Below, piece by piece: positions 1-64,000 of a stretch of DNA of 64,000 nucleotides. The position numbers and the translations under genes are program-made. The number at the start of each line of letters is the position of its first letter. Positions within the stretch are counted from its first letter, which is position 1. Source of the DNA: Promethearchaeota archaeon (GTDB lineage Archaea > Asgardarchaeota > Lokiarchaeia > Sigyniarchaeales > SOKP01); assembly GCA_019058445.1 (NCBI GenBank), contig JAHPZA010000010.1:434001-498000 (forward strand), given 5' to 3'. Below the pieces are notes generated by a model. The model worked only from the letters and a program-made list of their open reading frames with translations. It searched no databases and was not told the origin of the DNA.

Positions 1-255
1 TGTAGCAAATACTCCTGTAGTAGGAGAATCTTCTCCGTAAGGAGGTGTTGTTTCTACTACACTTCTTGCTTCTTTGTTATCATTTTTATCAGCCCACCAG
101 AATACAATTACATGACTAAATTTATCTAATTCTTTTAGTCCTGCTCGGTATGGCTTTGCTATATCAATGAAATAGTTAGAATTCATTGGATCTACTCCTT
201 CTACTCTAACATGACCTATTGGCTTTAAATTAATTACCTTTTGTGAACTATCCAT
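1..255 (-). CDS. trmO: tRNA m6t6A37 methyltransferase TrmO (TsaA/UPF0066), N-terminal part
   Basis: The first 85 codons are visible; the gene runs off the left edge. The reading has the TrmO pattern: an opening strand ending in IGHVRVEGVDP, then a segment on a hydrophobic HVIVFWW strand, and a GVFAT motif at the truncated end that normally precedes the RSPxRPNPIG signature. The family N6-methylates t6A37 in tRNA using S-adenosylmethionine. The ATG at 253-255 has a GGAGG ribosome-binding site nine bases upstream. An in-frame ATG two codons earlier is too close to that site. Family assignment is good; the catalytic C-terminal half lies outside the window. Confidence 0.8.
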   Translation of the reverse strand, partial: MDSSQKVINLKPIGHVRVEGVDPMNSNYFIDIAKPYRAGLKELDKFSHVIVFWWADKNDNKEARSVVETTPPYGEDSPTTGVFAT

Positions 256-306
256 ACACATTATCCTCCAAAATTTTTACTTTATTCTTTAATTAAATCA
301 AAAAAT

Positions 307-675
307 TCAATCGGATTTAGAAAATCTCGTCGCAACGACATCAATTATTATTCCATACACAATACCAGCCCATAAATATGAAATTGCAGGCAAACCAGGA
401 ATTATAACTAATATAACACTTATAATCGTTCCAAGAATTGCACCCCTAATGGCAGCATTACCATACTTGTTTTCAATGAATTTCATGTTTTCCGCATAGC
501 CTATTATAAATCCTAAAATTAATCTATTATACCAAATATAAATTAAATATTCAATAGTTAGCCATTCTGCTGGAATAGGAGCTGTAGAAGTCGCCCATGC
601 ACATATTGCTCCAAAAAATGCACCAATAATGAGCGCAATTATCATTCTTTTTATATCTATACCAATTTTTTCCAT
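307..675 (-). CDS. small four-helix membrane protein, unknown
   Basis: A 122-residue protein with about four hydrophobic segments, roughly residues 9-29, 43-60, 74-95 and 98-115, each glycine- and isoleucine-rich with short charged connections. Small-residue spacing (for example GAFFGAICAW and GIVYGIIIDV) suggests tightly packed helices. I recognise no family. It lies 51 bases downstream of trmO on the same strand and could be cotranscribed with whatever precedes it, although its own upstream region is AT-rich and promoter-like. Confidence 0.65.
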   Translation of the reverse strand: MEKIGIDIKRMIIALIIGAFFGAICAWATSTAPIPAEWLTIEYLIYIWYNRLILGFIIGYAENMKFIENKYGNAAIRGAILGTIISVILVIIPGLPAISYLWAGIVYGIIIDVVATRFSKSD

Positions 676-864
676 ATCAAATTCCTTTATGTTGCTGTTT
701 TTTCTTCTTTTAAACTATTTGATTGAATTAAAATTTAATGACTGTGATGAATAATGATGATTTAATATTTAATCTTTCCTATTTTTGTGGGAGTTTATTC
801 ACTTTTTTTAGGAATATTTATATATGATTAATGCCATAATAGTATTATAGGAAGGTATATTTCG

Positions 865-1401
865 GTGAGAATTAAGATAGAACATAAAATTATTGAAAAA
901 AAAAGTTTTATGTTTATTGGGTGTGTTTTTTACGGAGATCCGTTTCATTCTGCTAAGGAATGGACTATTGAAAATGAAATAGGTAAATTATGGGAGAGAT
1001 ATGGAGTATTACTTAAGAAATATTGGCGTTCATTAAGAAAATATTTTATAAATCCTAATATCAGTTATGAATTACATATAGAGCCTGAAGAGTATATTGA
1101 AACTAAAAATTATTATGTATTTACTGGAACAGAAATAAAAGAATATGAAGAGATGCCATTAGAAATGTTTGTCAAAATCCTTCCAACATCAAAATATCTT
1201 ATGTTTACAGCAAAAGCAATGGACTTTGACAGCGGAGAATATTATTTTAAAAATTGGTTACCGCAATCTAGCTATGAACAAGCATATCCCTATATAATTC
1301 AAGCCTATGATGCTCAACGTTTTAAAAGTCTCGAAGATAAAGAATCAGAAATTGACTGGTATATCCCAATAAAAAGTAAAAACTCGAGTGAAAAAAATTG
1401 A
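865..1401 (+). CDS. GyrI-like / effector-binding domain protein
   Basis: A 178-residue protein that resembles the GyrI-like (SOUL/AraC effector-binding) fold. It opens with IEHKIIEKKSFMFIGC, has a YYVFTGTEI central strand and a 'MPLEMFVKILPTSKYLMFTA' stretch, and ends DWYIPIK, the usual closing strand of this fold. Such domains bind small hydrophobic ligands. A GTG start at 865 follows a TTTATATATG TATA-like element. Its stop overlaps the start of the next gene by four bases (TTGA), so the two are translationally coupled. The neighbour is an HTH protein, which suggests a ligand sensor paired with a regulator. Confidence 0.6.
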   Translation: MRIKIEHKIIEKKSFMFIGCVFYGDPFHSAKEWTIENEIGKLWERYGVLLKKYWRSLRKYFINPNISYELHIEPEEYIETKNYYVFTGTEIKEYEEMPLEMFVKILPTSKYLMFTAKAMDFDSGEYYFKNWLPQSSYEQAYPYIIQAYDAQRFKSLEDKESEIDWYIPIKSKNSSEKN

Positions 1402-1787
1402 TAGATGATAAATCATTGGATGATTTAAATAATGATTTAGGAGTTTGGTTTGAAGAGGTTTTATCTATAATAAAAGCTCTTGGAAATGATAACCGGCTGC
1501 AAGTGCTTTCTCTTCTACTAAGTAGCCAGCAGTCATTTCAATCGCTCATGAATTTTACAAATTTAAAAAAAACTGCCTTATCAAATCATCTGAATAAACT
1601 AATTGAAAATGGTTTAATTCTCAGAACGGATCACGGAGTATATAATATCACTTCAGATGGAATTTTATTTTTGAAGGCAATTTTAAATTCATATAAACAA
1701 TCAGATCATCAAAAAGAGCAAATAAGAACCTCAAGTGGATTAAAAATGTCAAACAAGTTTATTCAATCTTTTTTTAAGAAAAAGTAA
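1398..1787 (+). CDS. ArsR-like winged-helix transcriptional regulator
   Basis: A 129-residue winged-helix protein. The region around residues 22-80 (ALGNDNRLQVLSLLLSSQQS, then TALSNHLNKLIENGLI and a wing ending YNITSDG) matches the ArsR-like fold. Start is TTG at 1398, overlapping the preceding stop codon by four bases. Its pairing with a GyrI-like effector-binding protein suggests sensing and DNA binding are split over two polypeptides. No metal-binding cysteines are present, so it is not a classical metal sensor. Confidence 0.7.
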   Translation: MIDDKSLDDLNNDLGVWFEEVLSIIKALGNDNRLQVLSLLLSSQQSFQSLMNFTNLKKTALSNHLNKLIENGLILRTDHGVYNITSDGILFLKAILNSYKQSDHQKEQIRTSSGLKMSNKFIQSFFKKK

Positions 1788-1909
1788 AAATTAGGCATTA
1801 GAAATAAGCCATTATATCCATTTAAGGCTTTAGAACTATAATCCTTATTTTTCCTAATTTTTATTAAAAGAAAATATAAAAACGTACACAACCTTCTTAA
1901 CCGTAAGCT

Positions 1910-2524
1910 ATGAGTCAAGAAAAGTTAAAAATAATTGTATACTCAGATTATATTTGTCCTTTTTGTTACATAGGTTATCATCGGATTGAAAAACTTAAAG
2001 AGCAATTTGAATTTGACGTCGAATGGCGTCCCTTTGAGCTTCATCCAGAAATTCCGAAAGGAGGTGTAAATCTAAATCAAATGCCCTTTCCTAGAGAGTA
2101 TTTAGAAATGGTATTAACTAATGTAAAGCGCCTCGCAGATGAAGACGGAATCGATGTTAATTTCACTGAAAAGCTCCCAAATTCACAAATGGCTTTATAT
2201 ATTTCCGAATTCGCAAGAAAAGAAGGAAAATTCGATGAGTTTCATAAATTGGTTTTCGAAAAGTATTGGAAAGAGGGTGGCGATATTGGAGAGAGATCAT
2301 TATTATTGGATTTGGCAGAATCTATTGGATTGAACCGTAATAAAATAGAAGATTACATTCAGAGCGATGAGCCTCGCAATGAACTAAGGAGATATCTTTC
2401 AGAAATAAGAAGTCTCGGGATAAATGGTGTACCAGCATTTTTAATTGGCAAGCAAATAATATTCGGAGCCCAACCATATGAGACATTCAAAACTGTTATT
2501 CAAAAAGCTTTAGAACAAGATTAA
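1910..2524 (+). CDS. DsbA-family (FrnE-like) thiol oxidoreductase
   Basis: A 204-residue cytoplasmic DsbA/FrnE-type protein with the redox motif CPFC at residues 16-19 following SDYI. The helical insertion is followed by the conserved GINGVPAFLIG cis-proline loop near residues 170-180 and a closing FGAQPYETF strand-helix. No signal peptide is present, as is usual for FrnE-like members. It probably catalyses dithiol-disulfide or polyketide-like isomerisation reactions; the substrate cannot be told. Its stop overlaps the convergent DUF3795 gene by four bases. Confidence 0.85.
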   Translation: MSQEKLKIIVYSDYICPFCYIGYHRIEKLKEQFEFDVEWRPFELHPEIPKGGVNLNQMPFPREYLEMVLTNVKRLADEDGIDVNFTEKLPNSQMALYISEFARKEGKFDEFHKLVFEKYWKEGGDIGERSLLLDLAESIGLNRNKIEDYIQSDEPRNELRRYLSEIRSLGINGVPAFLIGKQIIFGAQPYETFKTVIQKALEQD

Positions 2525-2919
2525 ACTCGTTCCTTTTCTAAATTCTCCTTTTTTAAAAAGTATGCTTTTCGGAAAATTTCATAATCTTCGCTTGACAAGA
2601 TTTTCTTAAATCTTTCGACATTTTTTTCTGTAATTTCAAATGCCTTCTCGATAGTAGGACAAGGATAATCAACACATTTTCCACAATTTTCGACTTTTTT
2701 TTCAATACAACATTCTTTTATGCCATATTCACATATTTCAACATCTTGACATCCTTCACATCTCATTCTTTCGGGTTCGTCTAGATTATAACGCCAACTA
2801 ACTTTTTTCATTACAAGTGCAACCTCCCTTTTTTTTTTCTTACCCCCAATTAAATTTGCACTATATTTTGGACAATATGCGCAATTATCTCCGCAATAAG
2901 CTATATTTTTTGTAGACAT
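2521..2919 (-). CDS. DUF3795 cysteine-rich protein
   Basis: A 132-residue protein with many cysteines in CxxC-like pairs: YCGDNCAYCPKY near the N-terminus, RCEGCQD in the centre, and CCIEKKVENCGKCVDYPCP later. This is the layout of DUF3795, a presumed zinc- or iron-binding family of unknown role common in anaerobes. I chose the ATG at 2919; an in-frame TTG three codons upstream is possible. It ends convergently against the FrnE-like gene. Confidence 0.75.
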   Translation of the reverse strand: MSTKNIAYCGDNCAYCPKYSANLIGGKKKKREVALVMKKVSWRYNLDEPERMRCEGCQDVEICEYGIKECCIEKKVENCGKCVDYPCPTIEKAFEITEKNVERFKKILSSEDYEIFRKAYFLKKENLEKERV

Positions 2920-3083
2920 ATTTTTCAACTTTACTTCAGTGGAAAAGTATAATGTTAAATTTTCAATATATATTTGAATTTTTCATTTTCAACTAAATAT
3001 TAGTTTTCATTGATCGAAAATAGTTAAAAATAGAATGAGATTTGAGTTAATCAATGATATTCTAAAATATTTAAGAGGAAAAG

Positions 3084-3623
3084 TTGATAAAAATTATGAA
3101 ATCTTTAAGCGATAAAGAGATAAAAGAACTAATAATCAAATGCTGGATGACGCATGATGGAATGTGGTTTTTACACTGTTTAAGGAAGACTGGAATTAAA
3201 ATGACAAATAAAATAAATAAAGCAGCGTCGCATGGTTTAGGTCTAATAGAGGCCAAACGATTCAAGAAACTATTTGGGATTGAAAATATCAATACTAATA
3301 ATGAATTAAAACATTTTATTGATAAAATATTTGAAATCGTGAAAGCAGATTTCATGAAATTCTCCTATGATTTCTCAAAGCCTAACGTTTTTCACTTTGA
3401 AATGCATCAGTGTTTTGCTCATGATGGAATAACGCGAATTGGAGTAATTGATCAATATCATTGTGGGATATATGATAGAATTGACGGCTGGTTTGAAGGA
3501 TTAGGATTAAAATTTAAAGTGTCTCCTCAAATTAAGGAGTGTTTAAAACATAAAGGACAAAATTGTGTAAGAAAATACACTTTTGATTTTCCAGAATTAA
3601 CAGTGGAACATAAAGTTTCATAA
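3084..3623 (+). CDS. DUF6125 / L-2-amino-thiazoline-4-carboxylate hydrolase-like protein
   Basis: A 179-residue protein with the 'MTHDGMWFLHCLRKTGI' opening of the DUF6125/ATC-hydrolase-like group, then an alpha/beta portion and conserved residues in FHFEMHQCFAHDGI, YHCGIYDRIDGWF and CLKHKGQNC. Repeated histidines and cysteines in the C-terminal half suggest a metal or thiol chemistry site. A TTG start at 3084 lies four bases after GAGGA; an ATG at 3096 is the alternative. It stands alone between unrelated genes. Function is inferred only from family resemblance. Confidence 0.6.
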   Translation: MIKIMKSLSDKEIKELIIKCWMTHDGMWFLHCLRKTGIKMTNKINKAASHGLGLIEAKRFKKLFGIENINTNNELKHFIDKIFEIVKADFMKFSYDFSKPNVFHFEMHQCFAHDGITRIGVIDQYHCGIYDRIDGWFEGLGLKFKVSPQIKECLKHKGQNCVRKYTFDFPELTVEHKVS

Positions 3624-3756
3624 TAAAAAGTTACTTCAGAAAATAGTTATTCTTTATAATAGTCCTAGTAATAGTATTTTTTAATTTATAAACAATCTAA
3701 TAATAAAGTCCATTTCATTTATATTTATTAGAATTTAATACAATAGGTTGAAAACT

Positions 3757-4257
3757 ATGCCGATAAAAAGAGGAGATGTAATAAAGGTTTATTATGAAGC
3801 AAGCTATGAGGATGGAACTGTTTTTGATAGTACTGAGATGTGCGGAGGAGAGCCTTTGAAAATTCAGATAGGTGTAGGTCAAGTAATTCATGGATTTGAG
3901 GATGCAATAATCGGTATGGACGTAGGAGAAGAAAAGAATTTTAGCCTGCAACCTACAGAAGCTTATGGAGAATTTAATCCTTTATTAGTGGAAAAAATAG
4001 ATGCGTCGCAGTTTCCCGGGGATATGAGTCTTGAGCATGGAAAACAAATCGAAGTAGTAGGACCAAATGGTATTTCTTCACCAGGGTGGATTCGACTTAT
4101 TGAGAAAGATTTCATCCTTGTAGATATGAACCATCCTTGTGCGGGTAAAGTAATAAATTTTAAAATTAAAGTTGTTGAAACAGGTTTAGAACCTGATCCT
4201 GTTCAGAATCCTTTTAGTTTTGGATTAAGTTGTGATAGTGCATGTGATCACCATTGA
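3757..4257 (+). CDS. slyD: FKBP-type peptidyl-prolyl isomerase, SlyD-like
   Basis: A 166-residue FKBP. The split FK506-binding fold is visible: an opening YYEASYEDGTVFDS strand, IGVGQVIHGFEDAIIGMDVG with the active-site helix, then an inserted-flap region about residues 67-120 and a closing 'VINFKIKVVE' strand. The tail CDSACDHH is a short metal-binding-like extension of the kind seen in SlyD. Archaeal members combine prolyl isomerase and chaperone activity. The ATG at 3757 is preferred over a TTG nine bases upstream. A TATA-like stretch lies near 3680-3695. Confidence 0.88.
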   Translation: MPIKRGDVIKVYYEASYEDGTVFDSTEMCGGEPLKIQIGVGQVIHGFEDAIIGMDVGEEKNFSLQPTEAYGEFNPLLVEKIDASQFPGDMSLEHGKQIEVVGPNGISSPGWIRLIEKDFILVDMNHPCAGKVINFKIKVVETGLEPDPVQNPFSFGLSCDSACDHH

Positions 4258-4404
4258 GTATAATAGAACGGAAAAAAACCATTCTATTTCTTTTATGATT
4301 ATACGTTAGTAAATAGAAAAGCTCACGGTATTTAAATGATTCATTTTAAAATGTTTCGCATATTTTTATAATTAAGAATTATCACTACTTTCATGGTGAA
4401 ATAA

Positions 4405-5760
4405 TTGAGTTATAAATTCTCCAAGGAAGAACTCAAGCAATTATTAATTGATTATAATGAGATTGCCTTAAAAGAAGCCAAGATTGAAGTTCCCAAACAA
4501 GCTTGTATTTGGGATGAGACTCTAAGAGATGGGGAGCAAAGTCCTACGGTTTACTTAACTCTCGATGAAAAAATCCACTTAACAAAGATGATGGATGAAA
4601 TTGGGGTGAAATTAATAGCAGTTGGGTTTCCAGCGGTTTCAGAATCAGAGAAAAATATAGTGAAAACAATAATAAAAGAAGAATGTAAAAATGCTACAAT
4701 ACTTTCCATAGCTAGACCTCGAAAAGATGATATTGATGCATGTATTGAGGCTGATGCTGAGGAAATCGTGGTTTTTATGCCAGTATCTCCAATCTTCATG
4801 AAAACTTTGAAATTAACAGAACAAGATCAATTAGATCGAATAAAAGAAGCAATTCATTATGCAAAAGATAATGGACTTAAGGTCAACTGGGTCTCTGAAG
4901 ATGGTACTAGAGCAGAATATAATCATTTAAAAAATGTTTTTTCTACGGCTATAGAGGCAGGAGCAGAAAGAATAGTGATAGGAGACACCGTTGGAGTTTT
5001 GACTCCGCACTCAACTACCTACTTAATTAGGCGATTAAGAGAAGAAGTGATCGAACCTTTAAAGAAAAAAGTATATATGGCCATTCACACTCATAATGAT
5101 TTCGGTCTGGCTGTAGCCAATACAATTACAGGGGTTATTGAAGGTTGTGAGTACCCTCATACGTGTATTAATGGGTATGGTGAGAGAGCAGGAAATGCTG
5201 CTTTAGAAGAAGTAGCAGTTATTTTAGAAAGGTTAGGGATTGAAACTAATATAAAATTAGACAAATTACCAGAGCTTAGTGAAGTGTGTGAAAAGTATTT
5301 TTGTAAACCATTGTCACAATATAAGCCGATTGTTGGAGATTATGCATTTAGCCATGAAAGTGGACTTCATATTGCTGCGATTTTAGCCCATCCATTAACA
5401 TATGAACCTATGAATCCTAAGACTGTTGGACGAAGAAGAAAGTTTTATTTGGGTAAATTTTCAGGCACTAAATCAATTATTCATGCACTACAAAACAAGA
5501 TTAAAGTCTTAGATTTGGATATTCCAGAAGAAATTATAAGAAAGATAGTAAATGAAGTTAAAATTAAGCATGAAACTACTTCAAAGGAAGATCTAAGAAA
5601 ATCCTTTGATATCATTAAAGAGGAATTAAAAAAAATTACTAAAGGTGTTTCAGATAGAGATTTCTTTGAAATAGTCAATAAATACGCTCAACCTTACATT
5701 CCTGAAGGCCATCCTGTGAAACCTAAAGACCAAAAAGCAGCTAAAGATCTTTATCCCTAA
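4405..5760 (+). CDS. 2-isopropylmalate/homocitrate/citramalate synthase family (LeuA-like)
   Basis: A 451-residue alpha-ketoacid acyltransferase. The TIM-barrel signature WDETLRDGEQSPTV is near residue 35, and the metal-binding segment HTHNDFGLAVAN with GYGERAGNAALEE is near residues 230-270. The C-terminal ~100 residues form the helical communication region, but the LeuA dimerisation/regulatory domain is missing, so leucine-type feedback by that domain is not expected. Substrate choice between 2-oxoisovalerate, 2-oxoglutarate and pyruvate cannot be read safely. A TTG start at 4405 follows GGTGA; the nearby ATG at 4392 is closed by a stop. No other amino-acid synthesis genes are adjacent. Confidence 0.85.
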   Translation: MSYKFSKEELKQLLIDYNEIALKEAKIEVPKQACIWDETLRDGEQSPTVYLTLDEKIHLTKMMDEIGVKLIAVGFPAVSESEKNIVKTIIKEECKNATILSIARPRKDDIDACIEADAEEIVVFMPVSPIFMKTLKLTEQDQLDRIKEAIHYAKDNGLKVNWVSEDGTRAEYNHLKNVFSTAIEAGAERIVIGDTVGVLTPHSTTYLIRRLREEVIEPLKKKVYMAIHTHNDFGLAVANTITGVIEGCEYPHTCINGYGERAGNAALEEVAVILERLGIETNIKLDKLPELSEVCEKYFCKPLSQYKPIVGDYAFSHESGLHIAAILAHPLTYEPMNPKTVGRRRKFYLGKFSGTKSIIHALQNKIKVLDLDIPEEIIRKIVNEVKIKHETTSKEDLRKSFDIIKEELKKITKGVSDRDFFEIVNKYAQPYIPEGHPVKPKDQKAAKDLYP

Positions 5761-5834
5761 GTTCAATTTTATTGCTATTATTAAATGAACCAACCATAGA
5801 AATTATTTGATTAGAAAAATAATATAAAAAACTT

Positions 5835-7304
5835 TTAATCTAATTGGATTTTTATCTCAGAAATGCGTTTTTTAGTTTGATTTAGATCTTTTTGTAATTT
5901 CTGAGTTTGCTTTTCAAATGTTTTATCGTCTAATTTTCCATCTTCATGCTTCTTTTCTATGAATTTTAGAAGATTTATAACAGAGTTTAATTTACTTTCT
6001 AAGCTCTCTAATTTTGCTTCTAAATCTTCTTTACTTTCTTCTTTTTTTTCAATTTTTGGTGCTACTTTTTTCTCTTCCTTCGACTTTGATTTTTTTTTTG
6101 CCTTTGTATGTTTTTTAGGGTGTTTAGGAGGTTCACTTATTTTAGAGGGGGGGACAGGTACTGATTTAATAAACTCTTTTTCATCAATATCATCATCCCT
6201 TTTCTCTAATTCTGGAGGCTTAGGTGGTAAAGCGGTAAGATTCGAGGGATCTTTACTACTTAAATAATCATATACAGATTCTTCTTCTTCCTGATATGGT
6301 TCATAAATAAAATCAGGATTAGTAGGTGATGCCGTTTCTAAAGCTTGATCTTCTGGTCCACAAAAGATTTCCTCTGCGGATTCTGATATAATTTCTATTA
6401 GTTTATGAATGCTGGTTTTCATAGTATTAATCTGAGTTAAGTAATTTTGTAAAATTTCAATTACTTCAGCTTTGGAAGAAAATGTAATTGATGAGTCTAT
6501 TTTCATTTGAGTCTCAACTTGAGTTGCAGTCTCTACAGTTGATGGTTGCTCTTCGATTGTCTGCACAGGTTTGATGGAAACGGGTAATGTATGTTCTTCT
6601 CCTTGTCTGGTTAATTCCATACGATAATCTGAAATAAGCCAATTAAAGATGTTTAACGTTAAAACATGATGGTCATCATATTGAAACCCACCGCCTGTTT
6701 TATCTCGAAACATTTCATAACTCCCAATTGAACATACTCTTCCTCGGTTTGGTTCTGAAGTACAAATTAATGGACAACTAAATGGTTCAGATGTTTCATT
6801 TGATGTGGCTATAGAAATTGCACTGCCTATCACAGTAAGAGAACATCCTGCTCGATAACAAATGGAAGAAATTCCATTCGTAATGGGATGGGGAGGTATA
6901 AAATTAATTGAAGAAATAATTGGCATATTTTCAATTCCAATATTGTTGATCTCATCTAATACTTGGTCGTTTTCAAAAGCGATTCCAAACTGCTCTGATA
7001 ACTCACTTACGTTGCTATTTCGCCCACGATCGCCGCCCGCATGAGAGAGTAAAAACAAACCACCTCCATCTTCTTTTACCCAATTCACAATTTCCATTAT
7101 TTCAATATGAGAAAATTTAGAAAAGTCGGGACATGCGATTACTAAAATATCAAAGGGTTTTAAAGACTCTTGAGTGACGGGAGTTTCGAGAAAGTTATAA
7201 CACACAAAATCATTATCGATTAAATAATCTCTTATTTCAGTAAAATTTTCATCAAGTTTCGCTCTTTCCTTATGAGAGTTATCAAAGGCAATATAATACG
7301 GCAT
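5835..7304 (-). CDS. GIFT/IFT52-like N-domain with charged tail and C-terminal coiled coil
   Basis: A 489-residue protein with three parts. Residues 1-230 are a Rossmann-like domain containing DILVIACPDFSKFSHIEI, then WVKEDGGGLFLLSHAGGD and GIAFENDQV, the order found in GIFT (GldG/IFT52) and related class I amidotransferase-like sandwiches, with no catalytic cysteine visible. Residues about 260-330 contain a short helical segment. Residues 330-420 are proline- and lysine-rich and disordered. The last ~65 residues form a heptad helix with a 'HEDGKLDDKTFEKQ' turn. It is monocistronic, flanked by a convergent synthase gene. The IFT52 likeness is my reading from pattern only; sugar-binding ThuA-like or DUF4350 proteins share the fold. 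Confidence 0.55.
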   Translation of the reverse strand: MPYYIAFDNSHKERAKLDENFTEIRDYLIDNDFVCYNFLETPVTQESLKPFDILVIACPDFSKFSHIEIMEIVNWVKEDGGGLFLLSHAGGDRGRNSNVSELSEQFGIAFENDQVLDEINNIGIENMPIISSINFIPPHPITNGISSICYRAGCSLTVIGSAISIATSNETSEPFSCPLICTSEPNRGRVCSIGSYEMFRDKTGGGFQYDDHHVLTLNIFNWLISDYRMELTRQGEEHTLPVSIKPVQTIEEQPSTVETATQVETQMKIDSSITFSSKAEVIEILQNYLTQINTMKTSIHKLIEIISESAEEIFCGPEDQALETASPTNPDFIYEPYQEEEESVYDYLSSKDPSNLTALPPKPPELEKRDDDIDEKEFIKSVPVPPSKISEPPKHPKKHTKAKKKSKSKEEKKVAPKIEKKEESKEDLEAKLESLESKLNSVINLLKFIEKKHEDGKLDDKTFEKQTQKLQKDLNQTKKRISEIKIQLD

Positions 7305-7432
7305 TTTAATCCATATTTATGAATATTCACTAATTTAATAATATAAAGAAATAATAAATATCTATCAGTTAATAATTTGATTAGTTTATAATATAAAGTT
7401 TTACTGAAGTTAATAAAGTATTAGAAAAATAT

Positions 7433-8527
7433 CTAATAAATGGACTTATCACCGATGATTAAATTATCTTTACTAATATTTTCTATTATGACATAACTTC
7501 CTATAATAGAGTTCTCGGAGATTACATTCCTGAGTTCTGCATAATTTTCAATTACACATCCTTCTATAATAGAATTTTCAATAACACAATCCTCACCTAT
7601 TGAACAATGTGGACCAATAACAGAATTTATTATTTTTGTATGGTTGCCAATGTAATTTGGATTTTTAATAAAACTTCTCTCAACTGAGATATTTGGTTTT
7701 AGATAATCTTCATTCATTGTCTGATGTTCTAAAAGAAATTTGTTCCCCTTCAACACTTCAGAGGGTCTTCCAAAGTCTAGGATCCCTTTTTTCAGTTCAA
7801 TAGCGGCGATTTTAAACCCACTATCAACTAAATCTTGTAAACTTTGAGTCATATAGATCTCTTTGGAATTTTCAGTTCTTTGGTCCAAGTATTTTTTTAT
7901 CTTATCAAAAAGGGTTAATGTGGCTGAATGAGAAAAAGCATATATTCCAGCAATAGCTAAATCAGAAACAAAAGTTTTAGGTTTTTCCACTAATTTTGCA
8001 ATAATATTATTTTCATCTGTTATTACAACACCATAAGAACTAGCTTCTTCCTTTGGAACTTTCATCACAGTTATTATTCCATCAACATCAGATTCATGAT
8101 ACCTATACATAACATAAGAATATTCATCAAGTATTATCATATCTCCAAGGAATATGAGAGATCCTTCTCGTTTATCATCTTCCCTACTTTCAAAATCTTT
8201 TTTTTTAAATCGTTTATGGGCTAGATGAACCGCTTCCCCCAATCCCCAATAATATGGTACGTTATCTTTATACCCTCTTGGAATTTGCTCTATAAAGGTT
8301 AATTTAAATTTATCACTATAGTTTTCGTTAATATAATTGATTATCTGTCTTTTCTTATAGCCAACAATAAGAATCAATTCCGTTTCAGAGTCAAATGTAT
8401 TTACAAATCTCGTTAAAATATGATCGAGAACTGTCTTTCCAGCAATGTTGATAAATGCCTTAGGTTTACTTAATGTAAAGGGGCGCAAACGTGAACCTAT
8501 ACCTGCAATCGGACCAATTATTTTCAT
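7433..8527 (-). CDS. sugar-1-phosphate nucleotidyltransferase with left-handed beta-helix tail
   Basis: A 364-residue NDP-sugar pyrophosphorylase. The nucleotide-binding loop appears at the start as AGIGSRLRPFTLSKPKAFI, with the SLIFLGDMIILDE metal strand near residue 120. The last ~75 residues carry isoleucine-rich hexapeptide turns (IGNHTKI, IGEDCVIENSIIEG, IIGSYVII) that form a left-handed beta-helix. The enzyme should couple a nucleoside triphosphate to a hexose-1-phosphate for surface glycan or glycoprotein synthesis. Sugar and nucleotide specificity are not evident. It lies 96 bases downstream of the GPN GTPase gene on the same strand. Confidence 0.88.
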   Translation of the reverse strand: MKIIGPIAGIGSRLRPFTLSKPKAFINIAGKTVLDHILTRFVNTFDSETELILIVGYKKRQIINYINENYSDKFKLTFIEQIPRGYKDNVPYYWGLGEAVHLAHKRFKKKDFESREDDKREGSLIFLGDMIILDEYSYVMYRYHESDVDGIITVMKVPKEEASSYGVVITDENNIIAKLVEKPKTFVSDLAIAGIYAFSHSATLTLFDKIKKYLDQRTENSKEIYMTQSLQDLVDSGFKIAAIELKKGILDFGRPSEVLKGNKFLLEHQTMNEDYLKPNISVERSFIKNPNYIGNHTKIINSVIGPHCSIGEDCVIENSIIEGCVIENYAELRNVISENSIIGSYVIIENISKDNLIIGDKSIY

Positions 8528-8623
8528 TTTTTTGGTTCTTGTATACTACTTTTTCAATGATAAAAGTTAATATAATATTAAAATTAATGTAATTTACTTA
8601 AATTTTCAGATTTTATCTCTAAA

Positions 8624-9400
8624 TTAATAAAATTTCGATTTATCAGAATCAAAGACTCTTTGTAGATAGCCAAATAACAAATCTAGTCCATCTTCTCTTT
8701 TTATTGTACAAGGTATCAACTCTGCAGTTGATCCCATCTGAATAAATACTTCTGATAAATCCATGGACAATTCCCTTATCAATCCACTTTCTCGCTCACT
8801 TGTAGATTCTTCTAATGCTTTGAAGTCTTGCGACCAGTTAATAATCATATCTATCTGGTCATCATCTAGAAGGTCCATCTTAGAAAGTACATTAATTTGA
8901 GAGATTCTTCTAAATCGGAATTGTACGGATGCAGCAAGTAATAAGGTTGATATGAATCCATTTGGCCGAAGTACAAAATTAGAATCAAATAGAAATGAAA
9001 CTGACTTTTGAATATCTCCGAAACCTAAAGAACTTGCGATTAATGGTCCAGTTTCTCTAAAAGCAAACAGTTCTAATTGTCCTGCTGTATCTACTAAAAC
9101 CCAGTCCGGATTAAATTCATCAATTTCATATTTTAAATCATCTAAATAGTTAACCATCAAGTCACTTGCGAGTATCATCCCCCCATTAGGGCCTAATCCA
9201 TATTCTTCCATGATCTCCTCTAAAACAACAAAATCCCGGATATCAATATCTGGAATATAAGGGATTATTCTTACACCAGGATCTAAGTTTACAGTTATGG
9301 CCGAAATTTCGGGATCTCGGTTGATTAGATATTGCTTTAATTCACCTGTAATAGTAGATTTGCCTGAACCTGCTGTACCTATAAAGTAATTAAGTAGAAT
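8624..9400 (-). CDS. GPN-loop GTPase, apparently started at AUU
   Basis: A GPN-family P-loop GTPase. The P-loop GTAGSGKST, the diagnostic GPN tripeptide in YGLGPNGG, the DTAGQLELF G3 region and a LSKMDLL G4-like motif are all visible. The longest ATG-initiated frame begins at 9211, inside the domain after the P-loop. The frame is open upstream to a TAA at 9431-9433, but it contains no ATG, GTG or TTG before the P-loop. An ATT at 9398-9400 lies eight residues before it, with GAGG nine bases upstream, giving 258 residues, the normal family length. Archaeal members resemble eukaryotic GPN1-3, which help RNA polymerase assembly. Confidence 0.8.
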   Translation of the reverse strand: MLLNYFIGTAGSGKSTITGELKQYLINRDPEISAITVNLDPGVRIIPYIPDIDIRDFVVLEEIMEEYGLGPNGGMILASDLMVNYLDDLKYEIDEFNPDWVLVDTAGQLELFAFRETGPLIASSLGFGDIQKSVSFLFDSNFVLRPNGFISTLLLAASVQFRFRRISQINVLSKMDLLDDDQIDMIINWSQDFKALEESTSERESGLIRELSMDLSEVFIQMGSTAELIPCTIKREDGLDLLFGYLQRVFDSDKSKFY

Positions 9401-9511
9401 TTTCGGAGACCTCTTTTTAAGATATAGTACTTAATAGTTGTATTTAATCATTTAAGAAATTAAAGATTTAGGATTTAGCTAAAGAAGTGTAATCAAAAAT
9501 AATTTCAATTC

Positions 9512-10468
9512 TTACTGGGGTTTTTTTAGGTTTTCTAATAATAATTCCTTTGGTTGTTCTTTCTCTATCCGTTTAATTTGTCTTTGAATTGCAAGTTCTT
9601 GTTTTTCTTCTAATACATCATCTTCGAGTATTATAAGATTAAGTTCCTCCTCGGTCATAGGTTTTAAGTATTTTCTAAATTCCTCGGGGTCTTGCATTAT
9701 AGATTTTAATTCAGGTAAAAAGGGTGGTAAAGATTGTATAGCGGAATTTGATCGATGTCCACCCTCCCTTTTAATTCTTTCAATTCCTCTCTGTGGAGGG
9801 CCTCTTCGGGGGGGAGACGGTGTTGTATAATTGATACTACCAAGAGATAAATTTTTTAGAGTATAATTAATTGCTTTTAATTGTTCCACCACATTTTTCA
9901 TGACTTCAGTATTTTCACGTATTAAAGACATTATTGGATTGCCATGACAAGTTCCTCTAACTTTATTCTTCTCGTAAATTAAGGTTCCTTTTTCTTTCAA
10001 GTTTTTGAGGTCCTTTTCAAATTTATGATATACCTTCTCTTGAGTTATGGAGGTTTCAGACATATCCTCAGATCTTATTTCTTCATAGCTAAAATTGGTA
10101 TAACAATCTTCATTAATACATATCTCTGATAAAGTGAAAGTGCGTTTTATTGAGTATTCAATTCTCTGACCAGAAAATAAAAAAATGGTTAAATTTAATA
10201 TTTTAATTTGTAATTCGTCTAAATTATTTATCTCACTTAAATCAATAGAAAAAGCCATGAAATCGTTTAAAAAATAAATTGTTTTAATTGAAATTAACTG
10301 TGGTAAATTATTTTGATAAGATTCCCGTTTAAAAGCTTTAGAGATTTCATATCGCAGATTTATTCGCTTTACAGTATCAGGAAGAAAAAGCTGTTTTTCC
10401 TCTGCATGCTTTTTAAATTCTAAAAACAGATTTAGTTCGTCGTCAAAAAAGACTTGGAACAATTGCAT
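9512..10468 (-). CDS. uncharacterised protein with proline-rich linker
   Basis: A 318-residue protein I do not recognise. The N-terminal ~150 residues look alpha/beta, with hydrophobic strands and IYFLNDFMAFSIDLSEI. A charged helix follows (about 155-210), then a basic and proline-rich linker containing TPSPPRRGPPQRG near residue 220. The last 70 residues are acidic and helical with a glutamate/leucine repeat. The composition resembles other lineage-specific Asgard proteins with a small globular domain and tail. It lies upstream of the GPN GTPase gene on the same strand, 81 bases from its upstream in-frame stop. Confidence 0.5.
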   Translation of the reverse strand: MQLFQVFFDDELNLFLEFKKHAEEKQLFLPDTVKRINLRYEISKAFKRESYQNNLPQLISIKTIYFLNDFMAFSIDLSEINNLDELQIKILNLTIFLFSGQRIEYSIKRTFTLSEICINEDCYTNFSYEEIRSEDMSETSITQEKVYHKFEKDLKNLKEKGTLIYEKNKVRGTCHGNPIMSLIRENTEVMKNVVEQLKAINYTLKNLSLGSINYTTPSPPRRGPPQRGIERIKREGGHRSNSAIQSLPPFLPELKSIMQDPEEFRKYLKPMTEEELNLIILEDDVLEEKQELAIQRQIKRIEKEQPKELLLENLKKPQ

Positions 10469-10629
10469 TTTTATATGAAACCTCGCTTTAATATTTAACT
10501 TTTAATATTAGAGTACTCTCTATTAACATTCCCTCTTTCAAATTTAAAATAAAAAGACTTCTAAGAATTAATAATTTTTAATAAGATGGTTAAGAAGAAG
10601 AATGAGTGATACTATAAAAAAAAAAAAAA

Positions 10630-11010
10630 TTACTTTTGTTTTTTTAAATCCGATAAATAATAAATTGGTTTTTTTAATTTTTGTGTAAAATATTTGATTT
10701 CTTCTTGAGTTTGGTCTCCAATATACCCATCTACATCTAAAACAAGAATAGCTTCTTGATCACTCAATTTCTTAAGGGCGATTTGTTGCAATTTATCCCA
10801 TTCTTCTGTTGAAAATAAATCTTTATTTAATATACCATCAATAGAACAAACTGATACTATTTTACTAAAAATTATTTGAAGGATTGATTCAGTTTTAATA
10901 AAATAATCTTTTGCTTTAGTAATAGAACCTACCAAGAATATTTTATCTTCTTTTATAACAGAAAAATCATAGTTTTTAAAATCCTCAATAAATTCATTAT
11001 TTAAACGCAT
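10630..11010 (-). CDS. nucleoside 2-deoxyribosyltransferase-like protein
   Basis: A 126-residue single-domain protein. KIFLVGSITKAKDYF in its first third and AILVLDVDGYIGDQTQEE near residue 85, followed by KKPIYYLSDL, match the N-deoxyribosyltransferase-like Rossmann fold, where YIGxxT and a following acidic residue line the active site. I use the ATG at 11010; a TTG at 11028 would add six residues. Many such proteins are of unknown substrate and act in nucleotide salvage or phage-related contexts. It lies beside the restriction-modification island. Confidence 0.6.
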   Translation of the reverse strand: MRLNNEFIEDFKNYDFSVIKEDKIFLVGSITKAKDYFIKTESILQIIFSKIVSVCSIDGILNKDLFSTEEWDKLQQIALKKLSDQEAILVLDVDGYIGDQTQEEIKYFTQKLKKPIYYLSDLKKQK

Positions 11011-11243
11011 TTTTATTTTTGTTAACAATTACCAATTTGATATATAAATGTAAAAAATATGTCTTATTCATTAAATTTTTTTAGGAAATTGTTCTAGTTC
11101 TCTTTGCTAGGAGATTTATTATTAAGTAATACCATGATATCACGATATTTTATAGAAAAATTTTTAAGATCATTTTGCGTAAGTGAATTTTTTCACATCT
11201 CAAACAAATAAAATTGTTAAAATTAGATAATTAAAAGTCCAAA

Positions 11244-14200
11244 ATGACAAGTGAAGCTCTTACATACGAGGATCTATCTAACGAAGCTATTCTTGAGATG
11301 TTCCAAAATTCAATATTGAAGAATGTTAAAAAAAAATATCAAAGTAACATTAGAAATGGTAAGGCATTAAAATCAAATTATCTTGAAATTGAAAGTGACC
11401 CTGAGCCTTATACTAGGCGTAAAATTGAACCTATCTTGAATAGATTTCTTCCCAATATAGATTTCAATGCAGAAGTCCATAAAATTACAAGTTTAGGTAA
11501 TTTAAGGAAGCCAGATGGTTTTATTAAATCAAAAGATAAAAAGATAAATAAAAATATCTTGATCGAATGGGAACCTTTTAATGAAGATTTAAGAGTTAAA
11601 AAAGATCATGGAATAAATCAAGCCAAAACGTGGATATCTGACATAAATATAGGACAAAATAACGATGCATTAGTAACAAATGGGAGAGATTGGATATTAA
11701 TTACAACCCAAATGATAGAAAATGAAATTAGAGTTATAGAGCAAGATTTTTCTGTTAAAGAAGCTCTTAAATTTATGGAGGATATCTACAACGGGAAAAA
11801 AATACCTAAAAATAATCTTGAGGAAAGAATTGATATAACTGAAAAGTTCTATAACTGGTATGTCGCATTAATTCATGGAGGAGAATATATCGATAAAGAA
11901 AATAAAAAAAAATATATTTCAAAGGAGAATTGTTTATTAAATAATATAAAAAATACCTCAAATAAGCGGGAAAAAGAAGATTTTATTAGACTTATCTTTA
12001 CAAGACTAATTTTTATAAGAATTCTTAATGAATATGGGATAATTAAAGAAGATATACTTAACTATCTGAAAAATACTGAGCCTGAAGATTTTTATAATCG
12101 GATTAATCAACTTTTTTTTGAAACTTTAAATACTCCTATAAAAGAAAGGGAAAATATTCCAGATGTTTATGAGCAAATTCCCTTTTTAAATGGAGATTTA
12201 TTTAGACAGAAATCAATTGATAGTAAAGGTTTAAAAATTGAAAGAGAGTCATATATCGATGCTATCCAATTTTTAAGAACCTTTAATTTTATGAAAGAAT
12301 TCGAGAATTTAGAAAAAAACTATAAAATTGACAATACCATTAATCCAGAGATTTTAGGACATATTTTAGAAAAAACTATTAAGGATAGGAAACAAAGTGG
12401 AGTGTACTATACTCCACAGTTTATAACCGAGTATATGGCTCAAAATATTATTGAAGAATACTTATTTAAGAAGTTAATAGAATTTTTAAAAGAAAGTAAG
12501 GACTCACAATGGAAATATATTGAATGCTTTAAAGATTTTTATGATCTTAACACTATAATCCTAAGAAAGTTTTATGATGAACATATAAAAGACATTAAAA
12601 TATGCGATCCTGCTGTTGGTTCAGGAGCATTTCTCTTAAGTTGTGGGAATGTTCTTTTCAAAATAAGAAGAAAAATCCATGGAATAATAGGAGTTCATGA
12701 AAATGACTATATGATTAAAAAAGAGATAATTCAGAATAATCTATATGGTGTTGATATCAAGGAACCAGCAGTAGATATTTGTAAATTAAGATTATGGTTA
12801 TGGATTATTGAAAAACATAAGCCAGAACCATTGCCAAATATAGATTTCAATATTAGAAAAGGAAATACACTTATTGGTTACACTAATACTCAAACACTAA
12901 AAATTGATACGAGTGATATTAGTTCGTGGGAGAAAAAAGCTAACTTAATGGATATTTTTTTAGAGAGAAATCAATTAATAAAAAATTATTACTATACAGA
13001 AAATCCTACATCCCAAAAGGCTTTAAAAAGGGATATTGATGAAATTACGACAATATTTTATAATAAAATTAACGAGAATCTTGCAAATGAATTGAAGAGG
13101 GAAAAAGTTAGTATAAATTCAAGGAAGCTTTCTGATTTAAACGCTTTTCATTGGATTATGGAATATTCTGAAGTATTTGAAAAGAATAATGGTTTTGATA
13201 TCATAATCGGAAATCCTCCCTATTTTAGAATCACTTTTGCCCCAAAAATCGAGCAAAAAATTGTTGGAAAAATGGGTATTTTAAAAAATTTTCATCATGG
13301 TCAAGGTGATATTTATTATGATTTCATTGTACGTTGTTATGATTTGCTAGCTGAAGGAGGATATTTTATTTTTATAACTTCAAGGTATTGGTTAGAATCA
13401 GCTTATGCAAATTATTTAAAGAAATTCATTAAAAAAAAAATAAAATTAACAAAAATTATTGATTTTAGAGAAAGTCTAATCTTTGAAGGAGTTGATATCC
13501 ATAATACTATTTTATCCTATATAAAACAAAAACCTGAAAAAGATAATTATCCCTTAGATGTTTACTTTTTAAAAGAAGATTTTTTTGAAAAAACAAGAAG
13601 CCCTTATCTTAAAGATTATTTAGAAAAAGTAGGAAAATATGAACTAAATAATTGGAGATTAGATGAAAATTGGGCTTTTGTCCCAAAAAAACATAAAGAT
13701 TTGTTTATGAAAATTAAAAGTATTAAAACAAAATTAGGTGATGATTACAATTGCAATCAATATTCAAATTGCTTTAGAAAAAGGTTAAAAAAATTATTAA
13801 TTTTTGAAGAGAAACCAAAAGAAGTAGCTATGAAATATTTAAGGAAATATCAGAGAATGGGAGAAGTAAATAAATTTTCGGTATCAAAAGTTAAAGATAA
13901 ATTTGTTTTTGTCTCACATAACATTGAGAAAGCATTAAAGGATTATGAGTTGAATAAATTCTTTTTAGCTCATAATATTTCAAAAGAGGATATTATTGAA
14001 ATCAAAAAAGATAGTGACAAAAATATTGATAAATATAAAGAAATAATTTTTATTGGTTATCGAATTCCACGAATAATTTATAGCTTTACGTATGATAATG
14101 AAAATACATATATTGATAATACATATTTTATAACAAGAAAAAAGCCTACATCTTTTTCTTTAAAATATGTTATTGCAGTTTTGAATTCGGAATTAATGAG

Positions 14201-14501
14201 ATATTATATTGATCATGTAGGTAAAAAAAAGGATTTTGAAATTGAAATAGGGGCTAATTTTATTAATAGTTTGCCTTTAATTAATAAAAGGGGATCTTTA
14301 ACTAAGGAAGATTTGAGCAGAATTGAAGAACTTGAATTATTAATTTCAAAAATCATAAAATTTGAGCAAAGTAACAAAAATATTGATGAATTAATTGAAA
14401 GATTAAATAATCATGTATACAATTTATATCGAATTACAGGAGAAGAGCAGAAATTAATAAAAACCTATCTAAATAAGATTCATTCAATATTATATAAATA
14501 A
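11244..14501 (+). CDS. type IIG-like restriction endonuclease-methyltransferase
   Basis: A 1085-residue single-chain enzyme of the Eco57I/type IIG or PglX-like class. Near residues 70-110, KPDGFI followed by ILIEWEP resembles a PD-(D/E)xK nuclease core, although ExE replaces the usual ExK. The helical connector precedes GVYYTPQFITEYMA (about residue 388). The SAM-binding motif I is CDPAVGSGAFLLS (about 453), and the catalytic NPPY of N6-adenine methylation is in IIGNPPYF (about 657). The C-terminal third is the target-recognition region. Composition is noticeably AT- and lysine-rich compared with neighbours, suggesting transfer. No separate specificity subunit is present. Confidence 0.88.
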   Translation: MTSEALTYEDLSNEAILEMFQNSILKNVKKKYQSNIRNGKALKSNYLEIESDPEPYTRRKIEPILNRFLPNIDFNAEVHKITSLGNLRKPDGFIKSKDKKINKNILIEWEPFNEDLRVKKDHGINQAKTWISDINIGQNNDALVTNGRDWILITTQMIENEIRVIEQDFSVKEALKFMEDIYNGKKIPKNNLEERIDITEKFYNWYVALIHGGEYIDKENKKKYISKENCLLNNIKNTSNKREKEDFIRLIFTRLIFIRILNEYGIIKEDILNYLKNTEPEDFYNRINQLFFETLNTPIKERENIPDVYEQIPFLNGDLFRQKSIDSKGLKIERESYIDAIQFLRTFNFMKEFENLEKNYKIDNTINPEILGHILEKTIKDRKQSGVYYTPQFITEYMAQNIIEEYLFKKLIEFLKESKDSQWKYIECFKDFYDLNTIILRKFYDEHIKDIKICDPAVGSGAFLLSCGNVLFKIRRKIHGIIGVHENDYMIKKEIIQNNLYGVDIKEPAVDICKLRLWLWIIEKHKPEPLPNIDFNIRKGNTLIGYTNTQTLKIDTSDISSWEKKANLMDIFLERNQLIKNYYYTENPTSQKALKRDIDEITTIFYNKINENLANELKREKVSINSRKLSDLNAFHWIMEYSEVFEKNNGFDIIIGNPPYFRITFAPKIEQKIVGKMGILKNFHHGQGDIYYDFIVRCYDLLAEGGYFIFITSRYWLESAYANYLKKFIKKKIKLTKIIDFRESLIFEGVDIHNTILSYIKQKPEKDNYPLDVYFLKEDFFEKTRSPYLKDYLEKVGKYELNNWRLDENWAFVPKKHKDLFMKIKSIKTKLGDDYNCNQYSNCFRKRLKKLLIFEEKPKEVAMKYLRKYQRMGEVNKFSVSKVKDKFVFVSHNIEKALKDYELNKFFLAHNISKEDIIEIKKDSDKNIDKYKEIIFIGYRIPRIIYSFTYDNENTYIDNTYFITRKKPTSFSLKYVIAVLNSELMRYYIDHVGKKKDFEIEIGANFINSLPLINKRGSLTKEDLSRIEELELLISKIIKFEQSNKNIDELIERLNNHVYNLYRITGEEQKLIKTYLNKIHSILYK

Positions 14502-14704
14502 AATCGAATTTTTGATCCTTTTATCTCATACCCATAAATATCATATTAGGAATTGGTCTTTTTTTGTTCAGATAATAACGCTATCTAAATGAATAATTCA
14601 TCAGTCTCTTAATTAATTAATTTTATTAATCTAATTAAAAATCTAACACTAAATATAAATATAAGATTTCTTGAAGCTTAAATTTTAAGGAATTCTTGAT
14701 TTTA

Positions 14705-15922
14705 ATGATGAACAATGTCAAAATGGAAAAGAAAACCTACACAACATCGATGCTCATAAAAGATATTAAAAATGAAATCACAAAATTAATTTCTTTAAAA
14801 AATCTATACAATGGAATACTATCAAATGAAAAATTAAGCGTAATTTTAGGTCAATCAAAAACTCATGTAGAGACTATTAAGAGATCAGTAAAATTAAATC
14901 CAAAATATCAAATTGCAAATTATTTCATTGAGGGCTATAAAACAAATTTACAAAATCAATTCGGTAATAAAAGTAAGGAAGTAATAGAATATATTAATAA
15001 ATATCAGAATTTAAATAAGCTTAAATGGAAGAATATGGATAACAATGTTTTAAAATATCATCCTAATTTAAAATTGGATTATTTTAAATCAATTGATTCC
15101 AAAGAAAAAGCTTATTGGTTAGGATGGATATTTGCTGAAGGTTATTTTTCTTATGATTCTAAAAATAATTCAATAGTATTTGGAGTAGAAATTAGTAGAA
15201 ATGATATAATTCTAATAGAAAGATTTACGCATGATATTGGATATAATCTTGAACATAAGTATAAAAGATCTGAAAGCAATACAATTGCTATTTATACAAG
15301 AGGTAAGAAATTTGTCCAAAATTTAATAGATCAATTCACGACTAATTTAAAACTAAAAAAGCCTGATGTTATAGGAAACCAAAAATCAAAAGGAATAATT
15401 TTACCTGAATTTGGCAATCGAGAACTGAATTTAGCCTTCCTTCTTGGATTTTATGATGGAGATGGGATTCAAGGCGAAACAGCAATTACTTGTGGAAGTA
15501 AAAAGTTTTTGGAGGGGATAAAGAAAAAATATAATTTAGTCCATCAAATAAGATATTATAAATCGAAATCAATATTGAATGATAGATTAATTGAAGGTTC
15601 AGGTTGGCGATTGAGTTTAGGTGCAAAGTTATTCAATGAAATGATGTATAATTATAGGAGAAGTTTACCTCGAAAGCGAAAATTATTCGAATTAAAAGAG
15701 GAGAAGGCAATTAGATTAGCCAATTATGCAATAAGCCGAAAAAAATTTAAGTTTACTAAATTGCAATTAGAAAAATTAGTATGGGAAATGCCATTGAATA
15801 AAATTGCAGAACTACATAATATTCAGTTTAAGATTCAAATATCAGAATCCCTAATTGGTAAATATTGTAAAAAGTGGAATATTCAAAAGCCAAATCGAGG
15901 ATATTGGAGAACAGTAAAATAA
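14705..15922 (+). CDS. LAGLIDADG homing endonuclease-like protein
   Basis: A 405-residue free-standing protein with two LAGLIDADG-like motifs, AYWLGWIFAEGYF near residue 137 and LAFLLGFYDGDGIQG near residue 245. The helical N-terminal region includes an HTH-like stretch, and the basic C-terminal tail is probably DNA binding. I use ATG 14705; TTG at 14696 is an alternative. It is not inside a recognisable host gene, so it is not a visible intein. It sits between the type IIG gene and a broken methyltransferase tail. Extreme AT content matches the preceding restriction gene and suggests a shared mobile origin. Confidence 0.8.
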   Translation: MMNNVKMEKKTYTTSMLIKDIKNEITKLISLKNLYNGILSNEKLSVILGQSKTHVETIKRSVKLNPKYQIANYFIEGYKTNLQNQFGNKSKEVIEYINKYQNLNKLKWKNMDNNVLKYHPNLKLDYFKSIDSKEKAYWLGWIFAEGYFSYDSKNNSIVFGVEISRNDIILIERFTHDIGYNLEHKYKRSESNTIAIYTRGKKFVQNLIDQFTTNLKLKKPDVIGNQKSKGIILPEFGNRELNLAFLLGFYDGDGIQGETAITCGSKKFLEGIKKKYNLVHQIRYYKSKSILNDRLIEGSGWRLSLGAKLFNEMMYNYRRSLPRKRKLFELKEEKAIRLANYAISRKKFKFTKLQLEKLVWEMPLNKIAELHNIQFKIQISESLIGKYCKKWNIQKPNRGYWRTVK

Positions 15923-16010
15923 ATTAATTAAAATTTATTAAAAATGATTGATCTTCTTTTTTAACCGAGATTGATTTCTTTTGTAAAGTTAGTTTTTAAT
16001 TATAAGATAA

Positions 16011-16265
16011 TCTTGGAATGATATCTATTCTTATCAAACAAGAACGAGATCAAAGGAATACTTTGGATATCCCACTTAAAAACCAATAGAACTTCTTGAA
16101 CGAATAGTATTAGCCTCTTCAAATGAAAGAGATATTGTTGCAGATTTTTTTTGTGGAACAGGAACTACACTGCTGGCAGCAAAAAAACATAATAGAATTT
16201 GGATTGGAACTGATAATAATCCTAATGCTATTGATCTATGTCGAAAAAGACTTGGATTATCTTGA
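16011..16265 (+). pseudogene. C-terminal remnant of a DNA methyltransferase
   Basis: Reading the plus strand in one frame gives SWNDIYSYQTRTRSKEYFG YPT, then a TAA at 16077-16079, then KPIELLERIVLASS and the motif I segment DFFCGTGTTLLAAKK, ending GLS. This is the C-terminal half of a beta-type amino methyltransferase, where GYPTQKP precedes DPFxGSGT. The stop replaces the expected glutamine codon (CAA to TAA). Upstream is closed by a stop at 16008, and the catalytic (S/D)PPY part is missing. So it is a truncated and nonsense-mutated relic. The frame reads equally well as an undirected 65-residue ORF on the other strand, which is a shadow. Confidence 0.7.
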
Positions 16266-16350
16266 TAAAACAATTAATCTCTAATAATTAAATGCATTTC
16301 ACAATTCAACAATTTAAGTTAAAATGATTTATTTGAAAGGTGTGATTTAA

Positions 16351-16701
16351 TTGGGAGGAAAATATGCATTATTTGCCTTTAATGGTGATCCGATGTGTTT
16401 TATTCATGTTATTTTAAACGCATTGGATATGAACAGTAAAGGACACGATATTAAAGTCATAGTCGAAGGTTCCGCATGCAAGTTAGCAAGTGAATTTGAA
16501 AATCAGACGAATCCTTTTTACAAAAAATATCAGGAATTAAAAGAAAAGGGATTACTCGATTGTTTTTGTAAAGCTTGTAGTAATAAAATGGGTTCATTAG
16601 AACAGGTAGAAGAAATTGGGTTTTCTACCTGTGATGAAATGATGGGACACCCAAGCATGGCTAAATATATTGACCAAGGTTATATAATAATTACTTTTTA
16701 A
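16351..16701 (+). CDS. DsrE/DsrF-like small sulfur-relay-type protein
   Basis: A 116-residue DsrE-like protein. It opens with a hydrophobic strand ALFAFNGDPMCFIHVILNAL, has a central KVIVEGSACKLA strand-helix and a cysteine-rich LLDCFCKACSNKMG segment before a C-terminal HPSMAKYIDQGYIIITF strand. The family fold is Rossmann-like and often binds persulfide on a conserved cysteine. A TTG start at 16351 follows AAAGGTG. The cytoplasmic role in sulfur metabolism is inferred only. It stands alone, in the opposite orientation to its right neighbour. Confidence 0.65.
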   Translation: MGGKYALFAFNGDPMCFIHVILNALDMNSKGHDIKVIVEGSACKLASEFENQTNPFYKKYQELKEKGLLDCFCKACSNKMGSLEQVEEIGFSTCDEMMGHPSMAKYIDQGYIIITF

Positions 16702-16751
16702 TGAGTAAAGTTCAGTAAATTTTTATTAAGGTTATTCCAAAAAATTTTTTT

Positions 16752-17129
16752 TTATTCCTTTTGGATAATGATTTTTTCAATTCCTACCCATTTTTTTGCC
16801 TCATCTAAACTTTCAACTATTTTACGTTTTTCTGATCGTGCTTTTTCTAATAAAATTTCTGCTTCTGTATTTAACACAGGGCTTTTTCCTATAACATAAG
16901 CAGCTTTAATTAGCTTTTGATTGATACTTTTTAAAAAATCCAAGATAATTGAAAAGGATTTTAAATTAAGTATGATTAAATCAACACCATCGACAATTGA
17001 AGAAATACTTGCTAAATTTTCAGTTTTCTCTTTAAAATCTTTCACTAATTTTTTGGCCACTGACGGAGGCATGGTTCCAAGTGCTTTAATATAAAAAACA
17101 TTTTCCCCTATTTTTTCAATTTTATACAT
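16752..17129 (-). CDS. STAS-like small protein, unknown role
   Basis: A 125-residue alpha/beta protein beginning YKIEKIGENVFYIKALGTM. A strand, SSIVDGVDLIILNLKSF, near residue 45-60 and a helix SIILDFLKSINQKLI follow, which resembles the SpoIIAA/STAS alternation. The C-terminal part has a helical region rich in glutamate. I recognise no phosphorylation site serine in the expected loop. It may be an antisigma-antagonist-like domain used in Asgard signalling, but the assignment is weak. ATG start at 17129. Confidence 0.35.
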   Translation of the reverse strand: MYKIEKIGENVFYIKALGTMPPSVAKKLVKDFKEKTENLASISSIVDGVDLIILNLKSFSIILDFLKSINQKLIKAAYVIGKSPVLNTEAEILLEKARSEKRKIVESLDEAKKWVGIEKIIIQKE

Positions 17130-17222
17130 ATCATTTAATATTGAATTGTAATATTCTTAATATTATATTTTGAAAATATGATATATTATTTTTTCCTTTA
17201 ATTGATAAACCATATTGAAATC

Positions 17223-19199
17223 ATGAGAATTAATAGGAGTACAAAATTAAATCTAATCAATTCGAGATTCGGTTCAAGGCTCACATTAAATCTAAATTTC
17301 TCAGAACATTCAATTGAAACGGGCAATTTAGGGATTGACCTTTCTAATGAGAAAAAGATTAGATATTCTCATCAATTTTTACAGCAATTAAGATTCTTTG
17401 TTAAATCCGGCAGTTCCGAACATGAAGGATTTTATTTTTCGAAATTGAATTCATATCTCGCAAGTCAAGAACTATTTTTAGGGTTAACATATATTATATT
17501 AAAAGGAATTCATTCTTCAGAGTTAGAAATTAAATTTACGATTCACAGTCCGTTAGCTATTTCTCAACAGTTAGAAAATGATGAAGATATTAAGATCTTG
17601 CATTCTCCATTTTTCTATATTGATATTGAAATAAAGAACATTTCCAATATTAACCAAGACATCTCCACATTTATAGGATTTGATATGGAGGGCCAATTAA
17701 TTAATAAAAATCTAATTCTTGATGATAAAGGAAATAGCATCCTTGGAAAAGGAGAAAAAAAGTTTATTTTAAAAAATCTACAACCAGAACAAGAAAAATA
17801 TCATATTGATGAGGAGGGAATATTTAGAGGGTATTTAACTACACTACAAATAGAACCAGGGGAAAATTTTAAATTAGGATATATTTATGCAGGTTTTACA
17901 GATGAGTTTGTGTTTTTAAATAAATTCAAGTTAAAAAAGCCATATAAATTAAAATTTTATTATACTAAATTCTTTTCCAGCTTAGATGAGGTAATAGAAT
18001 ATGCTGTGATAAAACGCAATGAGATTTTAGAAAAATCGGATGCGTTTGAACATCTTCTTACTTCCTATGAGGCTCCACCAGAAAAAAAATTCTTAATAGC
18101 AATTGCTTTTAGGACATTTTTAGCAAATACTTGGCTTTTAATATCTGAAATGGGAACAGTTGAGTATTACGTGTGGGAAGGAAATTTTGGAATGAATTCT
18201 TCTGTCGATGTTGCGATGGAAGTAGAACTACTCGCAAAGATTTTTCCTTGGACCTTAATGCTTCAACTAAAAGAATGGAAGAAGTATATTACAATAAACA
18301 AAGTGAATGGACTGTTTTATTTGATGCATGATATGGGTTTGGATCAAGAAGTTGGATATTCTTATTACGAGAACTCTTCAAGTTCAATATATAACAGAAC
18401 TTCTGAATTAAAACCTTTGGCAGTAGAAAACAATGCGAATTTTGCGATTTTATTATATTGGTATTATTTTTTAACTAAAGATAAGGAACTATTAGAAGAT
18501 CTATATCCTTCGGCTTTAAAACTATTAATTGCAAATATAAAAAAGGGATTTAGAAAAAGAGGAATTGCAAATATAGATACAACAACTACCTATAATGCCT
18601 CCGAGTCACTATATAATTCTCCTTTAAATAATTATTTAGGCTTAAAAGAATGTATTTCCTATATCATGTGCCGTGAGTTAAGTAAAATATTAGGCCTAAG
18701 AAAGGATAGCGAACTTTTACAAAAAGAGGCTGAAAAAATATTAGATACTTTAGAATATGCAAAGGATAGATATGGTTATATTCCCGTTTCATTGGATACA
18801 AATTATCCTGGTTGGGATAAAAAGACAATTGCTACAGCTGATCCCTTATTTTATCCCGCCATGACCGGTTTAGAAGACCCGATAATTAATAAAATTATTA
18901 GCATTTTAACTAAAGATTTTGATGATGTTTACCATTTGAATAATACTGGTATCTACGGTATTAGATTAGTAGAAAATGAGAAAATTACATGGTTTTCTAA
19001 AATCGCAATAATTGATGCCGTTTGTAGTATGCTTTTTAAAAGCAAGAAGGATTCTTGGAAATATGCATATGAGTGGAATTTTAATAACCCAATGGCATAC
19101 GTTGATGGAGCATTTTCGAATACCGTAGAGTGGTATGGAAAAAATTATCCAAGAGGGATTTCACTAATGTGGGAAATTATCTACAATTATAAAAAATAG
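17223..19199 (+). CDS. (alpha/alpha)6-barrel glycoside hydrolase-like protein
   Basis: A 658-residue protein. The first ~270 residues are beta-rich. From about residue 300 the sequence becomes helical, with conserved-looking aromatic and acidic residues (VWEGNFGMNSSVDVAMEVE, DMGLDQEVGYSYYE, and later DPLFYPAMTG and WYGKNYPRGISLMWEI). This is the layout of six-hairpin glycosidases such as GH52 or GH116-like enzymes. Possible acids are the glutamate of WEGNF and an aspartate in HDMG, but I cannot assign catalytic residues. No signal peptide is seen, so action on internal or transported saccharides is likely. ATG 17223 is preferred over TTG 17202. Confidence 0.5.
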   Translation: MRINRSTKLNLINSRFGSRLTLNLNFSEHSIETGNLGIDLSNEKKIRYSHQFLQQLRFFVKSGSSEHEGFYFSKLNSYLASQELFLGLTYIILKGIHSSELEIKFTIHSPLAISQQLENDEDIKILHSPFFYIDIEIKNISNINQDISTFIGFDMEGQLINKNLILDDKGNSILGKGEKKFILKNLQPEQEKYHIDEEGIFRGYLTTLQIEPGENFKLGYIYAGFTDEFVFLNKFKLKKPYKLKFYYTKFFSSLDEVIEYAVIKRNEILEKSDAFEHLLTSYEAPPEKKFLIAIAFRTFLANTWLLISEMGTVEYYVWEGNFGMNSSVDVAMEVELLAKIFPWTLMLQLKEWKKYITINKVNGLFYLMHDMGLDQEVGYSYYENSSSSIYNRTSELKPLAVENNANFAILLYWYYFLTKDKELLEDLYPSALKLLIANIKKGFRKRGIANIDTTTTYNASESLYNSPLNNYLGLKECISYIMCRELSKILGLRKDSELLQKEAEKILDTLEYAKDRYGYIPVSLDTNYPGWDKKTIATADPLFYPAMTGLEDPIINKIISILTKDFDDVYHLNNTGIYGIRLVENEKITWFSKIAIIDAVCSMLFKSKKDSWKYAYEWNFNNPMAYVDGAFSNTVEWYGKNYPRGISLMWEIIYNYKK

Positions 19200-19211
19200 A
19201 TGGCAAAATAA

Positions 19212-19314
19212 TGGGAACGGCCGGATTTGAACCGACGACCAAATGACTACGACTCATCTCTATGAGCCGCTCAAGTCTGGAGCCTGCCGCGATACCGGGC
19301 TTCGCCACGTTCCC
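19212..19314 (-). tRNA. tRNA-Trp (CCA anticodon) with non-canonical intron
   Basis: Minus-strand gene. Acceptor stem GGGAACG pairs with CGTTCCC, the D-arm is GCGA/TCGC with loop AGCCCGGTA, the anticodon loop is CTCCAGA (CCA), and the T-arm is GTCGG/CCGGC with TTCAAAT. The unspliced anticodon stem fails at its base and the variable region is too long. Removing 29 bases (19243-19271) restores stem GCAGG/CTTGT and a five-base variable loop TGGTC. The discriminator base is A; CCA is not encoded. The mature RNA is about 74 nt. The intron sits within the 3' anticodon stem (between bases 42 and 43), not the usual 37/38 site. Confidence 0.88.
19243..19271 (-). other. 29-nt tRNA intron with bulge-helix-bulge boundary
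   Basis: The intron is bounded by an archaeal splicing motif. On the RNA, CCA pairs with TGG, GACT pairs with AGTC as the central four-base helix, and three-base bulges TGA and ATT lie one on each side. Inside the intron GCGGCTCAT pairs with ATGAGTCGT around an AGAG loop. Cutting after the second base of each bulge gives the ends that restore the anticodon stem. Confidence 0.85.
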
Positions 19315-19449
19315 ATGGCATTTTGAAATTGTAATTATTCGTTTATATCCTAATAAAATCCAACATACTATTTGAGTTTAATTGAATATAAAGTGTGAGA
19401 AGGAGTTAAAAAATTTAAAAACAATAGAATATGAAAATTAAATTATATA

Positions 19450-20073
19450 ATGCCATTGAGTAGGTTAAAATTAAAAAGAATTAGTGAATATAATCTCAGA
19501 ACAATAACAATTATACAAATAGTTATAGCAACGATAATTAGCCTTCTTTTTCAATTTGTTTTTCCGCTTAATTGGCAACCATTTGATCGTGCTCTCCATG
19601 GTCCAAATGTTCAACACGGTGACCCAGGAACTAGTGTTGTTCTTTCTACATTAAGCCAATGGTTTTTTTCATTTGCTATAGCATGGCTTATCTATCGAGA
19701 TAATCCATACATCAATAATTTTTTAATATATTCCCTTGTACCCTTACTTAGTGTCTTAATAATGGATATATTTTTAATGTTATTCTGGGATTATATCCAC
19801 TTTACGCCATTGGTAATAGATTTCTATATATTGCTTAAAAAAAGAGAGACACTTTTTCAAAAATGGTTTCCTTATTATCTTGTATTTCTCAGTACCTGGT
19901 ATTGTATTGTATACTTTCTACGTTTAACATACCTCGATCTACCCTTAAATTTATTCATAGCTAATTGGATTGCTATGGGATTGATTGGATTTGGTATATC
20001 TTGTATATTTGAGGATTCAATTTTAAAATCTTATCTTGAAAAGAGAAAACACGCGAATCAAGAAGGAAATTAG
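19450..20073 (+). CDS. polytopic membrane protein, unknown
   Basis: A 207-residue integral membrane protein with about six helices. The N-terminus is basic, followed by a hydrophobic segment TIIQIVIATIISLLFQFVF. A loop with 'HGPNVQHGDPGTS' and further helices follow, including a long VDFYILLKK-bounded pair. The short tail is basic. I recognise no family. It has an ATG start at 19450, just downstream of tRNA-Trp on the other strand. Confidence 0.6.
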   Translation: MPLSRLKLKRISEYNLRTITIIQIVIATIISLLFQFVFPLNWQPFDRALHGPNVQHGDPGTSVVLSTLSQWFFSFAIAWLIYRDNPYINNFLIYSLVPLLSVLIMDIFLMLFWDYIHFTPLVIDFYILLKKRETLFQKWFPYYLVFLSTWYCIVYFLRLTYLDLPLNLFIANWIAMGLIGFGISCIFEDSILKSYLEKRKHANQEGN

Positions 20074-20198
20074 CAGAATCTATAATTTCTAATTTATTAG
20101 TAATAGAAGAAAAATTTATTATTTCAAATTAACAAATTATGGTTAAAAAACAACCCAACACTAAATATAAAAAAAATTAGCAAGCTTAGTTTCTTTAT

Positions 20199-20690
20199 TT
20201 AATCTATTTTCCCACCACAAAAAGGACAAATTTCTAAAATTTCTTCTGCACTCTTTAATTTTGCGCCACAAGTAGGACAAAAATTTGGTTTTTCTGGTAA
20301 ACGCATTCCTTTTTGAATTATTTGATACTCAACAGGTTGTTTCTCAACTTCAAGAGCGGGAAATTTATGACCACAATTATTGCATATTGTAATGTCACTT
20401 TTTACGAATTTGTTACATGTTGGACACTTTTTAATTAATTTCAATCCGCAATTTTTACAATATTCACTGTAAATACTTACAGGAGCGTTACAGCGTGAAC
20501 ATATTTTTTTTGGAGTCCAAAAATGTTCAGACATAGCTTGAAATGCTACTACCACTAAAAAGGACAAAGGAATAAAAATAATCCAAAACCAAACAAAAAA
20601 GAACGCCCCGATTAAAGAAAATATCATGAATAAGATAATTATCAAAATCCATAAGCTAATTGCTGTTTTCCTTTTGAGATTTTTAGACAT
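20199..20690 (-). CDS. membrane-anchored multi-zinc-ribbon protein
   Basis: A 163-residue protein. Two hydrophobic helices span residues 10-50. They are followed by paired CxxC knuckles: CSRCNAPVSIYSEYCKNCG, then CPTCNKF with CNNCGHKF, and finally FCPTCGAK with CPFCGGKID at the C-terminus. This is the double-zinc-ribbon arrangement, presumably on the cytoplasmic side of the membrane. The same ribbon type recurs in two neighbouring genes. The role is unknown. Confidence 0.7.
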   Translation of the reverse strand: MSKNLKRKTAISLWILIIILFMIFSLIGAFFFVWFWIIFIPLSFLVVVAFQAMSEHFWTPKKICSRCNAPVSIYSEYCKNCGLKLIKKCPTCNKFVKSDITICNNCGHKFPALEVEKQPVEYQIIQKGMRLPEKPNFCPTCGAKLKSAEEILEICPFCGGKID

Positions 20691-20831
20691 AATATTTAAG
20701 TATCTTAATTAGGTTTTATCCAATTTAATTATTTAATAGTATAAATTACACTCTGATTTAATTTTTTTTGGATAAGAATACATCATATTGTTGTAGTGGA
20801 ATTACAATAAGAAATCTTCTAAAATATAAAT

Positions 20832-20999
20832 TTAATCCAGTGGTTTGATTAAAGTGCCGCAGTATGGACAATTTTTAATGTTCTCATTAATTTTTTGACC
20901 ACAAGCAAAACAAATAAGAGTTTTATCTCCAAATTGAATTCTCTCTTCTTCTTCAGGTTGAGATTTATCTCCTTTATGCAGATCCTTTTTATGTGCCAT
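20832..20999 (-). CDS. 55-residue zinc-ribbon microprotein
   Basis: A short frame, MAHKKDLHKGDK at the N-terminus and ICFACGQKINENIKNCPYCG toward the end. The CxxC-CxxC spacing gives a complete single zinc ribbon, and the N-terminal third is highly charged. It shares IQFGDKTLICFACG-like wording with the C-terminal ribbon of the gene at 23549-24220 (GDKRICFACG), so the two may be paralogous ribbon modules. It ends 48 bases before the ORF's own AT-rich flank and is divergent from eS30. It is too small for most gene finders. Confidence 0.65.
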   Translation of the reverse strand: MAHKKDLHKGDKSQPEEEERIQFGDKTLICFACGQKINENIKNCPYCGTLIKPLD

Positions 21000-21181
21000 T
21001 TAGTCATCACACTGTTCTTTTGTAAAAGATTTAAGTTCTACTAGATAATTATTTAGATATTCTAATAAAGTAAATATAGACCAATTTTTAAAAAAACCAA
21101 AATTTAAGTTGTTAAAATGATTTTAAACTAATAAGAAAATAAACTAATAAATGAAATTAAGTATAAAATTGGTGATAAAAT

Positions 21182-21391
21182 ATCCCTGGCTCCCATGGCA
21201 GCTTGACAAAGGCCGGAAAGGTTAAACAGCAGACTCCTAAAGTAGAAAAAACGGGAGTTAATTCCAGAAGCAAGAAGCCACCTCGAATGCGATTCCGAGA
21301 AATTTATAAGAAAAGAATTATCAATAGTCAGTTCGGTGGTCAGAAAGACAGTCTTGGTGCTAAACGAAGTTCATTTGGAAAGCGGACATAA
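21182..21391 (+). CDS. rps30e: ribosomal protein eS30, apparently started at AUC
   Basis: A small-subunit ribosomal protein of the FAU/eS30 family. The frame reads PGSHGSLTKAGKVKQQTP, with the family's HGSLxxAGKV signature. The only canonical start, TTG at 21203, would delete SHGS. The frame stays open back to a TAA at 21176, and the codon ATC at 21182 lies five bases after GGTGAT, giving 69 residues. So the real start is probably ATC (or another near-cognate codon). The protein is rich in arginine and lysine and lacks an N-terminal ubiquitin-like fusion as in animals. Confidence 0.82.
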   Translation: MPGSHGSLTKAGKVKQQTPKVEKTGVNSRSKKPPRMRFREIYKKRIINSQFGGQKDSLGAKRSSFGKRT

Positions 21392-21463
21392 TAATCATAG
21401 GAATTTTCGTTTTATTATTAGTGCGCTTCTTATTATTAATTCCTCTTTTTATAAATATTAAGG

Positions 21464-23356
21464 CTATTCTATTATCCCTATGGATCTTAACTGAGCTTTT
21501 AGAATTCTGCTTTGGGATAAATAATAAGCTGAGTTTTCACTATTTTTTACCATAAATTTAAAAAAATCACTCATTAAGAGATTCCATTGGATTGATCGAT
21601 GTATTCCAGGAATAGTTTTTTTTGAGAGGAGTTTTTCAGTTGTTTGAAGGTAAAATAGTGCTTTTTTTGTGTTTTTTCGATAATGAATATAAAACTCTGA
21701 TAATTCAAGTAATAAATCGACAATAAGATCTTGATATTTTATTTCACCTAAATTAATCCCTGAGAAAACTAAATTTAATATTTTTAGAGCTTGAGAGTAT
21801 TTCTTCTTATTTTTGTAATATCTTGCGCGAAACAAATGATATCTTAACTTAACCTTCGTGGAAGAGGTATTTCCTATAAAATAGGCCCTTTTTAAATTAT
21901 TTTTCCCCTCCACCGTGCTATCTTGCTCCAGATTAATTAATCCAAGATAGAGAAGAGCCATTCCTAAGTAATCTTCTTTATTAATCTCGTCTAGAATGAG
22001 TTTCTCATCCTCCAAAGATTTGACAGTTAAATTAAAATGAAGTAGCGCATTTGGAAAATCTTTATTTTTGAAATATATTTTACCCAATTTGTAGTGAATT
22101 TGAATTATGAATTCTACCGGAACATCTCCAGATTTTGAAACTTGTTCGGCATTTTGTAAATAATTTAGAGCGATATTAGTTTGATTAAGTAAGGACGCAA
22201 TTTTTGTCAACTTCAATAATATAGAGACCACGATTTTCTTTTGTTTATGCTTATTAAAGATTTTTAATGCTTCTTCCAGAAGCGCAGAAGCTTCTTCGAA
22301 TTTATAATTTTGGAGTAATTCTTGTACTTCTATTAAATAATTTGAAGACTCTATAACTTCGAAATCAGTTGGCGGGGTATTGAGAAGATCGTAATGGAGC
22401 GGGTATAGTTCCTTTGAAATAAGAGTTTCATAATGTAATGATGAGAAGGGAAAGTTATTTTCATCTTCTTCAAAATCTTCATAAGTTAGTTCTTTTTCAG
22501 GTCTAAATTGCACAAAATCACCATAATTAAATTCTCCGAGTTTTAAAATTTCGATCATAGAATTTAGAAGAAGACGAGTGAATTTAATCCAATGTTCTAT
22601 ATATATCTCTAATTTGAAATTTAGATTCTCTCTGTATAATTCTAAAAGAATATATGGAGTATAAGTGTCAAAAATAGATCGTACATAAAACTTATTGAAT
22701 TCTAATTCTTTGAAATATGAGAAAAAACCTTTCTCAAGGATAAAAAATTCGTCATAAGGCTCATCCTCATTAGAAAAAAATAACGTTTCAGGAGTTCTAA
22801 TTTTAGGTATTCCTTTTTTTAGTTCCCAGGGTTGTTTAAAGGTAGGTTTTAGTCCTAGATTTCTAATTAAATCTATAAGCGTCTTTAAAAAATCGGTTTC
22901 AAGTTCCATAAACTGATCTCTTTTATTCATTAATGAAATTCTAATTCGATTTAACCATGCTCGTTCATTTTCGTTTTTAATTATTTCAGGCATTAGCAAA
23001 TTTAATAAATCCACTATTTTTGTTTTTTCTTTTTCAGTTATGAGCCAGTTATGTTCTATAGAAACTTGATCAGATAAATCTTTCAACATCTTCACCAGAT
23101 AAATTATAGTTTTATAAGCTTTTTGGTCTAAATTCCATAATTTGAATGCAATTGAAAGCCGAAAGTGCGCAACTTCAAAGGGGATATTTAATTTTAAAGG
23201 TAGAAAGACAGGAATTTTAATAGTAAATACAACTAATTTATTTTTTCGGATACTATACCTAAAATAATTCTCAATATAACCATGTATCTTCCAGCCATGT
23301 TGTTCAATTACCTGTCTTAACCTATCAATCTCGTTGGAAGATAATGGTATGGACAT
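21464..23356 (-). CDS. TPR-repeat protein, unknown
   Basis: A 630-residue protein. The N-terminal ~340 residues are alpha/beta and helical without a family I can name. The C-terminal ~290 residues contain consecutive 34-residue TPR hairpins, for example ALNYLQNAEQVSKSG and ALLHFNLTVKSLED with the alternating small and large hydrophobic residues of this repeat. Such TPR proteins bind partners and could scaffold a complex. ATG start at 23356. Its neighbours (MIT-like and zinc-ribbon genes) are divergent. Confidence 0.6.
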   Translation of the reverse strand: MSIPLSSNEIDRLRQVIEQHGWKIHGYIENYFRYSIRKNKLVVFTIKIPVFLPLKLNIPFEVAHFRLSIAFKLWNLDQKAYKTIIYLVKMLKDLSDQVSIEHNWLITEKEKTKIVDLLNLLMPEIIKNENERAWLNRIRISLMNKRDQFMELETDFLKTLIDLIRNLGLKPTFKQPWELKKGIPKIRTPETLFFSNEDEPYDEFFILEKGFFSYFKELEFNKFYVRSIFDTYTPYILLELYRENLNFKLEIYIEHWIKFTRLLLNSMIEILKLGEFNYGDFVQFRPEKELTYEDFEEDENNFPFSSLHYETLISKELYPLHYDLLNTPPTDFEVIESSNYLIEVQELLQNYKFEEASALLEEALKIFNKHKQKKIVVSILLKLTKIASLLNQTNIALNYLQNAEQVSKSGDVPVEFIIQIHYKLGKIYFKNKDFPNALLHFNLTVKSLEDEKLILDEINKEDYLGMALLYLGLINLEQDSTVEGKNNLKRAYFIGNTSSTKVKLRYHLFRARYYKNKKKYSQALKILNLVFSGINLGEIKYQDLIVDLLLELSEFYIHYRKNTKKALFYLQTTEKLLSKKTIPGIHRSIQWNLLMSDFFKFMVKNSENSAYYLSQSRILKAQLRSIGIIE

Positions 23357-23548
23357 AATGAAGAATTTCCTATTAATTTTTGAAATATATTCTTATTTTA
23401 CTAATATTAATCTTTCATTATAATTCTTTCATAGATTTTAAATTTAAAGATCGGACTCCATAAAAAAAATATAACTGAACAACTAATATATATTTGAATT
23501 AATTTGTTATTCTTATCGAATGAAAAATTGCATGATACATGATAATTT

Positions 23549-24220
23549 ATGGATATTAAAAAGTTTAACAAGGTTCTAAGTACGAAAATAGCGAAGGCAA
23601 AGAGTTTTGAGAGGAATGGTGATTTAGAAATTGCTATTGAGCTTTGGATAGAGATTTCTGATTTAACATTAAAAGCCTCTAAACAGCCAGAAATAGATTT
23701 TACATATCGACATATGCTAATTAGTAAAACTGAACAAATAATTGATCATGTTAAAGAATTAAAAAATCCAAAGAAAGAAGTTCCTATTGTCGAAAATGAA
23801 ATAGTTCAAGATGAGCTTATTGAACTCCCTGAAGTGAAAGATGGTATAAACCCAGAAGAAGTAAATTCAAATCAAATTGAAGTTGAAGATTTTAAAGAGG
23901 ATCTTTCTCAAAAAGGAAATGAAATGGTTAAGACAAAACACAAAATAATTGAAGATTCTGAAGTAAAAAATATTCCAAACGGAATTAAAGAGATTGAACC
24001 CTCAAAAGACTTCAAGATTATCACGCCCCATGATCCAAACTATGTGGAAAAAATAGAAAAATTAAGTAAGGAAGTAGATATGAATGCATACAAAAAACCT
24101 AAAGGGAACGCTTCAAGCCAAGATAAAATTCTTGGTGATAAAAGAATTTGTTTTGCTTGTGGAGCTATACTTCCACCGAAAGCAGAAATTTGTACTGAAT
24201 GTGGTACTAAATTAGATTAA
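23549..24220 (+). CDS. MIT-like helical domain fused to a zinc ribbon
   Basis: A 223-residue protein. Residues 1-75 form three predicted helices (KAKSFERNGDLEIAIELW and a following pair), the length and pattern of an MIT or TPR-like hairpin domain. Residues 80-190 are acidic and disordered. Residues 195-223 carry a zinc ribbon, ICFACGAILPPKAEICTECG. MIT domains in Asgards and Crenarchaeota link ESCRT-III to partners, so an ESCRT-linked role is possible but only inferred. ATG start at 23549. Confidence 0.5.
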   Translation: MDIKKFNKVLSTKIAKAKSFERNGDLEIAIELWIEISDLTLKASKQPEIDFTYRHMLISKTEQIIDHVKELKNPKKEVPIVENEIVQDELIELPEVKDGINPEEVNSNQIEVEDFKEDLSQKGNEMVKTKHKIIEDSEVKNIPNGIKEIEPSKDFKIITPHDPNYVEKIEKLSKEVDMNAYKKPKGNASSQDKILGDKRICFACGAILPPKAEICTECGTKLD

Positions 24221-24255
24221 AATAAAATGGGATATAACAGCATATAATTTCAACT

Positions 24256-24828
24256 TCAATTTTTGATGTTAGAGCTCCTTTTTGTTTTGTAGTGAGATTT
24301 GTGCAGGTTATGATACTTTTCAAGTGCTTTTTCCCGCCAGACGGTGTTCCAGCGCTTGAATCCGTTTTTTACCAATTTCTCTCGATTATAAAAATCTTTA
24401 GCTACCCAATTAAATAAGATGAAAAATCTTTTTGCCCCGGATTTTTTCGTTAATTTTTTTGATCGAACTCCTAATTCTCGAAGATGCTCTACTAATCTAC
24501 CTTCTACAGCATCTTGTAATCTCCCTTCAATAATTGCAGGTTCAAAATTAATCCCTTCCTCTTCAAAATATGTACGAACTTGGTCAAAAATATTTCCACG
24601 GCATAATAGTATTTTTTCGCTCTCTTTTTCAAAATTTAGATCGTTTAAGCCATCTTTGACTAAATCAACCACAACCTTATAGGGCTCCTTATTTTTCCAA
24701 TTTTCATTTTGAAAAAGATCTAATGGTAGTGTCTTAATTATTAATTCATCAGTTTCTTTTCTTAGAAAGCCAATAAAAGCATCCCCTATTAAATCACCTG
24801 TGCCGCTATCGTCTATTTCGATTGTCAT
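24256..24828 (-). CDS. RNase H-like family protein
   Basis: A 190-residue protein opening with a strand and the motif IEIDDSGTGDLIGDAFIGF. That is the DxxGxGxxxG pattern at the start of RNase HII-like folds, here with two aspartates. A region 'ILLCRGNIFDQVRTYFEEEG' and RLVEHLRELGV follow, then a basic tail. I use ATG 24828; an upstream TTG at 24873 would add fifteen residues. Whether it cleaves RNA-DNA hybrids is not shown, since the later acidic residues are not obvious. Confidence 0.45.
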   Translation of the reverse strand: MTIEIDDSGTGDLIGDAFIGFLRKETDELIIKTLPLDLFQNENWKNKEPYKVVVDLVKDGLNDLNFEKESEKILLCRGNIFDQVRTYFEEEGINFEPAIIEGRLQDAVEGRLVEHLRELGVRSKKLTKKSGAKRFFILFNWVAKDFYNREKLVKNGFKRWNTVWREKALEKYHNLHKSHYKTKRSSNIKN

Positions 24829-24901
24829 ATTGAGCCATAATTTATTCTTTTTTGATGTGTAAAAATGAATCAATACATTTCAAGCTTTTTTAAAGCTTTT
24901 A

Positions 24902-25753
24902 TTAATATTTGTTCTTTTCACTTTTTTTCATTAAATTTTCTAAGTATTCGATTTGTTTTGAAAAATCACATTTTATTGCGTTTTCTGGACATTTTAAGTG
25001 ACAGATATAACATCTATCACAGTTTTTTATCCAATGGGGATAAGGATTGAGAATAATAGCATCCCATGGGCAAATCTGGGCACATAATCCACACAGAGTA
25101 CATTTTTCTTTAATAAGATGAAATGGAGGAAACCATTCTTGAATCCCTTTCCATGACCACATTTTTGCCGATGCGTTCTCATGAGGCCAGAAATCTATTT
25201 TTTCAGAAATTTTTGGATCCAATGTTTTTTTAATCAAAATTCTCCCAAATTCTTTGGCTTGGTTTAACTCATGCTCATTTGGATGTCCGTACGAAGAAGG
25301 TAACCAACCATACAGACCATTCGAGTTCTTTTGTCTCGCATACAATTGATGGACATCCCAGCCAATCCACTTATCATTACCATCAATTATTTTTAAGCCA
25401 GTTTTATCTAGCACTTTCTTCATTTGATAAAGAGTACTGCCCGGATTTCCTCCACTCGTACAAAATAGAAATCCTTTTTTACCATTTAATGATGGAAAAT
25501 GCTCCAGCTCGAACAAAATATGATAAGGAGGATGAAAATAATAAACAGGAACGCCTATACCTATTAAATCATATTCTTCAAATGGGAATCCTTGAATTAA
25601 TTTTATATCATTTTGATATTTAGTCAAACGAATCAATTCGCAATGACCACCACTCCAAAGTCCTTCAGCAATTTGTTCGGTTATTCTTTTAGTATTTCCA
25701 GTGACGATTTGAGAAAAGTAAAATATTACACAATTAATTGAAGATTCCTTCAT
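24902..25753 (-). CDS. EFR1-type flavodoxin-ferredoxin protein
   Basis: A 283-residue redox protein. The N-terminal ~150 residues are flavodoxin-like, with the FMN loop FSQIVTGNTKRI and GVPVYYFHPPY plus a FLFCTSGGNPGS loop. The C-terminal part has two Cx2Cx2Cx3C clusters, CTLCGLCAQICP and CDRCYICHLKCP, each binding a [4Fe-4S] centre. The EFR1 family is common in anaerobes and passes electrons between unknown partners. It is divergent from the UroD-like gene, with only 61 bases between start codons. Confidence 0.85.
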   Translation of the reverse strand: MKESSINCVIFYFSQIVTGNTKRITEQIAEGLWSGGHCELIRLTKYQNDIKLIQGFPFEEYDLIGIGVPVYYFHPPYHILFELEHFPSLNGKKGFLFCTSGGNPGSTLYQMKKVLDKTGLKIIDGNDKWIGWDVHQLYARQKNSNGLYGWLPSSYGHPNEHELNQAKEFGRILIKKTLDPKISEKIDFWPHENASAKMWSWKGIQEWFPPFHLIKEKCTLCGLCAQICPWDAIILNPYPHWIKNCDRCYICHLKCPENAIKCDFSKQIEYLENLMKKSEKNKY

Positions 25754-25814
25754 GCAAAAATATGAATTAATAAAGAAATATAACTTTTAATTTTAAAAAA
25801 TATTTCAATCAATA

Positions 25815-26999
25815 ATGATTCCACGTGAACGGATTTTAAAAACTCTTGATCATGATGAACCAGATAAAGTTCCTTATTGGGAGCATCTAATTGAACAACC
25901 AAAACTTGCAAAATTATTACTTTTAAAAAAACATAAAGATAAAAAAAAAGAATTAGAACTATACTCGAAAGAAACAAAAAGACCTGAATTTAATAGAAAA
26001 ACATTAAAAAAGCTTGGTTATGATTCCATTGTTGTAAAACCACTGATTGATGGCGCAAAGAATTATTTTAAACTCTATATTAAGTTAAAAGTAGATATGG
26101 GGACCTTTCCCATTGGTCCTTATAGTAACTTTAATTACGTGCCTCCTGATAAAGTTATTTCGTCCTTTGGTCAAGTTTATCAAATGAAACAAGGTAAGGG
26201 TTATTTTGATATTTATTATTCAGGAGGAAATTTTACAAAAGAAAATTATGAAGAGAATTTTTCTAAAATTAATCCTGAAGAACCACTTATCACACCCTTA
26301 TTTGAAAAGATAATTCAAAATACACCTGAGAATAAGATTTATGTAATTCCCGGAATTTTCAGCGGTTTGTTTCAATCTGTTTTAGAAGGTTTTGGTATTG
26401 AGTCCTTTTCAAGAATGATTGTAAAGGAAAAGGAGTTTATGAGGAGAGTTATTAGCGACCGTGAAAAGCTGTTTTCAAATATTATCAAGCAATGTATTGA
26501 TAACTTTGAACGAATCGCGTTTTTTATTGGAGACGATTTGGCATATAATAGTGGCCCTTTTGTATCACCAAGAATTTTTAATGAAATGTTTTTACCTTCA
26601 TATAAACGAATATCCAAGATGGCACGCAAAAGAGGTGTAAAGTTAATATTTCATTCCGATGGCGATATATTACCTCTAATTGATGGACTCATTGAATGCT
26701 TTGACGCAATCCATCCGTGGCAGGCATCAGCTCATATTGATATAACTGAAATTAAAAAACAGTATGGAGATAAAGTATGTATTATGGGAAATGTTCCTGT
26801 GGCCATGTTAATCCATGAAAAACCAAGTAAAATTTCAAGTTATGTAAAACTTTTATTAAAAGAATGCGCACCCGGAGGAGGGTATTTTATGAGCTCCGGA
26901 AATTCAGTTGTACCACAGGTTCCAATAAGGAAATATATGGCAATGTTGCGAACTTTTTGGCGATATAGAAGTTATCCCATAAAAATTTCTAATTTTTAG
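25815..26999 (+). CDS. UroD/MtaA-like corrinoid methyltransferase
   Basis: A 394-residue member of the uroporphyrinogen-decarboxylase fold. The opening RERILKTLDHDEPDKVPYW is typical of the MtaA/CmuA-like group. The C-terminal half holds KLIFHSDGDILPLID, with HxD near residue 280, and IHPWQASAHIDITEIKKQYG. These members usually move methyl groups to or from corrinoid proteins or coenzyme M, and not heme precursors. No corrinoid protein gene is adjacent. ATG start at 25815. Confidence 0.75.
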   Translation: MIPRERILKTLDHDEPDKVPYWEHLIEQPKLAKLLLLKKHKDKKKELELYSKETKRPEFNRKTLKKLGYDSIVVKPLIDGAKNYFKLYIKLKVDMGTFPIGPYSNFNYVPPDKVISSFGQVYQMKQGKGYFDIYYSGGNFTKENYEENFSKINPEEPLITPLFEKIIQNTPENKIYVIPGIFSGLFQSVLEGFGIESFSRMIVKEKEFMRRVISDREKLFSNIIKQCIDNFERIAFFIGDDLAYNSGPFVSPRIFNEMFLPSYKRISKMARKRGVKLIFHSDGDILPLIDGLIECFDAIHPWQASAHIDITEIKKQYGDKVCIMGNVPVAMLIHEKPSKISSYVKLLLKECAPGGGYFMSSGNSVVPQVPIRKYMAMLRTFWRYRSYPIKISNF

Positions 27000-27051
27000 T
27001 TTAAGCAATTAACAAAAACTCATCAAATAGCTAATATGAATGTGTGAGAAA

Positions 27052-27684
27052 TTATTTTAATTTAATTCCTAATGTATTTTCTACAACATTGGGTAGCAGA
27101 TTATATATTGAATTATCAATTAGATTTTCAAAATAATTTTTTATTTCTAGATATTTCTGCCATTTCAACAATAATGGAACTCCTAAAGGAATTTTACTTT
27201 TTAAATTATAGCGCAATGCTACATCAATTAGTCGTTTTTCAATCAAAACATATTTGTCTCCCATAGATATGCAATCACATAATTGGATTAATCTATCATA
27301 ATCATTATATTTACAATTTACAAGGTAAGTTTCAATAAAGTATAGTTCCTTTTTACTACAGTCCCATTCACCTATATTAGAATTAATATCCTTATTAGGG
27401 AAACAATGAGTAATACAAATCCGGGCTAATTCCTCATAACCTTTCGCTTTTAAGAAATTATATCCATCGATAGTATGGCGATCTTGCGTTAATCCCGCGA
27501 TTCTACCTATATCATGGACTAAGCCCATTATGTATGCAGTATGACTGTTAAGACTATCTATTTCCTTTGCGATAATTTTTGCCGCATTAGCAACAACTTC
27601 ACTATGCTTTACCCAAGGACCTGGATTCCGTTTAAATCCTTCATTTAACCAATTTTTAACATTTTTAACATTAGGTAATTTCAT
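27052..27684 (-). CDS. HD-domain phosphohydrolase
   Basis: A 210-residue HD protein. The metal-binding residues can be seen as WVKHSEVV (first histidine), MGLVHDIGR (HD pair, near residue 54) and a histidine in RHTIDGYNF and CITHCFP, with an aspartate in QLCDCISMGDK near residue 150. The family hydrolyses phosphomonoesters or phosphodiesters of nucleotides. The substrate is unknown. ATG at 27684. Confidence 0.78.
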   Translation of the reverse strand: MKLPNVKNVKNWLNEGFKRNPGPWVKHSEVVANAAKIIAKEIDSLNSHTAYIMGLVHDIGRIAGLTQDRHTIDGYNFLKAKGYEELARICITHCFPNKDINSNIGEWDCSKKELYFIETYLVNCKYNDYDRLIQLCDCISMGDKYVLIEKRLIDVALRYNLKSKIPLGVPLLLKWQKYLEIKNYFENLIDNSIYNLLPNVVENTLGIKLK

Positions 27685-27815
27685 AATTAACCACTATATT
27701 AATCAATATAAGGTAAGTATTTCAAATATAATAAGTTGAATAAATATTAAAAGAAAAATTAATTCTATTCGCATTTTTCTTTATGTACTTTTCTTAATAT
27801 AGTTCTAGGGATTTG

Positions 27816-27835
27816 TACCATAAGTTCCTATGGTA
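27816..27835. promoter_or_regulatory. seven-base inverted repeat in the intergenic gap
   Basis: TACCATA and TATGGTA face each other across six bases. The element sits in the 305-base gap between the divergent HD gene and the CinA-like gene, about 155 bases from the CinA-like start. It could be an operator or a short RNA hairpin. Apart from this repeat and AT-rich promoter-like stretches, I see nothing in the gap. Confidence 0.3.
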
Positions 27836-27989
27836 TAAGATATTATTATTGTAAGTACGTTTTATTAATATAAAAGTTTTTCAAAAGAACTTCTTAATCC
27901 TTAAGATAAAACCGAAAACTCTCTATTAATCAAATAAGAACGTATTAATCAATATTTTAATATTATATCAACAATTTCTTTAAACTAAC

Positions 27990-28784
27990 ATGATTGTAGA
28001 ACTTTTAGTAATTGGAAATGAAATCCTTATAGGAAAGACTCAAGATACTAATTCTAATTATATGGCAAAAAGGATAACAAAATATGGGCATAAAATCAGG
28101 AGGATTACCGCTGTAGGAGATGAGTTAGAAGAAATTTCAAATGCTATGAGAGAAGCTATTAACCGTAAGCCGGACTTGATAATTGTATGTGGCGGATTAG
28201 GGCCAACATTTGATGATATGACGCTACAAGGTATTGCTCAAGCTTTAAACACAGAATTAGAGTTAAACCAACACGCCTATGATTCAATCAAAAGAAGATA
28301 TGAAGCAGCATATGAGCGAGGTATCCTTAAATTAGATGGAATGACCAAAGAAAGGGAAAAGATGGCCTATTTGCCGAAAGGATCTACACCATTGCCAAAC
28401 GAAAGAGGAACTGCTCCAGGAGTAAAAATTAAAGAGGGTGACACACTAATTTTTTGTCTTCCTGGAGTGCCCATGGAAATGAAAAGTATGTTTAAAATCG
28501 TAATCATTCCGATTTTAAAAGAAAAGAAAGGGAAATTTATGGAAAAGAGCTTTTTTTTCACAGGTATTGGGGAAAGTCAAATTGCTCCGTATGTTACTGA
28601 GGTAGAAGAGAAATATCCTAAACTGTGGATAAAAACTCATCCAAGATTAGGGGAATACGGGGCTGAAATTGAAGTTTCCATTACTGCATTTAATGTGGAA
28701 AATGCTGAGGAGCTAGCTGATAAAGTAATTGATGAATTAAAAGAAATCGTAATCCATCTCGACGGCAAAATTAAAGAATCTTAA
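27990..28784 (+). CDS. CinA-like / MoaB-MogA molybdopterin-binding domain protein
   Basis: A 264-residue protein starting with IGNEILIGKTQDTNSNYMA, then VCGGLGPTFDDMT near residue 70. That is the MogA/CinA N-domain signature. It lacks the CinA C-terminal deamidase domain and so matches the archaeal stand-alone form. A late FTGIGESQI motif and an EVSITAFN strand close the fold. The archaeal enzyme is often annotated as a nicotinamide-mononucleotide-deamidase-related protein; the reaction here is unproven. ATG at 27990. Confidence 0.78.
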   Translation: MIVELLVIGNEILIGKTQDTNSNYMAKRITKYGHKIRRITAVGDELEEISNAMREAINRKPDLIIVCGGLGPTFDDMTLQGIAQALNTELELNQHAYDSIKRRYEAAYERGILKLDGMTKEREKMAYLPKGSTPLPNERGTAPGVKIKEGDTLIFCLPGVPMEMKSMFKIVIIPILKEKKGKFMEKSFFFTGIGESQIAPYVTEVEEKYPKLWIKTHPRLGEYGAEIEVSITAFNVENAEELADKVIDELKEIVIHLDGKIKES

Positions 28785-28838
28785 ACACTATCCACAAGAA
28801 TACCAATGGTTTAAAACTGATTTGTAATTATCATAATC

Positions 28839-29567
28839 ATGGAATTCTTTATCATTAATTTATTATATTTCGTCATTGCTATTCCAATTGTGTTGATAGC
28901 ATTTCCTATTCTTTTAAAATTATGTAGAGATAAACAATTTAAATATATAATTCTTATACTGAGCCTTCTATTATTTTCAGTTAGATTTATCCTAATTTTT
29001 TTTCAGGATACAATTGGAATTATGCCTTACTTAATTGAGGATGTGATCTTTTATGGTTTATTGATGATATTTGGTGTTATTTTTACTTGGGTGTACGTCT
29101 TTAAAATAGAACAAGTGTCCTTTTGTAATATTGGGGGAAAAGTTGAGAATGTTAAAAAGAGTATTATTTATGGCTTAATGGCTTATATCCCTCTCTTATG
29201 TTTACTTCCTGTAATGAAATTATTAACGGGGATTCATATTTCTTTCAACATTACATTAGGTAAAATACTAGTTGCCATTTCTTTCGCAGTACTAGCTGGC
29301 ATTTATGAAGAATTTCTGTTCAGAGGTGTAATTCAAAACCATTTTATGGAAATAACAAAATACAAGATAAATAAATCGATATGGTTAACATCTATTACTT
29401 TTACGTTAACTCACCTATTTTACTTGCCTTTTACAGGCTTTGGGATATATTATATTTTCGTTTTTATAATGGCATTGATACTGAGTTTTTTAAGAGCAAA
29501 ATGCGATTTGTTGGCGTGTTCCATACTCCATAGTGGGATCGTGTTTATCTTAGTAGTTTTTGTATAA
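28839..29567 (+). CDS. CPBP-family (Rce1-like) intramembrane metalloprotease
   Basis: A 242-residue membrane protein with about eight hydrophobic helices. The CPBP catalytic motifs appear in order: EEFLFR (about residue 157), a histidine in TLTHLFYLPF (about 189) and a second histidine in SILHSGIVFI (about 230). The family includes CAAX prenyl endopeptidase Rce1 and bacteriocin-immunity proteins. In an Asgard a role in trimming prenylated proteins is imaginable but not shown. It is followed convergently by selD. Confidence 0.78.
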   Translation: MEFFIINLLYFVIAIPIVLIAFPILLKLCRDKQFKYIILILSLLLFSVRFILIFFQDTIGIMPYLIEDVIFYGLLMIFGVIFTWVYVFKIEQVSFCNIGGKVENVKKSIIYGLMAYIPLLCLLPVMKLLTGIHISFNITLGKILVAISFAVLAGIYEEFLFRGVIQNHFMEITKYKINKSIWLTSITFTLTHLFYLPFTGFGIYYIFVFIMALILSFLRAKCDLLACSILHSGIVFILVVFV

Positions 29568-29681
29568 ATGGAATTAAATTTTATTCTAAAAACCTTAGGA
29601 TGAGATTTTTGATGCCAACGCGCAGTTGGAATTCTCAATAAACACTCACTTATAGTGTTTATGCTTATATCATTGACATCA
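29568..29681 (-). other. selD 3' region with hairpins (SECIS candidate)
   Basis: In archaea the selenocysteine insertion element usually lies in the 3' untranslated region. On the selD transcript, this 114-base stretch contains a perfect 9-bp hairpin (29638-29662) and a 5-bp hairpin CCAAC/GTTGG (29615-29629). A 6-bp pairing of 29675-29680 with 29611-29616 could enclose the first hairpin. Neither hairpin clearly shows the GAA-A internal loop of methanogen elements, so the identity is uncertain. Confidence 0.3.
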
Positions 29682-30710
29682 TTAAATTTTAGTAACTTCA
29701 ATGTATTCGACATTTTCTGAGACTTTAACAAGACCAGGTCCGGTTTTTTCAATTGTACCTACAATCCAATTAGAAACTCCATTACTAGCTAATGCATTTG
29801 AGAAATCTTCGATCATAGAGGGATAAACAGACATAATCATCCCTCCCGCAGTTTCATGACATTGGCAGTTATCAAAAGCATATCCTAAATCCTCGGAAAG
29901 TTCTTTTGCAAGTTTAATATTTGGAACTCTTTCAATTACTGCAGAAAATGGAGAATTTTGAAGCATTTCCTGTGTATGTCCCGCGAGTCCAAATCCTGTT
30001 ACATCTGACATTGCATGAATGAATGAAAAATCTTCATAGGAATGTATGGTTTTTACAACATTCTGATTTGGAGTCGTCATGATCTTAATAGCCAATCTGA
30101 TTGATGCTTTTAATTCAGTAATAGAATATTCGTTAAGCATTTCAGGCACATTTTTTAATACTCGATAAGCAGCCATTACGCCTTGGATTCCAATTGGTTT
30201 TGTTAATATCAATTTATCACCTTTCTTCACTCCACTTTTAGGTATAATTTTATCCTTTTGAACAAATCCAGACGCCTCACCACCAATTAATGGCCATTCG
30301 CTATAAATAGTATGCCCTCCGACTACTTGAGAATTAATCTTGTTTTCCATAAAATTTTTAATTCCTTTAAGAATCCCTTCAGATATTTCATCGGGAGTAG
30401 ATGTTTGAACTGCCAAAAAAACAAGCATACCGGATATTTCTGGGACATTCATCGCAAAAACATCATTAGTAACGTTACAAGCCGCAATTTCTCCCATGAT
30501 ATCAGGCTCATCTATAATTGGAGTCATAATATCAAGATTTTTAACTAAAACTAATTCACTATTCGGTATTGGTAGTACAGCAGCATCTTCAATATCACCG
30601 GTTAAACCTGCTCTCGTTAATAGATTTTCTAAGCTATTTGGTCCAAGTTTGCATGATCATCCATGTATCTTTACTTGTTGAGTTAATCTATAACCTTCAC
30701 TCTTTTTCAT
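29682..30710 (-). CDS. selD: selenophosphate synthetase with in-frame UGA (selenocysteine)
   Basis: A 342-residue SelD. The frame read without recoding starts only at 30527. Upstream the same frame contains a single TGA at 30657-30659, giving residues KIHG-U-SCKLGP, exactly at the catalytic Cys/Sec position of SelD (followed by the essential lysine). The ATG at 30710 has a GAGGTG ribosome-binding site. Later segments carry the ATP-grasp-like features DIMGEIAACNVTNDVFAM and GGHTIYSEWPLIGG. SelD makes selenophosphate for Sec-tRNA and selenouridine synthesis. The UGA at residue 18 implies that the host decodes selenocysteine and makes its own SelD as a selenoprotein. Confidence 0.9.
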
Positions 30711-30843
30711 TCTACACCTCATATATTATGTAATTCTTTATTATGAATTTTTTGAATAATTATAATTTAATATATTAATAATTGCTTTTTTATCTTCAGT
30801 TTATAATTCAATACAAATTTAAAAATTTAAAATTTCAAAATAA

Positions 30844-33777
30844 TTAAGGTAAAAGAAGATTTATCTTTTTAGCCATTTTTCTTTGAATATTAAATGGATC
30901 TTTGTAGTATACTTTGAGATTTATCTCATCAGCACGGGGATCTAACAGATTCTTTCTTACACTTCTATCAATCTTTAAAACATAATTGAATTTAAAAATA
31001 TTGCCGGTTTTCAGCTCATTTAGATGGAGATACTTGGGAAATGATTCTTTCTTCAGAAATTTAAGATAATTAGGAAATGCTAAAGAAATTTGTAAATCCT
31101 TATAATTATAATTAGAGGGATTATTTAATTTAAAGTTTAAATAAATTTTATTGCCAATTGTTTTGATATTTTTAAAAAATAAGAGAGTCTGACTATCTTG
31201 AATATATTCTTCAACAACTCTGGAGAAAAGAGTGTCATTTATAATTTTTGCTTTTAATTTTTCTTGTTTTATAAATTTTAGAATCATCTCTTTTAGAAAA
31301 TCTATTTCTAAGCTCATATACGAAGAAAGTAAATCGAGCTTAATAGGATTCATAATTTTCAAATAATATTTTATTTGAGAGAGAATAAGTTTATCTTCAA
31401 ATTTTCTATTAAAATAGTGTAATTTGTTGACAATTAATTCCTTGGAATCATTCCACTTATCAAGGTAAGGTCGTACAAATAAATTAAACACGTTATTGTC
31501 CAACTCTTTGCCTATAATACTCTCAATTTGATTTTCTGTTTCGCTAATAAAAGTTTGTAATTGATTTGATTTCATATCAATTAATTTCTGTACATTAGAA
31601 AACTCATTTTTATTGATAAGGAAGTTTAATTTAGGATGAAATTCTTCAAAATTATCATTAAATTTCCTTATTACTTCAATTCCATGTGATATTACTGAAA
31701 CTATATGTCCTTGTAGAATTTGCACTGCTATTTCATTATTTATTCCGCTTTTAATATCTGAAAGATTAGAAGTTTCTTGAACATTAAAATAATCATTGAC
31801 TATTGTATCTTTTACCACTTTAATCTGTCTATCAAAATCATTTAAATATTTTTGAATCTCTATTTTAACAGCAATCCATTTTCTTATCAATTCTTTAAAG
31901 ATCTCATCGAATTCTAAATTATGAATTAGCAATTCTCTAATATTCACATCTAACCTAAACATATTTTTTCTAATTTGAGTTATATACGCGAATTTTTCAT
32001 CAGTATCTTTCTCATCATCAGTGATAAAATCGGATAAATCTGTTTCTAAATTAAAATTCAAATTATTACTTTTTACAAAATCAAATTGAGAGCTTAACAC
32101 ATCTATTCTATCATCTAAAATCTTAATTTTATTTTCTAAGGTAGATCTGAAGTTATCTCTTTGTTCTTCACAAATTTCTGAAATAAAACCTTTGATTATA
32201 CTTAGTTCATCAATGATCTGAACTTTAGTTTCTTCCCACTCTTCTAATAACTCAAATGCTAATCTTTTGAATTCAAAAGTGTTAATAATATTATTAAATT
32301 TATTTATCTTCTTTAGAATTTCATCATACCTTGTATTTAATTGGATCTCCGTTTCATTAAACTTAAAATCTTCTATATAAGAATTTAGAATATTTCTAAA
32401 TTGCGCAGGTATCTTCCGAAACTCTACGATTTTTTCATGAAATGAAGATAACTTATTATCTATTTCCTCTATGTGCTTATCTATATTTTTAAAAGTTTCT
32501 TTGATTTTACTAATACATAACATTAATTCTTCCTTGACTTCATAATCTCTTTCTCTCGATAACGCTTTATTAAATTCAATAGCTATCCACACTGCTAACT
32601 TGTGATTTTTTAGAATAAAACAGATATTACTTAATAAAGTTATGGTTTTTTTTCTTTCTCTCCAATATTTTGACTCTAAACTATAAAGGATTTTAATAAT
32701 TTCGTTCTCAATCTCAATTTGATACTCTTCAAACAGTCGCTTAAATACTAAAGCTATTCCTTCTCTTATATTTTCAGAGGGATTCTCTAATTCTTCAAAG
32801 ATATAGGGAAATATTTCATCAATATGGGTTTGACCTAAATGATACATTGCGTTAATGAGGTTATTACGAAGTTCATGATCGCTTGTATCTAGCGAATTTA
32901 TTATATTTGACCAAATTTGATCAAAATTATTTTGGGCAATATTAACTAAAGATTCTACTACCTTAAGTTGAATTCTATAATCATTCTTATTTAAAAGTTT
33001 AATTAATTTAGGAATTATCGGAATTATTTCTGACGATTTTTCTTTTCCGATTTCACCAAATAACCATATAATTAATTCCTTAACTCGAGGCTTCTCATTA
33101 TAAAGAAGATTTAATAAAACGTAGAAAATTTTATCTTTAGAAAGAAAATAAGTCCCCAGATTTTTTAAAAGATCGGCAGCTCCTCGCGCTACATCATCAT
33201 CCTCATCTCTTAAATTTACAATAACCATTGAAAGTAACGGTTCAAGATCCCTGATTTTTGTATAATCTTGATTCAAAATCTTTTTAATGGTTTTCATAAC
33301 ATGGAATTTAACTTTCCAATCATTTTCCATTAATTTTTCATTAAATTCCTCAATCAAATCCTTCAGTTCCTCCGAATCAATGTGTAAGGATAAGATTAAA
33401 TTTCCCATTAATTTCACAGTAATTCTTCTTACTGAAACATCATGGTCATATAACCTTGCCCTAATTTTATTTAATAATTCCAACATTAGATTAGGACGGA
33501 ACATAGAAATTTGATATAGAATTTCAACAGATACTAATCTAATCCAAGAATCAGAATCGCTAATAAATTTTTCAATACTTTTAATCGTTTTTAAGGAAAT
33601 AGCTGGGCTTTTATCACAAACTAAGCTTAATAGACTTAGAGTTTTATAAATGATTTCTTTATTAGACTCAATAGACAAAACTCTAAAGATTTCCTCAGCG
33701 GCTTTTAAATGTAAGCCAGCTAAGATCATTTTTTCGATTAACTTGGTATCGAATGTCTGAGTCGTCACGCTTATCAA
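30844..33777 (-). CDS. HEAT-repeat / coiled-coil / beta-sandwich protein (adaptin-like layout)
   Basis: A 977-residue protein in three parts. Residues 1-420 are HEAT or armadillo hairpins with repeated DSWIRLVSVEIL, HDVSVRRITVKLMG, YRIQLKVVESLVN wording. Residues 430-860 are long helices and coiled coils. The last ~95 residues look like a beta-sandwich, with YLNFKLNNPSNYNYKDLQIS, FKFNYVLKIDRS and INLKVYYKDPF, the pattern of adaptin ear or NEW3-like domains. The HEAT-linker-ear order recalls eukaryotic coat adaptors, but the middle is unlike the adaptin hinge. I cannot name a family. Start is TTG at 33777 or GTG at 33768. Confidence 0.5.
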   Translation of the reverse strand: MISVTTQTFDTKLIEKMILAGLHLKAAEEIFRVLSIESNKEIIYKTLSLLSLVCDKSPAISLKTIKSIEKFISDSDSWIRLVSVEILYQISMFRPNLMLELLNKIRARLYDHDVSVRRITVKLMGNLILSLHIDSEELKDLIEEFNEKLMENDWKVKFHVMKTIKKILNQDYTKIRDLEPLLSMVIVNLRDEDDDVARGAADLLKNLGTYFLSKDKIFYVLLNLLYNEKPRVKELIIWLFGEIGKEKSSEIIPIIPKLIKLLNKNDYRIQLKVVESLVNIAQNNFDQIWSNIINSLDTSDHELRNNLINAMYHLGQTHIDEIFPYIFEELENPSENIREGIALVFKRLFEEYQIEIENEIIKILYSLESKYWRERKKTITLLSNICFILKNHKLAVWIAIEFNKALSRERDYEVKEELMLCISKIKETFKNIDKHIEEIDNKLSSFHEKIVEFRKIPAQFRNILNSYIEDFKFNETEIQLNTRYDEILKKINKFNNIINTFEFKRLAFELLEEWEETKVQIIDELSIIKGFISEICEEQRDNFRSTLENKIKILDDRIDVLSSQFDFVKSNNLNFNLETDLSDFITDDEKDTDEKFAYITQIRKNMFRLDVNIRELLIHNLEFDEIFKELIRKWIAVKIEIQKYLNDFDRQIKVVKDTIVNDYFNVQETSNLSDIKSGINNEIAVQILQGHIVSVISHGIEVIRKFNDNFEEFHPKLNFLINKNEFSNVQKLIDMKSNQLQTFISETENQIESIIGKELDNNVFNLFVRPYLDKWNDSKELIVNKLHYFNRKFEDKLILSQIKYYLKIMNPIKLDLLSSYMSLEIDFLKEMILKFIKQEKLKAKIINDTLFSRVVEEYIQDSQTLLFFKNIKTIGNKIYLNFKLNNPSNYNYKDLQISLAFPNYLKFLKKESFPKYLHLNELKTGNIFKFNYVLKIDRSVRKNLLDPRADEINLKVYYKDPFNIQRKMAKKINLLLP

Positions 33778-33921
33778 ATAAAGAAATAATTTTATTTACC
33801 AAAGAAATTTTGATAATAACATATATAAAAATGTTTTTCAAAAAGAACATGAAAAGTTAGTCTTAAATATATTTTCTTATCAAATCTAACTTATCAATAA
33901 AAAAGAGAAAAAAAAAGAAAT

Positions 33922-34470
33922 TTACTCATTTAATTCAATGATAGCTGTGCCAGGAGTGGCAACTCTTTCTCGATACGTTAAAGTACCCTCATCGACTTCT
34001 CTAGTTTTAACTAATCCACGTTCAATATCCTTTTCTGTAACATAACCTCTCTCACCAGCCTCAAATTGTTTTACAATATTTCCATCTTTATCTTTTATGT
34101 CAACATAAGTAAATGTTGTTTGTGTCATATCAAAATACACTCTTTTTCCATCAATCTTAGTAATCTTTGCTTCCGTGACAAGAAGGTCTCCACATCTTAC
34201 CATTCCACGCATCTCCACATCTGTTTCAATTAATTTTCCATATTTCCCATATTCTAGAAAATCCTCAAATAATTTGGTTACAAAACCATATGAAAATAAT
34301 CCATGAGCAATTATTCCCTTTAGTCCTGCCTTCTCGGCTACAACATCGTTTGTGTGAATAGGATTGGTATCCCCACTCCATTTAGCATAATCTCTCAGAA
34401 GTTTTCGATCAATTTGATCAAATTCATCTTTAATAATTTGTCCTACTTTTAGATCTGCAATTTTTACCAT
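33922..34470 (-). CDS. MaoC-like hot-dog enoyl-CoA hydratase subunit
   Basis: A 182-residue hot-dog protein. The catalytic pattern DTNPIHTND (Asp and His around residues 34-40) followed by AGLKGIIAHGLFSYG is the MaoC R-hydratase motif. A strong GGAGG site precedes ATG 34470. It follows the next gene with only one base between stop and start, so the two probably form a heterodimer acting on acyl-CoA thioesters. Confidence 0.83.
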   Translation of the reverse strand: MVKIADLKVGQIIKDEFDQIDRKLLRDYAKWSGDTNPIHTNDVVAEKAGLKGIIAHGLFSYGFVTKLFEDFLEYGKYGKLIETDVEMRGMVRCGDLLVTEAKITKIDGKRVYFDMTQTTFTYVDIKDKDGNIVKQFEAGERGYVTEKDIERGLVKTREVDEGTLTYRERVATPGTAIIELNE

Positions 34471-34471
34471 T

Positions 34472-34969
34472 TTAATAACCTCCTGGCCTAATGGCCGCGC
34501 TAACTACTGGTCTACATACCAACTCATCATTTTGATTCTTTACTTCTACAATTAATTGGGCAAACAAAATCATATTTGCCTCTACCAACCAAACCTTGCC
34601 CCATTTTCCTGTTGCTGTAAGTCTATCTCCAGGTCTGATGTCTACACATCCATCCCAGTTATATTTTTGACTCGCATGTAATAGTTTACCAAGATTGAGT
34701 ATAAAATCGCGTTCTTTCCCATCTTGCACTAGTTTCATGCCAAGGAGTAATGTATAAAGAGATTTTATCGTGTAATGATTCGCAAATGCATGGCACGCTA
34801 TAACTTCCTCTTCCGAACCTACATATTTAGGATCTTTAATTCCAAACACTTTTGCAAAATTTACTAATGATTTATATCTAACTGTGAGAGAATGAGATCC
34901 CGGTATTTCCTTTCCTGAAAGGTTCTCAATTAGGAATTGGGCATTTTTTTTCATTTCTGCTTCATCCAT
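34472..34969 (-). CDS. MaoC N-terminal / FAS1-like dehydratase partner
   Basis: A 165-residue hot-dog protein without the DxxxxH motif. It contains a helix-strand core around YVGSEEEVIACHAFANHYTI and ends with VSAAIRPGGY, as in the non-catalytic MaoC_dehydrat_N partner. Together with the downstream catalytic subunit it makes a two-chain (R)-enoyl or 3-hydroxyacyl-CoA hydratase. ATG at 34969; the gene is first of the pair. Confidence 0.75.
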   Translation of the reverse strand: MDEAEMKKNAQFLIENLSGKEIPGSHSLTVRYKSLVNFAKVFGIKDPKYVGSEEEVIACHAFANHYTIKSLYTLLLGMKLVQDGKERDFILNLGKLLHASQKYNWDGCVDIRPGDRLTATGKWGKVWLVEANMILFAQLIVEVKNQNDELVCRPVVSAAIRPGGY

Positions 34970-35132
34970 TTTGGATTCACTTAAATTTTTGCTATTTATA
35001 ATTTTTATTTTAGTTATTGATTTTATATTTAAAATTTAATTTAACAAAATTTTAATATTTATTGAGAAATGATAAAAGAAGATATCTTATCATAATTGTA
35101 TATCTTTCTTTTTTGTTTAAAACTAGTGAGTA

Positions 35133-35870
35133 TTAAATTACAGTTTTAATTTTTGTGTAAATTTTGTCCCTTTCGTTTATTGTATTGTCAAAATAAGAAA
35201 CAATTCTATTAGTATCGGAACTTCCGTTTAAAAGAATACAACTAATCCTATAATTATCAATAAGCTGAAACAAATATGAATCAACAGGTTCTGTATGTTG
35301 CTTTAGGTCTTCTTTATTGGATTTTGTAATTCCAGTAGAATTGAAATTTTTGAGTTTTTTATACTCTTGGATAGATAATTCTCTTATAACTTCATTACTA
35401 CTTGTGAATATTCCATCTACATCCTTTATTAAGAAGCATTCGTTTAAACCTAATTTCTTTGCCAAATAAACTGTTATTGAATCAGATGTTACTGACCAAC
35501 TATGAGGTAGTTCATCTATTTGAAAAAGAAAATCAAAGGGTAAAAAGAGTAAAATTGGATCTTTGCATTCTTTTAACACTCCAAACTCTTTTATACTTTT
35601 CATTTCCCTATATTTTTGGCAAATTGCTTCACCATTAGAATTCATAGCATAAATCGCCATCCAATGAGAAAGATCATCTCCAATATCTAATTTTCTATCA
35701 AAATTTCTAACAAAATTAGCATAGGAGCCACCACCAGGAACCAAAATGAGTTTATCAATGACTTTCTTATTGTATAAAAGCTTTTTAAATTGATTTAAAG
35801 TATGATCCAAATTTTCATGCTTTTCTAAGATCTTACCACCAAGCTTGGCAATTATCGTATTATTTTTCAT
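35133..35870 (-). CDS. mfnE: amino-acid-kinase-fold enzyme, likely MfnE
   Basis: A 245-residue amino-acid-kinase fold protein. It opens AKLGGKILEKHENL and has ILVPGGGSYANFVRNFD, the glycine-rich substrate loop, with CFLIKDVDGIFTS near residue 145 as the phosphate-binding strand. MfnE phosphorylates the aminomethylfuran phosphate in methanofuran synthesis. Identification rests on the four-base overlap with an MfnF-like gene and the family fold; an isopentenyl phosphate kinase or uridylate-kinase-like role is less likely. It is the distal gene of the pair. Confidence 0.7.
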   Translation of the reverse strand: MKNNTIIAKLGGKILEKHENLDHTLNQFKKLLYNKKVIDKLILVPGGGSYANFVRNFDRKLDIGDDLSHWMAIYAMNSNGEAICQKYREMKSIKEFGVLKECKDPILLFLPFDFLFQIDELPHSWSVTSDSITVYLAKKLGLNECFLIKDVDGIFTSSNEVIRELSIQEYKKLKNFNSTGITKSNKEDLKQHTEPVDSYLFQLIDNYRISCILLNGSSDTNRIVSYFDNTINERDKIYTKIKTVI

Positions 35871-36964
35871 GTTCTTTTCTTTTTAGTTAGTTGAAAATAG
35901 AGAGCACCCGCGACGCCAAATGCTGAGGAACTAATATGATCAGGTATGTTTGTAATATCTTCAAGAGTTACTATATTGTTATATCCCAATTTTTCTAAAG
36001 CTTTTCTAATTAAAAATTCGGCAGATAAACCCGTAATAATAAACAAGGATTTACTTTCAAATTCGTTAATAAAATCTTTGTGAATGTTAATAAATGCTTT
36101 TAATTCATCTATAATGATTTCAATTTGTTTCTCATAAATGAAGTTTGCAATTAAGTTTAAATCTTCACTCTTGATGGTATCGATATCCATGCAAATTATC
36201 CTGGCTAATCGAGCATAACAATCTTCAAGAGATTTTGAACGATTATCTGCTGTATCATTGGTATATTCATCTTCTGTGATGTTTCCTAAAATTCGATGAA
36301 CATCTGACATTAAGGCAAATTTTTCAAATGAAATTCTAATATTATTTCCCTTATAAGTTACGAAATGAGTGATCGAGGGGATTGTTGCCCTAAGGCCCCC
36401 TGTGTAGATTAATTCATGATTCATTAACCTTGAGACATCATTTTTCCCAAAAGCAACCGGAACTGAATTTAATATAGGAATAATATCAATTGTATTTGAT
36501 CCCGCATCGATTAAAATACAATCAGAAACAAATCTTCCAAGAAATAGAGATGTAGACACCCAATTCGCTGCTGCTACTGCTGAATATTCCGATTTTGCCT
36601 TTTCAAAATCAATAAACTCATGATAATTACTAATAAAAAACATCTTGTTTTTATCGAAAACTTTTAATAGGGCAGCTAAAATTGTTAATACCCCCTCTTT
36701 CTTAGTTTGGAAGGCATCTGAAAGTTCTGCAGTAATAGTTATCGAAATATAATCTATTTCTTTTAATTTGTAATTATTAATTTCTACAACATTTACCACA
36801 ATCCTTTTTAGCATTTTAGGTATTTCATTTATTGTTTTTTCCCAGAATGGAAAATATTCTATATATGAATGTGCATCCAAAATTTGCTCGTTATGAATTT
36901 TTAGCAACGCAGCTTTAGTATTAGCACCACCAATATCTAACCCTAAAATTATGCAAGGATTCAT
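35867..36964 (-). CDS. mfnF: ASKHA-fold methanofuran synthesis enzyme, likely MfnF
   Basis: A 365-residue ASKHA protein with the first phosphate loop GLDIGGANTKAALL at the N-terminus and a second loop ILIDAGSNTIDIIPI near residue 155. GGLRATIPSI and YGNHT-like conserved pieces follow. In annotation this group is called H4MPT-linked C1 transfer pathway protein or hydantoinase A; in methanogens the family member MfnF joins the activated furan to glutamyl-tyramine in methanofuran synthesis. Its 3' end overlaps mfnE by four bases. ATG at 36964. Confidence 0.72.
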   Translation of the reverse strand: MNPCIILGLDIGGANTKAALLKIHNEQILDAHSYIEYFPFWEKTINEIPKMLKRIVVNVVEINNYKLKEIDYISITITAELSDAFQTKKEGVLTILAALLKVFDKNKMFFISNYHEFIDFEKAKSEYSAVAAANWVSTSLFLGRFVSDCILIDAGSNTIDIIPILNSVPVAFGKNDVSRLMNHELIYTGGLRATIPSITHFVTYKGNNIRISFEKFALMSDVHRILGNITEDEYTNDTADNRSKSLEDCYARLARIICMDIDTIKSEDLNLIANFIYEKQIEIIIDELKAFINIHKDFINEFESKSLFIITGLSAEFLIRKALEKLGYNNIVTLEDITNIPDHISSSAFGVAGALYFQLTKKKRT

Positions 36965-37086
36965 TATTTTTAGAAATGTGTTGCGTAAGATTTGTTGAAA
37001 TATCCAAATTTTATTATGGTTAAAAATAATAGATAAATTGATAAATTTTATGTTAAATTGCTTTTACTAATCAGTTATTTTTAGCT

Positions 37087-38346
37087 GTGTCTCCTTTTAA
37101 ATATGAAATTATCCATTTTAGTTTTACAATGCGATTAACAGAGATAATCATTGTAAGATCATCCGAACAACTTAGTAAATTATGCCATTTGGCTAAAAAT
37201 CTATACAATTTAGGAAATTGGTATTTAAGACAGGATTACTTTAATCTTAATAACATGCTCAATTATTATGATTTAGATTTTATTCTCAAGCGAAAAGAAG
37301 CATATAGAAATTTACCATCCCAAACATCCCAACAAATACTTAAATTACTATATAGAAATTGGAAATCTTATTTTAAAGGATTTATGGAATATCGAATTGA
37401 TGTTAAAAAATTTAGAAAAAAACCGAAAATTCCAGGATATAAAAAGAAAAATGGGGAGTCAATTATTTTTTTTACTAATCAACAATGTAAAATTAAGAAC
37501 GGTTGGTTATATTTTCCAAGAAGAGTTAATCTTGAACCTATTAGAACCCGAATTAAAGAAAAATTAAAGGAAATAAGGATTATTCCCTTAGGAGGGTGTT
37601 ATAAAGTAGAAATAGTTTATGAAAAAGAAGAACAAGATTTAGGATTAAATAAAGAACATATTTTAGGTATTGATTTAGGATTAAACAATCTCATAACTGC
37701 TGTAAATAATAATGGGTGTAGGCCATTTATTATTAAAGGTGGGATTGTGAAATCCATAAACCAGTATTATAACAAAAAAGTCGCATATTTTAGAAGCATT
37801 GAAAATAAGAAAGGTAATTTTAGGGATACAAAGAGAATTCAAAAACTACATTTAAAGAGGAATAATAAAATAAACACGATTTTTCACCGAATTTCCAAGA
37901 AGGTAATTAAATATTGTATTCAAAATAACATCGGAGCAATTATAATAGGATACAATGGAGGTTGGAAACAGAGGATAAATATCGGAAAAAAGAATAATCA
38001 GAACTTTGTCCAAGTTCCTTTCTTGAAATTAATAAAACAAATAAAATACAAAGCTATAATAAAAGGAATTCGCGTTTTTACCGTTGATGAAGCACATACT
38101 TCTAAATGCAGTTTTTTGGATAATGAACCAATAGAGAAACACAAAAAATATCGAGGTAAAAGAATTAAAAGAGGATTGTTTAAAACTTCCAACGGGATAA
38201 TCATCAATGCTGATGTAAACGCAGCATATAATATCATGAAAAAGGTATTCCCAAATTCCGTTTCGGTTGATGGGATAGAGGTATTCGGATTGATGCCACA
38301 AATTATTTATCGAACTATATATGATAGTATATTTGAAATAAAATGA
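37087..38346 (+). CDS. tnpB: solitary TnpB (IS200/IS605 OrfB family)
   Basis: A 419-residue TnpB-type protein. The basic N-terminal region has a helix-turn-helix and 'KTRIPGY'-like lysine-rich core. The RuvC-like domain shows the first catalytic aspartate in GIDLGLNNLITA (about residue 198) and a final aspartate in NADVNAAYNI (about 378). The usual RuvC-II glutamate is replaced by AIIIGYNGGWK, and the usual four zinc-finger cysteines are missing, with TSKCSFLDNEPIEKHKKY in their place. That is a recognised TnpB subgroup with rearranged active site. No TnpA is adjacent, so it is a TnpB-only copy. GTG start at 37087. Confidence 0.85.
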   Translation: MSPFKYEIIHFSFTMRLTEIIIVRSSEQLSKLCHLAKNLYNLGNWYLRQDYFNLNNMLNYYDLDFILKRKEAYRNLPSQTSQQILKLLYRNWKSYFKGFMEYRIDVKKFRKKPKIPGYKKKNGESIIFFTNQQCKIKNGWLYFPRRVNLEPIRTRIKEKLKEIRIIPLGGCYKVEIVYEKEEQDLGLNKEHILGIDLGLNNLITAVNNNGCRPFIIKGGIVKSINQYYNKKVAYFRSIENKKGNFRDTKRIQKLHLKRNNKINTIFHRISKKVIKYCIQNNIGAIIIGYNGGWKQRINIGKKNNQNFVQVPFLKLIKQIKYKAIIKGIRVFTVDEAHTSKCSFLDNEPIEKHKKYRGKRIKRGLFKTSNGIIINADVNAAYNIMKKVFPNSVSVDGIEVFGLMPQIIYRTIYDSIFEIK

Positions 38347-38454
38347 AGAGATTTTCAATCATTTTAATGATCTGGTTCTTTATGTTTTTGAAGATATTAA
38401 ATCATTTGAAATATTAAATTACTTATTAACTAGTTTACTGAAAAGGGAATTTGA

Positions 38455-39033
38455 TTGACCGAAACGCTTACAATTGCTAAGAGTACAATTGATAAAAACT
38501 CGATGCAATATAATTGGAAGGGAGATGGAACTAAAGAGAATCCTATTATCATTGATAAAGATGATAATCTCCCTCAAAATATGATATTTAGAACTGAAGA
38601 CATGCATTTACAAATCAAGAATATTGATATTGGCTTGCTTGTATTTGAAAGATGCCAAAACATAATACTTGAGGAATCTATTCTCTCCATTGTTAAACTA
38701 AAGACATGCAGTAATATTATCATAAGAGAGAATCTAATAAAGGATATTAAGCTTTTATTCTCCGAAGATTTGGTAATAGAAAATAACCGTTTCTATTCAT
38801 TTTCAAATTTTCGCCTCTTTACCTTACTAATGTTTATCTTTGCATCAATTTCTGGGGCGGTGTTTTTCCTAAGTTATATTGAACTTCTTTATTTCCTAAG
38901 AGAGTTGACCTTTCCAGTTCTAATATTATGCGCTGTCTTATTTTTTCTTGATATTAAAAAGAAAAGAAATAAGATCCTCATTAGTAAAAAATTTAGAGAT
39001 AATGAATTTATTGAGTTAAAAAAAGAAAAATGA
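38455..39033 (+). CDS. beta-helix-like domain with two C-terminal membrane helices
   Basis: A 192-residue protein. Residues 20-115 contain short isoleucine- and asparagine-rich strands (IIRENLIKDIK, VIENNRFYSF) like rungs of a right-handed parallel beta-helix. Two hydrophobic helices follow near residues 122-145 and 150-165, and a charged tail ends the chain. It may be a membrane-anchored scaffolding or polysaccharide-contacting protein; no known family was recognised. TTG start at 38455 shortly after the TnpB gene. Confidence 0.5.
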   Translation: MTETLTIAKSTIDKNSMQYNWKGDGTKENPIIIDKDDNLPQNMIFRTEDMHLQIKNIDIGLLVFERCQNIILEESILSIVKLKTCSNIIIRENLIKDIKLLFSEDLVIENNRFYSFSNFRLFTLLMFIFASISGAVFFLSYIELLYFLRELTFPVLILCAVLFFLDIKKKRNKILISKKFRDNEFIELKKEK

Positions 39034-39110
39034 TTTTAAATAAGTTTTACTTCGTTTTTCTTCTAATTTTATTTCAAAATTAAATTTAGGATTAATAAAA
39101 AAAAAGGTAT

Positions 39111-39755
39111 TTATTTTATTTGATGAGTATAATATCCGTGTAGACCTAGCCATGCCATTAATGAGAAAAATGCCATCCATTCTGAAAAACAGGCTATTTC
39201 TCTTAAGAAACCAGTTACTAATACCAAAATTTCTAAGCTTAGGAAAGTAAAATAAACTACAACAACTAAGATACTAACAAATGGCAAGTACTTTGGTATT
39301 TTTTCTGCTTCTAACTCCATTTTAAAGAAGATAGATTGTCCGATTACAACTCCAATAAAATAGGTAAAAGCTCCAATCAGATGGAATGTGCGTGAAGTAT
39401 CATGTGGGTTGATGGCTATGATTATTGAACCAATTGCACCGATCACTATTAAATATAGGGTTATTTTTATATATTTCTCATTAACACCCCTTTTTGCCAA
39501 TAATCCAAGCATGTAGAGCCCTATTAATACTCGTAGAGGTGAAGCTATTATCATATTGACACTCCAAAATATCACTGAACCACTTGTAGAAGCACCTAGA
39601 TCACTAACATAGTGAGTAAATAAACTATAATTGGGATCATTATATAAGATTACTGAGATAAGGTGAAATGTCAATACCCAAACTACTGTTAGAAGCGCCA
39701 CATAACTTCCAGGGAATTTTTCATAAAATCTTTCTAATTTTTCCATTTTCATCAT
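39111..39755 (-). CDS. DUF998 membrane protein
   Basis: A 214-residue polytopic membrane protein. The opening FPGSYVALLTVVWVLTF is followed by 'THYVSDLGASTSGSVIFW', the DUF998 signature, and about six helices. The histidine pair in HDTSRTFHLIGAF is a characteristic feature. The family is of unknown function. It is divergent from the tetR gene; the shared 98-base region holds two similar palindromes, so regulation by that repressor is likely. Confidence 0.7.
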   Translation of the reverse strand: MMKMEKLERFYEKFPGSYVALLTVVWVLTFHLISVILYNDPNYSLFTHYVSDLGASTSGSVIFWSVNMIIASPLRVLIGLYMLGLLAKRGVNEKYIKITLYLIVIGAIGSIIIAINPHDTSRTFHLIGAFTYFIGVVIGQSIFFKMELEAEKIPKYLPFVSILVVVVYFTFLSLEILVLVTGFLREIACFSEWMAFFSLMAWLGLHGYYTHQIK

Positions 39756-39774
39756 TTATTTGTTTTTTTTTAAT

Positions 39775-39787
39775 TGAGCAAAGCTCA
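39775..39787. promoter_or_regulatory. TetR operator-like palindrome 1
   Basis: TGAGCAAAGCTCA is a perfect inverted repeat with a three-base spacer, followed by TTTATTG. It sits about 20 bases upstream of the DUF998 start. Its companion at 39828 has the same arms and the same downstream TTATTG, 53 bases away. Confidence 0.55.
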
Positions 39788-39827
39788 TTTATTGTTACTA
39801 AAAAATGTAGATCATATATAAAGTTTA

Positions 39828-39840
39828 TGAGTAATGCTCA
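39828..39840. promoter_or_regulatory. TetR operator-like palindrome 2
   Basis: TGAGTAATGCTCA repeats the first palindrome with two changes and is followed by CTTATTG. It lies just after the TATATAAA element at 39814-39821 and 14 bases before the tetR ATG, so it overlaps the expected start of transcription and would allow autorepression. Confidence 0.55.
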
Positions 39841-39853
39841 CTTATTGATAAAT

Positions 39854-40471
39854 ATGGAACAAAAGAAATTTATCAGAAATAAGGAGGAAAAAATAGAGAT
39901 TATTTATGAAACCTTTTTAAATCTCCTAAAAGATAAAGGATATAATAATTTAAGTACAAATCATATAGCAGAAATAGCCCCAATTAGTCTTGGGACAATA
40001 TATCGATATTTTCCAGAAGGGAAAGCTGCAATAATCAAGGGATACTTTGAGCATATAAAAGAAAAAATAATTGATGAGGAATTTTTTGAGCTGGCAAGTG
40101 AAAATGATTTGTCCAAACTGTTTAAACTTATAATTTCTAAACATTTAAAGGTCTATCGTAATAATCTAGAAGCCTTTTTAGCTTATGAACAGGCACTTTT
40201 ATCAAATAAAGAATTATTCAAGAATCATAGGATATCTGTGTATGAGTTTGCAAAAGAGACTGTGAAAAAATTGAGAGAGGGAAATGAGGCTTATCGTAAC
40301 TTACCTGAAGAGCGATTCATTGAGAGTTTTTTATTAATTTATAACCTTATAGAGGCCATTACTCACCGTCATTTAGCCATTATACCCATGTTTAAGTCGG
40401 ATGATGAAATAATAAAATTTCTTACGAAATTAGTAATGTTTTCAATACAATATTTACGAGATTCTTCTTAG
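39854..40471 (+). CDS. TetR/AcrR-family transcriptional repressor
   Basis: A 205-residue TetR protein. The N-terminal HTH is seen as IIYETFLNLLKDKGYNN then LSTNHIAEIAPISLGTIYRYF, the usual TetR helix-turn-helix with GTIYRYF. The C-terminal ~140 helical residues form the ligand-binding and dimer domain. I start at ATG 39854, which gives the normal length; the frame is open further upstream. Palindromic sites flank the promoter. The last 77 bases are duplicated downstream. Confidence 0.8.
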   Translation: MEQKKFIRNKEEKIEIIYETFLNLLKDKGYNNLSTNHIAEIAPISLGTIYRYFPEGKAAIIKGYFEHIKEKIIDEEFFELASENDLSKLFKLIISKHLKVYRNNLEAFLAYEQALLSNKELFKNHRISVYEFAKETVKKLREGNEAYRNLPEERFIESFLLIYNLIEAITHRHLAIIPMFKSDDEIIKFLTKLVMFSIQYLRDSS

Positions 40472-40520
40472 ATTTAAATAAGAATTAGAAAAAAGAATAA
40501 TTTGTTATATACTCCACAAA

Positions 40521-40706
40521 GAGCTGGAAAAGACTGAAAAGGATGAGTTTCTTTTAATTATCGAGCACGATCTCGAAAAAGTGCAAGTATAATTTAGTTT
40601 TTCTCAGGTGTTTGAGCATACTAATCCCGGTGTATGTTTAAAATGGGAAATAAATAAGATAAAACAATTCAAAATTATTGGAAACAATAAGAGAAAGACG
40701 AATTGA
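40521..40706 (+). pseudogene. possible decayed DUF2249/TusA-like frame
   Basis: In the 357-base stretch without a gene between tetR and the next ORF, one frame reads ELEKTEKDEFLLIIEHDLEK, a TAA stop at 40590, and then VFEHTNPGVCLKWEINKIK before TGA at 40704. The wording loosely resembles DUF2249-type proteins (GExxxLIxDHDP then WE). An in-frame stop in the middle suggests a broken gene. The similarity is only by eye. I see nothing else in the stretch. Confidence 0.25.
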
Positions 40707-40828
40707 ATATTTTTGAGAACTATATTTGATCACTTTTTTATAAATTTTATCGGTAATTCTTTTTTTAATTTTTTTTTTTAAATGATTGGGACATGTGATA
40801 GATTATTAGAAAATATGTAAGGTGAATA

Positions 40829-41302
40829 ATGGAAGTGAGCGCAATTAAACGGATCTATCAGTCAATTGAAAAGATTATGCCTAGTTTGGGTAACTTATTT
40901 GAATTTGACTATATTCAGGAGAAGCCTGAAATTACTATTGTAAATTTCTGTGACGAGTATAGCTATTTTTTATTCGGTTCGAAAGAAAAACAAGTTCTCT
41001 TGAAATTGAATCGAAAGACAATTCAAAAATTAAAAAAAAAATTACAGAAAAACGAAACAGAAGAACGAAAGAATGAAGAGATTTATTTAAAATTTAAAGC
41101 TGTCCTGAATCAATTAAAACGAATCAATTATTCGTTGGAACATTTAATAGAAGAAAAAGTCAAGTCAAGCTTACTTTCAGCAAGTAAAGAAGAAATTCAA
41201 CTAAAGGAACAGAAAATCATGTTACTTCTGGACCAAAAAAAACAGATTCAAACTGATCTAATGGTATGGATGGACTTTTTAATTGAAGATGGAATGATTT
41301 AA
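40829..41302 (+). CDS. coiled-coil protein, unknown
   Basis: A 157-residue protein. The N-terminal ~60 residues look alpha/beta, with a IVNFCDEYSYFLFGSKEKQ segment. The remainder is helical and lysine/glutamate rich with leucine heptads. I recognise no family. ATG at 40829 is preceded by AAGGTG six bases upstream. It lies between two copies of the tetR 3' end. Confidence 0.5.
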   Translation: MEVSAIKRIYQSIEKIMPSLGNLFEFDYIQEKPEITIVNFCDEYSYFLFGSKEKQVLLKLNRKTIQKLKKKLQKNETEERKNEEIYLKFKAVLNQLKRINYSLEHLIEEKVKSSLLSASKEEIQLKEQKIMLLLDQKKQIQTDLMVWMDFLIEDGMI

Positions 41303-41384
41303 GTAGGACAATTTGCTTGATTCCTCTTTAAATTCCGCTTTCTCGATATTTTAAGAATATAGAGAGGGATTCAATTTTTTCCTT

Positions 41385-41461
41385 AGTCGGATGATGAATT
41401 AATAAAATTTCTTAAGAAATTTGTAATGTTTTCTATTCAATATTTGAAAAATTTATCTTAG
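41385..41461 (+). pseudogene. duplicated 3' tail of the tetR gene
   Basis: These 77 bases match the final 77 bases of tetR (40395-40471) without gaps, with 11 differences by my count. The frame, read from 41391, gives DELIKFLKKFVMFSIQYL, very close to the TetR ending, and stops at the same codon. No other part of a tetR gene precedes it, so it is the remnant of a paralogue or a partial duplication. Confidence 0.7.
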
Positions 41462-41507
41462 ATTTAAATTATAAAAATAAACAACTAAAAAAAAATTTGA
41501 AAGAAAA

Positions 41508-42320
41508 TTATTTTTTTTTTTGTCTTTCCTTTTGTCTTTCCTTTCGTTGTTCTTTTATCAACTTTTTAATTGTTGCTGAATCAAACTCTTTCATTTCTTC
41601 TAGTTTTCCTATAACTTCGTCAAGTTTGTTTTTGGAATACTCTAAGTTTTTTTGTTTCTTTTCTATTTTTGATAAACGAAATTTTAAATTTGATCTAACC
41701 CCCCGAAAATAATCTAATGCATCTTCTTTTGATTTACATCTGTCAATATTTCTGAGCATCCGCTTTAATGGCTTTTCTCTGAAAAAAGGGTTATTAAAGT
41801 GTTCAGGCGGAGCCATATCTGACATAAGTGCAAAATGATTTGCCCATTTTTCTTTCAGCATCTCAAAATATTCCTTTCCCTTATTAGAAATTGTATAAAA
41901 CTTATGAGCTCTACCATTAATCACTGTTTCTCTATATTCTAAATATTCCATTGTTTCGAGTTCATTTAATATTTTTAAGATTGTTCCCCTCGGAAAATGG
42001 TATTTTTCTTGAAGTTGATACCCCGTTATTCCTTCGGGTAAATCAGATATTACCATTAAGATAATAAAGTGCTTTATTTCCTTAAATGATTCAAGAGTCA
42101 TAGGTAAAGGGGGACCAAAAGGAGGGTGCGTAAATGGATGTGGGGGGCCAAAGGGAGGCGGGGGCGGATAGGGGGGAGGGTAAGATCCATGAGGAGGGCG
42201 TTTTTGAAAATGCATGTGATCCATAGGGAATAACATATGATTATTATCGAATTTAGGATACATGGAATCATGTTCCTCGTAGTGGTTTGAACCAAAATTA
42301 GTTCTATTATCTTTAGACAT
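41508..42320 (-). CDS. PadR-family regulator with proline-rich N-terminus
   Basis: A 270-residue protein. Residues 1-75 are rich in histidine, proline and phenylalanine (PPHGSYPPPYPPPPPFGPP and similar). Residues 78-155 form a winged helix: ISDLPEGITGYQLQEKYHF, TILKILNELETMEYLEY and a wing with YTISNKGKEYF. The C-terminal ~90 residues contain a helical region ending in a coiled coil with charged lysine/arginine tail. PadR proteins act as dimeric repressors. Three TGTCT/AGACA-type palindromes lie just upstream. Confidence 0.72.
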   Translation of the reverse strand: MSKDNRTNFGSNHYEEHDSMYPKFDNNHMLFPMDHMHFQKRPPHGSYPPPYPPPPPFGPPHPFTHPPFGPPLPMTLESFKEIKHFIILMVISDLPEGITGYQLQEKYHFPRGTILKILNELETMEYLEYRETVINGRAHKFYTISNKGKEYFEMLKEKWANHFALMSDMAPPEHFNNPFFREKPLKRMLRNIDRCKSKEDALDYFRGVRSNLKFRLSKIEKKQKNLEYSKNKLDEVIGKLEEMKEFDSATIKKLIKEQRKERQKERQKKK

Positions 42321-42370
42321 TCAATATCACCATTATTATTTTTTTCATTAAATTTTAGAATTTTTTATAT

Positions 42371-42458
42371 GACTAATTTAGACATATATATATTATAATA
42401 AATACTCATATTTAAATGTGTCTGTTTTAGACATGTGACAATTAGTTGTCTGACTAAC
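42371..42458. promoter_or_regulatory. operator-like palindromes upstream of padR
   Basis: TGTCTGTTTTAGACA (42419-42433) is a perfect inverted repeat with five-base spacer. GACTAATTTAGACA (42371-42384) and TTGTCTGACTAACT (42446-42459) contain the same GTCT/AGAC arms in imperfect form. The stretch includes the AT-rich TATA region at 42385-42412 used by padR. Autoregulation by the PadR protein is the simplest reading. Confidence 0.45.
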
Positions 42459-42506
42459 TCTTTTATCTTTAAAATAAATAAAGAACAAAAAAAGTTCTAT
42501 TAGACA

Positions 42507-42625
42507 TTAGATAAATTTCCTCTTTAAAAATAAGACAATATCGTTTAAATTTTCTCCCGTTAATGCATTAGTTAAAAAAAAAGCCCTCCTCATTTAATTC
42601 TAAATGTTCTTTGAGGTAATCAATT
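42507..42625 (-). pseudogene. duplicated, frameshifted C-terminal tail of Nog1
   Basis: Reading the minus strand gives DYLKEHLELNEEGFFF, and after a one-base slip in a homopolymer run LTNALTGENLNDIVLFLKRK FI then stop. The Nog1 gene at 43412 ends YLKEKINMREEPLFMTNALT GEDLIKII and stop. The pieces align over about 35 residues, so this looks like a decaying paralogous Nog1 tail with no preceding GTPase domain. Confidence 0.6.
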
Positions 42626-42647
42626 TATAAATAGATTTTTTCATTAT

Positions 42648-43280
42648 TTATCCATCCCATTCATCAAATAATGCTATTAAAAAAATAATTTCTGAAATAA
42701 GTAGAAAGAAAACTGCTAATATACTAAGAGGGATGATGGGTAAAGAAAAAATAAGATATACCAATATAATAATTGCACAACATATTATTCCAGTAATAAA
42801 AAAAAAGTATGCCATATTGAACAGTGTTTTTGACTTTAATAGATAATCGTTCTCAGTCAAAAGAGACTTTCGAATTAAAAAAAAAATTAACAATAATACA
42901 CATAAAAGTATCCATGATGCGAATCCGATATAAAAACCTAAATCTAAACCATATGCGTGGCAATGAGAAGGAGGATTACTGACCATAAGATAAACATAGT
43001 AAAGGTGTAGAAAGATTAAAAGGCATTCTATTAGTCCAGCAATTAAAAATTCATTTATTTTGTTTTTAAATAAGAATAGCAATATAAAGATAATTGGTAA
43101 TAAGCTTATCCAGAAGGTTATTATATTAAAACCTAGGATTCTACCCATTGCATATCCGATTTGACCTTTATAAACGAATATACAGCAGTAGCTAATATAT
43201 CCCATACTCCCTGAGAGGAGATAGATAAGAATAAACGTAATATAAATAAATACAAATATTTTATTTCTTGATTTTTCCAT
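42648..43280 (-). CDS. six-helix membrane protein, unknown
   Basis: A 210-residue hydrophobic protein with about six membrane helices and a short acidic C-terminus (ALFDEWDG). Cysteines and a 'SNPPSHCHAYGLDLGFY' loop are distinctive. I recognise no family. ATG at 43280. It is followed on the same strand by the decayed Nog1 tail. Confidence 0.6.
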   Translation of the reverse strand: MEKSRNKIFVFIYITFILIYLLSGSMGYISYCCIFVYKGQIGYAMGRILGFNIITFWISLLPIIFILLFLFKNKINEFLIAGLIECLLIFLHLYYVYLMVSNPPSHCHAYGLDLGFYIGFASWILLCVLLLIFFLIRKSLLTENDYLLKSKTLFNMAYFFFITGIICCAIIILVYLIFSLPIIPLSILAVFFLLISEIIFLIALFDEWDG

Positions 43281-43411
43281 TTTTATATTATAATTCTACA
43301 TGGTCATTAAAATATTTTCTTGAGCATAACCGAAAAAGAAGTCTATGAGTGTAATATAAAATAAAGGTCATTTCTCCTATTTCTAATTATAAAATTAAAT
43401 TATTACTAATC

Positions 43412-44443
43412 TCAAACATATCGTTTTTCTATATATCTGATAATCTTAATCAAATCTTCTCCTGTTAAGGCATTAGTCATAAATAAAGGTTCCTCCCTCA
43501 TATTTATTTTCTCTTTTAAATATTCAATTTCAGATGAACTAGCTAAGTCTTTTTTATTAAATACAATGATTAATTCAATTTTTCCTTCTTTTGTAAAGTT
43601 TTCTTTAATCTCATAGTATAATTCGATTTGTGAATTTATTGAATAGCCACAGGCTGGTGTAGGATCAAATACAAATAATATTAAATCTGAAATTAATCTT
43701 AAAGCCAGTATTGCTTGTAGTTCGATATTATTTCTTTTTGCCATCGGGCGATCGAGAATTCCCGGTGAATCAATGATTTGTAACTTAATGGTATCAAATC
43801 TTCTTTTAATTTCTATATGTCCTAAATTCAATTTTTTTGTAGTAAATGGATATTCCTGTACATCAATCTTTTTATTAGTAGATATTCCTTTCACAATACT
43901 ACTTTTACCTACATTAGGGTATCCTGCTACTACAATACAAGGCAATGCATCATCAATTGAAGGAATCTCTCTAAGTCGCCCTCTGATGTTATTCAAATAT
44001 ACTAAATTTTTCTTTTGCTTGTTCATTATTGAAGAAATTCTTCCAAAGGCAGACCTTCTTAGAGAATCCCCTTCTTTGGGTGCTTCAATCTTATTTAACT
44101 TCTTGAGATGTTCACGTTCAATTTGACTCAAAACAGGTAAAATTCCATTTAATTTACCAAGAGTTAGTTTTAGCTCATCAGTGTTCAGCAAAACTGAAGC
44201 CAGTTCTCTATAAAAATCAGGAAGCTCATCAAGCATGGGGACCATTTTGATGATATTTAAAATTCTGTCAATTAATTCTTTTATTGCAACTTTTATTCTC
44301 ATTGTTTCTTTCTTTTTCGCTTTTATGATAATTGGAGCGTTTTTAGAAACTTTCGCTGAACTCTTCATTGCTCTACTAAATGCAATATCTAATAACTCTT
44401 GTGAAGAAGGAACATGATAAAATTCATTGAACGGGTTTTTCAT
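43412..44443 (-). CDS. nog1: Nog1-family GTPase
   Basis: A 343-residue archaeal Nog1. It opens NPFNEFYHVPSSQELLDIAFSR-like (read in two short pieces), and the helical N-domain precedes the GTPase, with G1 GYPNVGKSS near residue 173, G3 DSPGI near 224 and G4 NKKD near 297. Nog1 acts in assembly of the large ribosomal subunit. I start at ATG 44443 because MKNPFNEF is the conserved beginning; the frame is open upstream. The final part is duplicated at 42507-42625. Confidence 0.85.
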   Translation of the reverse strand: MKNPFNEFYHVPSSQELLDIAFSRAMKSSAKVSKNAPIIIKAKKKETMRIKVAIKELIDRILNIIKMVPMLDELPDFYRELASVLLNTDELKLTLGKLNGILPVLSQIEREHLKKLNKIEAPKEGDSLRRSAFGRISSIMNKQKKNLVYLNNIRGRLREIPSIDDALPCIVVAGYPNVGKSSIVKGISTNKKIDVQEYPFTTKKLNLGHIEIKRRFDTIKLQIIDSPGILDRPMAKRNNIELQAILALRLISDLILFVFDPTPACGYSINSQIELYYEIKENFTKEGKIELIIVFNKKDLASSSEIEYLKEKINMREEPLFMTNALTGEDLIKIIRYIEKRYV

Positions 44444-44596
44444 AATTTTAAATATTGTAAAATATAAATGTGATAATAATTCTAAGGAACCGTAAAATAT
44501 TACGTTTTTGGTTATTATTGAATTTTTAAATAACAATAAATCAAAATAATAGTAAGAAAGTTATTTCATCTAAAAAATTTTTTGGGATAAATTAAT

Positions 44597-45580
44597 ATGA
44601 CTGAAACTAAAGAAGTTTTGTCTAAAAGATCTTTAATAACAATTGGATCGTTATTTTTTTTACTTTTTCTTATAGGAACAATATTATTAGTTTTGGATTA
44701 TAATGAAGCGCTATACATAGAAAATTCTATTGTCCAATTAATCTTTGAAATGATTACATTTACAGGAAACGGATTATTCTTAATTCTAACCATCGCAGTT
44801 TTTAATTTTGTTTATGACAAGCGATTCGCTAAAAATTTCTTTATAATGTGGATTTTTTCTGGAGGTATTAATTCTATGCTCAAGGACATAATTAAAGAAC
44901 CACGACCAGAAACTAATATTACTAAAGCAGCTGACCGGGGATATAGCTCTTCAGGATATGGGTTTCCTTCAGGACATGCCCAAGTCGCAGCAGCCAACTG
45001 GGGGCTTACAGCCTACGAGTTTAAAGATAAAGCACGACCCAATCTTATTCCTGAAATCTTTTCAGTTTTTATATTTCTTGTAGCAATATCTAGGGCTATA
45101 ATAGGGGTTCATAGCCTTAAGCAAATTGTGTGGGGTCTTTTAATAGGGATAGTAATTTTAATTGCTTTTTTATATTTAGAACCAATTATTTCGCAAAAAT
45201 TCAATAGGCTAGGGGTATCAATGAGGGTTGTTCTAGCAATAATAATCTCTCTTTTATATGCTATCTTAGGCACATTACTATTTCCTGAATTTTCAGGGTA
45301 TGGGGTAAATCTATATGCTGTATCAGGAGGCTCTTTATTTGGATTATCGGTAGGCTATATTTTAGAAGGAGAATATGTAAATTATGAACCTTCGGAGTTA
45401 ACTACAAAGCAAAGGGTAATTAATCTCGTAATAGGGATCGCCATTTTAATGATTTTCTTGATTTTTATCTATGGATTGATTGTGGGCACTGATATACTTC
45501 TTTTTATACAAAATGCAATACTATCATTTATAATTACTTTTCTGATGCCTTTATTTTTTACTAAAATTAACCGAAGTTAA
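44597..45580 (+). CDS. PAP2-family membrane phosphatase
   Basis: A 327-residue membrane protein with about eight helices. Three PAP2 motifs appear: KEPRPETN (about residue 100), GYGFPSGHAQ (about 125) and SRAIIGVHSLKQI (about 165). The final aspartate of the third motif is replaced by glutamine, otherwise the site is complete. The family dephosphorylates lipid or sugar phosphates at the membrane, for example polyprenyl or phosphatidate. ATG at 44597. Confidence 0.78.
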   Translation: MTETKEVLSKRSLITIGSLFFLLFLIGTILLVLDYNEALYIENSIVQLIFEMITFTGNGLFLILTIAVFNFVYDKRFAKNFFIMWIFSGGINSMLKDIIKEPRPETNITKAADRGYSSSGYGFPSGHAQVAAANWGLTAYEFKDKARPNLIPEIFSVFIFLVAISRAIIGVHSLKQIVWGLLIGIVILIAFLYLEPIISQKFNRLGVSMRVVLAIIISLLYAILGTLLFPEFSGYGVNLYAVSGGSLFGLSVGYILEGEYVNYEPSELTTKQRVINLVIGIAILMIFLIFIYGLIVGTDILLFIQNAILSFIITFLMPLFFTKINRS

Positions 45581-45609
45581 TTCTTTTTTTTTTTGTTTAA
45601 TTTAAAAAT

Positions 45610-46650
45610 TTAGATTTTGGATTTTAAATCATCGATCTTGTTCTTAAGTTCAAATTTTTCACCAGATAAATCTAATTTGTCAGGAGGTATGGAATTATAA
45701 AGTTCTAAGATATATTGATAACGATTTAAAGCTCTTTGGTACAGCTTCGCATTTTCTTCTTTTTTAGCTTTTTCTAATAATAATCGTACCTTATCAATAG
45801 TAATTTTGACATCAGAGGGAATATTCTTAAATTTGGCAGATTTAAGTTCGTCTTTTTGTTTTTTCTCATCTAAAAGAGTATCCACTCGTTTTTGAAAGTG
45901 TTCTTCCTGTTCTTGCCTCTTCTGCATTTGAGAGCTTTTCTTTTTAAAATATTCTTCTTCGTAGATTTCTATATGCTTTACTTCTTGGTATAAAATATCA
46001 ACTTGATCAAACCAGCCTAATTCTTTGAAGATATTAATTGCCTCCCTATAAAAACCCTTAGCCTCTTTAAATTTTTTATTTTCGATTGCCATTTTGGCGC
46101 GATCCAATGCATTTTCCCCTTCTTTCATTAAAATTTCTTTGTTTTTTTCTTTTTCTGCATCAATCCTGGATTCTTCTTGACGAGCTTGTATTTCTTGTTT
46201 TTTGAGGTTTTCTCTTTCTTTAATTTTTTGATCTTGAGATCGTCTAAATTCTGTTTCCTTTTCTCTCTTAATCATTTGTTCACGTATCCTTGCTCTTCTT
46301 AATTCTGCCTCTGAAAGAAAGTCTTTTCGATTATCTAATGATTTTTTTTCTTGAGGCTCTATTTCTTCTATATCTTTATTAGCGGTGATTTCTTCTTTCT
46401 TCTGTACCTGATTTATCATTCCTTTAATCTCAGTAGCTGGTTTTTTATTTGTTCTTTGTTCATATTCAATCACCCTCTTTATTTGAGCAAGTTGTTTTTC
46501 AATAATATTAACTTTTCCCATATAATTTAGCTGAATATATATATCTCTTGCTTTTTCAAAAAGTGGTTTTGAAGTTTGATAATTTTTCTTTTTTAGTTCA
46601 ACTTTAGCCTGTTTTTCTAATTCTTCAGCTTCGACTTCAGACTTTAACAC
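45610..46650 (-). CDS. coiled-coil protein with MIT/TPR-like hairpins
   Basis: A 346-residue charged protein with three TPR-like helical hairpins: LEKQAKVELKKKNYQTSKPL at the N-terminus, LDRAKMAIENKKFKEAKGFY near residue 190, and LLEKAKKEENAKLYQRALNR near 300. Each has the A-x-Y-x-A-I/L pattern used by MIT domains. They are joined by extremely long lysine/glutamate coiled coils. I recognise no family; a bridging or scaffolding role is likely. The start is GTG at 46650; no ATG is available in frame. Confidence 0.5.
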   Translation of the reverse strand: MLKSEVEAEELEKQAKVELKKKNYQTSKPLFEKARDIYIQLNYMGKVNIIEKQLAQIKRVIEYEQRTNKKPATEIKGMINQVQKKEEITANKDIEEIEPQEKKSLDNRKDFLSEAELRRARIREQMIKREKETEFRRSQDQKIKERENLKKQEIQARQEESRIDAEKEKNKEILMKEGENALDRAKMAIENKKFKEAKGFYREAINIFKELGWFDQVDILYQEVKHIEIYEEEYFKKKSSQMQKRQEQEEHFQKRVDTLLDEKKQKDELKSAKFKNIPSDVKITIDKVRLLLEKAKKEENAKLYQRALNRYQYILELYNSIPPDKLDLSGEKFELKNKIDDLKSKI

Positions 46651-46886
46651 TTACATCACTAAGGTAAATTAATTGATATATTTTAGATAGAAATTTTAGA
46701 AAAAATAATATCCCTATAAATTTGAAATATAAATATACTACTCTAATTTAAAATTTGATAAAATGAAAAATTGTGAATTATTAATTTATGGAAGATTAAA
46801 TATTGGATTTAGAAAAGAAACCATAATTTTGCCTAATTTGATAAAAATTAAATATTATGATTATTTAATCATACTAACATGATTAT

Positions 46887-47052
46887 GAGACGATTAAAAA
46901 GTTTGAAAACTCAAACAAAGGATAAAACCCTTAAGAAGGGGAAGTATTATAGCATGTGCTATATACAATAATCCATTAAAAATTCGTCTCTGTTGATTTC
47001 TCTCATTCTTTTGATATTCTTTTGATTCTTTGCTTTTTACTGGGAGAGACGA
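46887..47052 (+). ncRNA. candidate structured RNA
   Basis: A 166-base intergenic segment rich in perfect hairpins. GAGACGA (46887-46893) pairs with TCGTCTC (46984-46990). Between them lie GTTTGA/TCAAAC, CCCTT/AAGGG and TATAGCA/TGCTATA hairpins. The same TCGTCTCT can pair with AGAGACGA (47045-47052), so two mutually exclusive stems exist. A TATA-like TTAAATATTA lies near 46846-46855. The asd gene has its own TATA (47171-47185) and looks leaderless, so this is more likely a separate small RNA than a leader. No known RNA family was recognised. Confidence 0.35.
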
Positions 47053-47206
47053 CTTTCATTAGGATTTGAACTTTATAATTTGTTGAGGTTTTAATAAGAT
47101 TTTGTAGAAAAATCGAGAAAATATGATTTAGTCTAATTTAGATTAAGGAAATTCACGATTAAAGCAAAAAATTTAAATAATATAATGTACTATAATAATA
47201 TTGATT

Positions 47207-48295
47207 ATGAATAGAATAAAAATTGGTATATTAGGCGCTACCGGGATTGTTGGTACAAATTACATCAAATTATTACAAGAACATCCTTGGTTTGAAATAG
47301 TAGATCTAGCGGCATCACCACGATCAGCAGGAAAAACATATGAAGAAGCAGTTAAAGTAAAATGGCATATGACTATACCTATCCCTGAAGATTTAAAGAA
47401 CAAGATTGTAAGAGACGTTCAAGACTTCAATTCAATAGCTTCAGAACTTAGTTTTGTATTTTCAGCAATTAATATGCCGAAAAAAGAACAAATTAAAGAA
47501 GTAGAATTCGAATATGCTAAAAGAGGTATACCAGTAATAAGCAATAATTCCGCACATAGGTGGACGCCAGATGTCCCAATGATTATAGGTGAAATTAATT
47601 CAGAACATGTGAATGTGATTCCAATACAGCAAAAAAATAGAGGTTATGATAAGGGATTTATTGCTGTAAAACCAAATTGTTCACTTCAGAGCTATTTAAC
47701 TCCAATATTTGCACTCGAGAAAGCAGGTTATAAAGTTGATAAAATCATTGTTACCACACTTCAAGCGGTCTCTGGAGCGGGATACCCGGGTGTTTCATCG
47801 TTAGATATGATTGATAATATTGTTCCCTATGTTGGAGGAGAAGAGGAAAAAACCGAAAAAGAACCATCAAAAATTTTAGGAAGTGTGGGAGAAACAGGAA
47901 TTGTACCAGATGAGTCTATTCAAATTAGTGCAACTTGTACTAGAGTCCCTGTTACCGATGGGCATACTGCCAGTGTAAATGTAAAGTTTAAAGATAAAAT
48001 TCCTTCTCAAGAAGAAATAATTAAGATTTGGACTGAATTTAAAGCAGAACCTCAAAAATTAAATTTACCATATGCTCCCTCACAACCTATAATTTATCTT
48101 GACAATATAGATCGACCACAACCTAGAAAAGATAGAGACAATGATAAAGGAATGGCAGTAACAGTTGGCAGATTAAGAAAAGATAATGTATTTGATTATA
48201 AGTTTTTGTCTCTCAGTCATAATACTATTAGAGGAGCAGCAGGAGGTTCATTATTGACAGCAGAACTATTAAAGGCGAAAGGATTTTTAACATAA
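47207..48295 (+). CDS. asd: aspartate-semialdehyde dehydrogenase
   Basis: A 362-residue archaeal/fungal-type ASADH. The NADP loop is LGATGIVGTNYIKLL, the NNSAHRW segment follows near residue 110, and the catalytic cysteine is in KPNCSLQSYLTPI (about residue 155), with QAVSGAGYPG afterwards. It makes aspartate semialdehyde for lysine, threonine and methionine. ATG 47207 is likely: a TATA-like TTTAAATAATATAA lies about 25 bases upstream, giving a nearly leaderless transcript. The upstream TTG at 47201 is less likely. Confidence 0.92.
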   Translation: MNRIKIGILGATGIVGTNYIKLLQEHPWFEIVDLAASPRSAGKTYEEAVKVKWHMTIPIPEDLKNKIVRDVQDFNSIASELSFVFSAINMPKKEQIKEVEFEYAKRGIPVISNNSAHRWTPDVPMIIGEINSEHVNVIPIQQKNRGYDKGFIAVKPNCSLQSYLTPIFALEKAGYKVDKIIVTTLQAVSGAGYPGVSSLDMIDNIVPYVGGEEEKTEKEPSKILGSVGETGIVPDESIQISATCTRVPVTDGHTASVNVKFKDKIPSQEEIIKIWTEFKAEPQKLNLPYAPSQPIIYLDNIDRPQPRKDRDNDKGMAVTVGRLRKDNVFDYKFLSLSHNTIRGAAGGSLLTAELLKAKGFLT

Positions 48296-48446
48296 TCAAT
48301 AATTTATCTCCCAAATTTAAATATAAACAATCCTTTACCTAAAGCTTTTTAATACAGAAGTTAATATTATATACTAAATCAAATATTGTTATTTTTAAAG
48401 AAGTACAATTTATTTAACTATACAAAAAATCAAGGAGGATTTTTAA

Positions 48447-48623
48447 ATGACCTTAGAACAAATTTTAATTGGGGTTTTTATAATTATAGGAATTATAATG
48501 ATTATTGTTGGTCTTATTTTAGGATTTACTGGTGCGATATTAATTATTTATGCTGTTTTCTTGGTAATAGGCGGTATAGCTTTAATAGTGATAACCATAG
48601 TCATTGCTTTTATATTAATCTGA
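48447..48623 (+). CDS. 58-residue two-helix membrane microprotein
   Basis: A short frame after a strong AAGGAGG site eight bases before ATG 48447. It opens TLEQILIGVFIIIGIIMI and is almost entirely hydrophobic, with two membrane helices separated by GLILGFTGAIL. It encodes no soluble domain. The strong ribosome-binding site is evidence that it is a real gene. The function is unknown. Confidence 0.6.
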   Translation: MTLEQILIGVFIIIGIIMIIVGLILGFTGAILIIYAVFLVIGGIALIVITIVIAFILI

Positions 48624-48715
48624 ACAGAATTTTTTTTTTTATTTTTATTTTTTCCTTCTTTAATACAATATTTATAATGGTTCTAAATTACTTAACTATA
48701 GGGATTTAGGTAATA

Positions 48716-50284
48716 TTAAAATTCATGCTTATCAATTAAAACAGGTAGAACCATTTTGAAAAAGCTTTTCATCCCTCTCTCTTTAATATACTTAAACTGG
48801 GGGATTTGAGGGTACATATTAAGGTAATATTCTTTTTTTAATAGATTAAATACCTTAAATTTAGAAAAAAGCTTGAATTTAGCTAGATCAGAACTAAAAT
48901 TCCCAATAATCTTATGCAATAAAAATTTATCGATGTTAATAACAGCCGAAACATACCCATATTTTTCCGACACTTTAGCTCGAATTACATCCAAAGAATT
49001 AATCTTATGCTCTGAAAAGAGTTCTTGCTTTTTGATTGATATAACTTTACTTAGTTTTCTATTTTCAATTTCAAATAAAACAGCAAATTTGAAAGTATTT
49101 TTTATATATTCAACTTTATTAAAATTCTTTTTATCTATTGAGGTTGTTATAATCAAAACTTTCGAATTTAAGCCAAAATTGGAATGTAATGAATTAAAAA
49201 ATAACTGTGGTATTGCCCAATGTGATAATTTTTTAAGATTTAGGTTAAATCGAAAGAGTCTTACCATAAACCGAAAGAAACTATTATAAATTTGCGGTCT
49301 TGGTATCACATACCACTTATTTTCAAAATTCCGTATGCCATATAAGATTTTCTGAAATATTAATTGTAATTTTTCTAATTTTAGGGGAAATTCTAATTCA
49401 AATATATCTAACAAGAGTGCGATTGCATCATTTTGATTGAAAGAATAGACTGTATCTGATTCAACTGTTTGTTTAATGATATTTAATTTATCTGGAATGT
49501 CTAATTTCTCCATCCCGATTCCTAATTTTTCAGGTGTAAAAAGCTTAATAAAGGAGTTAGAACCTTTTGATCTTGGCTTTTCTGTGTGTGCCTTTAAGAT
49601 AAAAGGTTGCTTATTTGTATTAAATAAGATTGATATCTTATACTTAGGTAATAAATTATGGAAGAAGGTAATAATCTCAGAAATTTTGATTCCATTTAAT
49701 AATGTAATATTCCCTTTTATAAAATTATAGAAGTTAGGGGTTGGATAAATATAAAACAAATCATTCTCTAATAATTCTTCTAGTAATCCCATTAACCTTG
49801 GAATAAAGCTAAAATTTGATATACTCTCGATTAAATCACAATGCTGATTTAATAACTCAATTGCTTTTTGCTTAAAAATACGTATTGTTGAGATTCTTAC
49901 GCCCTTTGTTTTCACTATAGCAAGTTGTATCTTATTAAAGAATTCATCTATATTTTTCAGATCTTCCTCTTGAAGTATAATTAATTCATTGGATAATTTT
50001 AGATAGGATTGATGTATACCTGCTTTTTGTGTTTCAAACAGATATACACTTAAAATCTCTTTTTTTTCATCAGAGATAATAATATCAAGAATATTTTGTT
50101 GGTCGTTTACAAATTTGGGGTAAAGAATTTCAAAGAGATAATATAATAAATACGCATCAATATTTACGGGAGTTAATGGAATTCTAACTAATTCCTTTAT
50201 TTTTGAAGGATCATCTAAGATTTGAATATTAGAATTATTTGCAATAATTTTTAACCAATTTGATTTAAACTTAGGATTAAACAT
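48716..50284 (-). CDS. uncharacterised 522-residue protein
   Basis: A long mixed alpha/beta protein with no cysteine clusters or membrane segments. I recognise no family. It follows a DUF362 gene with a three-base gap on the same strand, so the two are cotranscribed and probably act together. Hydrophobic and lysine-rich runs are typical of this genome. ATG at 50284. Confidence 0.5.
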   Translation of the reverse strand: MFNPKFKSNWLKIIANNSNIQILDDPSKIKELVRIPLTPVNIDAYLLYYLFEILYPKFVNDQQNILDIIISDEKKEILSVYLFETQKAGIHQSYLKLSNELIILQEEDLKNIDEFFNKIQLAIVKTKGVRISTIRIFKQKAIELLNQHCDLIESISNFSFIPRLMGLLEELLENDLFYIYPTPNFYNFIKGNITLLNGIKISEIITFFHNLLPKYKISILFNTNKQPFILKAHTEKPRSKGSNSFIKLFTPEKLGIGMEKLDIPDKLNIIKQTVESDTVYSFNQNDAIALLLDIFELEFPLKLEKLQLIFQKILYGIRNFENKWYVIPRPQIYNSFFRFMVRLFRFNLNLKKLSHWAIPQLFFNSLHSNFGLNSKVLIITTSIDKKNFNKVEYIKNTFKFAVLFEIENRKLSKVISIKKQELFSEHKINSLDVIRAKVSEKYGYVSAVINIDKFLLHKIIGNFSSDLAKFKLFSKFKVFNLLKKEYYLNMYPQIPQFKYIKERGMKSFFKMVLPVLIDKHEF

Positions 50285-50287
50285 GAT

Positions 50288-51619
50288 TTATAATCCTCCC
50301 CATATTTTTAGTTTCTCATTGATTTTTTTATTTCTATATAATTTGAGCAAGTTTTGAAATAAGTAAAGTGATGGCACATTACTTTTTCTGTAGTATTTAA
50401 TCAATAAATCAATGCAGTCAAAGATGTTAGGAGGATTTCCGGGTAATTTAAGAATTTTAACATTTTTCTTTAGTTTCGTGCTCTTGATGGCACTATCACC
50501 AAAAATTATTACATTACTTAAATTCTCTGGCACGGGAGGATTGTCTCCTATAAGAAATGAAGTCTTAGATATGTACTTGACATCTTTTATCATATGTGTT
50601 TTTAAAAGATTTAGAAAATGATAAGCTTGTTCAAAATCTCCTAAACTTATGTTACCGGTTTTAATCGAAAAATTTGGAAGAATAATATCCTCTAATCTTG
50701 ATACACATTCTTGAATATTGATCTTTATCTCATTAAGATTCTCTCCAATAACTTGTATTTTAGATATATCATATATTCCTAAATTTCTGTTCCTCGCTTC
50801 TCTAAGTAAGAGATTTTGGTCAACATTATAACTTAATAAGGTGGAAGTAATTGTATCAACAGCAACAGCATCATTTCCTATAACCATTAATCCAGTCTTC
50901 TTTAATTTTGAATCCTTATATATATAGGGGCCAGCCCCCTCTAAAATATAAAATAAATCATTAATAATTAAATCTGGTTTTCTTACTGTGAATACATCTA
51001 TTACGTTTTGTATTAAATCCTTTAAATTTTTACTTTTAAGTACATTTAATTGAGACTTGTTAATGGATAATGAGTAAGAATTAAGAATAGACAATCTAAG
51101 CTTAAAAATTGGATCCACATTTACTTGATTTACAGAAATAAATTTATCTGAATCTAAAATTATTTTATGAACTTCAAATTTTTCATCATTTACATTAATT
51201 TGAGAAAAATTTTGAGTTTTAATTATTTTTAAATCTTTTTTTTTTATATCTTTAAGGAAATAATAATTACTGTAATCTAAAAACACTAATTCTGCTCCAA
51301 TTTTTAAGAAATAACTATTAAGACCAATCAAATCAGATATTAATTTAATCGTGAGTCCTTTTAACGGATAACTTCCAACATATATTTTTTTAGCTCCCGC
51401 TTTATGACAAGTATCAATAATTGCTTCAAGAGTGTCCATATTAGTGTTTACGGGAAAACCTTGGGGCAGTGTTAGATTGAATTTAATAAAAACTTGATCG
51501 CCATCTCTAATATAATTGGTAATCCCTCCAAGCTTTTCTATGCCTCTAAAAACGCACTCCTTAGGAGAAGCTTCTTTACTTATGACAACACTTGTAACTT
51601 TTGACTTTGACGGTTCCAT
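50288..51619 (-). CDS. DUF362-family protein
   Basis: A 443-residue DUF362 member. The pattern of this family is present: VFIKFNLTLPQGFPVNTNMD near residue 45, AGAKKIYVGSYP, and NDLFYILEGAGP near residue 225 followed by MVIGNDAVAVDT. The [4Fe-4S] ferredoxin region often fused to it is absent. DUF362 proteins are linked to iron-sulfur or redox chemistry but their reaction is unknown. It is the first gene of a two-gene unit with 48716-50284. ATG at 51619. Confidence 0.72.
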   Translation of the reverse strand: MEPSKSKVTSVVISKEASPKECVFRGIEKLGGITNYIRDGDQVFIKFNLTLPQGFPVNTNMDTLEAIIDTCHKAGAKKIYVGSYPLKGLTIKLISDLIGLNSYFLKIGAELVFLDYSNYYFLKDIKKKDLKIIKTQNFSQINVNDEKFEVHKIILDSDKFISVNQVNVDPIFKLRLSILNSYSLSINKSQLNVLKSKNLKDLIQNVIDVFTVRKPDLIINDLFYILEGAGPYIYKDSKLKKTGLMVIGNDAVAVDTITSTLLSYNVDQNLLLREARNRNLGIYDISKIQVIGENLNEIKINIQECVSRLEDIILPNFSIKTGNISLGDFEQAYHFLNLLKTHMIKDVKYISKTSFLIGDNPPVPENLSNVIIFGDSAIKSTKLKKNVKILKLPGNPPNIFDCIDLLIKYYRKSNVPSLYLFQNLLKLYRNKKINEKLKIWGGL

Positions 51620-51710
51620 AGTAATAGACTTCCATGGATAATTGATTTATTAATTAATACATTTTTATAATATTATAATTTTAATGTTAAATTAAATTAA
51701 ACCTTTAGCG

Positions 51711-52610
51711 ATGGTATTAAAAATCTTAAAAAAAAATATAATAAAAATTCAAATTACTCAATCAGACATTAATTTTCCTTTAAACGTAGTTGGAATCGAT
51801 CTCGGACAAACTCTTACAAAAATCGCATATCTTGAAAAAGAAAATGAATTGAACCTATTAATGTTATCAACCAATTTAGATTATAAGAAAATATGTGAGT
51901 TTTTAGAATCAGTTCTTATAAACAATAAGAGGATTAATTTTACAGGAGGGAGAGCTTTTACTTTTCATGAAATATTCTTGAAAAAAACAGAATCAAAACT
52001 GCTAAATGAATTTCAATCAAACGCTAAAGGAATAGAGGCTTTATATTTATTAAATAAAAAAAAGGTTTTACCTAATTCTTTAATAATAAACATCGGAACA
52101 GGAACTTTCGTACTTTTAAAGAAACAAGAATTTAAACATTTAGGAGGATCTGCACTCGGAGGAGGATTTTTTATGGGATTTATTAAATTGTTATATGATA
52201 TGGATGATTATCAGGAAGCAATTAAATTAGCAGAAAAAGGGGATAGATATAATATTGATCTAAAGGTTTCTGATATATATGCGCCAAAAGATCACAGAGT
52301 AAATTTAGTTTTTAGAGAATTTACTGCTGCCTCGTTTGGAAAGATTGAGCAGATTCTTGATACTAAATCTGTTAAGAAGAAAGATGTGATAAATTCTCTT
52401 ATCTGTTTAATTGGTGAGAATATAGGTTCCACAGCAAATTTGATGGCAAAGAATCATGATATAAATTCTATCATTTTTTGTGGGGGATTTTTGAGAGATA
52501 ATAAGATCTTACAAAGAATTTTTTCGGCTATATGTGGAATAAATAAAAATAAAGCAATATTTTTAAGAAATTCAGAATTCTGTGGAGCAATTGGGGCGCT
52601 TTTAAGTTGA
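51711..52610 (+). CDS. type II pantothenate kinase-like ASKHA protein
   Basis: A 299-residue ASKHA-fold kinase. The phosphate-1 loop is GIDLGQTLTKIAYL (about residue 26), then INFTGGRAF, LIINIGTGTFVLLKK (about 128) and GGSALGGGFFMGF, with IIFCGGFLRDN near the end. This order is that of type II (CoaW/PANK-like) pantothenate kinases, which begin coenzyme A synthesis. Archaea normally use pantoate kinase, so a CoaW-type enzyme would be unusual; the identity needs alignment. ATG at 51711, divergent from the DUF362 gene. Confidence 0.6.
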   Translation: MVLKILKKNIIKIQITQSDINFPLNVVGIDLGQTLTKIAYLEKENELNLLMLSTNLDYKKICEFLESVLINNKRINFTGGRAFTFHEIFLKKTESKLLNEFQSNAKGIEALYLLNKKKVLPNSLIINIGTGTFVLLKKQEFKHLGGSALGGGFFMGFIKLLYDMDDYQEAIKLAEKGDRYNIDLKVSDIYAPKDHRVNLVFREFTAASFGKIEQILDTKSVKKKDVINSLICLIGENIGSTANLMAKNHDINSIIFCGGFLRDNKILQRIFSAICGINKNKAIFLRNSEFCGAIGALLS

Positions 52611-52638
52611 ATTTAAGATGGGATATTAATAAAAAGAT

Positions 52639-53895
52639 TTAGTTAAATTCATTATCAATAAGTTTGACAAATTCTAAGCATATTTCAAGAAAGGTCATTT
52701 GTATTTCCTTTTTGATATTTTCGGGTGTATCATCAGGAGAATGCCAATGGGGAGCTTTATTTTTTCCTTTTTCTGTACCCATTATTACTGCAGCTTTATA
52801 TCCCTTATGAATATAGCGACAAGCATCGCTGGATCCTATAATTAATCTCCCAGTTCTTAGAGGTAGTAAATCTGGATTATCTTTCTTAATTTTAGCATGA
52901 ACACTTTGAATTTTTTCAATTATTTCCTTATCATAAACTGCCTTATGCATATCTTTTAAAACGGCGAGAATCTCTTCTCCATCCCCGCATTCTTCCAAAA
53001 TTAGAGCATAAGCATTATCTAATATTCCTAACTTTCCATATTTTTCTACAAAAGCTTTAGCTCCTTTATCTCCCACTTCTTCACTTCCTTGAGATCCCAC
53101 CCAGACTTCCACATTTTTCGGTCTATTTTGGCTTAAATATTTACCAACTGCTGCGGCTACTGCACTCGCAGCTAGATTATCATTTGCTCCAGGGACAACA
53201 GTTTTACCTAAAAATCCTCGTACGACCCAAATAAATAGAGGATATATAACAATAAGCGGAATGAAATAAAATAAATCAATTATAGTAAAAGAAAAAAATC
53301 CCCATCCTATTAAAACAATCGTCGGTCCATAAAATATTTGTGCTAGAAACTTCCAAATTGAAAAAATAATGGTATGAAACAAAAAATATATTCCAAGTAT
53401 AATTTTTATAAGGGGAGGCTTCTTCTTATACGTAGCGATTTTCATTTGTTTAGCGCTATCGCTATGACCTTCAAAAATTATACGGAATTTAACATCCCCC
53501 TTTGGTTTTATTATTCCGAATACATTACTAGAAGTTCCCTTTTTAAAAAGAATTTTAATCCATTCTTTCATCAAAACAAGCTCAGTATAGAGAACAAAAA
53601 GTCCAAAAAAAATAAAAATAGAAGATAAAATAGGAAAAGGAAACACTAACGGCATAAATATTACCGAAATAGCACACAGAGTTCCAGCTACCTTTAATAG
53701 CCCTTGTGGATAAAGTGAGGGATAAGTTTCAAATTCATCTATAAAAGTTTCGTTACAAAATTTCTCTAACTCTCCTTTAATCCACAAGTTTGCATCTTTT
53801 TCTGCCTTACTACAGGAATATCTTGGCCCAAACTTTTTACAAATCGTATTAACAAAATTATACATATAATCAGAATATGTATTATCAATTCTCAT
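52639..53895 (-). CDS. membrane-anchored M28-family metallopeptidase
   Basis: A 418-residue M28 (aminopeptidase) protein. Two hydrophobic hairpins near residues 70-110 and 165-225 anchor it in the membrane. The zinc ligands are intact: IFEGHSDSA (about residue 147), PGANDNLAAS, SQGSEEVGD with the catalytic glutamate, ILEECGDG and HWHSPDDT. This contrasts with the neighbouring 54992 gene. ATG at 53895. Confidence 0.8.
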   Translation of the reverse strand: MRIDNTYSDYMYNFVNTICKKFGPRYSCSKAEKDANLWIKGELEKFCNETFIDEFETYPSLYPQGLLKVAGTLCAISVIFMPLVFPFPILSSIFIFFGLFVLYTELVLMKEWIKILFKKGTSSNVFGIIKPKGDVKFRIIFEGHSDSAKQMKIATYKKKPPLIKIILGIYFLFHTIIFSIWKFLAQIFYGPTIVLIGWGFFSFTIIDLFYFIPLIVIYPLFIWVVRGFLGKTVVPGANDNLAASAVAAAVGKYLSQNRPKNVEVWVGSQGSEEVGDKGAKAFVEKYGKLGILDNAYALILEECGDGEEILAVLKDMHKAVYDKEIIEKIQSVHAKIKKDNPDLLPLRTGRLIIGSSDACRYIHKGYKAAVIMGTEKGKNKAPHWHSPDDTPENIKKEIQMTFLEICLEFVKLIDNEFN

Positions 53896-54016
53896 AAAGA
53901 TCCTTTACCTCGTTTAAAGATTTATTAGTAAAATGTATGAAGTTTGATGCGTCGTTATATTTATATTTTGTCTTGAGAAGCTAGTAATTTAGGTCAATTT
54001 ATAGCAAGTTTTATAT

Positions 54017-54097
54017 ATTAGTGTGCCCATGGAGACTTCTAATCATCGTAATAATTATAAATTAACCTCATAGAAACACTATAATGGGCACATTAAT
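54017..54097. repeat. 14-bp inverted repeat with 53-base loop
   Basis: ATTAGTGTGCCCAT and ATGGGCACATTAAT pair over 14 positions with one G-T, enclosing 53 bases. It is in the otherwise empty 275-base gap between the M28 gene and the SIS-domain gene. The GC-rich arms are unusual for this AT-rich gap. It may be a structured RNA, a small mobile-element relic or a terminus. A TATA-like TTTATATATTA lies at its left border. Confidence 0.4.
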
Positions 54098-54170
54098 AGT
54101 AGGTTTTTAGAGCTATTAATTTTTATTGGTTAAAAAATAAAAAAAAAGGGAATTAAAAGAAAAAATGATT

Positions 54171-54815
54171 TTATTCTGCTACAGCATGCTTACCTAATAA
54201 ATCATCATTTGATTTACCTAGTCTAATTGCTAACTCAGCAATAATAGCATCCAGATATGTAAATGCAACTTGTTCAAAAGCAGTTCCCTCAGGAGTTAGA
54301 ATGGCCGTATCATCCCCTTCTTCAATAGCACGGTCTCTTTTACTCCTTCCTTTTAATTTGATGGTGATATCACCCATTCGACCAATTGTTGTTTCAGGAT
54401 GAGATGTTATACATACAATTCCATAGGGTTTTATCTTATTTACATAGCTATTTAACATACTTACTACAATTTCAGTCGTTCCTGAACCTGATAGAACGAT
54501 TAAAATATCTTTCTCACGCATAGCGGGATTACTAGTCAAATTGGTAATCATGTACGGTCCAGCGCCTAAATGAACCAATCTTGTAGCGAAACATTGTAAA
54601 ATAAATGCACTCCTGCCAGATGCTAACAAGAAAAACCGCCTTTTATTAAGAATCGCATCATGCATTAGTTCTATAAACTTTTGAGTATGTTGAAAATATT
54701 TAGGTTTATTGAGATGCGTCATATTATCTTGGAGATTTTTCATTATGAGTTCCATGGATTCAAATAGAATTTTTCTTGCCTTTCCATTTACCTTCTGATT
54801 TTCCTCAACCATCAT
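54171..54815 (-). CDS. hxlB: SIS-domain 6-phospho-3-hexuloisomerase-like
   Basis: A 214-residue SIS-domain protein. The sugar-phosphate pocket is FFLLASGRSAFILQCFATRL near residue 60 and the second loop is VLSGSGTTEIV near residue 105. In archaea this small single-SIS form is 6-phospho-3-hexuloisomerase, which with hexulose-phosphate synthase makes pentose phosphates. The partner gene is not in the window. A SIS-type regulator would usually carry an HTH, which is absent. ATG at 54815. Confidence 0.75.
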   Translation of the reverse strand: MMVEENQKVNGKARKILFESMELIMKNLQDNMTHLNKPKYFQHTQKFIELMHDAILNKRRFFLLASGRSAFILQCFATRLVHLGAGPYMITNLTSNPAMREKDILIVLSGSGTTEIVVSMLNSYVNKIKPYGIVCITSHPETTIGRMGDITIKLKGRSKRDRAIEEGDDTAILTPEGTAFEQVAFTYLDAIIAELAIRLGKSNDDLLGKHAVAE

Positions 54816-54991
54816 TTTAAATATTTGATATTTTTTTAGGGTATATTACTAGTAAGTTAAATTTTAAAAAATAAGTTTGGGTATAGTTTAATTTTGAGTT
54901 TTTTATTTTTAAATACTAATATTAAGGGATTACTTATATTTCGAGAGCTTAATGATATTCTAACTCCGTTTTTTATTGGATTATAATATTG

Positions 54992-56461
54992 TTATTTTAC
55001 CTTTCTTAGTTTTTTATAACCGCCAATTATAAGTGGTGGAGCTCTTTCAGCTTCATAGCTCTTTCCATCGGGATACGAGGGTTGAGTAGTATCTTTAAAG
55101 AGTGTCCCACAACCGAAAAAGGACCTGCCAGGATATTCAAAAAATTTTAAAATTCTCCCTGGAATCTTTTGGAGTGCTTTCGCTAGAGTTATATAAACAG
55201 AAACATCCTTATACAACTGAATAGGATCAATTTTATCCCAAGTATCCTCTGTAGTGAGCATTAAATCACTCATAACTTGCATACACATGCATGGAACTCC
55301 GATATTATCAAATGGTCCCATTTCGCATAATGTCCATATCCGATTTATAGGAAGTACAAACGGCATTCTTCTATTTTTTAGCATTGAAAAATAGGTTAGA
55401 ATATAGATTATAAAATTATCTGATGTCAAACCTAATCTCATGGGAAACTTTTTTCTGCTAATTTTTTTACGTTCTACATAAATTGGGGCAGATATATGGT
55501 CCATCCATAGCATAGCTACCAAATTTGGCATAAAATCTTTATATTTTTCTATAAAACAAAGCGAAGATATATTGCAATTCAACCACACATGAGAGCCTGA
55601 AAATAAAAAGAGCATAGTCTTAGGTCTCTTTTTTATAGGGAGTTCTGAGAATTTACGGGCTAGTTCAAGTTCTCCGACAACTCCTACAGTATCACATATA
55701 GCCCCATCAAATGTAGAACAATAATGGGAATCAATTACTATCGTTTCCTTTTTGAGGCCAGGTAGGAGTCCTACAACAGTCCATACAGTGGAAACCTTTC
55801 TCTTTCCGTTAATATGTAATTGAGCTTTTACTTCTCCTTTTGAAAGCAGATCTTTGACGCATAGCGCATCTTTTCTACCAATATGGAGTACAGGCAACAT
55901 AAATTGTCTATCTTCTCCAATTTCTGCTGGTCCCGGAATATTACTTCCACCAGTAGGATTAATCCCAGGTTCAAGTATTTTAAGTGAATTTCCTGGAGTA
56001 TCTAAGAAATATCCCACCATACCTGCTGCTCCATGTGTCCAAGCAAGGTCATAAGAAGCGAGCAGTGGATATCGTTTTTTAAATCCACAAGGCCCTTCAT
56101 GGTCAGTTAATTTTCCCCAATTTATTAAAACAATTTTTCCTTTCACATCTTTCCCTTTATAATCTTTATTAGTTCCTCTACCCACATCAATTAACTCTGC
56201 GTTTACCGTTCCAAATCCCACATTATTCTGAGGACTTGAGATCATAATTTTCTTTTCTGGTGATTCTATACGAAATTCCCAATCTTGGTGAAATACACCA
56301 TTAAAATTAATAGGTTCGAGCCATGTCTTCAGACCAAAAATCCGTAATTTTTCAACAATAAGATCTCTAACTTTATCTATATTATTTGTTCCCGGAATTC
56401 TAGGAGAAAATTTAGATATTTCTCTACCCCATTGATACATATCATTTCTCAAACTATCCAT
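54992..56461 (-). CDS. M28-like protein with degenerate metal site
   Basis: A 489-residue protein with M28 and PA-domain-like parts. The PA-like insert (DVGRGTNKDYKGKDVKGKIV) is at about residues 90-210. The peptidase core follows with DSHYCSTFDGAICDTVGVV, which keeps the first histidine and one aspartate. The usual catalytic E-E is replaced by FLFSGSHVW and the final histidine before the DT motif is a leucine in MLTTEDTWDKID. So two zinc or catalytic ligands are lost and activity is doubtful. It may be a binding protein or an enzyme with altered metal use. Confidence 0.7.
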   Translation of the reverse strand: MDSLRNDMYQWGREISKFSPRIPGTNNIDKVRDLIVEKLRIFGLKTWLEPINFNGVFHQDWEFRIESPEKKIMISSPQNNVGFGTVNAELIDVGRGTNKDYKGKDVKGKIVLINWGKLTDHEGPCGFKKRYPLLASYDLAWTHGAAGMVGYFLDTPGNSLKILEPGINPTGGSNIPGPAEIGEDRQFMLPVLHIGRKDALCVKDLLSKGEVKAQLHINGKRKVSTVWTVVGLLPGLKKETIVIDSHYCSTFDGAICDTVGVVGELELARKFSELPIKKRPKTMLFLFSGSHVWLNCNISSLCFIEKYKDFMPNLVAMLWMDHISAPIYVERKKISRKKFPMRLGLTSDNFIIYILTYFSMLKNRRMPFVLPINRIWTLCEMGPFDNIGVPCMCMQVMSDLMLTTEDTWDKIDPIQLYKDVSVYITLAKALQKIPGRILKFFEYPGRSFFGCGTLFKDTTQPSYPDGKSYEAERAPPLIIGGYKKLRKVK

Positions 56462-56681
56462 GATTAACTGCCTTGCTTTTAAGTTTTTTATTTTTTTGTT
56501 TATTATAGGTTTTGTTAAAAGTAAATATAATATTAATAAAGTGAAGAAAACAAAATTGATAAAAAATATTAATTTACCCTTTTAAAACTTAAATTGAAAG
56601 AAGGTTTGAGATAAGTAAATAAGAAAAATATAGAAAAAAAATAATAATAATTTAAGTTATATTAGCGACCACGCTATCTTT

Positions 56682-56900
56682 CTATTTATATTTAATAGAA
56701 AGTAAAAGATCATTCTTAGTAATTTTCTTTCTGTTCGCATGCATGGTAAAGGCTCGAGCTTGTTCAGTTAATCCAGTTGCTGTTTTTTCAAGATGATCAA
56801 TTAGCAGATTTACTGCGTTTCGAGCGACGATTGACGCGCCTTGTTGTTTCATAAGCCTTCGAATTGGGCTCCATGCGAATGCATGTTTCTTTTTAGCCAT
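56682..56900 (-). CDS. archaeal histone
   Basis: A 72-residue single histone fold. The order alpha1-L1-alpha2-L2-alpha3 is evident: SPIRRLMKQQGASIVARNAV, NLLIDHLEKTATGLTEQARA and KKITKNDLLLSI. The last loop keeps K-I-T-K-N-D, the paired DNA-contacting region. A GGAGG ribosome-binding site is six to nine bases upstream of ATG 56900. It forms dimers that wrap DNA and has no long tails. Its divergent neighbour across a 703-base gap is the proteasome-like gene. Confidence 0.93.
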   Translation of the reverse strand: MAKKKHAFAWSPIRRLMKQQGASIVARNAVNLLIDHLEKTATGLTEQARAFTMHANRKKITKNDLLLSIKYK

Positions 56901-57603
56901 TTTTTATTCCTCCATCCACAAATTTTTTAAAGTTTTTATTTTTAATTTTTTTTTAATTTATTTTAAAGTGTTCTTAGTTATTAATATAATCGAAGCTGTA
57001 TTTAAACTTATTGGAGAATGAGTAAATTCACACGAAGTTAAATCAAAAAAATATTGACAATATTCTTTATATCCACTCAAGTTTATAAATATTCTTATGA
57101 TTATGGATATGATCATATTACAAAATTTGAATTAGATTTTTTATAATAAAAATAATTGATATTTGGAAGTTGGTAAAATTGTATTCTTATTTTATTTCAT
57201 TAATATTTTATGGAGAATTAAAAAATTTTAAATAAAAACTTTTAATCCCGAATCTATGTTAAAGACTTAAATACCCGGTATATAAATTTATGTGATAAAT
57301 TAGATAATTAGTATAAATAGTTTTCAAAATTAGAATAAGGATAATCATAGTAACTCAATCATATACGAACGTATAAATTACATGATATATTAATTTAGAA
57401 CCAAAAATAAGTTTTAATTTAGAGATTTATATCATTAATTCGATATTATACATGATTAAAGGTATATTATAAAGTAATTTTGACTATATATTGCCAGAGT
57501 TACAATGAAATTATAAATTAAAACAAAAATTTTAATTAAGCTTAATATCTTTAATCTATTAAATAATTCAATAAACCAAGTATTATCAGAAAAGGTAGAA
57601 AAA
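56901..57603. other. 703-base AT-rich gap without a recognised gene
   Basis: This is the longest gap in the window. It contains the histone and proteasome-like promoters at its ends, several TATA-like stretches, and short palindromic AT runs, but I see no open frame with a credible protein and no clear structured RNA. Confidence 0.5.
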
Positions 57604-58224
57604 ATGGCACAACAAATTATGGTTCCAGGTGCGTGTGGAGTAGCAATAAAGTGTAAAGATGGAGTTGTTCTTGGAAATGATCGAAGAGCGACTTGGGGGT
57701 ATACTGTTACGAATAAATCTACAAGAAAGGTATTTAAAATAACAGACCACATAGGACTCACAGCATACGGATTAATTGGGGACTTTCAGTTATTAGTTAA
57801 AATTTTAAGAGCTCAAGCGAATCTATATGAATTAGATGCAGGGGAAAGAATTTCCACTAAGAGTATGGGAAAATTGGTTTCTAATTACCTCTACTCCAGA
57901 AAAATGTACCCCTTATATACAAACTTAGTTATCGCTGGAATGGAAATAGATGGTATCCCTTCCCTATATACTTTGGATGCCATAGGTTCTTTAATGCCTG
58001 ATGATTATGGCACTGCCGGAACCGGGATGCTATTATCAATTGGAATTTTAGAAGCGGAATATAAGCCTGATATAACTGTTGCGGAGGGTGAAAAATTGGT
58101 GGAAAAGACAATCAGAAATTCAATAACGAGGGATGCGATGAGCGGAAATGGTATAGACATTTTGACTATTACTAAAGATGGTGCCAAAGAAAAGTATATC
58201 GATATTAACGAATTAGGAGAATAA
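57604..58224 (+). CDS. proteasome beta-type subunit lacking the catalytic threonine
   Basis: A 206-residue beta-type 20S subunit. GVAIKCKDGVVLGNDRRATW aligns with TTVGIxxKDGVVLAxDRRAT of active subunits and shows the catalytic Asp (DRR) and later lysine region (TRKVFKI). However, the residue at the Thr1 position is alanine (A10), in the stretch PGACGV. The protein has no propeptide-like extension before it. A missing nucleophile means it cannot hydrolyse peptide bonds and is best compared with eukaryotic inactive beta subunits. A ribosome-binding AAGGTAG precedes ATG 57604. It lies next to the ubiquitin genes. Confidence 0.85.
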   Translation: MAQQIMVPGACGVAIKCKDGVVLGNDRRATWGYTVTNKSTRKVFKITDHIGLTAYGLIGDFQLLVKILRAQANLYELDAGERISTKSMGKLVSNYLYSRKMYPLYTNLVIAGMEIDGIPSLYTLDAIGSLMPDDYGTAGTGMLLSIGILEAEYKPDITVAEGEKLVEKTIRNSITRDAMSGNGIDILTITKDGAKEKYIDINELGE

Positions 58225-58283
58225 TTAGGTAATTCACTCTTTTTAATAATTAGGTTTAAAAAATTTCATTTTGATTTGGCTTT

Positions 58284-60371
58284 TTGAATGGTGCTTTTAA
58301 TTTGAGATTAATTAATAACAATTTTAACGATATTGAAGAAATAAACGGATTTTCGAAAGAAGAATTAATTGATATTAAAAGAAAACTAACAAAATTAAAC
58401 TTAGATAAAGCGGATCAAACAGAAATTGAAGGATATCTCTCTGAGAAATTTTCAAGTGAAATAATTGAGTTTTATTCTAATTATCTGAATGAAATAAAAA
58501 CCTTTATTTTTGAAAATCTATTATCGACAACGGATTCTCAAAATAGAATAAATTTTAATCACTTTCCTCTAAAATCTGGAATTAAAAATGAGATTAAAAA
58601 AATATATAATAATTTATTGAATTTAAAGGTAAATGCTCAAAATACGAAGAGATTTTTAAAGAATAGTGCTTTCCTTGATGAGTTGTTAATAACGATCCAA
58701 GATATCATGAAAGAATATCAGGATTTAACTTCTCAATTAAATGTTCCAGAAAATAGAGTTACGGATATTTATGATAATTATGCCTATATCTGGATTGAAA
58801 TTAATAAATTAAAAAATCAATACTTTAAAATCAATAACTTGACAGAAGATTTAACAAATTGGGATGAGTTCCAAGGGTTTTATGAATGTATTAGAAATAA
58901 TATCATCGAATCTACTAAAAAAAAAGAGCGCAAGAAAAAAAATTTCATCATAACTACCCATTTTAATGATATTTATTCATATTTCAGCAAGTTAAAAGGA
59001 GAAAATCCCGATATCTATACAGATTTAATCGCTTTCTTATACAATATAAATCTAATTGAGGAGTTTAAAGAAAAAATAGAGGATCTTGATGAATATGTAA
59101 ATATTCTTGATAGAAAGGAAATTAAAAATAGAATTAAATCTTTAATGAATCCAATAATTAAAAAGTTAATTGAGGATAAAATAAAAGGAACTTTAAACGA
59201 AATTATTGAATTAGATAAAACTTCCAGATTAGGAGATCAGAAAAAAGACATAAACATAAAGAGGGTTTTAGAACAGAAAATTGGTACGTATTTACCTCAA
59301 ATAATTGATTATTATTTAAAAGGATTAGAAAATAAGTATCAAGCTGCTATTAGTGATTTAAAGGGATATGATGAATTTAAAAATGTGGCAAAATTTTATT
59401 CTGAAAAAATAGATATTCTCAATTCTCAAGTTGAGGAAATAGAAAATTATTTTGCTAATTACACTTTAATTTTAAAACCTTATGAGGATATCATAAATAA
59501 ACATAAGAAAACTCTTTCGAATATAACTTCTGAAATTGAAAGAAGGAAAAATGAATATTTATTTTACCTCAAAACTATAAGAAAGGAAAGATTGAGGGAT
59601 AATATAAGAACATTTATTTTTGAGAAAATAACAGAAGTTAATACTTTAATGAGTAAATATCAAGATGAAACTTCACTGATTGTAAGGGAAGAATTTCCTC
59701 AGCTAAAAAAAATGCAAAATATTCTTAGTGAATACAAAGTAAATATTCAAAAAATAAAAGATGAAGTATATCAAAAAATAGATTCTTTTAAAGAAAAAGA
59801 CATTGATATCTATCAAATTATTAAGCAATGGGAGGATAATTTTACACTTAAAAAACAGCAATTAAGTTTTCTCCTGAGTCTGTTAATAAATAAATTGTTT
59901 AAAAGTTTTAAGGATATGATTGAAGAAGAAAAATTGTTATATGAGCACATTACTGATATTACTAATCAAAACGAGAATTATGATAATCTTCCCTTAAATT
60001 TCGCTATATCAAATCTTTTAGTTGACAAATTAACTGAAGATGAATTAGATGAAAGAATTAACGAGATTCACTCAAAAATTGAAAACCTCAATAAAGAAAT
60101 AGAACTTTACAGAGCAGAACTCTCCAATTTAAAAAGAACTTTAGCAAATAAGGTAAAGATCAGAGAGGGAATAACTAGTGATGATATCCAATGCGGTGTC
60201 TGCCGAAAAAAGTTTGATTTTTCGAAAGATAAAATAATAAAATGTCCGTTTTGCGGTGCTGTATTTCATTATTTATGCGTTGCGTCATGGCTCAGTAAAC
60301 ACAACGCTTGCCCTTCATGTCAGAATACTTTTCTTGATCCAAATGCAGGTATTTATTCTGATCAAGAATAA
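58284..60371 (+). CDS. coiled-coil RING-type E3 candidate
   Basis: A 695-residue protein. Residues 1-625 are helical and largely coiled coil, with leucine/isoleucine heptads throughout. The C-terminal ~60 residues hold a cross-brace with ligands C637, C640, C654, C657, H662, C665, C676 and C679 (CGVC, CPFC, FHYLC, CPSC). The CASWL spacing between ligands is RING-like. RING domains position an E2 for ubiquitin transfer. It follows the beta subunit gene by 59 bases on the same strand. TTG at 58284 is the only start near; no ATG is close. Confidence 0.7.
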   Translation: MNGAFNLRLINNNFNDIEEINGFSKEELIDIKRKLTKLNLDKADQTEIEGYLSEKFSSEIIEFYSNYLNEIKTFIFENLLSTTDSQNRINFNHFPLKSGIKNEIKKIYNNLLNLKVNAQNTKRFLKNSAFLDELLITIQDIMKEYQDLTSQLNVPENRVTDIYDNYAYIWIEINKLKNQYFKINNLTEDLTNWDEFQGFYECIRNNIIESTKKKERKKKNFIITTHFNDIYSYFSKLKGENPDIYTDLIAFLYNINLIEEFKEKIEDLDEYVNILDRKEIKNRIKSLMNPIIKKLIEDKIKGTLNEIIELDKTSRLGDQKKDINIKRVLEQKIGTYLPQIIDYYLKGLENKYQAAISDLKGYDEFKNVAKFYSEKIDILNSQVEEIENYFANYTLILKPYEDIINKHKKTLSNITSEIERRKNEYLFYLKTIRKERLRDNIRTFIFEKITEVNTLMSKYQDETSLIVREEFPQLKKMQNILSEYKVNIQKIKDEVYQKIDSFKEKDIDIYQIIKQWEDNFTLKKQQLSFLLSLLINKLFKSFKDMIEEEKLLYEHITDITNQNENYDNLPLNFAISNLLVDKLTEDELDERINEIHSKIENLNKEIELYRAELSNLKRTLANKVKIREGITSDDIQCGVCRKKFDFSKDKIIKCPFCGAVFHYLCVASWLSKHNACPSCQNTFLDPNAGIYSDQE

Positions 60372-60397
60372 GAACTAACTAAAATAAATCAAATAAA

Positions 60398-61588
60398 TCA
60401 ATATTTATATTTTGGAGGTGTTTTACTCTTAATATTATTATGAGGAGTTTTACTTTTAATATGATCTTTTTGTATTGCTTTAAATTTTTTTATCTCTGTG
60501 TCCAATCTCTTTTTTTCTTGCTGCAATTGCGCTTTCTCTTGATCTAATTTCTTTCTTTCGCGTTGTATATTCTTTTTTTCATTATTTATATTATTTTTTT
60601 CTTTTTCTATTCGATTTTTTTCACTCTCATTATAAGATTGAATTTTCTCTTTTTCATGTTGTAATCTTCTTAATTCATTTTTTAAACGTTCGATTTTATT
60701 CTCTAAATCTCGTGCCTTATTTTCTAATGAGCCTTTTCTTTTTTCTAATCCCGGGATTTTATTTCGTATATTTTTTACGAGAGCCTCCTCATTTTTTCTA
60801 TCTCTACCCAACGTCTGTTTTTCTCTGTTAATTTCATTTTTCAAGCTTTCTAACTCAATAGTTTTCTTTTTCATATCTTTTAATTTCTTATTGAGATCAT
60901 CGGTTTTTTTCCTAAGATTTTCTCTAGCATCTTTAAGTTTTTTCTTTTCGGCATTAATTAGAGCTTGGCTATTTATTACTTCTTTACGTATACTATCTAA
61001 TTCGTTTTTTAAACGGTTTCTATCATTTGAAAGGTGATCAATTTCAGTTGTTAAATTATCTACTTCTTTCTCTAGTTTAAATTTCTTGTTTTCCAGATCA
61101 TTTCCTCTTTTTTCTAACCCAGGGATTTTAGTTTTTATTTCTGTTAATTGCTTTCCTCTTTTTTGCTTTTCAAAATCCCAATCCTTTTTCTCATTATTAA
61201 TATCATCTCTTACCTTGTTTAACTCATCTCTTTGCTTATTAATTTCATTTATGATATTAGCATATTCCTGTTTCTTTCCTTGAATTTTTTTATTTCCATC
61301 ATTGATTATTTTTTTAATATTATCTAATTCGTTAGCTAATTGATCCTTTTCATAAATTAATTCCTTAATTTCATTTTCTCTTTCCTTTCTTTTTCTTTCT
61401 AAATCTTTAATCGCTTCTTGATATCCTTGTATTTTACTAACTATATTTTCCCATTCCCTACGTTCTTCTTCCAATTTTTGGCGCTCGAACTTAATTTTTT
61501 TGAGCAAAGTTTTATCAGCAGTTAATATTTCTTCTTTCTCAGGAGTTTTTTCTTGGATTTGATACTTAGGAGGTTTGTTATTCTTCAT
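60398..61588 (-). CDS. long coiled-coil protein with KTP motifs at both ends
   Basis: A 396-residue protein that is almost all heptad coiled coil, lysine/glutamate-rich with repeating EKKK/NIRNKIPGLEK blocks (KIPGLEK occurs at least twice, near residues 155 and 290). The ends are not coiled coil: residues 5-16 include PPKYQ and EKTP, and residues 378-396 contain KSKTP twice and end PPKYKY. The ubiquitin-like protein encoded on the opposite side of the shared promoter region also carries KSKTP in its tail. No enzyme domain is seen. ATG at 61588. Confidence 0.6.
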   Translation of the reverse strand: MKNNKPPKYQIQEKTPEKEEILTADKTLLKKIKFERQKLEEERREWENIVSKIQGYQEAIKDLERKRKERENEIKELIYEKDQLANELDNIKKIINDGNKKIQGKKQEYANIINEINKQRDELNKVRDDINNEKKDWDFEKQKRGKQLTEIKTKIPGLEKRGNDLENKKFKLEKEVDNLTTEIDHLSNDRNRLKNELDSIRKEVINSQALINAEKKKLKDARENLRKKTDDLNKKLKDMKKKTIELESLKNEINREKQTLGRDRKNEEALVKNIRNKIPGLEKRKGSLENKARDLENKIERLKNELRRLQHEKEKIQSYNESEKNRIEKEKNNINNEKKNIQRERKKLDQEKAQLQQEKKRLDTEIKKFKAIQKDHIKSKTPHNNIKSKTPPKYKY

Positions 61589-61797
61589 TTGTTTTTATTC
61601 CTTAAAGATATATTTATTAATATAAATTCTAATTTATTATATCAAGGTACTCGATATATTTATAAAAGATACAGTCAAAACTAAATAATTATAATAAATG
61701 ACTTTATTTATATAGTCGAGCTCTTATTATTTATATACTAGTATAAATATAAATAGGTATTTTATAGCTAAAATAAAGAAAAAAAAGGTTGATTATT
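61589..61797. promoter_or_regulatory. bidirectional promoter region between coiled-coil and ubiquitin-like genes
   Basis: A 209-base AT-rich divergent promoter region. TATACTAGTATA (61734-61745) is a perfect palindrome within a TATA-like stretch about 55 bases upstream of the ubiquitin-like ATG. Another TATA-like stretch (ATATATTTATAAA) near 61657 could serve the other gene. The shared region makes co-regulation of the two genes likely. Confidence 0.4.
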
Positions 61798-62139
61798 ATG
61801 GGTTTTGATGATGAATTTGATGAGGATTTAGGAGAACCTGAGGAAAAGACCCCTATGAAGTCTAAAACTCCATCGACTCCCCCAGCAGGGGGAAAGAAGA
61901 TGAATCTCTACTTTACATCTACAATTGGACCTGGTGAGAAGCGACAGAAATTATTAGTTGATGACGGTAATACCGTCGGTGCTGTTAAACAGACAATTGG
62001 CAATATTTTTGGATTAGATCCAGCAGATTTTCATTTATCTTCGGGAGGAGTTACAATGGATGATAGCTCTCCTTTAAGCTCATATAATGTAAATGATGGC
62101 GATGAAGTACTTTTAATACCAGCAAGTACTGCTGGTTAG
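61798..62139 (+). CDS. ubiquitin-like protein with N-terminal tail and terminal Ala-Gly
   Basis: A 113-residue protein. Residues 1-34 are an acidic then basic/proline-rich tail that contains EKTP, KSKTP and AGG. Residues 35-113 make a beta-grasp fold: MNLYFTSTIGPGEKRQKLLV, then VGAVKQTIGNIFGLDPADF (the helix), SSGGVTMDDSSPLSSYNV and DEVLLIPASTAG. The chain ends Ala-Gly, not Gly-Gly, with nothing to process after it. Ending with a single glycine is like UFM1. ATG 61798 is chosen; a TTG nine bases upstream would add three residues. E1 and E2 genes follow directly. Confidence 0.82.
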   Translation: MGFDDEFDEDLGEPEEKTPMKSKTPSTPPAGGKKMNLYFTSTIGPGEKRQKLLVDDGNTVGAVKQTIGNIFGLDPADFHLSSGGVTMDDSSPLSSYNVNDGDEVLLIPASTAG

Positions 62140-62256
62140 TTTAGTTATGAAAATTAGATTAATGATATCTAATAAAAAACTCTACATTTTTTTTTATTTT
62201 TAAATATATTTTTAAATTAAGATTTTTATATATATAAAAGGTTAAGATAAGATTAG

Positions 62257-63489
62257 GTGGAAGATTTGGAAGAGGATTCTAATTTTTTTAGTAAAGAATT
62301 AACACCAGACGAGAGAGATCTGTATGATCGTCAGTTTAGATTGGAAGGATGGGATCAAAAACTAATTAAAAATTCACGAGTATTGATAGCGGGGGTAGGA
62401 GGATTAGGTTGTGAAATTGCTAAGAATTTGGCTATGTTGGGAGTGGGTCATCTTGACTTAGTAGATTTAGATATAATAGAACATTCGAATTTGAATCGAC
62501 AAATCCTCTTTACTGAGGCAAAAATGGGTGAGGCAAAAGCTGTAGTTGCCGCGAGAAAATTAACACAAATTAATCCAAACATTACAATTAAAGGTTATCA
62601 CAGTTCATTAGAAAGGCTCGATCCTGCGATTTATAAAGCAGCTGATGTTATTATCGGAGGTTTAGATTCGATGAATGCGAGACTTAATTTAAATGCTCAG
62701 TGTGTACGATTTAAAAAACCGCTTATCGATGGAGGTGTTGCGGGGTATAATGGACATATCTATACAGTTTACCCTTACGAAAACGCCTGTTATGAATGTG
62801 ATCCGCTTCCAGTTGCAGATATGGATGAAATGGCCGCATGCACTGTAGTGGGTGTCCCTAGAAAACGGGTTCACTGTATTTTTAAGGCAAATATGCTTTT
62901 CAAGGATGAAAATGATAGAGATCCTGATCCAAAAAATATAGAAGATGTAAATTTAATTCAAAATGAAGCAAACAAATTTGCTCAGAAACATAATTTTTTA
63001 CCGCTATTTTCAAAAGCAGATATTATTAAAATCATAGATAGACATGATCCTGGGATAATTACGATAAATTCAATTATATCTGCACTTCAATCGCATGAAA
63101 CCATCAAGGTTTTGCATTGGTTGAAAGGAAATAACGCGTTGGGAGAGCCTATCAAGTCCTATATTATTTTTAATGGAATGACCATGAAATTTTTCCCTAT
63201 TGAAAAGAAAAGAAATTTACAATGTCTCCAATGTGGTGACGAGGTACGGAGGGTAGTAATTGAAATTAATCGCAATACCAGTTGTGAGAAAATTGTAAAT
63301 AAGTTAGAAAAGATGGGATTTAATAAAAATCCGGAAATGGAGCCAACTTTAACAATAATGGACTTCAATAATATAAATATAATAGATACTGATCTTACGC
63401 CTATTGAAAATGATTTAAGAGATTTAGAATTGATAACAGCCGTAGGTTTTGATGGGGGAGAAATTTTTATAACTCTAAAAATCGTATAA
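62257..63489 (+). CDS. ubiquitin-like activating enzyme E1 (Uba3-like)
   Basis: A 410-residue E1. The nucleotide loop is AGVGGLGCEIAKNL with NLNRQILF as the adenylation arginine region. Cysteine 195 in AACTVVGVPR occupies the catalytic position of Uba3/NEDD8-type E1s and is followed by a helical catalytic-Cys half-domain. Zinc-type pairs CYEC (178, 181) and CLQC (323, 326) hold the fold. The last ~75 residues resemble a ubiquitin-fold domain that recruits the E2. Adenylation of the UBL terminus is followed by thioester formation. GTG start at 62257 lies 118 bases after the UBL. A TATA-like stretch near 62222-62236 suggests its own promoter. Confidence 0.88.
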   Translation: MEDLEEDSNFFSKELTPDERDLYDRQFRLEGWDQKLIKNSRVLIAGVGGLGCEIAKNLAMLGVGHLDLVDLDIIEHSNLNRQILFTEAKMGEAKAVVAARKLTQINPNITIKGYHSSLERLDPAIYKAADVIIGGLDSMNARLNLNAQCVRFKKPLIDGGVAGYNGHIYTVYPYENACYECDPLPVADMDEMAACTVVGVPRKRVHCIFKANMLFKDENDRDPDPKNIEDVNLIQNEANKFAQKHNFLPLFSKADIIKIIDRHDPGIITINSIISALQSHETIKVLHWLKGNNALGEPIKSYIIFNGMTMKFFPIEKKRNLQCLQCGDEVRRVVIEINRNTSCEKIVNKLEKMGFNKNPEMEPTLTIMDFNNINIIDTDLTPIENDLRDLELITAVGFDGGEIFITLKIV

Positions 63490-63591
63490 ATTTTATTTAA
63501 ATTTCTTGTTTTAATTTAATTTATAATTGGTTATTATTATATTATATTCATAAGAAAATTAATAAAAAAATCAGAGGTTTGATAAAATAAA

Positions 63592-64000
63592 ATGAGTTTA
63601 AGAAGTAGTCGAGTTTCTCAGGATTTTGCTTCGCTTAAAAAGTTACTTAAGGATGGAACCATCGCTCAACTAAAACCTTTTAATCCAAAACAGAAAAGTA
63701 TTGATCATTTAGCTGTCCTGCTTAAAGGTCCTAAGGGGACCGCTTATCAAGGAGGAGTATTTAAACTGGAAATCAAATATCCCCCTACGTATCCCAGACA
63801 TCCACCATTCGTTCGCTTACATACTCCTATTTGGCATCCTAATTTTTGGCCAAAACCTTCTGAGTATCCTGGTCAGCGAAATATTTGTCTAGCGCTCGTA
63901 GATCCGAGTTTAGTAGGGAAAAAAGGAGGTTGGAGCCCATCAAAAACAATTGTCACTGTAATACAAGCAATTACAGCAATGTTTAATACGCGAGGTTTAT
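63592..64000 (+). CDS. E2 ubiquitin-conjugating enzyme, N-terminal part
   Basis: The first 136 codons of an E2, cut by the right edge. The UBC fold is recognisable: RVSQDFASLKKLLK, YQGGVFKLEIKYPPTYPRHP PF-like strands (read in short pieces), then WHPNF, and NICLALV with catalytic cysteine 99, followed by GGWSPSKTIVTVIQAI. The HPN-Cys-W-S-P order is the E2 signature; HPNFW differs from HPNI of most E2s. It accepts the UBL from the E1 encoded directly upstream (103 bases). ATG at 63592. Confidence 0.9.
   Translation, partial: MSLRSSRVSQDFASLKKLLKDGTIAQLKPFNPKQKSIDHLAVLLKGPKGTAYQGGVFKLEIKYPPTYPRHPPFVRLHTPIWHPNFWPKPSEYPGQRNICLALVDPSLVGKKGGWSPSKTIVTVIQAITAMFNTRGL

Follow-up and report, generated by a model that had tools for sequence, protein, structure and literature searches.

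The archaeal proteasome beta ring is classically seen as seven identical active subunits, and the inactive beta subunits of eukaryotes are usually explained as losses of activity following duplication. The closest described system to the one reported here is that of S. acidocaldarius. In reconstitution experiments, a truncated form of its beta subunit Saci0662 gave, together with the alpha subunit, a 28-mer that was stable but without activity (Anjum et al. 2015, PMC4569737). The active beta subunit, Saci0909, fails to join the alpha subunit alone, and when all three subunits are co-expressed it enters at a lower ratio and confers activity (PMC4569737). Both beta subunits were assigned a Thr1 in that study (PMC4569737). 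In the present gap-free alignment, the sequence G318, which is 100% identical over its aligned part to chain H of PDB entry 6z46 (titled the S. acidocaldarius 20S proteasome Saci0613/Saci0662), reads EELPATAIGIK, that is Ala1 followed by Thr2. The threonine of Saci0662 would then be at position 2, and this would explain the inertness of the subunit. Yeast beta1, beta2 and beta5 subunits carrying the T1A change retain an uncleaved propeptide and have no activity (PMC4792962).

A new member of the already known Saci0662 type is present in the 64,000-nucleotide stretch of Lokiarchaeal DNA that was analysed (the window). The gene is an uninterrupted open reading frame on the forward strand (57604 to 58224), encoding a 206 aa proteasome beta subunit without Thr1 that matches PF00227 with an E-value of 1.6e-49. 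The AlphaFold model of the protein (pLDDT 88.3, pTM 0.87) has 6z46 as its best Foldseek match in the PDB (TMt 0.91, 40% identity), and the best PDB sequence match is 6z46_H at 148.7 bits, the next being at 136.4. The protein begins with MAQQIMVPG followed by ACGVAIKCKDGVVLGNDRRAT, and around position 1 it therefore reads MAQQIMVPG/ACGVAIKC. The first nine codons (57604 to 57630, forward strand) encode this tail, which lies where a propeptide would sit and ends in Gly at position -1; similar tails of the form M[AS]QQI-VPG are kept in the family. It is predicted from the absence of the nucleophile that the tail stays attached. No alpha-subunit gate motif (SPxGRLxQVEYA-like) is found in the protein, the N-terminal tail being only 9 residues.

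At position 1, where active beta subunits have the nucleophile Thr, the gene has a GCG codon for Ala (57631 to 57633, forward strand), and position 2 is Cys; both assignments come from gap-free alignment with catalytic beta subunits. The first-pass annotation had proposed exactly this replacement of Thr1 by Ala in an otherwise beta-like active site, and the alignments and the intact reading frame bear it out. Its description of PGACGV in place of TTxxG is also correct, the comparison being G/A-C-G-V with G/T-T-T-V. The other residues of catalytic beta subunits, Asp17 (57679 to 57681), Lys33 (57727 to 57729), and Asp166 to Ser169 within an RDAMSG motif (58132 to 58143), are all present on the forward strand. 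Lys33 is K in 142/144 of the subfamily without Thr1, and Asp166 and Ser169 are D in 143/144 and S in 122/144. Ser129 of active beta subunits is replaced by Thr (58021 to 58023, forward strand); the subfamily is divided here (T 76, S 63), and 73 of 74 Thr1 beta subunits have S. The conservation of Lys33 and Asp166 without the nucleophile means that the fold and the pocket are under constraint.

A missed start or a frameshift could have hidden a Thr1. An in-frame upstream extension places no Thr at position 1, and all 30 of the order-level orthologues read have Ala1, which excludes both. The genome sequence is a draft assembly, so that an assembly error, a frameshift or a young pseudogene might be considered. 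This is hardly conceivable, however, given that the reading frame is intact, that Ala1 is kept with high identity across the family, and that the same state of position 1 is found throughout the Asgard and TACK archaea.

The orthologues share 69-87% identity with the window gene within the family and 53-63% in the other families of the order. The 30 with Ala1 range from 52 to 87% identity and have C, A, V or T at position 2. In other Asgard lineages Ala1 is found with GATTVG-type starts. A scan of named genomes gave 80 loci, with Ala1 in all but six where position 1 was read. Those with Ala1 are from the Asgard Lokiarchaeota, Helarchaeota, Njordarchaeum, Jordarchaeia, Freyarchaeota, Borrarchaeum, Sifarchaeum, and Sigynarchaeota, and from the TACK Bathyarchaeota, Methanomethylicota, Culexarchaeum, and Calditenuaceae. 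The six exceptions, all with Thr1, are two Aenigmatarchaeota, a Thermococci MAG, two Methanosarcinales, and a Nitrososphaeria MAG. For the subfamily as a whole (144 Asgard and TACK sequences), position 1 is A in 131, G in 7, and S in 6, whereas the Thr1 beta subunits gathered have T in 74 out of 74. This distribution across Asgard and TACK archaea rules out a recent loss of Thr1 within the genus. Gly at position 1 is seen in Asgard beta subunits of families f9 (L335:1450-2199, IGGTVVGI) and f22 (L306:2898-3530, YGGTIAAI). Several of the TACK relatives that are 64-69% identical to Saci0662 (L228-L233) have Ser1 (EELPSTA) and are Sulfolobus-like putative inert beta subunits.

Position 2 varies freely in the subfamily, with T in 97, C in 24, A in 13, and V in 8. 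This bears on the idea that catalysis proceeds through another nucleophile, such as Cys2 after atypical processing. Cys serves as an N-terminal nucleophile in other Ntn hydrolases, and the window gene encodes one at position 2. Nevertheless, a residue that changes so readily is a very improbable nucleophile, and there is no indel to displace the catalytic residues.

The inert beta subunit is not indispensable across all Asgard archaea, as none was found in six sampled genomes of families f11 to f17 (G044, G048, G068, G088, G092, and G096). In several f11-f17 genomes, a single Thr1 beta gene adjoins an alpha gene. The suggestion that such a paralogue is notable among archaea is only half right; a non-catalytic subunit is indeed encoded beside active ones, but the subfamily is common in the sampled TACK and in most Asgard lineages.

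The genome containing the window is a draft of 4.6 Mb in 10 contigs, 92.6% complete with 4.3% contamination. Five PF00227 genes were identified in it, comprising two alpha genes (L001 and L003), two Thr1 beta genes (L002 and L005), both of which carry TTTVG, and the gene at 57604 to 58224. This count of five is usual among relatives too. The first-pass annotation had called for a search of the whole genome for an active beta gene, and the two that were found exclude the case of a lone beta subunit. The reading as a non-catalytic paralogue that accompanies active subunits, comparable to eukaryotic beta rings, is well supported. At least one Thr1 beta is also present in well-covered genomes that have the inert beta. 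The proteasome gene set is rich, with two alpha, three beta, and three PAN-like ATPase genes. Two of the ATPases are above the family cut-off, and the three (G000:C1:139641-140732, C6:470253-471341, and C2:108841-109908) have the HbYX-like ends LYM, LFS, and IYS. The second alpha gene, L003 (G000:C6:858268-861822), is divergent and is flanked by genes for a Rab-like small GTPase and a Sir2 protein.

Trees were computed without positions 1-3. In every such tree the archaeal beta subunits without Thr1 form one clade, with no Thr1 archaeal members. Its SH-aLRT/UFBoot support is 90.1/82 with the human inactive beta subunits inside it and 88.6/93 in a tree with yeast and wider sampling. Under PMSF C20, with eukaryotic beta3 included, its support is 97. 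FastTree places 41 of 41 together with or without the catalytic neighbourhood, and in a masked archaea-only tree the UFBoot value is only 51. Forcing all of the Asgard beta subunits together, as would be expected if Thr1 had been lost in Asgard archaea independently of TACK, costs 95.6 log units with the catalytic columns masked, and this independent loss is rejected (AU p=0.0005). Forcing together the inert and active Lokiarchaeal subunits is not rejected (AU p=0.11), but a loss within Lokiarchaea does not fit, since Ala1 is present in other Asgard classes as well. With moderate support at the node, the trees place the window gene and Saci0662 in one subfamily of common descent, apart from the Thr1 beta subunits. 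A partial search of the literature found no paper on Asgard beta subunits without Thr1, nor an earlier statement of an inert/active split common to TACK and Asgard archaea.

Taken with the S. acidocaldarius system, these results make it likely that the gene encodes a structural, non-catalytic 20S beta subunit, the Asgard counterpart of Saci0662, which is held in mixed rings with Thr1 beta subunits. Without Thr1, it would neither cleave peptide bonds nor remove its own short N-terminal tail. It would pack with alpha subunits to form the 20S cylinder, within which the beta rings would be heteromeric, the active sites being supplied by one or both of the Thr1 subunits L002 and L005. The inert subunit would act as a ring filler and assembly platform, and may limit or place the active sites. 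The ring composition, stoichiometry, and tail retention proposed for the Lokiarchaeal proteasome are inferred by homology. The same is so for the putative inactive cylinder that it would build with alpha and that would admit an active beta, a behaviour known for S. acidocaldarius only (PMC4569737).

It could instead be supposed that the subunit forms a separate and wholly inert alpha/beta particle for a non-proteolytic use, for example as a chaperone cage or a decoy. In vitro, Saci0613 and Saci0662 by themselves do form a 28-mer that is stable and inactive (PMC4569737), and neither of the Thr1 beta genes adjoins the window gene. Such a particle is nonetheless unlikely, as the active S. acidocaldarius subunit joins the same ring on co-expression (PMC4569737) and the well-covered genomes with an inert beta also carry at least one Thr1 beta.

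The gene lies close to genes for a ubiquitin-like system. Directly downstream is a gene for a 695 aa, long helical/coiled-coil protein (58284 to 60371, forward strand) with a C-terminal RING-like finger at about 60192-60320 (zf-RING_2, 9.7e-8), the predicted structure of which is poor (pLDDT 55). A coiled-coil protein gene on the reverse strand (60398 to 61588), at the same position in loci L054 and L055, divides this pair from genes on the forward strand for a ubiquitin-like protein (61789 to 62139; PF00240, 5.9e-7), an E1-like ThiF protein (62257 to 63489; PF00899, 1.3e-60), and an E2 (63592 to 64000). The E2 gene runs past the end of the window and is followed just beyond it by a JAMM gene; on locus L053 their matches are to PF00179 (2.7e-24) and PF01398 (1.2e-13). 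The RING, ubiquitin-like, E1, and E2 genes are located where the first reading of the sequence had put them. Two ubiquitin-like proteins are encoded (61789-62139 and L053:10752-11660). One ends in PASTAG, with a single C-terminal Gly, and the other, with a long N-terminal region, ends in SSTAGFF, two residues past the Gly. Beyond the E2 and JAMM genes, L053:7972-9156 encodes a membrane protein without a Pfam match; its C-terminus is rich in Cys, and it may be a further RING-like protein. Elsewhere in the window, genes for a TnpB-like transposon protein (37087-38346), a homing-endonuclease-like protein (14696-15922), and a large restriction/methylase-like protein (11244-14501) were recognised by eye.

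This neighbourhood had invited the idea that the inert subunit links the products of the adjacent genes to the proteasome, so recruiting modified substrates. The RING coiled-coil gene does adjoin the beta gene in all 15 family contexts, 14 times downstream in the same orientation and once divergently, and within the genus the ubiquitin-like, E1, E2, and JAMM genes are nearby. However, the ubiquitin-like and E1 genes are within about 10 kb of the beta gene only at three loci of the same genus (L053-L055); the 12 remaining family loci lack them at that distance. Distant homologues of the RING protein in families f2 and f3 are unlinked to the beta gene, and no homologue was found in f4, although all three families keep the Ala1 beta. 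The Ala1 beta gene has unrelated neighbours in TACK archaea and in Asgard families other than this one. In addition, recruitment factors do not usually bind in the interior of the cylinder, which is where the beta rings are located. A role in setting up substrate recruitment is thus not borne out and appears improbable, a conserved operon with ubiquitin-like, E1, and E2 genes is ruled out beyond the genus by the locus contexts, and a general tie of the inert beta to ubiquitin-like conjugation is not supported. It is possible that the RING coiled-coil protein is linked to the proteasome. The Ala1 beta gene of Sifarchaeum is followed downstream by a gene (L153:4804-6804) whose product combines winged-helix/PCI-like repeats with a RING-like finger at its C-terminus and weakly matches the E3 UFM1 ligase family.

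The relation to eukaryotic subunits was assessed with human beta1-7 and yeast beta1, 3, 4, 6, and 7, the sequences being matched to PDB chains (for yeast beta4, on bit score alone). The first tree has human beta3, 4, 6, and 7 within the Asgard part of the clade without Thr1. With yeast and wider sampling, beta3, 4, 6, and 7 are sister to this clade (91/71), and beta1, 2, and 5 group with Lokiarchaeal and Sigynarchaeal Thr1 beta subunits (94.4/93). When placed one at a time with the catalytic columns masked, beta3, beta6, and beta7 are inside the subfamily, beta4 is just outside, and beta1, 2, and 5 are elsewhere; unmasked, beta3 is near-basal and beta4 is with the Thr1 subunits. Two separate origins are favoured by the best trees, but neither monophyly of the eukaryotic beta subunits (AU p 0.30 and 0.47) nor a grouping of the eukaryotic inactive subunits with Thr1 beta subunits (AU p 0.51 and 0.31) is rejected. 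The protein is short and the branches are long. The link of the eukaryotic inactive subunits to the subfamily is suggestive only. The fuller proposal, that beta3, 4, 6, and 7 come from an Asgard/TACK beta without Thr1, that beta1, 2, and 5 come from an Asgard Thr1 beta, and that the inert/active split predates eukaryotes, is put forward tentatively, with a little under an even chance of being right.

That the inert beta is common to TACK and most Asgard archaea implies that mixed rings are old. The common ancestor of TACK and Asgard archaea probably already had rings of active and inactive subunits, which suggests that such rings existed before eukaryotes. If the two-type origin is true, the seven-member eukaryotic ring would have grown from an inherited two-type ring, rather than through later losses of activity. 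If the eukaryotic inactive subunits do belong to this branch, two or three recombinant Lokiarchaeal subunits would make the origin of the heteromeric eukaryotic proteasome testable.

The eukaryotic beta3, beta4, beta6, and beta7 resemble the Lokiarchaeal subunit in being non-catalytic beta subunits beside catalytic ones, and in most trees they group with or near its subfamily, a putative kinship. Beta3 and beta6 have Gly-Gly at positions -1 and 1, as do the Gly1 forms of Asgard families f9 and f22. The eukaryotic inactive subunits are highly diverged, however, with beta7 retaining Thr at position 1, and they occupy a ring of seven fixed positions, unlike the Lokiarchaeal subunit. The engineered yeast T1A mutants (5cz5 and 5fgd) share with it the Gly(-1)-Ala1 sequence and the absent nucleophile, but these are laboratory mutants, harmful in beta5, whereas the Lokiarchaeal Ala1 is natural and conserved. 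With the catalytic archaeal subunits of T. acidophilum (1pma), M. jannaschii (3h4p), and Saci0909, it has in common the fold, D17 (or E17), K33, D166, S169, and Gly(-1). It differs from them in having Ala for Thr1 and Thr for Ser129, and self-processing is not expected. The closest likeness is to Saci0662, with which it shares a gap-free Ala1 (PATAIGIK against GACGVAIK), the clade, and the fold, and in both genomes a Thr1 paralogue accompanies the inert beta. The two differ in that they are only about 40% identical, with Gly at position -1 in the Lokiarchaeal protein and Pro in Saci0662, and in that S. acidocaldarius has a single alpha and a single Thr1 beta where the Lokiarchaeal genome has two of each.
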